From Sphaerobacter sp. (lineage in GTDB: Bacteria; Chloroflexota; Chloroflexia; Thermomicrobiales; Thermomicrobiaceae), in NCBI RefSeq assembly GCF_019683595.1, contig NZ_JADGHZ010000016.1:1-37385 (forward strand): a stretch of 37,385 nt of DNA. Reading direction: 5' to 3'. This document shows, piece after piece, positions 1 to 37,385 of the stretch. Each line of letters begins with the position of its first letter. Positions within the stretch are counted from its first letter, which is position 1. The notes under the pieces are model-generated. The model searched no databases, had not been told where the DNA came from, and saw only the letters and a program-made list of their open reading frames with translations. The position numbers and the translations under genes were made by a program.

Positions 1-166
1 CGATGATGAGCTCGACGGCGCGCCGCTCGTCCTCCGAGCCGGAGAGCCGGTGGAGGGTCGAGAAGTCCTCGATCAGCTTCCAGGGCACGTCGAGCGAGAT
101 GCTGTCAAGCACATCGCGTTCGAGTTCCGGATCACTCCACTGGACAATCGCCGAGAGATCGGCCAC
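1..166 (-). CDS. Partial CDS, N-terminus of a probable M28-type peptidase
   Basis: The first 55 codons of a gene that runs off the left edge. The frame is open from a GTG at 166, preceded by a good ribosome binding site (GGGAGGAAAT, about 5 bases upstream). The visible protein has a short acidic lead and then a segment around residues 29-55 reading VPWKLIEDFSTLHRLSGSED. This Phe-Ser-x-Leu-x-Arg-x-Ser-Gly-Ser-Glu-Asp pattern resembles the N-terminal helix of M28 zinc aminopeptidases and PA-domain relatives. No metal-binding residues are inside the window, so the family call rests on this stretch alone. Another peptidase of similar fold is possible. That it is a real coding start is fairly sure; the function is tentative. 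Confidence 0.5.
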   Translation of the reverse strand, partial: MADLSAIVQWSDPELERDVLDSISLDVPWKLIEDFSTLHRLSGSEDERRAVELII

Positions 167-279
167 GGTTCGATTTCCTCCCTGTGTATCACCGGTTCCC
201 TGGCTCCCCCGAGCCGGCAGCGGAGCCGGGTTCCGATACGACCTCGCCCCTGTTTTCAGCGGCCGGGGGCTATTCTTCC

Positions 280-359
280 GTGTCATCCCGTGCGAAGCGA
301 AGGAACTCCGGCGTGGGCGGCCGTACACACGAGTTCCTTCGCGACGCGAAGGATGTCAC
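280..359. repeat. Imperfect palindromic repeat, copy 1 of a dispersed family
   Basis: Two 29-base arms (280-308 and 331-359) are inverted with 23 of 29 positions matching, around a 22-base centre. The left arm contains GTGTCATCCCGTGCGAAGCG and ends AAGGAACTC. A similar arm recurs at 32114-32142, and an interrupted form lies at 26344-26402. The element fills the gap between the stop of the dehydrogenase gene (376) and the start of the peptidase gene (166). It could therefore end transcription of the dehydrogenase gene. The arm resembles the TCATCCTGAGCGAAGCGAAG-type intergenic repeats common in many bacterial genomes. Confidence 0.7.
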
Positions 360-375
360 GAAACGGAGCGATGAA

Positions 376-1416
376 CTAGACGGTGATGACCACCTTCCCA
401 AAGCTCTCGCGGGATTCCGCGCGGCGATGAGCGTCGGCGACCCGCTCGAGCGGGAAGACGCTGTCGATGATCGGGGTGATCTCACCCGCGAAGAGCAGGC
501 GCATGACCTGGGTGAAGTCGTCCCAGTTTCCCATCGGCGCGCCGATGATGCGCCGGTGGCGCTGATAGACCTCCCGAATGTCAAACTGCGGCTGGTTCCC
601 GGCGGTGGCGCCGCAGCAGACCAGCCGTCCGCCGCGGCCCAGGCTGCGGATGCTCTCGCGCCAGGTGGCGCCGAGCGGATCGACCACGATATCGACCCCT
701 CTGCCGTCGGTCTGCTCCAGGACCCACTCCGAGATCGGCCCGGCGCTCGGGTCGAAGGTCGCGGCCGCGCCGTGCTCCTCAGCGAGGCGCCGCTTCTCGG
801 GCAGGCTGGCGGTGGCGTACACGGTCGCTCCCGCTCGCCGCGCGATCCGCAGCGCCGCTGAGCCGACGCCGCCGCCGACGCCGAGGATCAGGACCGACTC
901 GCCGGCGCGCAGTTGACCGGCGGTAATGAGCATGCGCCACGCGGTTGTGTAGGCGATCGGCATCGCCGCCGCGTCGGTGAACGAGACATGATCCGGAAGC
1001 GGCAGCAGGTTGTTCGCCTGCACCACCGCATACTCCGCCATCGCCCCGTCGGTGTGCTCGCCGAAGATGCGGTAGTCGAGGCACTGCGTCTGTTCCCCGG
1101 CGCGGCAGTAGTCGCAGGTGCCGCAGTAGATCGCCGGGTAGAGCACCACCCGTTGTCCGACGTGAACGTTGGTGACCCCCGGACCGAGCGCCACGACCTC
1201 CCCGGCGCAGTCGCTGCCGCTGATGATGGGGAAGTCCGGCTCCGTCCAGGGGAAGATCGGGACCGGCGGCCCGCTCCTGGCCCACAGGTCGAGCCGGTTG
1301 ATGGATGTGGCGCGGACCCGAATCAACGCCTCGCCGGGACCCGGCTCCGGCCGGGGCACCTCCTCATAGGAGAGAACCTCCGGTCCACCATGGCGGTGGA
1401 TCACCGCCGCATGCAT
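376..1416 (-). CDS. Zinc-type medium-chain alcohol dehydrogenase / quinone oxidoreductase family
   Basis: A 346-residue MDR-superfamily NAD(P)-dependent oxidoreductase. The N-terminus (MHAAVIHRHGGPEVLSYEEV) is the usual opening of this family. A structural-zinc lobe is visible as C98-x2-C101-x2-C104-x7-C112, followed by a Rossmann segment LGVGGGVGSAALRIARRAG around residues 175-195. The substrate cannot be told from sequence; such enzymes oxidise alcohols or reduce enones and quinones. I chose the ATG at 1416 because it fits the family start. An ATG at 1446 and one at 1488 are in frame and add 10 or 24 residues; the 1446 start has GGATGGAGGG directly in front of it, so it cannot be excluded. 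The gene reads away from the polysaccharide kinase gene, with about 340 bases between starts. A palindromic repeat follows its stop. Confidence 0.85.
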   Translation of the reverse strand: MHAAVIHRHGGPEVLSYEEVPRPEPGPGEALIRVRATSINRLDLWARSGPPVPIFPWTEPDFPIISGSDCAGEVVALGPGVTNVHVGQRVVLYPAIYCGTCDYCRAGEQTQCLDYRIFGEHTDGAMAEYAVVQANNLLPLPDHVSFTDAAAMPIAYTTAWRMLITAGQLRAGESVLILGVGGGVGSAALRIARRAGATVYATASLPEKRRLAEEHGAAATFDPSAGPISEWVLEQTDGRGVDIVVDPLGATWRESIRSLGRGGRLVCCGATAGNQPQFDIREVYQRHRRIIGAPMGNWDDFTQVMRLLFAGEITPIIDSVFPLERVADAHRRAESRESFGKVVITV

Positions 1417-1584
1417 TGTCGATGGCAGTCCACTCACGAAACCCATCCCTCCATCCGTCGCGCCGCTGCGGATCGACCGGCTGCCCATCGTACCGCCCCG
1501 CGCGGCGCATCACCAGCCCGCCGGCGGGGACCGGCTGACCCGACGTGGTGTCTGGTCCGTTCACTCAGGCGCTAAAAGGCGGCA

Positions 1585-1618
1585 TTGATCTTGCTATTCG
1601 CAATGCAGTATGAATTGC
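1585..1618 (+). promoter_or_regulatory. Candidate promoter with overlapping inverted repeat, upstream of the Wzz/BY-kinase gene
   Basis: TTGATC (1585-1590) and TATGAA (1609-1614) are separated by 18 bases and point toward the kinase gene, which starts 140 bases downstream. The inverted repeat GCAAT-N9-ATTGC (1600-1604 and 1614-1618) lies over the -10 box and could be an operator. This stretch is clearly richer in A+T than its surroundings. Both assignments are by eye. Confidence 0.35.
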
Positions 1619-1753
1619 ACCCCTTCGTCCCCCTCACTCGTCTCGCACCCCGCATCCCAGCACATTGCGCCGGTTGAGGGTGGTTCGCAGTCGGAGGGGA
1701 GGGAATAGCGTGCAATCAGGATGGGATCGGGTTGGGATTCGGTGGGGAGGACT

Positions 1754-3427
1754 ATGACCTCGACCATACTTGCGCGTGGGCGCCGCTGGTGGTGGATTGT
1801 CCTGGTTGGTGCCCTCGCCGCCGCAGCGTTGGCCTACCTCGTCAGCGCGGCGATGACGCCGATCTATCAGGCACATCTCACGTTGTTGATCGAGGAGGGC
1901 CAGGGGACCGGAGCCAGCGACTACAACGACATCCTGGCTGCCGAGCGCCGTACCCGTACCTTCAGCCGCCTCGTGGCGCAGCGCCCCGTGTTAGAGGAGA
2001 CGATCCGCCGTCTGTCGCTCCGGGTGACTCCGGAGGAGCTGGCAACGGCGATCGACGTGACACCGATCCGCGACACGCAGCTCGTGACGCTGGCCGTGTC
2101 GGACCCCAGTCCCGCACGGGCGGCAGCGATCGCGAACACGGTCGCCCAGGTGTTCATCGAGCAGACGCAGCAGCGGCAGGCTGAGATCGCCGGACCGGGC
2201 GCCGATCAGGTGCAGCAGAACATCGACGCGATCCAGAAGCAGATCGACGAGGCGAACGCGCGGATTGCCGAGCTGCAGGCACAGCCGAACGCCGGCGATC
2301 CGGCGGTGCAGCAAGAAATCCGGAACCTGCAGACGCAGCTCGCGCAGTTCACGGAGACCCACAGCGCCCTGATCGAGGCGCAGCAGCGCATCCTGGCCTC
2401 GGCGGCCAGCGGTCCGCGGATCCGTGTAACGGCCGACGCGGTCCCGCCTGAGTCGCCCGTTCGCCCGCGCACCACACTGAACACGGCCCTCGGTGGCGTG
2501 CTGGGCGCGCTGCTGGGATTGGGCGTGGTGCTGGTGCTCGTCTACCTCGACGATACGGTCAAGGATGCCGAGGATGTGCGGCGGCTGACCGGCCGCCCGG
2601 CGCTCGGCTGGATCCCCCGGTTCCGCGGGCCGGTCGGCATCGCGCTGGTGACCGCGCCACGCTCGCCCGTGTCGGAGGGGTACCGGAGCCTGCGCACGAA
2701 CTTGCAGTTCGCGACCCTGGGGCAGGAGGTGCGCTCGATCCTCGTGACCAGCGCCCGCCCCGGGGACGGCAAGACGACCACCGTGGTCAACCTCGGTGCC
2801 GTGCTCGCGCAGGGCGGCCAGCAGGTCATCGTCGTCGACGGCGACCTGCGCCGGCCTCAGCTCCACGCGACCCTCGGCAGCATCCCCAACCGCGTCGGAC
2901 TGACGAACCTGTTACTGACGGAGGATGCCGTCGATCTGTCCGCGGTGCTCCAGGAGACCGACGTCCCGGGGCTCCGGGTGCTGACGACGGGACCGCTGCC
3001 GCCGAACCCGACCGACGTGCTCGACTCGCCGCGGATGCATGATCTCATCGCCGTGCTGGAAGGTATGGCGGACATCGTACTGATCGACGCCCCGCCGGTG
3101 CCCGTGAGCGATGCCCTGGTGCTGGCCGGGATGGTGGACCGCGTGCTTCTGGTGGCCTACAGCGGCCGCACCCGCTCGGCAGAGCTGGCGCGGGCGGTCG
3201 AAGAGCTGACGCGGGCCGGTACGCCGCTGCTGGGCGTCCTGCTCAACCGGGCCGAGGCCGGCGCCGGCGGGTACGACCTCTACTACGCGGAGTACTACAG
3301 CGCTGAACCGGATCCCGGCGACCACGACGGCAGCGGCCCCGGCGCGCCAACGCGCCTGTCGCAGCGGTTGGGTGCCTTGGTACCGGGGCGTGCCGTCGAC
3401 CTACCGCAGCGGGGCAACCAGGGCTAG
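1754..3427 (+). CDS. Polysaccharide co-polymerase fused to a BY-kinase (Wzz/CpsD type)
   Basis: A 557-residue inner-membrane protein for chain-length control and regulation of polysaccharide synthesis. A first membrane helix (about 12-32, starting WWWIVLVGAL) leads into the extracytoplasmic Wzz domain, which contains a coiled coil rich in Gln and Glu (about 155-225). A second helix lies at about 240-265. The cytoplasmic kinase has Walker A (SARPGDGKTTT, G-K-T near 339-342), Walker A' (VIVVDGDLRRPQ, about 358-369) and Walker B (DIVLIDAPPV, about 440-449). A C-terminal tyrosine cluster, YDLYYAEYYS (about 507-516), is the usual autophosphorylation tail. The ATG at 1754 is chosen because GGGGAGG sits 3 bases before it; an earlier start at 1721 lacks this. 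The one-chain architecture is that of Gram-positive-like and Chloroflexota proteins. No cognate phosphatase is seen in the window. Confidence 0.92.
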   Translation: MTSTILARGRRWWWIVLVGALAAAALAYLVSAAMTPIYQAHLTLLIEEGQGTGASDYNDILAAERRTRTFSRLVAQRPVLEETIRRLSLRVTPEELATAIDVTPIRDTQLVTLAVSDPSPARAAAIANTVAQVFIEQTQQRQAEIAGPGADQVQQNIDAIQKQIDEANARIAELQAQPNAGDPAVQQEIRNLQTQLAQFTETHSALIEAQQRILASAASGPRIRVTADAVPPESPVRPRTTLNTALGGVLGALLGLGVVLVLVYLDDTVKDAEDVRRLTGRPALGWIPRFRGPVGIALVTAPRSPVSEGYRSLRTNLQFATLGQEVRSILVTSARPGDGKTTTVVNLGAVLAQGGQQVIVVDGDLRRPQLHATLGSIPNRVGLTNLLLTEDAVDLSAVLQETDVPGLRVLTTGPLPPNPTDVLDSPRMHDLIAVLEGMADIVLIDAPPVPVSDALVLAGMVDRVLLVAYSGRTRSAELARAVEELTRAGTPLLGVLLNRAEAGAGGYDLYYAEYYSAEPDPGDHDGSGPGAPTRLSQRLGALVPGRAVDLPQRGNQG

Positions 3428-3475
3428 CGGCACGGCCGCTTGGCCCGTGGTGAGTGGTTCGAGGGAACGCGACGG

Positions 3476-5401
3476 ATGACGATGCGGCGATCGGATGTCC
3501 TTCGTGAACAACGGGGCGACGACCTGAGCGATACCACGCTCCGCGTGGGCGCCCGTCGAGCGCGGCGCCGTCGGTCGCGGCGCCGCGCCTGGGTGGCGCG
3601 TCCCACAACCGTGGTCGCGGTGGTCTGCGTGGTCGTGCTGGTGCTCTGGATGGGGCTGCGGGTCAACCAGGCTCGCGCCGCGTACGCGGGCGTGACGGAG
3701 GAGGTGGCGACGCTCCAGGCGTATGCCGATGACGACTTCGCTGCGCTCTCGTCTCGCGATCTCGCCCCGATCATTTTCAGCCTCGACGAGCTGAAGCGGG
3801 ATGTCTCCCGGCTGCAACGTGCGGTGACGCTGCCACCGGGCGTCCACCAGATCGCGAAGCATCTCCCCTGGATCGGCGAACGCTATCGCGCCGGCCACGA
3901 CATGCTGAATATGGTGGCGCTCCTCTCGGAGGCGGGCGAGACGACGGCGCAGGTGAGCCGGGAGATGTTGGCAACGCTGGAGGCGAGCGGGGTGAGCGCC
4001 GACGGCAACTCACCAGTGGGGACCTGGCTGGACGTGCTCACCCGGCATCAGGCCGAACTGGAGCAGGTCGCGGCACAGGTCGACCAGGCGCAGCGCATCC
4101 GCGCCCGGCTCGACGAAGCGGCGCTGCCCTCCGCGGCGCGCAACCGTCTCCCGACGCTCGACCGCGTGCTCGAGCGCGTGGGCAACGTCGACGACCTGCT
4201 AGGCCCAGACCTCCCGGCATTCCGGGCGGCGCTGGGCGGCGATCGGCCGGTCCGCTATCTGGTGCTCTTCCAGAACCCGGCGGAACTCCGCCCGAGCGGC
4301 GGCTTCCCCGGCACGATGGGCCTGATCACCCTCGAACACGGGCAGCTTCAGGACTACCGGATCTTCAGCGCCCACGAACTGACCCAGGACTACATGCGGC
4401 AGCGCAAGGAACGCCGGCCTCAGCCCTGGCCGATCCAGCAATATTTCCCGCAGGACGGCTTCCTGCTCCACGACGCGACGTGGTGGGCGGACTTCCCGCG
4501 TGGCGCGGCTGTGACGATGGAGATGTACGCCGAAACCGACTGGCCGCCGATCGACGGCATCATCGCGGTCCAGCCTGCGGTGGTGAGCGACCTGCTGCGG
4601 ATCACCGGGCCGGTCATGCTGTCGGTGGACGGCGAGGAGCGAGAGATCACGGCGGGCAACCTCTACGAGGAGATCGAACGGCAGCGCCGGTTGCGCCGGG
4701 CGGGGGACCTCGACGCGACATCCCACAAGGAGCTGATCGCGCTGATCGGCGAGGAGCTGATTGAACGCATGAAGTCGGGGGATCGGCAGTTGCTGGCGCG
4801 GATGGCCGCGGCGCTGCTCCCAGCCGCCCAGCGGCGCGACATGCAGATCTACGCGTCGGACCCGGCGGTGCAGGCGATGGCCGACCGCCAGGGCTGGTCC
4901 GGTCGACTCATCCCTGACGAGGGTATGCCGACCCTGGCGGTCGACTTCGCGAACATGGCCATCAACAAGGCGAGTCTGGCGATGCAGCCGCGGATGACGC
5001 TGACGCTCCAGGCCCCCGAGAACGGCCAGCGGCGGGCGACGCTCGATGTGGTCCTCGAACACCTCGGCACCAACGACGAGGATCCGCTCTACGGCGGGTT
5101 CCAGCGCTGGTGGACGGAAGTGCTGCTGCCGGAGGGCAGCGGCTGGATCGCGAGTGACCCGTCGCCGCTGCCCGATCCGGAGGCGTTGAACGGTGGGAGC
5201 TACCAGATCGACCTCTTCCCCGGGCAGATGGGACGCATCCACATGGAGTTCACCATGCCGGATGCGCCCTCACTCCTGCTTCGGCGCCAACCCGGCCTCC
5301 GCACGGCCGAGGTGACGGTGGTCGACGCCCGATGCCAGCAGTCGCAGCAGGTATCGCTCACGAAGGACGTGCGGGTCGACCTTGCTGCGCTCTGCCGCTA
5401 G
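3476..5401 (+). CDS. DUF4012 family membrane-anchored protein
   Basis: A 641-residue protein of the DUF4012 family, whose function is not established. A strongly basic N-terminus (RRARRRRSRRR, near residues 27-37) is followed by a single membrane helix at about 44-64. A helical region around 70-220 follows, then the family core containing PSGGFPGTMG (near 274-283). The bulk should lie outside the membrane. DUF4012 genes commonly sit beside polysaccharide chain-length genes in Actinomycetota and Chloroflexota. Here the gene follows the BY-kinase gene after 48 bases on the same strand, so co-transcription is likely. I chose the ATG at 3476, with GAGGGA 9 bases upstream; a TTG at 3440 and an ATG at 3482 are alternatives. 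The stop is only 6 bases from the stop of the convergent beta-helix gene. Confidence 0.85.
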   Translation: MTMRRSDVLREQRGDDLSDTTLRVGARRARRRRSRRRAWVARPTTVVAVVCVVVLVLWMGLRVNQARAAYAGVTEEVATLQAYADDDFAALSSRDLAPIIFSLDELKRDVSRLQRAVTLPPGVHQIAKHLPWIGERYRAGHDMLNMVALLSEAGETTAQVSREMLATLEASGVSADGNSPVGTWLDVLTRHQAELEQVAAQVDQAQRIRARLDEAALPSAARNRLPTLDRVLERVGNVDDLLGPDLPAFRAALGGDRPVRYLVLFQNPAELRPSGGFPGTMGLITLEHGQLQDYRIFSAHELTQDYMRQRKERRPQPWPIQQYFPQDGFLLHDATWWADFPRGAAVTMEMYAETDWPPIDGIIAVQPAVVSDLLRITGPVMLSVDGEEREITAGNLYEEIERQRRLRRAGDLDATSHKELIALIGEELIERMKSGDRQLLARMAAALLPAAQRRDMQIYASDPAVQAMADRQGWSGRLIPDEGMPTLAVDFANMAINKASLAMQPRMTLTLQAPENGQRRATLDVVLEHLGTNDEDPLYGGFQRWWTEVLLPEGSGWIASDPSPLPDPEALNGGSYQIDLFPGQMGRIHMEFTMPDAPSLLLRRQPGLRTAEVTVVDARCQQSQQVSLTKDVRVDLAALCR

Positions 5402-5407
5402 GCAGGC

Positions 5408-6856
5408 TCACTGATAGTTCCAGGTCGAGACCTTCAGCGTGCCGCTCGGCAGATCGATCGTCTGGGCACTCTTGTTCTCGAACAGCACCGTGACGGTGTC
5501 TTTGCTGCTGACGACTGCGCTCAGGTAGACCCCGTCGCGGATGCCGGAGAACCCGGCCAGCGCCATGTCGCCCTTCATGGCTCCGGGAACCGAGACGGTC
5601 GTCTTCACCGTCGCTCCCGGTGCCAGCGCCGGCGGGTCGTACTCCACGGTGCCGACGTAGTTACCCCAGAGCCGGCCGCCGTTTTCGCCAACGACCAGCC
5701 CGCCACGCACCGACATCATCGCCGGCTGGTTCTGTGTACCGATCCAGACGACGCGCTTGGTTGGCCCGCTGAGGTTCTCGACGGGTGGATTGTTCAGGTA
5801 CCCGTTCATGATCGGGTTCACCAGCGTCAGGTTCACGTTGGTGTTGTCGGTGGGCAGGCGGATGGCGTAGGGGGCGACCTGATTGCCGACCATGTGGACG
5901 CCATCGGCCACGATGTAGCTCGTCATGCCCGGGACGACCTCCAGGGCCGGGCCGGTCGCGCCAGTCTTGGCCTCGGAGTAGACGCTGCTCAGGTAGAGGT
6001 TGCTGACCCCGTTGACGAGCAAGGCAGCGCCGGTGGCACCGTTGGTCGTTGGCTCGATCTGGCTCGCGATGATCGACACCTTGGTCATCTGCGTCTGCCC
6101 GTCACCGAGGACGACCTGGTGCTCGGTGTTCCCGTAGATCTGCGAGCCGATGATCTTGCTCTCCTGCACACGCCGCACGAGCCGCAGGCCGATTCGGTTG
6201 TTCTTTACCGTGAGGTCGGACATGAGCATCGAGTACGCGTGATCCTCGTTGCCAATACCGATGCCCGGGTCGCCGAGGCAGTTCTGGATCAGCAGGTGCT
6301 CGAACCGTGCCCGGATGCCGCCGTACTGGCGGATCCAGATCCCGTAGCCGGCCGTCCCGGCCCCGTCGATGCCGATGTTGGCAATGGTGAAGCCCTCCAT
6401 ACCGCTTGGCAGCACCGTTCCGTCTCCAAGGGTGAGCACCGCCTTGGTACCGGGGACGGCTCGCAACGTGGTCAGGGTGGGCGAGGCACCAATGATCGTG
6501 ATTGGCCGCGTGATGGTGATGCCGGAGGTGAGGTACGTCCCGGGCGGAAGCATCAGCACCTGGTTCGCCTGCGTGGCAGCGTCAATCGCGCCCTGCAGCG
6601 CGACGGTGTCGTCGGTGACGCCGTCGCCCACGGCGGCGAACTGCGCCTTCACGTCGATCACCCCGTTGCCCACGTTGGCCGCTTGGGCGAGGTTGGCCGT
6701 GGCCTGAGAGTCGGACGCCGGTCCCAACAGCGTCACCATCAGTACCAGGATGCATGCAATCACCACGACGGCTCGGCGGGCGCCGAACCCCATGATGAGA
6801 CGGCGAGCGCCGGGCGTGAGCGCACGCTGCCCCGCCGCGCGAGTGTCGTTGTCCAT
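5408..6856 (-). CDS. Secreted right-handed beta-helix protein (pectate-lyase-3-like)
   Basis: A 482-residue exported protein. An N-terminal hydrophobic segment (AVVVIACILVLMVTLLG, about 29-45) after basic residues is a signal peptide or anchor. The mature part begins with the classic lead of Pfam pectate_lyase_3, D-V-K-A-Q-F-A-A-V-G-D-G-V-T-D-D-T-x-A-L-Q, then LPPGTYL, followed by repeating beta-helix coils to about residue 390 and a C-terminal beta domain. Members act on or bind polysaccharide; I see no decisive catalytic residues, so lyase, hydrolase or epimerase activity is not claimed. The start ATG at 6856 has AGGGA upstream; a TTG at 6880 is the alternative. The gene faces the polysaccharide operon's last gene across a 381-base gap with its own candidate promoter and direct repeats. 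Confidence 0.8.
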   Translation of the reverse strand: MDNDTRAAGQRALTPGARRLIMGFGARRAVVVIACILVLMVTLLGPASDSQATANLAQAANVGNGVIDVKAQFAAVGDGVTDDTVALQGAIDAATQANQVLMLPPGTYLTSGITITRPITIIGASPTLTTLRAVPGTKAVLTLGDGTVLPSGMEGFTIANIGIDGAGTAGYGIWIRQYGGIRARFEHLLIQNCLGDPGIGIGNEDHAYSMLMSDLTVKNNRIGLRLVRRVQESKIIGSQIYGNTEHQVVLGDGQTQMTKVSIIASQIEPTTNGATGAALLVNGVSNLYLSSVYSEAKTGATGPALEVVPGMTSYIVADGVHMVGNQVAPYAIRLPTDNTNVNLTLVNPIMNGYLNNPPVENLSGPTKRVVWIGTQNQPAMMSVRGGLVVGENGGRLWGNYVGTVEYDPPALAPGATVKTTVSVPGAMKGDMALAGFSGIRDGVYLSAVVSSKDTVTVLFENKSAQTIDLPSGTLKVSTWNYQ

Positions 6857-7076
6857 GACTTGTCCCTGCCTGTCCTGCAACCCGGGTGTCGGGTTGCGTG
6901 GCCACGTCCACGGGCGTGGTCGTGGCTACCGCTCCACTTCGGATGGGCGGGCGCCCCGTTTCCGCGCGGCTGTCCCGAGCCGCGTTGCCCACCGGCGGGG
7001 AACCCGTCACCACGCACATTGTGGCCGTGACGGGGTGTCACCGGACTGATTCGAGTGTCCCGCTCTCCATGAGAGA

Positions 7077-7105
7077 ATAATGTCCCGACGCGGTACTCGT
7101 GTCTA
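7077..7105 (-). promoter_or_regulatory. Candidate promoter for the beta-helix gene
   Basis: On the minus strand TAGACA (7105-7100) and CATTAT (7082-7077) are exactly 17 bases apart, matching the housekeeping consensus at 5 of 6 and 4 of 6 positions. Transcription would start near 7070 and give a leader of about 215 bases before the ATG at 6856. The -35 box lies inside the first of two direct repeats, so factor binding there should affect this promoter. Confidence 0.5.
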
Positions 7106-7152
7106 GAGCCAGACTAGTACCTGTGTACTCATATCTAGGGTAGGAGTACTAC
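7093..7152. repeat. Two 28-bp imperfect direct repeats, likely regulator-binding sites
   Basis: Repeat A is 7093-7120 and repeat B is 7125-7152, spaced 32 bases start to start, or about three helical turns. Both begin GTACTC, share TCTAG at the same offset and end in TAC. Each also has internal dyad symmetry: GTACT...AGTAC in A and GTACTC...GAGTAC in B. The pair covers and extends upstream of the -35 box of the beta-helix promoter, which is the layout of an operator or activator array. No regulator gene is in the window. Confidence 0.6.
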
Positions 7153-7195
7153 GGTCGCGTGCGTGGCAGGGGTATTGGTGGCGTGGTGGAGAGCA

Positions 7196-7225
7196 ACGGC
7201 GCGGCGATAGCCCCCGCCGCGCCGT
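7196..7225 (-). terminator. Hairpin after the polysaccharide operon
   Basis: A 10-bp perfect stem (ACGGCGCGGC and GCCGCGCCGT) closes a 10-base loop, 13 bases past the stop of the sugar-phosphate transferase gene. There is no T-tract on either side, so this is either a U-less hairpin terminator or an mRNA 3'-end stabiliser. Confidence 0.5.
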
Positions 7226-7237
7226 GGGAGCTGAGGA

Positions 7238-7954
7238 CTAGGCGACGCCGTCCTGGCGAAGCACCGCTATCACGGTCTGCCACAGGATCCGCAGATCGAC
7301 CCAGAGCGAACGGTTCTTGACGTACTCCAGATCGAGTGCGAGCGTCTCGGTGAACGTAAGTTCATCCCGTCCACTGGCCTTGGCCGGCGAAGTTACCCCC
7401 GGCTTGATGCTCAGAATCGTCTCCGCGGCGTCACCGTAGTACGGGAGCATTTCCGGGATCTCCGGCCGGGGACCGACGAGGCTCATGTCGCCCTTCAGCA
7501 CGTTCCAGAGGTTTGGGAGCTCGTCGATGCTGGTGCGTCGCAAGAACCGCCCGACGCGCGTCACCCGTGGGTCGTCCTTGGGGTGGAAGATGAGCGTGGG
7601 CAACTGTTCCGGCGAGTACTTGTAGGCATAGAGCTCGGGAAAGCGCTCCCGCGCGTCGACGTACATCCCCCGGAACTTATAGAGCGTGAAGGGCACGCCA
7701 TGCTGGCCGACGCGGACCTGGCGGAAGATCGCCGGGCCCGGCGACTCCAGGCGGACGGCGATCGCAGCGGCAGCCATGATCGGGCTGGTGAGGACGAGCC
7801 CGATGGTTGCTCCGACGATGTCGATTGCGCGCTTCAGGGTTTCATAGACCGGATGGCCGCCGGCCCACCACCGGACGCCCTCCCGCACCTGGGCCGACCC
7901 GGCGGCCACCCGGGCCTGTTCTGCCGGTTCGATGCTCCGGGTCTCACCGCGCAT
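7238..7954 (-). CDS. Initiating polyprenyl-phosphate sugar-1-phosphate transferase
   Basis: A 238-residue bacterial sugar transferase that moves a sugar phosphate from a UDP-sugar onto undecaprenyl phosphate, the committed first step of lipid-linked polysaccharide assembly. After a hydrophilic N-terminus there is one membrane (re-entrant) helix at about 43-66 ([20 protein letters not shown]). Family blocks follow: [15 protein letters not shown], and [20 protein letters not shown] with the Asp-Glu catalytic pair, then LVGPRPE. The length fits the short PglC/WcaJ-C-terminal type, without the four extra helices of WbaP. Its ATG overlaps the stop of the upstream aminotransferase gene by 11 bases, so translation is probably coupled. 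It is the last gene of the operon. Confidence 0.93.
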
Positions 7955-9155
7955 AGTGCGTCACCACCTTCCGCACGGCGGCGATCACGTCCTGCACATC
8001 TTCGTCGGTCAACTTGGCCGAGAGCGGCAGCGACACGGTGCGGCTCCCGATCTCCTCGGCGTTCGGGAAGTCGCCCGGCCGATAGCCGTACCGCTTCCGG
8101 TAGTAGGCGTGCAGGTGAACCGGGGTGAAGTGGATGCCACTGCCGATGTTCTCCGCGCGCAGCGCCTCGATGAACTGTTCGCGGTCGATGGTGAGCCGCT
8201 CCGGCCGGAGCAGGATCGTGTAGAGGTGCCCCGCATGCCGCTCCTCAGGCCGCGCCGGAGCGGGCGTCTCGATCGCCGGCAGGTCGGCGAAGCCCGCATC
8301 GTACGCTCGCCAATGCCGCCGCCGGATGGTGAGGTTGGCTTCAATGCGCCGGAGTTGATGCAGGCCGAGCGAGGACTGGAGATCGGTCAGGTTGTATTTG
8401 TAGCCCGGCTCGACCGCCTCGTAGGGAGTGAACCCGCTCGCAGAGTAGCGCTTCCAGGCGTCCTTGCTGATGCCGTGGAGGCGCAGGATGCGAAGCCGCT
8501 CGGCCGCCGCGTCATCGTTCGTGGTGATCATCCCGCCTTCGGCCGTCGTCATGTTCTTGGTGGCGTAGAAGCTGAAGACGGTGAACTTGCTGATGCTGCC
8601 GATCTTCTTGCCGCGCCAGGCCGCCTCGACCGCGTGGGCGGCGTCCTCGATGACGGTCAGACCGTGGCGGTCGGCGATATCGCTGATCGCGTCCATGTCG
8701 CAGGGGCGGCCTGCCATATGGACCGGCATAATCGCTCGCGTCCGCGGCGTGATGGCCGCCTCGATCCGAGCCGGGTCGATGTTCTGCGTCTCCCGATCGA
8801 CGTCGACGAAGACCGGACGCGCGCCGACGTGCTCGATCACGTTGGCCGTCGCGGCGAAGGTGAGGGGTGTGGTGATGACCTCGTCGCCCGGTCCGATGCC
8901 ACTGGCAATCAGTGACAGGTGGAGCCCCGCGGTGCAGGAGCCGACCGAGACACCGTGCTTGGCGCGGACATACCGGGCGAACTCTTCCTCGAAGCGAAGG
9001 CTCTTGGGGCCGAACCCGATCCAGCCCGAGCGCAGGGTATCCACTACCTCCTGGATCTCCTCCTCACCGATGAGCGGTGCGCCGAACACCAGGAACTGGC
9101 TTCGAACCGGCTGACCGCCCGCCACGGCGGGAAGGGTTTCTCGTGTTACGGTCAT
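7944..9155 (-). CDS. DegT/DnrJ/EryC1/StrS family sugar aminotransferase (first of two)
   Basis: A 403-residue PLP-dependent aminotransferase acting on a nucleotide-linked keto-sugar. The PLP lysine is K200 in FYATKNMTTAEGG, and the cofactor-phosphate region is GSCTAGLHLSL (72-82). Other family blocks are PVHMAGRPCDMD and EDAAHAVEA. The family resemblance is to ArnB/PglE-type C4 aminotransferases, but regiochemistry is not readable with confidence. I chose the ATG at 9155, which has a strong GGAGGT 6 bases upstream; an upstream in-frame start at 9176 lacks one. The stop overlaps the start of the sugar-phosphate transferase, suggesting that this enzyme makes the amino sugar loaded by it. The gap to the preceding glycosyltransferase gene is 75 bases. 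Confidence 0.92.
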   Translation of the reverse strand: MTVTRETLPAVAGGQPVRSQFLVFGAPLIGEEEIQEVVDTLRSGWIGFGPKSLRFEEEFARYVRAKHGVSVGSCTAGLHLSLIASGIGPGDEVITTPLTFAATANVIEHVGARPVFVDVDRETQNIDPARIEAAITPRTRAIMPVHMAGRPCDMDAISDIADRHGLTVIEDAAHAVEAAWRGKKIGSISKFTVFSFYATKNMTTAEGGMITTNDDAAAERLRILRLHGISKDAWKRYSASGFTPYEAVEPGYKYNLTDLQSSLGLHQLRRIEANLTIRRRHWRAYDAGFADLPAIETPAPARPEERHAGHLYTILLRPERLTIDREQFIEALRAENIGSGIHFTPVHLHAYYRKRYGYRPGDFPNAEEIGSRTVSLPLSAKLTDEDVQDVIAAVRKVVTHYAR

Positions 9156-9230
9156 GGTCGACCTCCGTCCTCTCACGTGCCGCTGTGGTGCGGCGGTGCC
9201 AGGGGGCCCGGATCTCCGGGCGTGCGAGCG

Positions 9231-10586
9231 TCAATGAACTCGCCTCGATACGCCTGCTGAGGGTTCCGTCCTCTCTAGCGGCTCGGTCAGCCTGCCTGCG
9301 TCGGCCCGCGCCCACCCGCTCGGCGCGGCGCGACCCGCGTGCGGCTCCGGAGCCGCCTCGACCGCCTGGCGCAGGACGGTCTCGAAGGCCCGCGATTGCC
9401 GCTGGCGCGATACGTGAGCGGCGACATATCGCTGGCCGTTTTCCCCGAGCTGCCGCGCCAGCGCGGGACGGGCGCGCAGCGCTCGGATGGCCTCCGCCAG
9501 TGCGGCCGGATCTTCGGGCGGGACACAGAGTCCGGCGCAGGCGTGCTCGACGACATCGGCTGTCTCGCCCTCGGCGGCGACGATCGCCGGGCGCCCCGCC
9601 GCCATGACGTCGAAGACCTTCGACGACAGCGCGAAGTCGCGCAGCCAGTCGGATCGCCGGAGCGTGACCAGGCAGGCGTCGGCCCGCCGGTACAGCGCGG
9701 GGAGCAGCCTGCGGGGCACCGGGTCGAGGAACGTGATGTTGGCCAGCCCCCGCTCCCGAGCCTCGGCCACGAGGCGCGGTTTCTCCCCACCGTCGCCGAC
9801 CAGGAGGAGATGCACGTCCGGCTCGTCGGCCAGGAGCTCGGCGGTGTCAAGGACGGTGTCGAGCGCGTGCGGCAGGCCGTGCGTGCCCGCGTACATCACC
9901 ACGAATGCGTCCGGGGCAATGCTCTCCAGGCCGGGGATGGTCTCACCCTCCGGTATCGGTGCCTGGAAGAGCTCCACATCCGCGCCGTAGTAGATGAGGT
10001 GTAGCCGCTCGGGTGGAATTCCCCGCTCCCGCAGGGCGGCTTCGATGCCGCGGGTGAACGGGACCACCTGCGCCGCGTGGTTCAGTGCGAAGGACGCCAG
10101 CGCCCGGGTCACGCGGATGGCGATCGGGTTGCGCATGACGCCGTAGGCCACGGCCTGCTCTGGGATCAAGTCGCCTGCGTTGAGCACGTAGGGCACGCCC
10201 CACCAGCGGCCGAGGATGGCGGCGGTGACGCACAGGAAGAGCGGGTGCATGTCGACCACGATGACGTCGGGCCGCCAGGGCAGCCGTGTCGCGGCGGGCA
10301 GTGCGCTCAGCGCGAACGACAGGTGGCTCAGGGAGCGGCGCAGGAACCCCCGGTTCGGCGCGGCGTAGAGCCAGGACCGTATCACCGGGATGCCTTCCAT
10401 TTCCTCCCGCATGAGGACGCGACCACGGTACGCGGCCGGGATCTCCCCGCTCGGGTAGTTCGGGAAGGTCGTCAGGACCGTGACCGCATGGCCCATCTGC
10501 TGCAGATCCCTGGCGGTCTCCAGGATCCGGGTCTGCGGCGGACCGATCTCCGGCGGGAAGAAGTGAGTCAGGAACAGGACTCGCAC
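9231..10586 (-). CDS. GT4-type glycosyltransferase (WbuB-like)
   Basis: A 451-residue GT-B-fold glycosyltransferase. The N-terminal half opens MRVLFLTHFFPPEIGPPQTR and carries LTTFPNYPSG, a pattern seen in WbuB-like family 4 enzymes. The C-terminal half has the GT4 donor-site region around residues 240-350, with YAGTHGLPHALDTVLD, LLLVGDGGEKP and later SSKVFDVMAAGRPAIVAAEG. It should add one sugar to the lipid-linked repeat unit on the cytoplasmic face. The start is a GTG at 10586 with GAGGGG 7 bases upstream. The last 40 or so residues are Arg/Pro/Ala-rich and outside the fold. The gene starts 24 bases after the stop of the second aminotransferase gene. Confidence 0.9.
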   Translation of the reverse strand: MRVLFLTHFFPPEIGPPQTRILETARDLQQMGHAVTVLTTFPNYPSGEIPAAYRGRVLMREEMEGIPVIRSWLYAAPNRGFLRRSLSHLSFALSALPAATRLPWRPDVIVVDMHPLFLCVTAAILGRWWGVPYVLNAGDLIPEQAVAYGVMRNPIAIRVTRALASFALNHAAQVVPFTRGIEAALRERGIPPERLHLIYYGADVELFQAPIPEGETIPGLESIAPDAFVVMYAGTHGLPHALDTVLDTAELLADEPDVHLLLVGDGGEKPRLVAEARERGLANITFLDPVPRRLLPALYRRADACLVTLRRSDWLRDFALSSKVFDVMAAGRPAIVAAEGETADVVEHACAGLCVPPEDPAALAEAIRALRARPALARQLGENGQRYVAAHVSRQRQSRAFETVLRQAVEAAPEPHAGRAAPSGWARADAGRLTEPLERTEPSAGVSRRVH

Positions 10587-10610
10587 ACTCGTCCCCCTCG
10601 CAGTGTTCCG

Positions 10611-11747
10611 TCACGCCTCGCCCAGGACGATCGACCGGACGCTGGCGCCGATGCGCTCCAGATCGTCCTCCGTCAACGCCGGGTGGACCGGCAGCGACAG
10701 GACCGACTCCGCGAGCCGCTCGCTCACCGGCAGGCTGGTCGCCCCGTGCTCCGGGGCGAAGACCGGCTGGCGGTGCAGTGGGCGCGGGTAGTGGACGGCC
10801 GACTGAATCCCGCGCGCCGCGAGCGCCGCTTGCAGGTCGTCGCGGGTGATCCCGGCCGCTGCAGCGTCGATCTGGATCGTGTACTGGTGGTAGGAATGCT
10901 CGACGCCCGGCAGTCTGACCGGCGTCGTGATGCCCGGCAGGCCGGCGAGCAGCGCATCGAGCCGCCGGGCGTTGGCGCGCCGCTGCTCCAGCCAACCCGG
11001 CAGTTGGTCGAGCTGCACTAAGCCGATCGCCGCCTGTACGTCGGTCAGGCGGTAGTTCAGGCCCAGCAGCGTGTGCTCGTACTTCCGCTCCTGGCCGTGG
11101 CTCCGGAGCAGGCGGAGGCGTTCCGCGAGGGCGTCGTCGTTGGTCGTGATCATGCCGCCCTCGCCGGTCGTCATGTTCTTGGTCGGGTAGAACGAGTAGC
11201 AGACCATGTCGGCAAAGCTGCCGACATCGCGCCCGTCGATGCGGGTGCCGTGGGCCTGTGCCGCGTCCCAGACGATACGCAGGCCATGCTCGCGCGCCAG
11301 CCGCTGGATGCCGTCCACATCGCAGGCGCCGCCATAGAGGTGGACCGGCGCGATGGCGCGGGTCCGCGGCGTCAGGCGGCGCGCCGCGTCTTCGAGATCG
11401 AGCGTGGCGGTGGCCGGATCGACATCGCAGAAGATCGGGCGCCCACCGGCGAACACCACCGTGCTGGCGGTGGCGATGAAGGTGAAGGCCGGGACCAGCA
11501 CCTCATCTCCCGGCTCCAGGAGCGCCAGCCAGGCGAGATGCAGCGCCGCCGTGCCGGAGCTGACCGCCACGGCGTGGCGTGCTCCAACCATCGCCGCGAA
11601 GCGCTCTTCCAACTCGCGGGTGACCTTTCCCTGCCGCACGTTGCCCGAGCGCAGCACGGCCACAGCGGCATCGATCTCTCCCGAGTCGAACCGTACCTGG
11701 GCGATCGGGATGACCTTCTCCTCCTGCGGGCTCTGCTTAGTTACCAC
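10611..11747 (-). CDS. DegT family aminotransferase, WbpE-like (second of two)
   Basis: A 378-residue PLP aminotransferase. The PLP lysine is K190 in FYPTKNMTTGEGG, with SSGTAALHLAW (63-73), PVHLYGGACDVD and WDAAQAHG. Together with the WbpB-like dehydrogenase directly upstream and the WbpD-like acetyltransferase two genes further, it fits a route in which the 3-position of a UDP-sugar is oxidised, aminated and N-acetylated. The start is a GTG at 11747 with AGGGAG 8 bases upstream; this overlaps the dehydrogenase stop by 11 bases and implies coupled translation. A GTG at 11765 and a TTG at 11777 are poorer in-frame alternatives. WbpE identity is inferred from context; the sequence alone says sugar aminotransferase. 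Confidence 0.9.
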   Translation of the reverse strand: MVTKQSPQEEKVIPIAQVRFDSGEIDAAVAVLRSGNVRQGKVTRELEERFAAMVGARHAVAVSSGTAALHLAWLALLEPGDEVLVPAFTFIATASTVVFAGGRPIFCDVDPATATLDLEDAARRLTPRTRAIAPVHLYGGACDVDGIQRLAREHGLRIVWDAAQAHGTRIDGRDVGSFADMVCYSFYPTKNMTTGEGGMITTNDDALAERLRLLRSHGQERKYEHTLLGLNYRLTDVQAAIGLVQLDQLPGWLEQRRANARRLDALLAGLPGITTPVRLPGVEHSYHQYTIQIDAAAAGITRDDLQAALAARGIQSAVHYPRPLHRQPVFAPEHGATSLPVSERLAESVLSLPVHPALTEDDLERIGASVRSIVLGEA

Positions 11748-12777
11748 CGACCGGGCTCCCTTCACGGATGCGTTCAATCACCGCCATGAGCTGCAGCGAC
11801 TCGGACACGCCGTTCATGGGCGTGCGGTCGCTCCGCAGCGCCTCCAGGAAGTGGCCGAGTTCGCGCTCGAACAGGTTTACGGGAGGGAACTGCTGCGTGT
11901 TGTTGCCGAGGTTGAAGACCCCGCGCGGCTCTTTGCAGTAGACGATGGTGGGCAGGTAGTGCAGGATGCTGGTGAAGAGCGAGCCGTTGTCGCCCTGGAT
12001 CTCGACGTAGTTCATGTAAGACGGCGTCACCAGGTCGCTCTCGCAGACCACCTCGACGTCCCCGACCCGGAGCCGCGCCAGCACGTAGTCCTCGGCGTTA
12101 ACCCGCACCCGCTCCGATCCGATCTGCCGCTCCGGGAGGAGCGTGGAGCGCCGGAGCAGGTCGACCTCGTCGGGGCACCCGAGGAGCCACTGAATCAGGT
12201 CGAGGTTGTGGACCATCATCTCCAGGGTCGCGCCGCCGCCCGACTCGGTCGTGTGCTTCCAGGCACGGTGGCTGCCTCGCCCGCCCAGGCGGAAGATCGC
12301 GAAGTAGGGCCGGCCGATGATCCCGTCTTCGAGCACCTGCTTGGCGAACTGGAACGCGGGGTGGAAGCGGTACAGATAGCCGACCATGACGAGGCGACCC
12401 GACTCGCGCTGCGCGGCTGCGATCGCTTCGGCCTCCTCGTACGTCCGGCACAGCGGCTTCTCACAGAAGACGTGCTTGCCGCGCTCCAGCGCGGCCAGGA
12501 CCACGCTCGTGTGGGCGGCGGTCGGCACGCAGACGTCGATTGCGTCGAGCTCCGGGTCGTCGAGCAGATCATCTGGTGAGCCGCGCCATGCGACGCGCTG
12601 TGCCTCGGCCAGCCGCTGGGCGGCTGCCGGGTCCTGGTCGGCCACCACGACGGTCGCGCCGAGTTTCCGGTAGGCATCGACATGCCGCTCGGCGATACGC
12701 CCACAGCCGATGACCCCGACCCTTGCGGTGGCCTGGCCGTTCTGTGCCGCCGTGGTGGCGTGCGTCTCAAGCGTCAT
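11737..12777 (-). CDS. Gfo/Idh/MocA family NAD-dependent dehydrogenase, WbpB-like
   Basis: A 346-residue oxidoreductase. The Rossmann motif is VGVIGCGRIAERH (20-32), and the catalytic-lysine signature is EKPLC (106-110). The C-terminal alpha/beta domain includes GGGATLEMMVHNLDL, which supplies the family's active-site His. It probably oxidises the 3-hydroxyl of a nucleotide sugar for the following aminotransferase, as WbpB does for UDP-N-acetylglucosaminuronic acid. The ATG at 12777 has GGGAAGGGAAG upstream, and its stop lies inside the start region of the WbpE-like gene. The UDP-GlcNAc 6-dehydrogenase (WbpA) needed before it is absent from the window, so it must be encoded elsewhere or the substrate differs. 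Confidence 0.88.
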   Translation of the reverse strand: MTLETHATTAAQNGQATARVGVIGCGRIAERHVDAYRKLGATVVVADQDPAAAQRLAEAQRVAWRGSPDDLLDDPELDAIDVCVPTAAHTSVVLAALERGKHVFCEKPLCRTYEEAEAIAAAQRESGRLVMVGYLYRFHPAFQFAKQVLEDGIIGRPYFAIFRLGGRGSHRAWKHTTESGGGATLEMMVHNLDLIQWLLGCPDEVDLLRRSTLLPERQIGSERVRVNAEDYVLARLRVGDVEVVCESDLVTPSYMNYVEIQGDNGSLFTSILHYLPTIVYCKEPRGVFNLGNNTQQFPPVNLFERELGHFLEALRSDRTPMNGVSESLQLMAVIERIREGSPVGGN

Positions 12778-12812
12778 GCACTTCCCTTCCCCTCCATCGA
12801 TACGAACCCGCG

Positions 12813-13562
12813 TCAGTGGGCCGGCGCAGCCGGTGGTCTCCCGTCGAGCTCGCGCACATACATCCAGCCGGTTCCTTCCGGCCCGCGCGTCGCGCGGACC
12901 GGCCGCCAGCCGAGCCGCTCGTAGAGCCGGCGTGCCGCCGTGTTCTCATCGCGTACCCCGAGCTTGATGACCCGGACACCCCGGCGGGCCATCTCCCCGG
13001 TGAAGGCGCGCACCAATAGCTCGCCGATCCCCTGGCGCTGATGCGCCGGATCCACGCCGATCGTCATCAGACTGGCCGGGGGCAGCACGCCCGTGCTGTT
13101 GCGGGTGATCGGCGCGGTACGGCGCGCGCCCCGGGTGAGTCCGGCAACCCGCTGCAGCCGCGATAGGAGCGCCAGGGCGAGTTGTGGTTCGCGAAGGACG
13201 CGGGCCGCGAGTGCCGGCGCCGCCCATACCAGCCGGCGCCGGAGGAAAACGCGCCAGTGGCGCGTGACGTCCTCGCTGCCGCACACGAAGCCGACGACCG
13301 CGCCGGTAGGGCGGTGGAGGCAGACGAATCCGCAACCCTGTGGGTAGTCGAGGAACGCTCGGAAGTAATGCCGGAGCACCCGCTCGCCGAGGCTCGCGAG
13401 GAAGGAGTCCTGGAAGCTCGCGATGTGGACGCGCGCGACATCGCCCACGACGCTGGGAGCGAGCGGCGCAATCATGTACAGCCCAGAGTCGACCCCGGAC
13501 GTCTCGGCGCGTTCATCCGCCGGGCGTGATCGTGGCTGGCTCAGTCGGGACGCCGCTGCCAT
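12813..13562 (-). CDS. GNAT family N-acetyltransferase
   Basis: A 249-residue acetyl-CoA-dependent acyltransferase. The N-terminal half holds the acceptor side. The acetyl-CoA pyrophosphate loop QRQGIG lies at about 178-183 after LMTIGVDPAH, and NTAARRLYERLGW closes the fold. The acceptor is unknown; inside a polysaccharide operon an amino sugar is the natural guess, with a protein or small molecule as alternatives. It is longer than a minimal GNAT because of an insert with Arg-rich helices at about 100-150. I chose the ATG at 13562, which has GAGGGG 8 bases upstream and starts 5 bases after the upstream stop. In-frame starts up to 13664 would overlap the acetyltransferase gene. Confidence 0.82.
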   Translation of the reverse strand: MAAASRLSQPRSRPADERAETSGVDSGLYMIAPLAPSVVGDVARVHIASFQDSFLASLGERVLRHYFRAFLDYPQGCGFVCLHRPTGAVVGFVCGSEDVTRHWRVFLRRRLVWAAPALAARVLREPQLALALLSRLQRVAGLTRGARRTAPITRNSTGVLPPASLMTIGVDPAHQRQGIGELLVRAFTGEMARRGVRVIKLGVRDENTAARRLYERLGWRPVRATRGPEGTGWMYVRELDGRPPAAPAH

Positions 13563-13567
13563 CGCCG

Positions 13568-14185
13568 TCACCCCTCTAGCAACCATGACCGCGCCCGGTT
13601 CTCGTGGCGGAGTCGCTCCGGCAGGGGCATCACCCGGCCCGGCACCCCGATCACCAGGCTCCACGGCGGGACGTCCTTGGTCACGACGGCGCCCGCCGCG
13701 ACCATCGACCCGTAGCCGACCCGCACACCCGGCAGCACCACCGCGCGGGCACCGATGGTGACGCTGTCCTCGATGATCGGCCCCGTCGGTTCGTACTCAT
13801 GACGCAAGCGCAGCGGGTAGCGGTCGTTCGTGAAGACCGCGCCCGGCCCGACGAAGACGTAGTTGCCGATCGACGTGTGGGTCGGGATGTAGACCTGACT
13901 CTCGAGCTTGACATAGCTGCCAATCTCGACGTGACCATCGATGGTGGTCCCGGTGCCGACGGTCACATGGTCGCCGATGGTCGTGTGCTCGCGGATCAGG
14001 ACGTGGTGGCCGCAGCGGAAGTGCGAACCGATGATGACGTCCCCGTAGATGACCGCGAAGCTGCGCACGATGCCGTCGTCGCCGATGATCGTGGGCGCGC
14101 AGCCCGGCCGGTAGGGGACGCTCACCTCGGCGTTCGGGTCGATGATCGTCCCGTCTCCGATCCGCATCTCCAGCACCTGTGCCAC
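13568..14185 (-). CDS. Left-handed beta-helix sugar N-acetyltransferase, WbpD-like
   Basis: A 205-residue hexapeptide-repeat acyltransferase. Repeats of the form [IV]-G-x-x-x-x run through most of the chain, for example [20 protein letters not shown], and the block VFTNDRYP is characteristic of WbpD/FdtC-type nucleotide-amino-sugar acetyltransferases. A C-terminal segment ([20 protein letters not shown]) is the standard coil end. It should work as a trimer and acetylate the amino group installed by one of the aminotransferases. The start is a GTG at 14185 with AAGGGAG 8 bases upstream; an upstream GTG at 14218 is less likely. The gap to the previous gene is 47 bases. Confidence 0.88.
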
Positions 14186-14232
14186 GGTGTGACTCCCTTC
14201 ATGTGGGTGCGGCCGCACCCGGTAATCGCTGG

Positions 14233-15465
14233 CTAGTCACCTGGCAGCGCGCCCGACTCCGCGCGCTCCACTCCAGCCGGGCCGGATCGCGCCTCGTCCG
14301 GCGCCAACTGCGCGAAGACGCCGACGTACCCGGGCTCTAGAACCTCCCAGTGGTGGCGCTCCAGGAAGGCGCGCCGGCCGTTCGCGGAAAACCGGGCGGC
14401 GAGAGACGGGTCGCGGACCAGCCGCGTGATCGCGGCGGCGATATCGGCCGGGTCGCGCGGGTCGACGACCAGGCCGTACTCCCCGTCGCGAACGAAGCGG
14501 CTCATGTTGGGCAGGTTGGAGCAGATGACCGGGAGGCCCCAGGCCATGTACTCGAACAGCTTGACCGGGTGCGTGACGTACTCGGTGTACGGCGTGGGGT
14601 GGTAGAGCAGCGAACCGCAGTCGGCCTCTGCCAGGTAGCGGCGCACCTCCGCAGGCCCAACGCGCCCCACCAACCTCACGCGATCCTCGACGCCGAGCGC
14701 GGCGATGGCTTCCCGGCACTCCCGCACGAACGGCTCGTCGTCCACCAGACCCAGGAAGGTGGCCCGCACAGGGATCCCGGCGTCCCGCAGCAGCGCGACC
14801 GCCTTGATCGTCTCGACCACCGCCACCCGCCGCCGGGTGAAGCCCGTGTAGAGCAGGTGGAACGGCCGGTCGGCGGGCCGCTCCTGGCGGGAGGGCAGCT
14901 CGGCCGGTGCGAACGCGAGCCGTGGGTAGTTGGTCAGCAGGCTCGCCGGGCGGCCAACCCGCTGGAAGCGCTCCAGGCATCCACGGTCCACTGCGAAGGC
15001 GTGGTCGACGAACAGGCGGATGAGCAGCGCTTCGAGCAGCCAGAAGACGGCGTAGATCAGGCGCGTCGCGACCGGCCCGCGCCGGCTGTTGACCGCGATG
15101 GCGAGCGGGTAGTGCTCGCGCGCGTCGTACACCAGCCGCGCACGAGTTAGCAGCTTGACGATGGCGCCGACCAGCAGGCTCTGCAGCTCCATGGCCTGGT
15201 AGACATCGGCGCGCTCCCGGAGCGCCAGTCGGAGCAGCCGCGGAAGCGCCTTCAGCTTCTCCCGGCGCGTCCCCCAGCCCATCCGCATCAGGGGCACGAC
15301 GCGGATCCCCAGCGGGTTGGTGGTCGGGTCCGCCGGGTCCTCGCTCGCCAGGCACGGTGCGATGATGGTGACGGCGTTCCCGGCCCGCTGGAGGCTGGCC
15401 GCCTCCTTCCCGTAGAGCGGCTGGCTGAACGCTGAGCGTCCGACCGTCAGGACACAGACCCGCAC
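14233..15465 (-). CDS. GT4-type glycosyltransferase
   Basis: A 410-residue GT-B glycosyltransferase. The N-terminal domain opens [20 protein letters not shown] and has [10 protein letters not shown], an acceptor-site feature of capsule and O-antigen enzymes. The C-terminal domain shows [30 protein letters not shown] and [19 protein letters not shown], where the Glu of LFEYMAWG belongs to the GT4 donor-binding E-x7-E-like region. It probably adds a sugar to the repeat unit; donor and linkage are unknown. The GTG start at 15465 directly abuts the TGA of the ligase gene, so translation is coupled, with GGGGGA just upstream. Confidence 0.9.
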
Positions 15466-16800
15466 TCAGTCCCCCATTTCCAGAGCCCCGCCGGGCGGTG
15501 CGTCGACGACCGGGCGAGGCGTCGCCGGGCGAGCGGTAGGCGTCTGGAGCCGGCGCCACTCCAGATAGCCCAGCCAGGCCGCGGCCCAGACGTTCAACTC
15601 GGGTCGTCCGAAGTTCATGTTGACCATGCTGTGGATCCCCCAGGCGAGCCACAGCCCGAGCACTGCCAGACCCAGTGGATCGCGCCGCCGGACCGCAGCC
15701 CAGCCCTGCCGGACCAGGTAGCCGGCCAGGAGGCCGACCGTCCCCAGGCCCAGTAGACCCAGCTTCCAGAACATGAAGGCGATGAAGTTGTGGACGTAGG
15801 GCTTGACCGCGAAGTAGTAGCTCGCCGAGGTGAAGAGGAGCGCCTCCTCGAAGTCGCCTCGGGCACCCCAGCCAGCGCCGAGCGGCCCGCCGTAGGCGAA
15901 GGCGGTCGCCACCTCCGCCCAGCGGTACCGCAGGGAGGTGTCGAGGACCGCGAACCGCTCCACGGACGCGGCGAGGTAGGCCATGGGTGCGTCCCCGAGC
16001 AGCCCGCTCCCGACCAGCCCGGCGAGTGCCGCCACCACCGCCGCACCGACCAGGACCATCCTGCGGCGCGCGCGAGGCAGCCAGCGCCAGGCGACGACCA
16101 CGCTGTAGGCCGCGACCACGGCTACGATGACGTACCACGCCCGGGCAACCGACAGCAGCATCCGGAAGAGCAGCACTGGGAGCGAGGCCATGAGCAGCAG
16201 CCCCATCCATCGGGGCAGCGGTACCAGCAAGAGGAGCGTCATCGCCGCGAGCAAGGCGTAGAAGTAGTCGATGCTCGAAAAGTCGGCGGACATCAGTCGG
16301 ATCAGCGTCTCGCGGCTACGGAACCACGCGGCGATGTCGAGCAGCGCGGAGACGGTGCCGACTAGCACCATGCCCACCAACAGCCGGAGCCAAGCGTGTT
16401 CGCTCCGGAAGGCAAACGCGAAGGCCGGGAACAACGCGAGCGGGACCAGGCGGACAGCCCAGGAGAGGCTCACGTAGACGTCGTGACCCGCGAAGGCGGA
16501 GAGCAGCAGCCCCCAGGCAACCAGCACGCCCGTCAGCAGCCAGACCCCGAGCGCCACCGCGGCGAGCCGCTCGATAGGATCCTGTCCATGGCCCCGGCGC
16601 GGGCCGCCCTCCAGGAGGAGCGCGATGCCGGACACCGCGAACGAAATGACCAGGAGGGCGTACAGGAGCGCGTCGGCACGCGACTGGAGACTCCTCACCG
16701 CCAGCCCCGAGAGCAGCAGCGCCAACAGGCACACCTGCACGGCTCGCTGTGCGGGCGTTACGTCCACGCGGTTGGCCATGGCCCGAGCCACCCCGCTCAT
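15466..16800 (-). CDS. O-antigen ligase / polymerase family membrane protein (Wzy_C)
   Basis: A 444-residue polytopic membrane protein with about ten to twelve hydrophobic helices and a large loop near residues 285-345. The loop ends with VKPYVHNFIAFMFWKLGLL, matching the conserved H-N/S region of the Wzy_C family (RfaL/WaaL ligases and Wzy polymerases). It either polymerises repeat units or transfers the glycan to an acceptor outside the membrane; sequence does not distinguish these. In an apparent monoderm, polymerisation or attachment to a surface carrier is more likely than LPS ligation. The ATG at 16800 overlaps the flippase stop in an ATGA junction and has GGTGGTGGAGG before it; an upstream in-frame start at 16953 lies inside the flippase gene and is rejected. 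Confidence 0.87.
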   Translation of the reverse strand: MSGVARAMANRVDVTPAQRAVQVCLLALLLSGLAVRSLQSRADALLYALLVISFAVSGIALLLEGGPRRGHGQDPIERLAAVALGVWLLTGVLVAWGLLLSAFAGHDVYVSLSWAVRLVPLALFPAFAFAFRSEHAWLRLLVGMVLVGTVSALLDIAAWFRSRETLIRLMSADFSSIDYFYALLAAMTLLLLVPLPRWMGLLLMASLPVLLFRMLLSVARAWYVIVAVVAAYSVVVAWRWLPRARRRMVLVGAAVVAALAGLVGSGLLGDAPMAYLAASVERFAVLDTSLRYRWAEVATAFAYGGPLGAGWGARGDFEEALLFTSASYYFAVKPYVHNFIAFMFWKLGLLGLGTVGLLAGYLVRQGWAAVRRRDPLGLAVLGLWLAWGIHSMVNMNFGRPELNVWAAAWLGYLEWRRLQTPTARPATPRPVVDAPPGGALEMGD

Positions 16801-18251
16801 GCCTCCACCACCTTCAGCCGCCGAAGTCGCGGCCAGACCAGAAGCGCGTAGAGCGCCCCAACCAGCGAGATTGCGATGGCTTCTCCGATGAGGCTGGTGC
16901 CTGCCAGCAACCGTCCAGTGGCAAGGAGTCCCAGACACCCGCTCAGCCCCCACAGCATCGACACAGGTGATGGCACCATACGGGACGCCACGGCGAGTAC
17001 CGCGCAGTAGGTGGCGACGCCCGCCAGCGTGGCGACCGCTGCGCCTTCGACGCCCAGGACCGGGACGAGGAGATAGACCCCAACAACCATGACCGCGGCG
17101 CCGAGCCCCGCCGCCCAGACGAAGACGCCGGTCCGCGCCTCGAACTCACGGCGCTTCCCGCAGAGCTGGCTCAGACCGAAGAGAAACGCCGCGCCCAGCC
17201 CGAAGAGCACCAGGTGCCCCGACGCGACGTACTCACTGCGGATGTTCAGCAGCGCCAGGGCGCTCGGGATGACCAGCCCGATCGCGGTAACCAGCGGCAG
17301 GAAGACCGCGACGTACGTTCCTCCAAGCGCGCGTGCCCAGGCATTGGCCCCGGCCGGGTCGGTCCCATGGAGCTGGAACAGGCGCGGATTGAGGACGGCG
17401 AAGACGAGGTTGTACATTCCCCGCCCGAACTGCAGGCCGATGCTCATCCAGAACGTGTAGATGCCCAGATCCCGGAGGGACACCAGGCCGGCCAGGAGGT
17501 AGCGGTCGCCCGACTGAAGCAGCGTGACGATCAGCCCCGACAGCGCGAGCGGGAGACCATAGCCCACGCTGCGCCGGAGCAGCACGCGCGTGCTCTCCTG
17601 CGATCCCGCTGCGGGCATCGTGGTGCTGGCGAGCCGCCCCAGGCGCCAGTACTGCCAGGCAAGCACCGGCACGAAGCTGACGGCCGTTCCCATCAGCGCG
17701 GCCCCGGCCGGGTCGGTCGCCCGTGGGAGTAGCGCGAGCAGGAGGAGTACCTGAACCACCGCCAGGAGCACGGCGCTCGTGGTGTACCGTCGCTGATCGA
17801 ACACCCCGCGCAGCGTGCTCTGGAACAGGGTGTAGAGCGCGTTGCCGCAGAGGATGCCGACCGTCCAGGCCAGGTACGACCAGCGGAACCGATCACCCCC
17901 GAGCGTGCCGAGCGCCACCGCCAGCGCGGTCGCGATCAACCCTGTGACGGCCACCGTGCCCCACACCAGCCCCAGGTATCGCGGCAGGCGGGAGCCGTCC
18001 TCCGGCAAGAACCGGATCACGGCGTTCTGCAGCCAGCCGGTCGCCAGCGCCGCCGCGTAGGTCTGCGACAACCAGAACAGGGTGAAGACACCCATCGCCG
18101 CGGCCGGCACGTAGCGGCCCAGGATCAGGCTGACGCCGAAGCCGCGCAGCAACTCGCTCGCGATTCCGGGAGCCAGGCGCGCCGCGTCCGCCACGAGCAC
18201 GCGTTGGAACGGGCCCTGCACGCGTGCCGCGGCGCTCGTCTCGGTCTCCAT
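16797..18251 (-). CDS. Polysaccharide flippase (Wzx / MATE-like oligosaccharide exporter family)
   Basis: A 484-residue protein with about fourteen predicted membrane helices and short loops, typical of the polysaccharide-biosynthesis exporter family that flips undecaprenyl-linked repeat units. Early residues PGIASELLRGFGVSLILGRYV resemble the first-helix region of the family. Basic residues concentrate on the cytoplasmic loops. The ATG at 18251 is preceded by GGGGAAGG at a long spacing of about 11 bases; an upstream start at 18341 has no better site. The gap to the preceding sulfoquinovose synthase gene is 120 bases, with no obvious terminator. Confidence 0.88.
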   Translation of the reverse strand: METETSAAARVQGPFQRVLVADAARLAPGIASELLRGFGVSLILGRYVPAAAMGVFTLFWLSQTYAAALATGWLQNAVIRFLPEDGSRLPRYLGLVWGTVAVTGLIATALAVALGTLGGDRFRWSYLAWTVGILCGNALYTLFQSTLRGVFDQRRYTTSAVLLAVVQVLLLLALLPRATDPAGAALMGTAVSFVPVLAWQYWRLGRLASTTMPAAGSQESTRVLLRRSVGYGLPLALSGLIVTLLQSGDRYLLAGLVSLRDLGIYTFWMSIGLQFGRGMYNLVFAVLNPRLFQLHGTDPAGANAWARALGGTYVAVFLPLVTAIGLVIPSALALLNIRSEYVASGHLVLFGLGAAFLFGLSQLCGKRREFEARTGVFVWAAGLGAAVMVVGVYLLVPVLGVEGAAVATLAGVATYCAVLAVASRMVPSPVSMLWGLSGCLGLLATGRLLAGTSLIGEAIAISLVGALYALLVWPRLRRLKVVEA

Positions 18252-18371
18252 CGACCCGCGAACCTTCCCCGCGCCCGCCGCGCGGTATCGCTCCAGCGGG
18301 CACCAGGGTTCCGGCACGTGGCCGGAACCCGGACCCGCCACACTGCGACGCCGCCGGCGTGACCGGCGCGA

Positions 18372-19583
<1,212 letters not shown>

Positions 19584-19748
19584 TCATGCCGAGCCAGAGC
19601 CGGTGCCCCGAACCTCGGCGTCCCCCGGCGCCCCGCAGGCTCTTGGGCGCTCCCACGGCGGTGTGACCCGATCCGTCGCCGTTATGCGGCCCGTAGGGCG
19701 CGCGCCCACCTACCCGGGCAGCAGCCCGGTGCCGCGACTCGCACCAAT

Positions 19749-19774
19749 GGGTTGCAAGCCACCGTGTGCAACCC
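19749..19774. repeat. Inverted repeat in the operon leader
   Basis: GGGTTGCA (19749-19756) and TGCAACCC (19767-19774) form a perfect 8-bp inverted repeat around a 10-base loop. An alternative pairing, CCACCG with CGGTGG (about 19760-19765 and 19774-19780), overlaps it, so two mutually exclusive stems are possible. It would lie in the 5' leader of the polysaccharide operon, about 200 bases before the first start codon, or serve as an operator. Confidence 0.4.
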
Positions 19775-19850
19775 GGTGGAGTCCGGCCTTCTGTGCAAGC
19801 GAGCGTGCGCGCTTCCTACGACCGTCCTTGGGGCAATCCCAAGAACCAGC

Positions 19851-19856
19851 GTTATA
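19851..19856 (-). promoter_or_regulatory. Possible -10 box of the polysaccharide operon
   Basis: The minus strand reads TATAAC here, 5 of 6 matches to the -10 consensus, in the AT-richer part of the leader. No convincing -35 box lies 16-18 bases upstream (closest is GTCTGG), so an activator or alternative sigma factor may be needed. A start near 19844 would give a leader of about 295 bases. Confidence 0.25.
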
Positions 19857-20012
19857 GCTTGCAAGTCGCGTTCCAGACGGCTCGAATGAAACGTTTGCTG
19901 GACGCAATTTACCTAGGAAATTTTGGTTACCCTGCGGCTAGCCAATTGGTGCTATGCACCCATTAGGATGGCCGGCCCAATCGCGGCGCCGTGGCGCGGA
20001 CAGGTGAGTGCA

Positions 20013-20077
20013 CGCCCCCTCGGAGTCCTCCACCGCCCGCAGCGGCGTGCGGGTACAGCGCAGGGACTCCGTGGGCG
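20013..20077. other. Nested palindrome with strong RNA-structure potential
   Basis: Three stacked stems fit one 65-base element: CGCCC (20013-20017) with GGGCG (20073-20077); CGGAGTCC (20021-20028) with GGACTCCG (20064-20071); and CCCGCA (20036-20041) with TGCGGG (20048-20053) around a GCGGCG loop. All are perfect. Internal loops separate the stems, so it looks more like a folded RNA domain than a simple terminator. The strand cannot be decided from symmetry. It could be a leader element of the polysaccharide operon, a small RNA, or the processing or end signal of tRNA-Lys transcription. Confidence 0.5.
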
Positions 20078-20220
20078 ACGCAGCGTGCGAGAACGCGGAG
20101 CTCGGGGGCAGGGGAATACAAGACGATTGGCAACGGGGTGGCAACAGACAACCGTGGACGGAGCAGCCGAACACCTGCTATGCCGTTCGCTATTCGCGCC
20201 TGGATGCGGGAAAAGGGGGG

Positions 20221-20292
20221 TGAGCCCGCTGGGATTCGAACCCAGGACCCACGGATTAAAAGTCCGCTGCTCTACCGCTGAGCTACGGGCCC
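20221..20292 (-). tRNA. tRNA-Lys (anticodon UUU)
   Basis: A full cloverleaf of 72 bases. The acceptor GGGCCCG pairs with CGGGCTC (one G-U), the D-arm is GCTC...GAGC, and the anticodon stem GCGGA/TCCGT carries the loop CTTTTAA, giving anticodon TTT. The T-arm is CTGGG-TTCGAAT-CCCAG and the discriminator base is A. The 3' CCA is not encoded; the sequence continues CCCCCCTTTT, whose T-run may end transcription. No other tRNA is adjacent. Confidence 0.97.
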
Positions 20293-20313
20293 GCGCGAGG
20301 AATCTCTTTCGTA

Positions 20314-20319
20314 ATTCTA
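20314..20319 (-). promoter_or_regulatory. Probable -10 box of tRNA-Lys
   Basis: The minus strand reads TAGAAT (5 of 6 to consensus). Transcription would start about 15 bases before the mature tRNA 5' end. The -35 region is not recognisable. Confidence 0.4.
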
Positions 20320-20446
20320 CCGCATTCGGTCGATCCGAGGCTGGCGCGGCGTCGGGCCGGCAGGGCGTGGCGGGCTGGCGGGGTGGATGCCGTATGCTTT
20401 GGGCGCGCGGCAGGGGCTACGCGGGCGGCGCCAATGAGAGGAGCCG

Positions 20447-20695
20447 ATGGTGGTACTGGATGAGGCGACGGCGTACCGACTGGTGACGGAGGCGATCGAG
20501 CGCGTCGGGGGGACGAGGCGGATCCACGGGAACCCGCGGCACCCGTTCTCGTTCGACGCCACGCGCGAAGTCGAGGTTCAGGGCTACACCGTGCTGATCC
20601 GCTACGGGGAGATCTCGAGCCCGGCGGTGGCCGAGGTCGAGGGCTATGTGTTCGAGATCCTCGCCGATGAGGTCGTGAAGCTCTTCGGGCCGTAG
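20447..20695 (+). CDS. Small conserved-looking protein of unknown function (82 aa)
   Basis: I do not recognise this protein. It is 82 residues, soluble and acidic. A helical N-terminus (VVLDEATAYRLVTEAIERVG) is followed by an alternating beta-rich stretch (FSFDATREVEVQGYTVLIRYGEIS) and a C-terminal helix (YVFEILADEVVKLFG). There are no Cys and no membrane segment. The ATG has a strong GAGAGGAG site 5 bases upstream, and codon use matches the neighbours, so it is very likely real. It ends 23 bases before the DUF92 gene on the same strand, suggesting one transcript. A TATGCT at 20393-20398 is a weak candidate -10 box. Confidence 0.72.
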   Translation: MVVLDEATAYRLVTEAIERVGGTRRIHGNPRHPFSFDATREVEVQGYTVLIRYGEISSPAVAEVEGYVFEILADEVVKLFGP

Positions 20696-20718
20696 GGGAC
20701 GCGGAACGGAGCGGGTCG

Positions 20719-21549
20719 GTGACACGGGTAGGGAGGACCGGGGATCTCGTGGCCCGCGTGGCGCTCGGCGCGGGATTGGCCGGCGTGGTCGCCGTGGCCG
20801 GGTGGCGGCGAGGAGCGCTGACGGCTGACGGTGCGGCGGCAGCGGTGGCGGTCGGGACGCCGGTGTTCGCCGTCGGGGGCGGGCGTTGGGCTGCGGTGCT
20901 GGTGGGGTTCTTCACGCTGTCGAGTGCGCTGTCGCAGGTGGGACGGGAGCGGAAGGCTCCGATGGCGGCCGTGGCGAGCAAGGGATCCCGGCGGGATGCG
21001 GGACAGGTGCTCGCCAACGGCGGGGTGGCAGCGGGCGCCGCGGTCGTGGCAGGGATCACCGGGAAGCCGGAGGTGGCCTTCCCCGCCTACCTCGGCGCGA
21101 TGGCGGCCGCCACGAGCGACACCTGGGCGACCGAGATCGGGATGCTGAGCCGGCGGCCGCCACGGTCGATCGTGACCTTGCGCCGGGTGCGGCCGGGGAT
21201 GTCGGGTGGCGTTACCCCGCTGGGGCTCGCGGCGGCCGCCGCGGGTGGCGCGACGATCGGGCTGATCGGCTCGCTCCGGAGGCCGCGATGGGGGCTGGTG
21301 ACGCTGGGCACGCTCGCGGGTCTGGCGGGTTCGCTGGCGGACAGCGTCGCGGGAGCCACGGTGCAGGGTGTCTACCGGTGCCCGCGTTGCGGGGAGGAGA
21401 CGGAGCGGCGGGTGCATCCCTGCGGCACACCGACGATCCCGGTGCGCGGTGTGGCCTGGATCGATAATGACGTGGTGAACCTGTTCGGGTCTGTGGTGGG
21501 TGCGGTGACCGCGCTGGTGCTGGCGCGGCGGCCCGGCCGCCGGGGGTGA
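20719..21549 (+). CDS. DUF92 family integral membrane protein
   Basis: A 276-residue polytopic protein of the DUF92/TIGR00297 family, with about six or seven hydrophobic segments. Family blocks are GWRRGALTADGAAAAVAVGT, SKGSRRDAGQVLANGGVAA (residues about 88-106), ATSDTWATEIGMLS and GLAGSLADSVAGATVQ. Plant VTE6, a phytyl-phosphate kinase, belongs to this family; bacterial members are mostly unassigned, and an isoprenyl-phosphate-related role is only a suggestion. A short hydrophilic insert, YRCPRCGEETERRVHPCGT (about 219-237), contains three Cys and a His and may bind a metal. The GTG at 20719 has GGAG upstream. It follows the small orphan gene and converges with hemQ, with 38 bases between stops. 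Confidence 0.82.
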   Translation: MTRVGRTGDLVARVALGAGLAGVVAVAGWRRGALTADGAAAAVAVGTPVFAVGGGRWAAVLVGFFTLSSALSQVGRERKAPMAAVASKGSRRDAGQVLANGGVAAGAAVVAGITGKPEVAFPAYLGAMAAATSDTWATEIGMLSRRPPRSIVTLRRVRPGMSGGVTPLGLAAAAAGGATIGLIGSLRRPRWGLVTLGTLAGLAGSLADSVAGATVQGVYRCPRCGEETERRVHPCGTPTIPVRGVAWIDNDVVNLFGSVVGAVTALVLARRPGRRG

Positions 21550-21587
21550 CGGTCCACGCCCCGGCGGCACGGGACGGGCTGACACTG

Positions 21588-22262
21588 CTACCCGAGGTCG
21601 AGGAGCGCCTCCTGCGGCTCCTTGCGGCGGCCGAGGAAGATCGGGGTGTCCACCTTCGTGTAGATCCGCACTTCGGCTGCGCGGAGGCGCTGGACCATCG
21701 CGACGAGCTGCGCCGGGTCGTCGTCCTCAAGCGCAACGACGAACTCCTGATCGGCGATGCCGAACGAGCTCACGGTGTTGGTCAGGATCGTCGGGAACTC
21801 CCGGCCCAGCTCCCCGTGGACCAGCATCAACTCACGGCGCTTCTCGAACGGCAGCAGATACCACTCGGGCGTCTTCGTGAAGGGGTAGACGCTGAGATAC
21901 TTCTTCGGCGGCACGCCCTTGAGGAAGGCCGGTCCGTGCTCGGGGTCGTACTGGGAGGCCGTCGCCAAGCCCAGATAGGCGTGGCGCATCTCCAGGTGCT
22001 GCCCGAGCGGCGTGCGGTTGAGGTCGACGGCAAGCGCCTGCAGCGCGTCGACGTCATCCGCGATGGTCCAGAGGATGAGGTCCACGTCCGCGCTGAAGCC
22101 CACGGTGGAGTAGGCCGCGCGGAGTGTGACGGTGTCGCGGTGCGCATCGAGCGTGCGCAGGAAGGCATCGCGCCCTTCCGTGCGCTCGGCGTCGGCCAGC
22201 GTGCGCCACTCCGGCCGCGCCTTGTAGAGCCAGAAGACCGTGAAACGGGTCGAACCGCTCAT
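21588..22262 (-). CDS. hemQ: HemQ-type coproheme decarboxylase (chlorite-dismutase fold)
   Basis: A 224-residue chlorite-dismutase-family protein. HemQ converts iron-coproporphyrin III to haem b by two oxidative decarboxylations, the last step of the coproporphyrin-dependent pathway of monoderm bacteria. Visible features are Y126-P-F-T-K130 (the catalytic Tyr and the conserved Lys of the YPxxK motif) and H149 in LVHGELGREF, the likely proximal haem ligand. The stretch 157-168, where true chlorite dismutases carry the distal Arg, has none, arguing against chlorite detoxification. I chose the ATG at 22262, with GAGAGGAG at an 11-base spacing; an in-frame start at 22328 is possible but adds an unconserved tail. 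It lies 84 bases downstream of the M16 peptidase gene on the same strand. Confidence 0.87.
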   Translation of the reverse strand: MSGSTRFTVFWLYKARPEWRTLADAERTEGRDAFLRTLDAHRDTVTLRAAYSTVGFSADVDLILWTIADDVDALQALAVDLNRTPLGQHLEMRHAYLGLATASQYDPEHGPAFLKGVPPKKYLSVYPFTKTPEWYLLPFEKRRELMLVHGELGREFPTILTNTVSSFGIADQEFVVALEDDDPAQLVAMVQRLRAAEVRIYTKVDTPIFLGRRKEPQEALLDLG

Positions 22263-22346
22263 CAGAGTGGGGACTCCTCTCCTGCACCCAGGTGGGCCAG
22301 TGCCCACTATCCGGCCGGATTGTAGCACCGGGAGCGGGGTCGGGTC

Positions 22347-24980
22347 TTATGTCTCGCTCTCCGGGCTGACCACGACGACCGCCATCCGGTCGGGCAGGAG
22401 GTAGCGCGCGGCCGCGTCACGGATCTGCTCGCGTGTCAGCGCGTTCAGCCGGCCCGGCAGTTGCTCGACGTAATCGAGCTCAAAGCCGTAGAAGGCGATG
22501 TCGAGCATGATCGAGGCGATGGCGCCGCTGCTCTCCAGGCCGAGCGGGAGGCTGCCGATGAGGTAGCTCTTGGCGTCGGCCAGCTCCTCATCCTCCACGA
22601 GTTCCTCGCGGAGACGCTCGACCTCAGCGATGATGCTCTCTACGGCACGCTCGACATTCACCGGGTTGACGCCCGCGTATGCCGCCCAGAGTCCCCGGCC
22701 CAGGCTTGCTTCCAGGGTGCTGTAGACGTAGTAGGCCATCCCCTGGCGTTCCCGGACCCGCGCACCGAGGCGCCCCATGAGCCCGAGGCGACCGAGGATG
22801 ACGTTAGCGACGCGCAGGGCGTGGTAGTCGGGGTCCTTCCAGGCGAGCGCCGGGAGGCCGAGGGCGATGTCGGCCTGGCTCTTCCCGGCAATCTGCTCCT
22901 CGCGCCGCACGCGCGACGGCGGTGGGTCGACCGGCGCGATCTCCGGCGCGGGCGCGGCATCGCTCGGCTCCCAGCCCTCGAAGGCTCGCGCGACGTGCTC
23001 CCAGGCGGCTTCGACGGGGACGCCACCCGCCACGGCCAGGATGGCGCGGTTCGGCCGGTAGAGGCGGCGGTGGAAGTCCGCCAGGTGGTCGCGGTTCATG
23101 CCGGTCAGCGTCTCCTCCGTGCCAATCGCCCGGTGGTGGTACGGATGTCCCTCCGGGTAGAGCGTGGCCCGCAGGGTGTAGGCGGCCTGAGCACGGGTGT
23201 CGTTGAGCATCTGCCGCAGTGCGGTCAGCGACTGCTCCCGCATCCGGTCGATTTCCGCCTCGGGGAAGGTCGGCTCGCGCACGACCTCCGCCAACAGTTC
23301 GGCCAGCCGCCCGACATCCTCCTTAAGGCACGTCGCCCGGATGTCGACATAGTCGCGCCCGGGACTGACCGACAGGGCGGCCCCCAGGCTGTCGAGCTCC
23401 TCATTCAGCTCGGCGAACGAGCGGTGTGAGGTGCCGCGCGGGAGCATCTGCGCGGTGAACCGCGCCAGGCCCGGCGTCTCGCCGTCCGCGATCGCGCCGG
23501 CCGGCAGGCGCAGCTCGAGCACCGCCGCGTCGCTGGTCGGGTCGTGGTGCCCCAGCAGGCGGAGCCCGCTGTCCAGCGTCCGCTCCTGGATGTCGAGTTT
23601 CGGCGCGGGTAGCGAGTCGGGGCGACCGCCCGGTGCATCCGAGAAGAAGTGCGGGCGAACCGGCAGCGGGCCGATATCGGCCGCGGGGACCGCCGGCGCG
23701 GGGGCGGTCGGTTCGAGCCAGCCCACCGTCGCCCGGTCCGGCGTGACGTAGGTGCGCGCGACCCGGAGCAGGTCGTCCGGGGTCACCGCCGCCAGGCGGT
23801 CAACGAAAGTATCGGGGTCGACGCCGGGTGCCACCGTGTGGAGCGAGCCGAGCCAGTACGCCTGACTGCTGACGCTCTCCCCGGCGTATGCGAACTGGGC
23901 GCGGAGCTGCTTGATCGCGCGTGCCAGCTCGTCCTCGGGCACCGGCTCCTCGCGCAGCCGGGCCAGCTCCTCCTGGACGATCGCCTCGACGCGTGCCGGC
24001 TCGGTGCTCGGCACGAGCGTGGCTGAGACGCTAAAGAGGTAGGGGTCGATGGTGAGCGAGAAGGAGGAGCCTGCCGCGCTGCACAGGCCGCTGGCGACGA
24101 GGGCGCGGTAGAGCCGTGAACTGCGACCCATGCCGCCACCGCCGCCGTAGCCCATCGCTTTCCCGCCGGAGAGGACGGTGTCGAGCACCACCATCGGCAG
24201 GGCGTCGGGATCCTCGGCGCGCGGGGCGTGGAAGGCCATCAACATCGTCGCCGTCGGCGCCGGGCGGCGCACCACCACGCGGCGTTCCCCGCTCTGGGGT
24301 GGCTCCACCGTGCGCACCGGAGGCGGCTCCGGGCCGGATGGGATGGCGCCGAACCGCCGCTCGATCTCGGCCAGGATCGCCTCGGCGTCGACATCGCCCA
24401 CGACCACCACGGTCGCGTTGTTCGGCGTGTAGTAGGTGCGGTAGTGGCGATACAGGTCGTCACGCGTGATCTGGCGCAGGTCGGACGTGAACCCGATGAC
24501 CCCCTGGCCATAGGGGTGCGCGCGGAAGGCCGCCCCGATCACTTCCTCACGAAGGTGGAAGGTGGGCTGGTTCTCGTTCCCCTCCCGCTCGGAGAGGATC
24601 ACCGTGCGCTCGCTCTCGACCTCGCTCGGGTCGAAGACGGCGTTCTGCATGCGGTCCGATTCGATATCGGCGCCGAGGAGGATCTGCGGCGCGGGCAACG
24701 TCTCGAAGTAGGCGGTGTAGTCGATCCAGGTGAAGCCGTTCAGCGTGCCGCCGTGCTTGTTCACCTCCCGGAAGATCTCGCCCGGCTGGTAGGTGGGCGT
24801 CCCCTTGAAGACCATATGCTCAACCCAGTGGGAGATGCCCGTGATGCCGGGGACCTCGTTGCGGCCGCCGACGCGGTACCAGACCCAGAAGGAGGCCACC
24901 GGCGCCCGGTGGACCTCACGGATGAGGACGGTGAGCCCGTTGTCCAGTGTCGCCTTTAGTGTCTGCGCGACGTCCGCCAT
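22347..24980 (-). CDS. M16 family zinc peptidase, two M16 modules in one chain
   Basis: An 877-residue inverzincin. The N-terminal module has the inverted zinc motif H51-W-V-E54-H55 and the distal Glu near E131 in VILSEREGNENQ, 76 residues after H55 as in the family. The C-terminal module (about 450-877) keeps the fold, with GLARFTAQMLPRG where the motif would be, so it lacks the zinc ligands and is the usual inactive partner. Bacterial relatives are often two separate half-size genes; here they are fused, with a Pro/Ala-rich linker around 415-440. A Gly run, GYGGGGGMG (about 270-278), marks the flexible loop. No signal peptide is seen, so it is probably cytoplasmic. The ATG at 24980 has GGGAGGG just upstream. 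Confidence 0.93.
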   Translation of the reverse strand: MADVAQTLKATLDNGLTVLIREVHRAPVASFWVWYRVGGRNEVPGITGISHWVEHMVFKGTPTYQPGEIFREVNKHGGTLNGFTWIDYTAYFETLPAPQILLGADIESDRMQNAVFDPSEVESERTVILSEREGNENQPTFHLREEVIGAAFRAHPYGQGVIGFTSDLRQITRDDLYRHYRTYYTPNNATVVVVGDVDAEAILAEIERRFGAIPSGPEPPPVRTVEPPQSGERRVVVRRPAPTATMLMAFHAPRAEDPDALPMVVLDTVLSGGKAMGYGGGGGMGRSSRLYRALVASGLCSAAGSSFSLTIDPYLFSVSATLVPSTEPARVEAIVQEELARLREEPVPEDELARAIKQLRAQFAYAGESVSSQAYWLGSLHTVAPGVDPDTFVDRLAAVTPDDLLRVARTYVTPDRATVGWLEPTAPAPAVPAADIGPLPVRPHFFSDAPGGRPDSLPAPKLDIQERTLDSGLRLLGHHDPTSDAAVLELRLPAGAIADGETPGLARFTAQMLPRGTSHRSFAELNEELDSLGAALSVSPGRDYVDIRATCLKEDVGRLAELLAEVVREPTFPEAEIDRMREQSLTALRQMLNDTRAQAAYTLRATLYPEGHPYHHRAIGTEETLTGMNRDHLADFHRRLYRPNRAILAVAGGVPVEAAWEHVARAFEGWEPSDAAPAPEIAPVDPPPSRVRREEQIAGKSQADIALGLPALAWKDPDYHALRVANVILGRLGLMGRLGARVRERQGMAYYVYSTLEASLGRGLWAAYAGVNPVNVERAVESIIAEVERLREELVEDEELADAKSYLIGSLPLGLESSGAIASIMLDIAFYGFELDYVEQLPGRLNALTREQIRDAAARYLLPDRMAVVVVSPESET

Positions 24981-25336
24981 GTTCCCTCCCACCGGCTACG
25001 CCCGGTCCCAGTACGCGACGGTCGTGTCGCCTCCGCATGCCTTGCGCCTTCGTTATACCACCGCGCCGGTTCGTGCCGGCTTATCGCGGGCACGGCCGAG
25101 GGTGGCGCACCGCAGTGGGTTGGGGCCAGGCCGGCGTGGTACCGTTGTGACGAGCGGTTCGTGGTGGATTTGAGGCGTGCCTGCCTGTACACCGGAGCAG
25201 GGCGAGATCGTGCCTCAGCCGCGTCGTCACCGGGGCGTACGGTGGGCTCGGAGCGCCGAGCGGTTCCGCCCGCGCGATCGGTCCGTGCACTGCTCCCCGT
25301 AGCTCCGGTCCGTCAGTCTCTTGCCGGTGGTTGGTC
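24981..25336. other. 356-base gap between the M16 and 96-aa genes
   Basis: No coding potential is convincing here. The minus strand has TATAAC at 25057-25052, a possible -10 box for the M16/hemQ transcript with a leader of about 65 bases, but no clear -35. The small perfect hairpin GCTCGG-AGCG-CCGAGC lies at 25246-25261, downstream of the 96-aa gene, without a T-tract. Confidence 0.4.
25052..25057 (-). promoter_or_regulatory. Possible -10 box of the M16-hemQ transcript
   Basis: The minus strand reads TATAAC, the same hexamer as the candidate box of the polysaccharide operon. Neither site has a recognisable -35. The start codon is 72 bases downstream. Confidence 0.3.
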
Positions 25337-25627
25337 CTAGCCCGGCGACTCACCGTGGTCTTGGAAATTGGCTGCGCGTGACTTCAGGAAGTTGCTGTCG
25401 GCTCCGCTCTCGTAGATGTGCTCGATGTGCTGCCAGGCTTGTGAGGGGATCGCCTCCGCGACCTCCTTTGCCGAGTGGAAGGTTCGATCTGGCAGGTGGT
25501 CGGCCAGCACCTGGCGAACGGTGGGCGCCATGCGGAAGTGCTCCATGAGCGCCTCACGCGACCATGCATGGGACCAGTTCAATTGGCTGAGCTCACGCTC
25601 GATAATGTTTCTTGCGGGGTGTGGCAT
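25337..25627 (-). CDS. Small protein of unknown function (96 aa)
   Basis: I do not recognise this protein. It is soluble, 96 residues and mostly helical by appearance, with segments NIIERELSQLNWSHAWSREA, MEHFRMAPTVRQVLADHL and SAKEVAEAIPSQAWQHIEHI; it has three Trp and several His. The ATG at 25627 has a strong GGGAGG 6 bases upstream, which decides this start over the in-frame codon at 25675. It is divergent from the DNA-repair methyltransferase gene across 110 bases. Its base composition is slightly lower in G+C than its neighbours, but not enough to claim transfer. Confidence 0.65.
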   Translation of the reverse strand: MPHPARNIIERELSQLNWSHAWSREALMEHFRMAPTVRQVLADHLPDRTFHSAKEVAEAIPSQAWQHIEHIYESGADSNFLKSRAANFQDHGESPG

Positions 25628-25737
25628 TGCGGCCTCCCTTCGGGCTACCGTGATCCAGGCGCTGACGCATCGCACCTCGCGTGCCCTTCCTTCCGCGATC
25701 GCGCGTGGGGAAAGGCAGACGAAGTGAGGAGGAGACC

Positions 25738-26286
25738 ATGCGCGAGAAGGTGGTCATGCGGGCACCCGGCTTCGTGCTCGAAGTCGGCCAGGTGACGACC
25801 GGCTTCGGTCCAATCTGGGTCGCGGCCGGGACTCGCGGGCTGCGGGTGGTCACCGTTCCGGGCCGCACACGGGAGGAGTGCCTGCGTGAGGCGCTGCGGC
25901 ACGGTCAGGACGTTCCCATCGTCGACGGCGGACCGCTGGTGGAACAGGCTCGGGAGGAGTTGACCGCCTATTTCGAAGGGCGGCTGCAGCGCTTCACCGT
26001 GCCGCTCGACCCAGTGGGCACGGCGTTCCAGCGGCGGGTCTGGGCGGAGGTGGCGGCGATCCCATATGGCGAGACGGCGACGTACCGGCAGATCGCCGAG
26101 CGGATCGGGAACCCGCGTGCGGTCCGCGCGGTCGGTGCGGCGAACGGAGCGAATCCGCTGGCCATTATCATCCCCTGCCACCGCGTTGTCGGCAGCGACG
26201 GCTCCCTCACGGGCTACGGCGGCGGGCTCGCGGTGAAGCGGGCGCTGCTGGACCTGGAGGCGCGCTGCCGCGCGGCGCGGCCGTGA
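25738..26286 (+). CDS. ogt: Methylated-DNA--[protein]-cysteine S-methyltransferase
   Basis: A 182-residue suicide repair protein that removes alkyl groups from O6-alkylguanine. The acceptor is C147 in IIPCHRVVG. The DNA-binding helix-turn-helix is TYRQIAERIGNPRAVRAVG (about 115-133), with R128 as the base-flipping arginine finger. The N-terminal ribonuclease-like domain covers about 10-90. It has no Ada transcription-factor domain, so it is an Ogt-type stand-alone enzyme. The ATG at 25738 has GAGGAGGAG 4-5 bases upstream, which selects it over an in-frame start at 25681. Confidence 0.95.
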   Translation: MREKVVMRAPGFVLEVGQVTTGFGPIWVAAGTRGLRVVTVPGRTREECLREALRHGQDVPIVDGGPLVEQAREELTAYFEGRLQRFTVPLDPVGTAFQRRVWAEVAAIPYGETATYRQIAERIGNPRAVRAVGAANGANPLAIIIPCHRVVGSDGSLTGYGGGLAVKRALLDLEARCRAARP

Positions 26287-26343
26287 CGGCGGGTGTGGGT
26301 GGTCCGATGATCCGTGACGCTTCCACCCCGGTGATCTCCCGGA

Positions 26344-26402
26344 TGTCGTCCTGAGCGGAGCCGCGCCTGGCCGGCTGCTGTGCGCGGAGGAGTCGAAGGA
26401 TC
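26344..26402. repeat. Interrupted copy 2 of the dispersed repeat family
   Basis: TGTCGTCCTGAGCGGAGC (26344-26361) and GGAGTCGAAGGATCC (26388-26402) together form one arm of the repeat seen at 280 and 32114, but separated by about 26 GC-rich bases. The hexamer GCGGAG occurs on both sides of the insert, as expected if the insertion duplicated it. It lies just past the stop of the methyltransferase gene. Confidence 0.5.
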
Positions 26403-26466
26403 CGGCGGTCAGACGACACGACCGCCACGGCCGTGACACCGTGCGAGCGATGCGGCAGGACACCGT

Positions 26467-26494
26467 GTGGCCGCGCCGGAATCGGCGCGGCCAC
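26467..26494. terminator. Bidirectional hairpin between convergent genes
   Basis: GTGGCCGCGCCG (26467-26478) and CGGCGCGGCCAC (26483-26494) form a perfect 12-bp stem with a GAAT tetraloop. It lies between the stops of the DNA methyltransferase (26286) and aconitase (26529) genes and would serve both. No T-tract follows on either strand. Confidence 0.65.
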
Positions 26495-26528
26495 GATGCC
26501 CTCGATACGGCCTCCGCTCGTGCGGGCG

Positions 26529-29306
<2,778 letters not shown>

Positions 29307-29387
29307 CTAGTCCTCCCTCTCGTACCGTGAGAGCGACGGCCGGTTGTCCTGCACTCGTCACGCATCGCAAGAGCCCATCCCGGGCGC

Positions 29388-29437
29388 GGGCGCGCAAGGC
29401 GGATACGGGACTTGGCGCGCCCGGTGTCTCCAGAATA
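29388..29437 (-). promoter_or_regulatory. Candidate aconitase promoter and 5'-leader hairpin
   Basis: The minus strand reads TATTCT at 29437-29432, a possible -10 box. The predicted transcript would begin near 29425 and at once form a stem of GGGCGCGCAAG (29388-29398) with CTTGGCGCGCCC (29411-29422), perfect except for one bulged base. The stem sits about 80-115 bases before the ATG. A 5'-terminal stem can stabilise mRNA or take part in regulation. The -35 is not recognisable. Confidence 0.35.
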
Positions 29438-29693
29438 CCACGGCTTTCGCGGCAGGGATGCCGAATAAGTCTGGTTGACTGGCATGGATCGCTGAATCAG
29501 GGCACATCGCGATTCGGCCGGGCGCGTGTACCACACCGTTCAACGACTGGGAACGCCGCTCCCATCCCGCAGGTTGGCGCGGTGCACTATCATGACACCG
29601 AACGGCGGTACAAGCAGCGTGGCATCATTCGGTGGTACCAACCTGGGGATGGTATGCAGGAGCACCTCACCGGTGGAACAACGAGGCAGTGAT

Positions 29694-30221
29694 ATGAAGC
29701 CGCAAGCCGATGGGGTCGATGGGCGGGTGCGCCCCCCGTGGCAACCACCTGACCCACTGGCGGGCGCCCAGGGGGATGCGCTGGCCCGGTCCGATATGCG
29801 GAAGCGTCGCCGGCGGATCGCGACGATTCTGCTCCTGCTGCTGGAAGCGGCCGGCCTGATCGCGACCGTGGTCGTGGTCGGGCAGGGCGTGGACTGGAAG
29901 CTGGAGGAGACGCGCGAGGTCCCGTCGGCCCTAGCAACGGACTGGGTCTTCCTCGCGGGGACGGGCGTACCGGTTGCGATTCTGGCGGTGCTGGCGGCAC
30001 TGGCGCTGGCACTGCGCTTCTCGTCGGGGTGGACGTTGGCGATGCTGGCGCAGGGATTACTGTTGTTCAACTGCCTGGTGACGTACTTCGGACAACGGCT
30101 GGACGTGATCTACCCGCTGATGGTGGTTGGCATCCTGCTAGTCCTCTACCTGAACTCGTACGCCGTGCGGACGGCGCTGCAGCCGCAGCCGCCCCAGCCC
30201 GAACCTCGGGATGGAGCATGA
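29694..30221 (+). CDS. Small integral membrane protein of unknown function
   Basis: I recognise no family. The protein has 175 residues: a hydrophilic, Pro-rich N-terminus of about 40 residues ending in a basic patch (RKRRRR), then four hydrophobic segments at about 42-62, 84-107, 112-131 and 137-157, and a Pro/Gln-rich tail. The arrangement suggests a four-helix membrane protein with both ends in the cytoplasm. The ATG at 29694 has GAGG upstream; longer in-frame starts to 29526 have no ribosome site. Its stop overlaps the start of the next gene in an ATGA junction, so the two products are probably made together and may interact. Confidence 0.75.
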   Translation: MKPQADGVDGRVRPPWQPPDPLAGAQGDALARSDMRKRRRRIATILLLLLEAAGLIATVVVVGQGVDWKLEETREVPSALATDWVFLAGTGVPVAILAVLAALALALRFSSGWTLAMLAQGLLLFNCLVTYFGQRLDVIYPLMVVGILLVLYLNSYAVRTALQPQPPQPEPRDGA

Positions 30222-32059
30222 GCGCGGAGACCGATCGGGCCCTGCTCCGGCGCTTCGAGCCGATCGCTCGCTATACGCGCGGCGAGCAGTTCTACCCGCT
30301 CTACGTCGAGCCGTATGTCCGCCGCTCCGGCCTGTGGGTCCGCCACCGGAACGGCGACTCGGTGCTGCTGGTGCCGCCGGGCGAGTTGACGCTCGAACGC
30401 CTGGGAGAGCAGCGCGCCGACGGCTTCCATTCGGTCCAGTTCCTCAAGCTGACCGACCCGCTCACCGTCGCGGAGCTGGCCACCTACCGGCTTGAACGCC
30501 TCCGGGAGCGGAAAGAGCCGTCGGAGGTGTTCCACGCGGGGCAGGGGCGGCTGGCGCGCGTCGGCTACATCTCCCGCCTCGGCGCCGCGGCGTTCTCCCT
30601 CTCCCTCCTGGCGCGGGGGCGGGTGCCCGGCGACACGGCCGCGGCCGCGGCCATCGTGTACGACGCGATCCGTCGGGAGCACCCGGAGTTTCGCTACCAC
30701 GGACGGGTGGTGCGGCAGGCGGGGTGGGTCGTTCTCCAGTACTGGTTCTTCTACGTCTTCAACGACTGGCGCACCGGGTTCTTCGGCGCCAACGACCACG
30801 AAGCCGACTGGGAGATGATCAGCATCTACCTGGCCGAGTCTCCCGAAGGCGAACTGGCGCCGCAGTGGGTCGCTTACGCCAGCCACGACTACCACGGCGA
30901 CGACCTGCGCCGGCGCTGGGATGATCCGGAGTTGGAGAAGATCGGCGAGCACCCGGTGATCTACGTCGGCGCCGGGTCGCATGCGTCCTACTTCGCGCCC
31001 GGTGAATACCTCACCGAGCTTGAAGTGCCCTATCTCAACCGCGTGTCGCGCGTGGTCGAACGGGTCCAGGCGGTCTGGTACGAACGCCTCCGGCAGTATC
31101 GGGCGAACACCGACTCGGACGACACGCGGCACGGTGTGAACCTGCGCATCCCGTTCGTCGACTACGCCCGCGGGGATGGGCTGACGATCGGCCCGGGCCA
31201 GAACGCCGAGTGGGGCGAACCGGTGCTGATCGAGCCGCCGCCCTCCTGGGTGTCCGGCTACCGTGGGCTGTGGGGCTACCACGCGCGCGACCCCTTCGCC
31301 GGTGAGGATGCCCCGGCCGGACCGATGTACAACCGCGATGGGACTACGCGCCGCTCCTGGTATGACCCCGTCGGCTGGGCGGGGCTCGACAAGGTTCCGA
31401 CGCCGCGCGATCTGCTCCCGACCATCCAGGGACGCATCGCCTCGATACGCGATCGCCAGCGGGAAGCCGCGGAGGCCATCGAGGCCAAGCAGCGCGAGTT
31501 GCAGGGGATCGGCGTGGAGATCGCCGCGATGGTGGGCCAGCCGCACCTCCGCGTTGCCTACGAATCGGCCAGCCGGCGCCTCGCGTCCCTTTCCGACGAG
31601 GTTTCCCGCCTTCGCGCGCAGGTGGCCGAGGACGAGGCGCTCCTGGAGGCCCTCACCAACCATGCGCGGGAGCTGGAGGCGGGGATGCCTACCGACCCGC
31701 GAGCGCACATCCGCCGGGCTGCTCGCCCCGTGTCGGAGCGACAGCTCCGAGCGGCGCGCCTGGCAGAAATCTGGGCGGCCATCAGCATCGGGGTTCTGCT
31801 CGTCAGCGTCGTCGCGCTGGCCTATTTCGAGCGACAGTACCTCTTCATCGGGCTCGTCTACGCGGTCGCGCTCTTCGCCCTCATTGAGGCAGCCTTCCGC
31901 GGCCAGATCGGCCGGCTCATCACCGGGCTGACGGTCGTCCTGGCGCTCGTGTCGGCCGGCGTGCTCGTCTTCGAATTTTTCTGGCAGATCTCTCTCGGCA
32001 TCGTCGTGCTGATCGGCCTCTACATCCTCATCATCAACCTGCGCGAGCTGCGGCGGTAG
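30218..32059 (+). CDS. Membrane protein with a Vps62-like domain, coiled coil and C-terminal helices
   Basis: A 613-residue protein. The N-terminal 380 or so residues include NDHEADWEMISIYL (about 192-205) and HPVIYVGAGSHASYF (about 245-259), the two blocks typical of the Vps62-like family, found in fungi, plants and scattered bacteria and without an assigned biochemical role. Next comes a coiled coil (about 402-430 and 450-489, with Arg/Glu/Gln heptads), then four or five membrane helices (about 514-608) ending LYILIINLRELRR. So a large soluble domain is tethered to the membrane by its C-terminus. Translation is coupled to the upstream membrane gene through ATGA. The Vps62 assignment is from motif memory and is moderately sure; the function is unknown. 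Confidence 0.75.
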   Translation: MSAETDRALLRRFEPIARYTRGEQFYPLYVEPYVRRSGLWVRHRNGDSVLLVPPGELTLERLGEQRADGFHSVQFLKLTDPLTVAELATYRLERLRERKEPSEVFHAGQGRLARVGYISRLGAAAFSLSLLARGRVPGDTAAAAAIVYDAIRREHPEFRYHGRVVRQAGWVVLQYWFFYVFNDWRTGFFGANDHEADWEMISIYLAESPEGELAPQWVAYASHDYHGDDLRRRWDDPELEKIGEHPVIYVGAGSHASYFAPGEYLTELEVPYLNRVSRVVERVQAVWYERLRQYRANTDSDDTRHGVNLRIPFVDYARGDGLTIGPGQNAEWGEPVLIEPPPSWVSGYRGLWGYHARDPFAGEDAPAGPMYNRDGTTRRSWYDPVGWAGLDKVPTPRDLLPTIQGRIASIRDRQREAAEAIEAKQRELQGIGVEIAAMVGQPHLRVAYESASRRLASLSDEVSRLRAQVAEDEALLEALTNHARELEAGMPTDPRAHIRRAARPVSERQLRAARLAEIWAAISIGVLLVSVVALAYFERQYLFIGLVYAVALFALIEAAFRGQIGRLITGLTVVLALVSAGVLVFEFFWQISLGIVVLIGLYILIINLRELRR

Positions 32060-32113
32060 CGACGCTGGCTGACGTTCACGGCAAGCGACGCAGAGCGTGG
32101 TAGGCGCTCTCGC

Positions 32114-32190
32114 GTGTCCTCCGGAGCGATGCGAAGGATCTCTTCGTGGCCGCACTGGCCGGAGAATCTCCGCTCCGTTCGAGAGGACAG
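32114..32190. repeat. Imperfect palindromic repeat, copy 3 of the dispersed family
   Basis: The arms are 32114-32142 (opens GTGTCCTCCGGAGCGATGCG) and 32162-32190, inverted with 21 of 29 positions matching, around a 19-base centre. The left arm differs from that at 280-308 at only about five positions. It lies 55 bases past the stop of the Vps62-like gene. Confidence 0.65.
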
Positions 32191-32370
32191 CGCAACAACG
32201 CTAACCCGCACACAAATGCGGCCCGGAGGAGAAATGCCGGGCGTCCGCAGTGTTCGAGAGAGTAGGAGGCGCAACCCGAGCCGCGTTCAGCCAACTGCGG
32301 GGCGTAATACGACATATCCCAACAGCACACACCAAACTCCCAATACCGCTAACCGCGACTGTCAGCCACC

Positions 32371-32398
32371 CCGCACCGCACGGTGGCCTGCGGTGCGG
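32371..32398. terminator. Hairpin between convergent genes
   Basis: CCGCACCGCA (32371-32380) and TGCGGTGCGG (32389-32398) form a perfect 10-bp stem with an 8-base loop, 32 bases past the stop of the XdhC-type gene and downstream of the Vps62-like gene. It has no T-tract. The rest of 32200-32370 shows no gene; part of it (about 32285-32360) is AT-richer than its surroundings. Confidence 0.55.
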
Positions 32399-32429
32399 AC
32401 TCCGGAGGCCGCGACTCATTACGTTGGTG

Positions 32430-33470
32430 TTATCGGGACAGGTACCGCTCCGGGTCGGCGGCGAACTGGCGGCGGCACGAGGGGCAGCAGAAGTAGTAGC
32501 GCGTGCCCTGGTAGTCGTAGGTATGGCGGGCAGTCGTGATCTCGACCGCCATGCCGCAGACGGGGTCGATCGCCTGGGTCGCCACGGGATCCGCCTCGAC
32601 CACCGGCATTGCGACCGTCGGCGTCGCGTCCTTCGGCGCCAATTCGGCGCGTTTGGCGATGATCTCGGCCAGGATGCTGACCGCGATCTCCTCCGGGGCG
32701 GTGGCGGCGATGTCGAAGCCGGCCGGCGCCTTGACTCGCGCGAGCAGGTCATCGGGGATGCCGCTGGCGCGCAGGGTGTCACGCATGGTTTCGAAGCGGC
32801 GGCTGCTCGCGACCAGCGCGACGAAACCGACACCCGCCCGCAGCGCCTGCTCGACCGCGTCCTCGTCGTAGACCCCCATCGTCGCCACGACCGCGACGGC
32901 AGGCCCGCCCGCGGCCGCTGCACCGATGTCGAGGTCGTCGAGGACGACATCCGCCTCAGAAGGAGCGCTCTCGGTCGCGCCGGGCCGGGAAGCGATCACG
33001 CGGTAGCCCATGACGTGGCCCAGGCGCACCAGCGCGTCGGCGACCGGACTCTCGCCGAAGACGATCAGCCGCAGCGGGGGCAGGAACGGTTCCAAGAACA
33101 CCTCCAGCGCGCCGCCGCTGTGGCACGTGAGCGGCGCGGTCACAACATCCGGCCGGTCGGCCGGACCGCGGCCGTCCGGGCTGAGGCGGAGGGTCCGCGG
33201 CCGTCCTTCGGCCAGGGCTTCCAGTGCCTGGCGCACGACCGTCGGCTGCGCGCAGCTCCCACCGACCCAGCCGAAGAGCGCACCGTCCGGCGTCACGATA
33301 CCCTTGGCGCCCGGCCGCGCCGAAGTGGGACGCTGGCTCCAGACAACGGTCGCCAGCACGAAGGGCTCGCCCGCCTGCTTGAGCGCTGCCGCGCGGGCGA
33401 AGATGTCCTCACTGACCCTCCGCAGCGCAGGTTGGGTCGTGGTACCGGACCGCTCGCCGTGTTCCGTCAT
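32430..33470 (-). CDS. XdhC/CoxI family molybdoenzyme maturation factor with C-terminal YHS domain
   Basis: A 346-residue protein. The N-terminal XdhC_CoxI domain (about 20-130) shows PFVLATVVWSQRPTSARPGA and the conserved FGWVGGSCAQP. A Rossmann-type XdhC C-domain follows (about 130-270; LRLIVFGESPVADALVRLG, VVATMGVYDEDAV). Residues 302-346 form a YHS domain: DPVCGM with C305, then YYFCCPSC with C328, C329 and C332. XdhC proteins help sulfurate and insert the molybdenum cofactor in xanthine-oxidase-family enzymes; here the client is most likely the CO dehydrogenase directly upstream. The YHS domain is a small metal-binding module, unusual on XdhC. The gene lies 68 bases after coxL. The ribosome site is weak (AAGG at 11 bases). 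Confidence 0.88.
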   Translation of the reverse strand: MTEHGERSGTTTQPALRRVSEDIFARAAALKQAGEPFVLATVVWSQRPTSARPGAKGIVTPDGALFGWVGGSCAQPTVVRQALEALAEGRPRTLRLSPDGRGPADRPDVVTAPLTCHSGGALEVFLEPFLPPLRLIVFGESPVADALVRLGHVMGYRVIASRPGATESAPSEADVVLDDLDIGAAAAGGPAVAVVATMGVYDEDAVEQALRAGVGFVALVASSRRFETMRDTLRASGIPDDLLARVKAPAGFDIAATAPEEIAVSILAEIIAKRAELAPKDATPTVAMPVVEADPVATQAIDPVCGMAVEITTARHTYDYQGTRYYFCCPSCRRQFAADPERYLSR

Positions 33471-33538
33471 CGGGGTTCCGTACCTTCGGTGGGGTGGGGC
33501 GTCACGATCGTGATCGCGACACCCCAGAGTATCCAGTG

Positions 33539-35893
33539 CTACTCGGCGACACCCTTTTCCTGGAGGATCTGATAGACCTTCCAGGGCGTGATCGGGATGT
33601 CGATGTGGCGGACGCCGAGGTGGCTGAGCGCGTCCACGACGGCATTCACGATCGCCGGGGGCGCACCGACCGTTGGGCTCTCGCCCACGCCCTTGGCCCC
33701 GATCGGGTGATGGGGCGACGGCGTCACGGTCTTCTCGGTCCGCCAGTTCGGCGTCTCCATGGCCGTCGGAACCAGGTAGTCCATGAACGTGCCGGTGAGC
33801 ATCGTGCCGTTTTCGTCGTACACGATCTCCTCAAAGAGCGCCGGCGCCAGCCCCATCGTCAGCCCGCCGTGGATCTGCCCCTCCACGATCATCGGGTTGA
33901 TGATCGTGCCGCAGTCGTCCAGCGCCAGGAACTCACGCACGGTCGGCTGACCGGTGCCGCGGTCGATGTCGACCACGCAGACATAGGCGCCGAACGGGAA
34001 GGTCAGGTTGGGCGGGTCATAGTAGGTGACCGCCTCCAGACCGCCTTCCAGCCCCTGCGGGAAGTTCGTGTAGGCGGCGAAGGCGATCTCGCTCATCGTC
34101 TTGGCACGCTCCGGCGAGCCCTTGACGCGGAAGGCATAGTCGCGCCACTCCAGATCGTCCGGGTCGACCTCCAGCAGGTGGGCGGCGATCAGCCGCGCCT
34201 TCTCCCGGATCTTCCGCGCCGCCACGGCCGTCGCCGCGCCGGCGGTCGGCGTGCTCCGGCTGGCGTAGGTGCCCAGCCCGTAGGGGGCGGTGTCGGTGTC
34301 GCCGTGCTCAACGACGATGTTCTCAACCGGCAGCCCCAGCTCCTCCGCCACGATCTGGGCGAAGGTCGTCTCGTGTCCCTGCCCCTGGGTCTGGACACCG
34401 ATGCGGACGAGCGCGGAACCGGTCGGGTGGACCCGGATCTCGGCGCTGTCGAACATCTTGATCCCGAGGATGTCGAAGGTATGCGACGGGCCGGCGCCGA
34501 CGATCTCGGTGAAGGTCGAGATGCCGATCCCCATCAACTCACCGCGCGCTCGCTTCTCCGCCTGCTCGCGCCGCAGCTCCTGGTAGCCGATGGCATCGAG
34601 CGCCTTCTGCAGCGCCGCCGGGTAGTTGCCGCTGTCGTACTCCCAGCCGGTCGGCGACTTGTAGGGGAACTGCTCCGGCTGGATGAAGTTCTTGAAGCGG
34701 ATCTCCGCCGGGTCCATGTTCAGCTCATCGGCCAGGACATCGACCATGCGCTCGATCATGTGGACCGCTTCCGTCACCCGGAACGAGCAGCGATAGGCGA
34801 TCCCGCCCGGCGCCTTGTTGGTATAGACGCCGTCGACGTTGAAGTGGGCCGCCTCCAGGGTGTACGACCCGGTACCGATGCTGAAGAGCCCGGCTGGGAA
34901 CTTCGACGGGTTGGCCGCCGCATCGAACGCGCCGTGGTCGGCCACGGTGTGCACCCGCAGCGCGCGCATCTTCCCATCCCGCGTCGCCGCGATCTCGGCG
35001 TGGATGTGGTAGTCGCGCGCGAACGAGTCGGCTTGCAGATTCTCGGAACGGTCCTCGATCCACTTGACCGGCCGCCCGGTCTGGAGCGAGGCCACGATCG
35101 CCAGCACGTAGCCGGGGTAGACCGGCACCTTGCCGCCGAACCCGCCGCCGATGTCGGGTGAGATGACCCGGATCTTGGTCTCCGGGATGCCCGAGACGAG
35201 CGAGAAGACGGTGCGGTGGGCGTGCGGCGCCTGGCTCGTCATCCAGACGGTCAGCTTGCCCGATACCTTGTCGAACGACGCCACACAGCCGCAGGTCTCG
35301 ATCGAGGAGACATGGATCCGCGGGATGTACATCTTCTGCGAGACGACGACCTCGGCTTCCTCGAAGATCCGGTCCGTCGCCTCCTTGTCGCCCGCCTGCC
35401 AGTTCCAGATGTGGTTGGTCTTCTCCTCCCGGTCGGGCCGAACCAGCGGCGCGTCCGGCTCCAGCGCGCGGAACGGGTCGAGGACCGGCTCCAGCGCCTC
35501 GTACTCCACGTCGATCGCCAGCACGGCGTCTGCCGCCGTGTAGCGGTCCTCCGCGATGACGGCCGCGACCTCCTGCGCGTAGTAGACGACCCGGTCAGTG
35601 GGCAGCACCATCTGCCGGTCGCTCATGAGCGTCGGCATCCAGGCCAGCCCGGCCGCCTCCAGATCCTTGCCGGTGATGACCGCGACGACGCCCGGCATGG
35701 CGACTGCCTTCGCGCTGTCGAGCTTGGTGATGCGCGCATGGGCGTAGGGACTCCGCAGGATGTCGAGGTAGAGCATGCCCGGGAGTTTGATGTCGTCGAC
35801 GTACGTCCCTTTCCCGCGGATGAAGCGCGGGTCCTCCTTGCGCTTGACCGGGTGACCGAGTCCACCGATTGCTGCACGCTCCGTGGCAGTCAT
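33539..35893 (-). CDS. coxL: Aerobic carbon monoxide dehydrogenase large subunit, form I
   Basis: A 784-residue molybdenum subunit that oxidises CO to CO2 at a Mo-Cu site. The form I signature AYRCSFR is present (366-372), with C369 as the copper-binding cysteine. The catalytic Glu is E738 in GAKGVGESPTVG. Other family blocks are SPDIGGGFGGKVPVYPGY, TQGQGHETTFAQI and DDCGTIINPMIVEGQIHGG. The motif separates it from form II (AYRGAGR) and from xanthine dehydrogenases. The length fits. The ATG at 35893 has GGGAGGA upstream and starts 3 bases after the coxS stop, so the two are translationally linked. The order M-S-L is that of known cox operons. Confidence 0.97.
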   Translation of the reverse strand: MTATERAAIGGLGHPVKRKEDPRFIRGKGTYVDDIKLPGMLYLDILRSPYAHARITKLDSAKAVAMPGVVAVITGKDLEAAGLAWMPTLMSDRQMVLPTDRVVYYAQEVAAVIAEDRYTAADAVLAIDVEYEALEPVLDPFRALEPDAPLVRPDREEKTNHIWNWQAGDKEATDRIFEEAEVVVSQKMYIPRIHVSSIETCGCVASFDKVSGKLTVWMTSQAPHAHRTVFSLVSGIPETKIRVISPDIGGGFGGKVPVYPGYVLAIVASLQTGRPVKWIEDRSENLQADSFARDYHIHAEIAATRDGKMRALRVHTVADHGAFDAAANPSKFPAGLFSIGTGSYTLEAAHFNVDGVYTNKAPGGIAYRCSFRVTEAVHMIERMVDVLADELNMDPAEIRFKNFIQPEQFPYKSPTGWEYDSGNYPAALQKALDAIGYQELRREQAEKRARGELMGIGISTFTEIVGAGPSHTFDILGIKMFDSAEIRVHPTGSALVRIGVQTQGQGHETTFAQIVAEELGLPVENIVVEHGDTDTAPYGLGTYASRSTPTAGAATAVAARKIREKARLIAAHLLEVDPDDLEWRDYAFRVKGSPERAKTMSEIAFAAYTNFPQGLEGGLEAVTYYDPPNLTFPFGAYVCVVDIDRGTGQPTVREFLALDDCGTIINPMIVEGQIHGGLTMGLAPALFEEIVYDENGTMLTGTFMDYLVPTAMETPNWRTEKTVTPSPHHPIGAKGVGESPTVGAPPAIVNAVVDALSHLGVRHIDIPITPWKVYQILQEKGVAE

Positions 35894-35896
35894 CGG

Positions 35897-36433
35897 CTAG
35901 TCCTCCCTTCCACCAGCCGGCACGCCGGACGGCGCCGCGGCTTCCTTCGCCTGCTGCATCTTCCTGGCCGCGTACTGGATCGACTTGACGATGTTCACGT
36001 AGCCGGTACACCGGCAGAGGTTGCCGGAGATCGCCTGCCGAATCTCTGCTTCGGTCGGATTCGGGTTGCGCTCGAGCAGGGCAACCGCGGTCATCATCAT
36101 GCCCGGGGTGCAGAAGCCACACTGGAGCCCGTGCTCCTGCCAGAAGCCCTCCTGCACCGGGTGGAGTTCGCCGTTCTGCTCCAGACCTTCGACGGTACGG
36201 ATCTCGCCGCCGTCGGCCTGCACCGCGAAGACGGTGCACGACTTGACCGGCACGCCGTTGAGGTGGACGGTGCAGGCACCGCAACTGGTCGTGTCGCAGC
36301 CGATGTGGGTGCCCGTCAGCCCGAGCGTCTCGCGGATGAAATGGACCAGCAACAGGCGCGGCTCGACCTCGGCCTGCCGCACCTCGCCGTTGACCGTGAC
36401 CGTGATCGGAACGGTGCGCGTCCTGGTGCTCAT
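35897..36433 (-). CDS. coxS: Carbon monoxide dehydrogenase small (iron-sulfur) subunit
   Basis: A 178-residue protein with two [2Fe-2S] clusters that carry electrons from the Mo site to the FAD subunit. The plant-ferredoxin-type cluster uses C46, C51, C54 ([10 protein letters not shown]) and C66. The second uses C105 and C108 (CGFC), and C140 and C142 (CRC). All eight ligands are present. A C-terminal extension of about 20 residues ([17 protein letters not shown]) is not part of the fold. The ATG at 36433 has GGAGAGGTG upstream, and the gene starts 18 bases after the coxM stop. Confidence 0.97.
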
Positions 36434-36451
36434 GGATCACCTCTCCTCCCG

Positions 36452-37330
36452 CTACGCCGCGGCCGCGCCCGCGCGCTCCAGGGCACGCCGCAGCGCGCGA
36501 GCCGTCACCGTGCGCGTCACGGCCCGCTTGTAGTCTTCCGGCCCACGCAGGTCACTCGATGGATCGCACTCTTCACCCGCCAGGCGCGCCGCCTCGCGGA
36601 TCGCCTCCTCGGTCGGCGCCTTGCCCAGCAGCGCCGCCTCGGCCTGTTTCGCCCGCATCGGCATGTAGTTCACGTTCGTCAGGCCGATCCGGACCGACGC
36701 CACCTGGCCAGCCTCGTCGAGCGTGAGCTGCACCGCAGCGCCCGCGATCGCGTAGTCGCCGACCTTGCGCTCAAATTTGACATAAGCCCCACCCGAGCGC
36801 GGGCCGGGAGCCGGGATGCGGATGGCGGTGAGGACCTCATCCGCCGCGAGGGCTGTGGTGAACGTGTCGACAAAGAAGTCGTCGATGGGAATGGTGCGCT
36901 CGCCGCTAGGGCCGGTCGCGACGACCTCGGCGCCGAGAGCCAGCATGGTCGCGGGGTGGTCATTCGCCGGGTCAGCGTGCGCCAGGTTTCCCCCGACGGT
37001 GGCCAGGTTGCGCACGAGCGGGTCGGCGATCACGACCGCCGTGTCGAGGATGATCGGGAACTCTGTGCGGACGGCCTCGTCGCCCTCGAGCGCGGCCTCA
37101 CGGGTGAGGGCACCGAGCACCAGGTGGCCGTTCTCGCGCCGGATCCCCCCGAGGCCCGGGATTCGATTCAGGTCGACGATCACCGCCGGCTCGGCCAACC
37201 GGAACTTCATCAGCGGGATCAGGCTCTGCCCGCCAGCCAGCAGCTTGGCGTCGAGACCGTGCTCAGAGAGTAGGGCGACGGCTTCCGAGAGCGAAGCCGG
37301 AGCATGGTACTCGAAAGGTCCAGGAATCAT
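36452..37330 (-). CDS. coxM: Carbon monoxide dehydrogenase medium (FAD) subunit
   Basis: A 292-residue flavoprotein that receives electrons from the iron-sulfur subunit and passes them to the respiratory chain. The two FAD-binding motifs are AGGQSLIPLMK (32-42) and TVGGNLAHADPAND (111-124). The C-terminal CO-dehydrogenase flavoprotein domain follows to about residue 285, with VGDYAIAGAAVQL and GLTNVNYMPMRA. The ATG at 37330 has AGAGGAG at about 10 bases. It is the first cox gene seen; only 55 bases lie upstream in the window, so the promoter and any preceding gene cannot be judged. Confidence 0.97.
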   Translation of the reverse strand: MIPGPFEYHAPASLSEAVALLSEHGLDAKLLAGGQSLIPLMKFRLAEPAVIVDLNRIPGLGGIRRENGHLVLGALTREAALEGDEAVRTEFPIILDTAVVIADPLVRNLATVGGNLAHADPANDHPATMLALGAEVVATGPSGERTIPIDDFFVDTFTTALAADEVLTAIRIPAPGPRSGGAYVKFERKVGDYAIAGAAVQLTLDEAGQVASVRIGLTNVNYMPMRAKQAEAALLGKAPTEEAIREAARLAGEECDPSSDLRGPEDYKRAVTRTVTARALRRALERAGAAAA

Positions 37331-37385
37331 GCGAAGCCGACTCCTCTCGCCGGTCGGCGCCCAAGACCGCCTGACCGATTTTTCA

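Follow-up and report, generated by a model that had tools for sequence, protein, structure and literature searches.

The window, that is, the whole stretch of 37,385 nucleotides of Sphaerobacter DNA considered here, carries the genes of an aerobic CO dehydrogenase in the order coxM-S-L-F. All four are on the minus strand, separated by 18 nt (M-S), 3 nt (S-L) and 68 nt (L-F). The product of coxL scores 1288.6 bits against TIGR02416, the equivalog model for aerobic CO dehydrogenase (cut-off 991), and contains AYRCSFR, the motif of form I enzymes, whose cysteine binds the active-site copper. The coxF-like gene downstream of form I coxL is a single reading frame with an ATG start, and its 346-aa product is an XdhC protein with a C-terminal YHS domain, here called the tail. 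The operon and the parts of the coxF-like gene are organized as follows.

36452..37330, minus strand: coxM, FAD subunit, the operon's first readable gene, on a contig that ends at 37385 (Pfam)
35897..36433, minus strand: coxS, [2Fe-2S] subunit (Pfam)
33539..35893, minus strand: coxL, form I (AYRCSFR), Mo/Cu subunit (TIGR02416)
32430..33470, minus strand: coxF-like gene, XdhC_CoxI + XdhC_C + YHS (ORF listing, Pfam, tree and motif)
33186..33377, minus strand: XdhC_CoxI domain, residues 32-95, containing the invariant C73 (Pfam, alignment)
33111..33125, minus strand: C116-x-S-x-G motif, CHSGG, residues 116-120 (alignment, tree)
32661..33068, minus strand: XdhC_C Rossmann domain, residues 135-270 (Pfam; AlphaFold2 pLDDT >90 over most of it)
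32577..32642, minus strand: variable linker of low confidence, residues 277-298 (pLDDT <50 at 285-295)
32436..32570, minus strand: YHS domain, residues 301-345, predicted ligands D302, C305, C328 and C332 (Pfam, conservation, fold confidence)

The three domains all score above the curated Pfam cut-offs: XdhC_CoxI with 76.5 bits (E 1.5e-21), XdhC_C with 91.3 bits (E 8.9e-26), and YHS (PF04945) with 58.8 bits (cut-off 30.3, E 5.4e-16). The body of the protein matches the fold of the XdhC structures 2we8 (E 2.2e-19) and 3on5. The same three-domain architecture is seen again in more than 100 other genomes, which excludes a frameshift or an error of assembly as the source of the fusion. A YHS domain at the C-terminus of an XdhC protein was the starting point of the original prediction; the Pfam match bears this observation out, and the tail keeps the metal-ligand pattern. 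A convergent ORF of 676 aa (window 30029-32059, plus strand), without a Pfam or NCBIfam match, separates coxF from acnA in Sphaerobacter; in Thermomicrobium roseum acnA directly follows coxF.

The tail is the sole YHS match in the whole Sphaerobacter genome. The other XdhC matches of this genome lie on contig C185, together with a CoxL-like protein that, at 802 bits, stays under the cut-off for form I. This form II-like cluster has no YHS and serves as an internal control. It holds coxD, a CoxI pair and the only coxE match of the genome (L165). The form I operon has no adjoining coxD or coxE, and those of the C185 cluster may serve both CO dehydrogenase-type enzymes.

The ligand set of YHS domains, D/C-x2-C followed by C-x3-C, is present in the Sphaerobacter tail as D302, C305, C328 and C332. 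In an alignment of 92 proteins these residues are nearly invariant: D302 is kept in 89, C305 in 91, C328 in 91, and C332 in all 92. Apart from N302 in two betaproteobacteria, the only departure is a degenerate set in Deinococcus. In the latter (Deinococcus sp. AJ005 p380k, L072:9989-11107) positions 302, 305, 328 and 332 are S, D, T and C, and a CxxC is kept (TCANC). C329, the second cysteine of the FCC in the window, was considered as the fourth ligand and rejected, being a cysteine in only 47 of the 92 proteins. One actinobacterial form I cluster encodes a coxF-like protein with two tandem YHS domains (L203:6804-7904). Selenocysteine in the tail was likewise rejected: the in-frame TGA of one copy (G823, L230) is a stop codon after an intact YHS domain. 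Another copy (G677, L233) appears to be frame-shifted.

The AlphaFold2 model, based on 78 homologues, has a mean pLDDT of 90, with about 90-95 in the tail and less than 50 at residues 285-295, and among homologues 7 to 64 residues link the XdhC core to the tail. The tail is thus predicted to be a confidently folded domain on a flexible or disordered linker. Similar YHS domains were found in heavy-metal P1B ATPases and in a cupredoxin-like protein. A sequence search of solved structures gave only weak matches to phenol hydroxylase (E 0.06). The YHS domain of Mycobacterium phlei adenylyl cyclase makes that enzyme Cu2+-dependent, and an aspartate with three cysteines has been proposed as its copper site (PMC4626032); the conserved ligands of the CoxF tails are of just this composition.

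By neighbourhood, motif and tree, the tailed Sphaerobacter protein is assigned to CoxF rather than CoxI. Its gene neighbours are form I coxMSL, and an alignment with both CoxF and CoxI of Oligotropha carboxidovorans places it with CoxF, as an ortholog. The C-x-S-x-G motif at residue 116 (CHSGG) is common to form I-linked CoxF, with few exceptions, whereas CoxI-type proteins have CGG or C-GS at this place. The protein thus falls outside the CoxI class, which acts in sulfuration of the Mo cofactor. In a tree of 135 proteins, built by a quick method, with weakly supported deeper branches and without the protein of genome G659, the 132 form I-linked proteins separate from the CoxI outgroup rows with a support of 100. 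The tailed gene of Paraburkholderia takes the place of coxF, after coxD and coxE (M-S-L-G-D-E-F). The earlier label of an XdhC/CoxI-type factor is therefore right as to the family domains and wrong as to the type. Phage relatives were considered and rejected; only short local matches were obtained.

The role of CoxF has been defined genetically in O. carboxidovorans. A coxF mutant of this organism makes a folded CO dehydrogenase that contains Mo (1.85) and sulfane sulfur (1.40 vs 1.53), but its copper content is 0.043 as against 1.47 in the wild type (PMC4240915). Sulfuration was assigned to CoxD (PMC4240915). As the mutant enzyme keeps Mo and sulfur with nearly no copper, CoxF must act in the copper step. 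The requirement of CoxF for copper in CO dehydrogenase is established for the O. carboxidovorans homologue and would probably hold for Sphaerobacter. The original prediction had the tail join sulfuration with copper delivery; this part is not supported, because the mutant enzyme lacks copper but keeps its sulfur, which puts the tail on a copper-step protein and not on a sulfuration factor. Pelzmann et al. proposed CoxF as a copper carrier by way of a motif in its body, MCPSHGTM (PMC4240915), and this motif coincides with the C-x-S-x-G site.

The association of the tail with form I enzymes was surveyed in 400 Chloroflexota genomes, using a profile made from five fusions alongside TIGR02416. All 86 matches better than 1e-50 extend into YHS, and all weaker ones among the matches listed end before it. 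The tailed gene is present in 85 genomes, form I coxL in 86, and both in 83 (Fisher p ~1e-79, the genomes not being independent of each other). Of the 86 tailed genes, 79 follow coxL on its strand at a distance of 27-2579 nt (median 118); of the remaining seven, three proved linked to coxL on reading the DNA and four are at contig ends. In the three genomes with coxL only, the contig ends where the tailed gene would be expected. One genome with a coxL-linked copy has a second YHS-tailed XdhC (DPICDM) at a contig end, adjoining coxE and coxI-like genes (L106, G199:C78). The idea that the tail replaces CoxE is unsupported: only 4 of the 85 tailed genomes have no CoxE match, and these are drafts with possible gaps.

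The same association is found beyond Chloroflexota. The tail is present in 30 of the 31 coxF genes that could be read in Actinomycetota. All six PLSDB plasmid records with a full-length tailed match, from Thermomicrobium, Deinococcus, Natronorubrum, Paraburkholderia and Caballeronia (two records), also hold form I coxL. Tailed coxF thus occurs in Betaproteobacteria, Deinococcus and one haloarchaeon, and two more phyla have it, namely those of L018 (labelled Acidobacteria) and L033 (labelled Deltaproteobacteria). The 353 genomes of these two phyla gave nine tailed matches among well over 200 XdhC matches, seven of them in form I clusters and two on contigs without coxL. In the L033 phylum (L234-L239) the gene order is mostly MobA-F-G-M-S-L, with coxF upstream of the structural genes, and in L237 coxD and coxE lie between coxF and coxG.

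Among the genes examined in Chloroflexota, Actinomycetota, plasmids and the two further phyla, the tail is exclusive to form I coxL and no tailed gene stands beside another kind of enzyme; since form I-linked fusions served as seeds for the profiles, a distant XdhC-YHS protein of another kind could escape them, and many of the genomes are drafts. Occurrence of the fusion mainly with copper-free xanthine dehydrogenases, a pattern that would have spoken against a copper role, was not found: every tailed gene is beside form I coxL, at a contig end, or on a contig without coxL.

Some CoxF proteins have no tail, namely eight from Alphaproteobacteria (including that of O. carboxidovorans), that of Nonomuraea, L176, and that of genome G659 in the L018 phylum. 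L176 is the single untailed actinobacterial CoxF in the sample, and its close relatives L177 and L178 are tailed. In the tree, the alphaproteobacterial CoxF proteins are sister to tailed betaproteobacterial ones, inside the tailed proteins (support 96-97), and the trait requires three changes. Because the untailed group is nested beside tailed relatives, loss is the simpler reading of its absence in Alphaproteobacteria. On this reading the YHS tail has been lost several times. Transfer of the domain to a separate gene was considered and rejected: no YHS was found within 9 kb of the alphaproteobacterial cox clusters, and none elsewhere in the untailed actinobacterium G556, by an insensitive search, which overlooked the weak tail in the related G502 as well. 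O. carboxidovorans, whose CoxF is the best studied, manages with an untailed protein, and other CoxF proteins are untailed too; the tail is therefore not required for copper insertion as such. It would be an aid, perhaps at low copper, and not an absolute need.

Based on these observations we think it rather probable that CoxF with a YHS tail is the copper-step factor of form I CO dehydrogenase, the tail most likely holding copper and handing it over. CoxF would put copper into the sulfurated Mo site of the form I (Mo/Cu) enzyme. The flexibly tethered tail would most likely bind one copper ion through the predicted ligands and present it either to the C116-x-S-x-G site in the body of CoxF or directly to CoxL; CoxF would thereby carry its own copper-holding module near the point of use. 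Copper as the metal of the tail, and its hand-over, are what we infer here. The tail would add to CoxF a second and better-defined candidate copper site besides the body motif.

The tethered domain could alternatively serve for positioning only, as a structural zinc module of treble-clef-like form that docks CoxF to CoxL, CoxE or CoxG and carries no copper. YHS/TRASH-type sites do take other metals, such as Cd in ribosomal L24e (PMC4626032), the zinc finger family zf-FCS weakly matches the tandem tails of L203, and a linker of variable length, like the tolerable loss of the domain in some lineages, is compatible with docking. We regard docking as unlikely, however, because nearly all tails have Asp or Asn as first ligand, whereas L24e uses four Cys, because heavy-metal ATPases are among the closest YHS relatives found, and because the tail keeps to copper enzymes among the genes examined.

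It is quite improbable that the tail is a copper sensor, in which copper would switch the CoxF body on or gate release of the Mo cofactor or apo-enzyme. The only biochemically tested fused YHS that we found, in M. phlei adenylyl cyclase, does act as an on-switch, specific for Cu2+, of the domain to which it is fused (PMC4626032), but CoxF has no known catalytic activity to gate, the linker is long and variable, and CoxF acts in copper insertion itself (PMC4240915), which speaks more simply for a store or carrier. Recent loss, both among close relatives (L176) and in Alphaproteobacteria, together with the degenerate ligands in Deinococcus, would suit a functionless remnant retained by inertia. 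Such a remnant is very hard to reconcile with ligands that hardly change from one divergent phylum to another although the linker and position 329 are free to vary, or with the doubling of the domain in L203, and we give it little credence.

Taking the tail as a holder and donor of copper, one may tentatively go further. CoxF may ancestrally have had a copper-holding domain that was lost in the lineage of the model organism, and delivery may proceed by this built-in YHS metallochaperone and not by a phytate/phytase route, which had been proposed from tail-less CoxF.

Atmospheric CO has a major sink in aerobic bacteria that possess Mo/Cu CO dehydrogenases. The enzyme is cytoplasmic and receives a single Cu(I) ion, and the only copper-delivery model found rests on a CoxF without a YHS domain. 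In most sampled CoxF proteins outside Alphaproteobacteria there is a domain with conserved metal ligands, and no such domain turned up next to a copper-free relative of the enzyme. The tail is thus a small, testable candidate copper carrier for which nature provides tail-less controls, and as a sequence marker it tells form I CoxF apart from the other XdhC proteins. In the open, non-subscription literature no mention of XdhC or coxF together with YHS was found, and a search for YHS with CO dehydrogenase surfaced selenoprotein reviews, the examined one of which was unrelated. The XdhC-YHS architecture may be listed in domain databases.

Among known systems, the XdhC fold is common to CoxF, Rhodobacter capsulatus XdhC, CoxI, and 2we8 (the M. 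smegmatis homologue of Rv0376c). No YHS was matched in the latter three, the CoxI type is set apart by its CGG or C-GS, and XdhC/CoxI types, unlike CoxF, serve sulfuration or insertion of the Mo cofactor; XdhC, for example, is a Mo cofactor chaperone and a sulfuration platform (PMC2997495). The YHS half resembles that of M. phlei adenylyl cyclase, which is likewise a C-terminal fusion with D and three Cys in a protein that responds to Cu2+; there, however, the partner is a cyclase and the function is sensing, not metal delivery (PMC4626032). CoxF of O. carboxidovorans OM5 (Afipia) from pHCG3 (WP_013913733.1) has the same XdhC_CoxI and XdhC_C domains, form I operon, C-x-S-x-G motif and clade as the Sphaerobacter protein, but it is 280 aa long and ends after the Rossmann domain, without YHS, and its gene follows coxD and coxE, whereas Sphaerobacter coxF comes directly after coxL. 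Proteins of T. roseum (WP_143714800.1) and Paraburkholderia aromaticivorans pBN2 (WP_035477365.1) have the same three domains in form I cox clusters, although the first ligand of betaproteobacterial tails is N and not D as in Sphaerobacter; both proteins are annotated merely as XdhC family.
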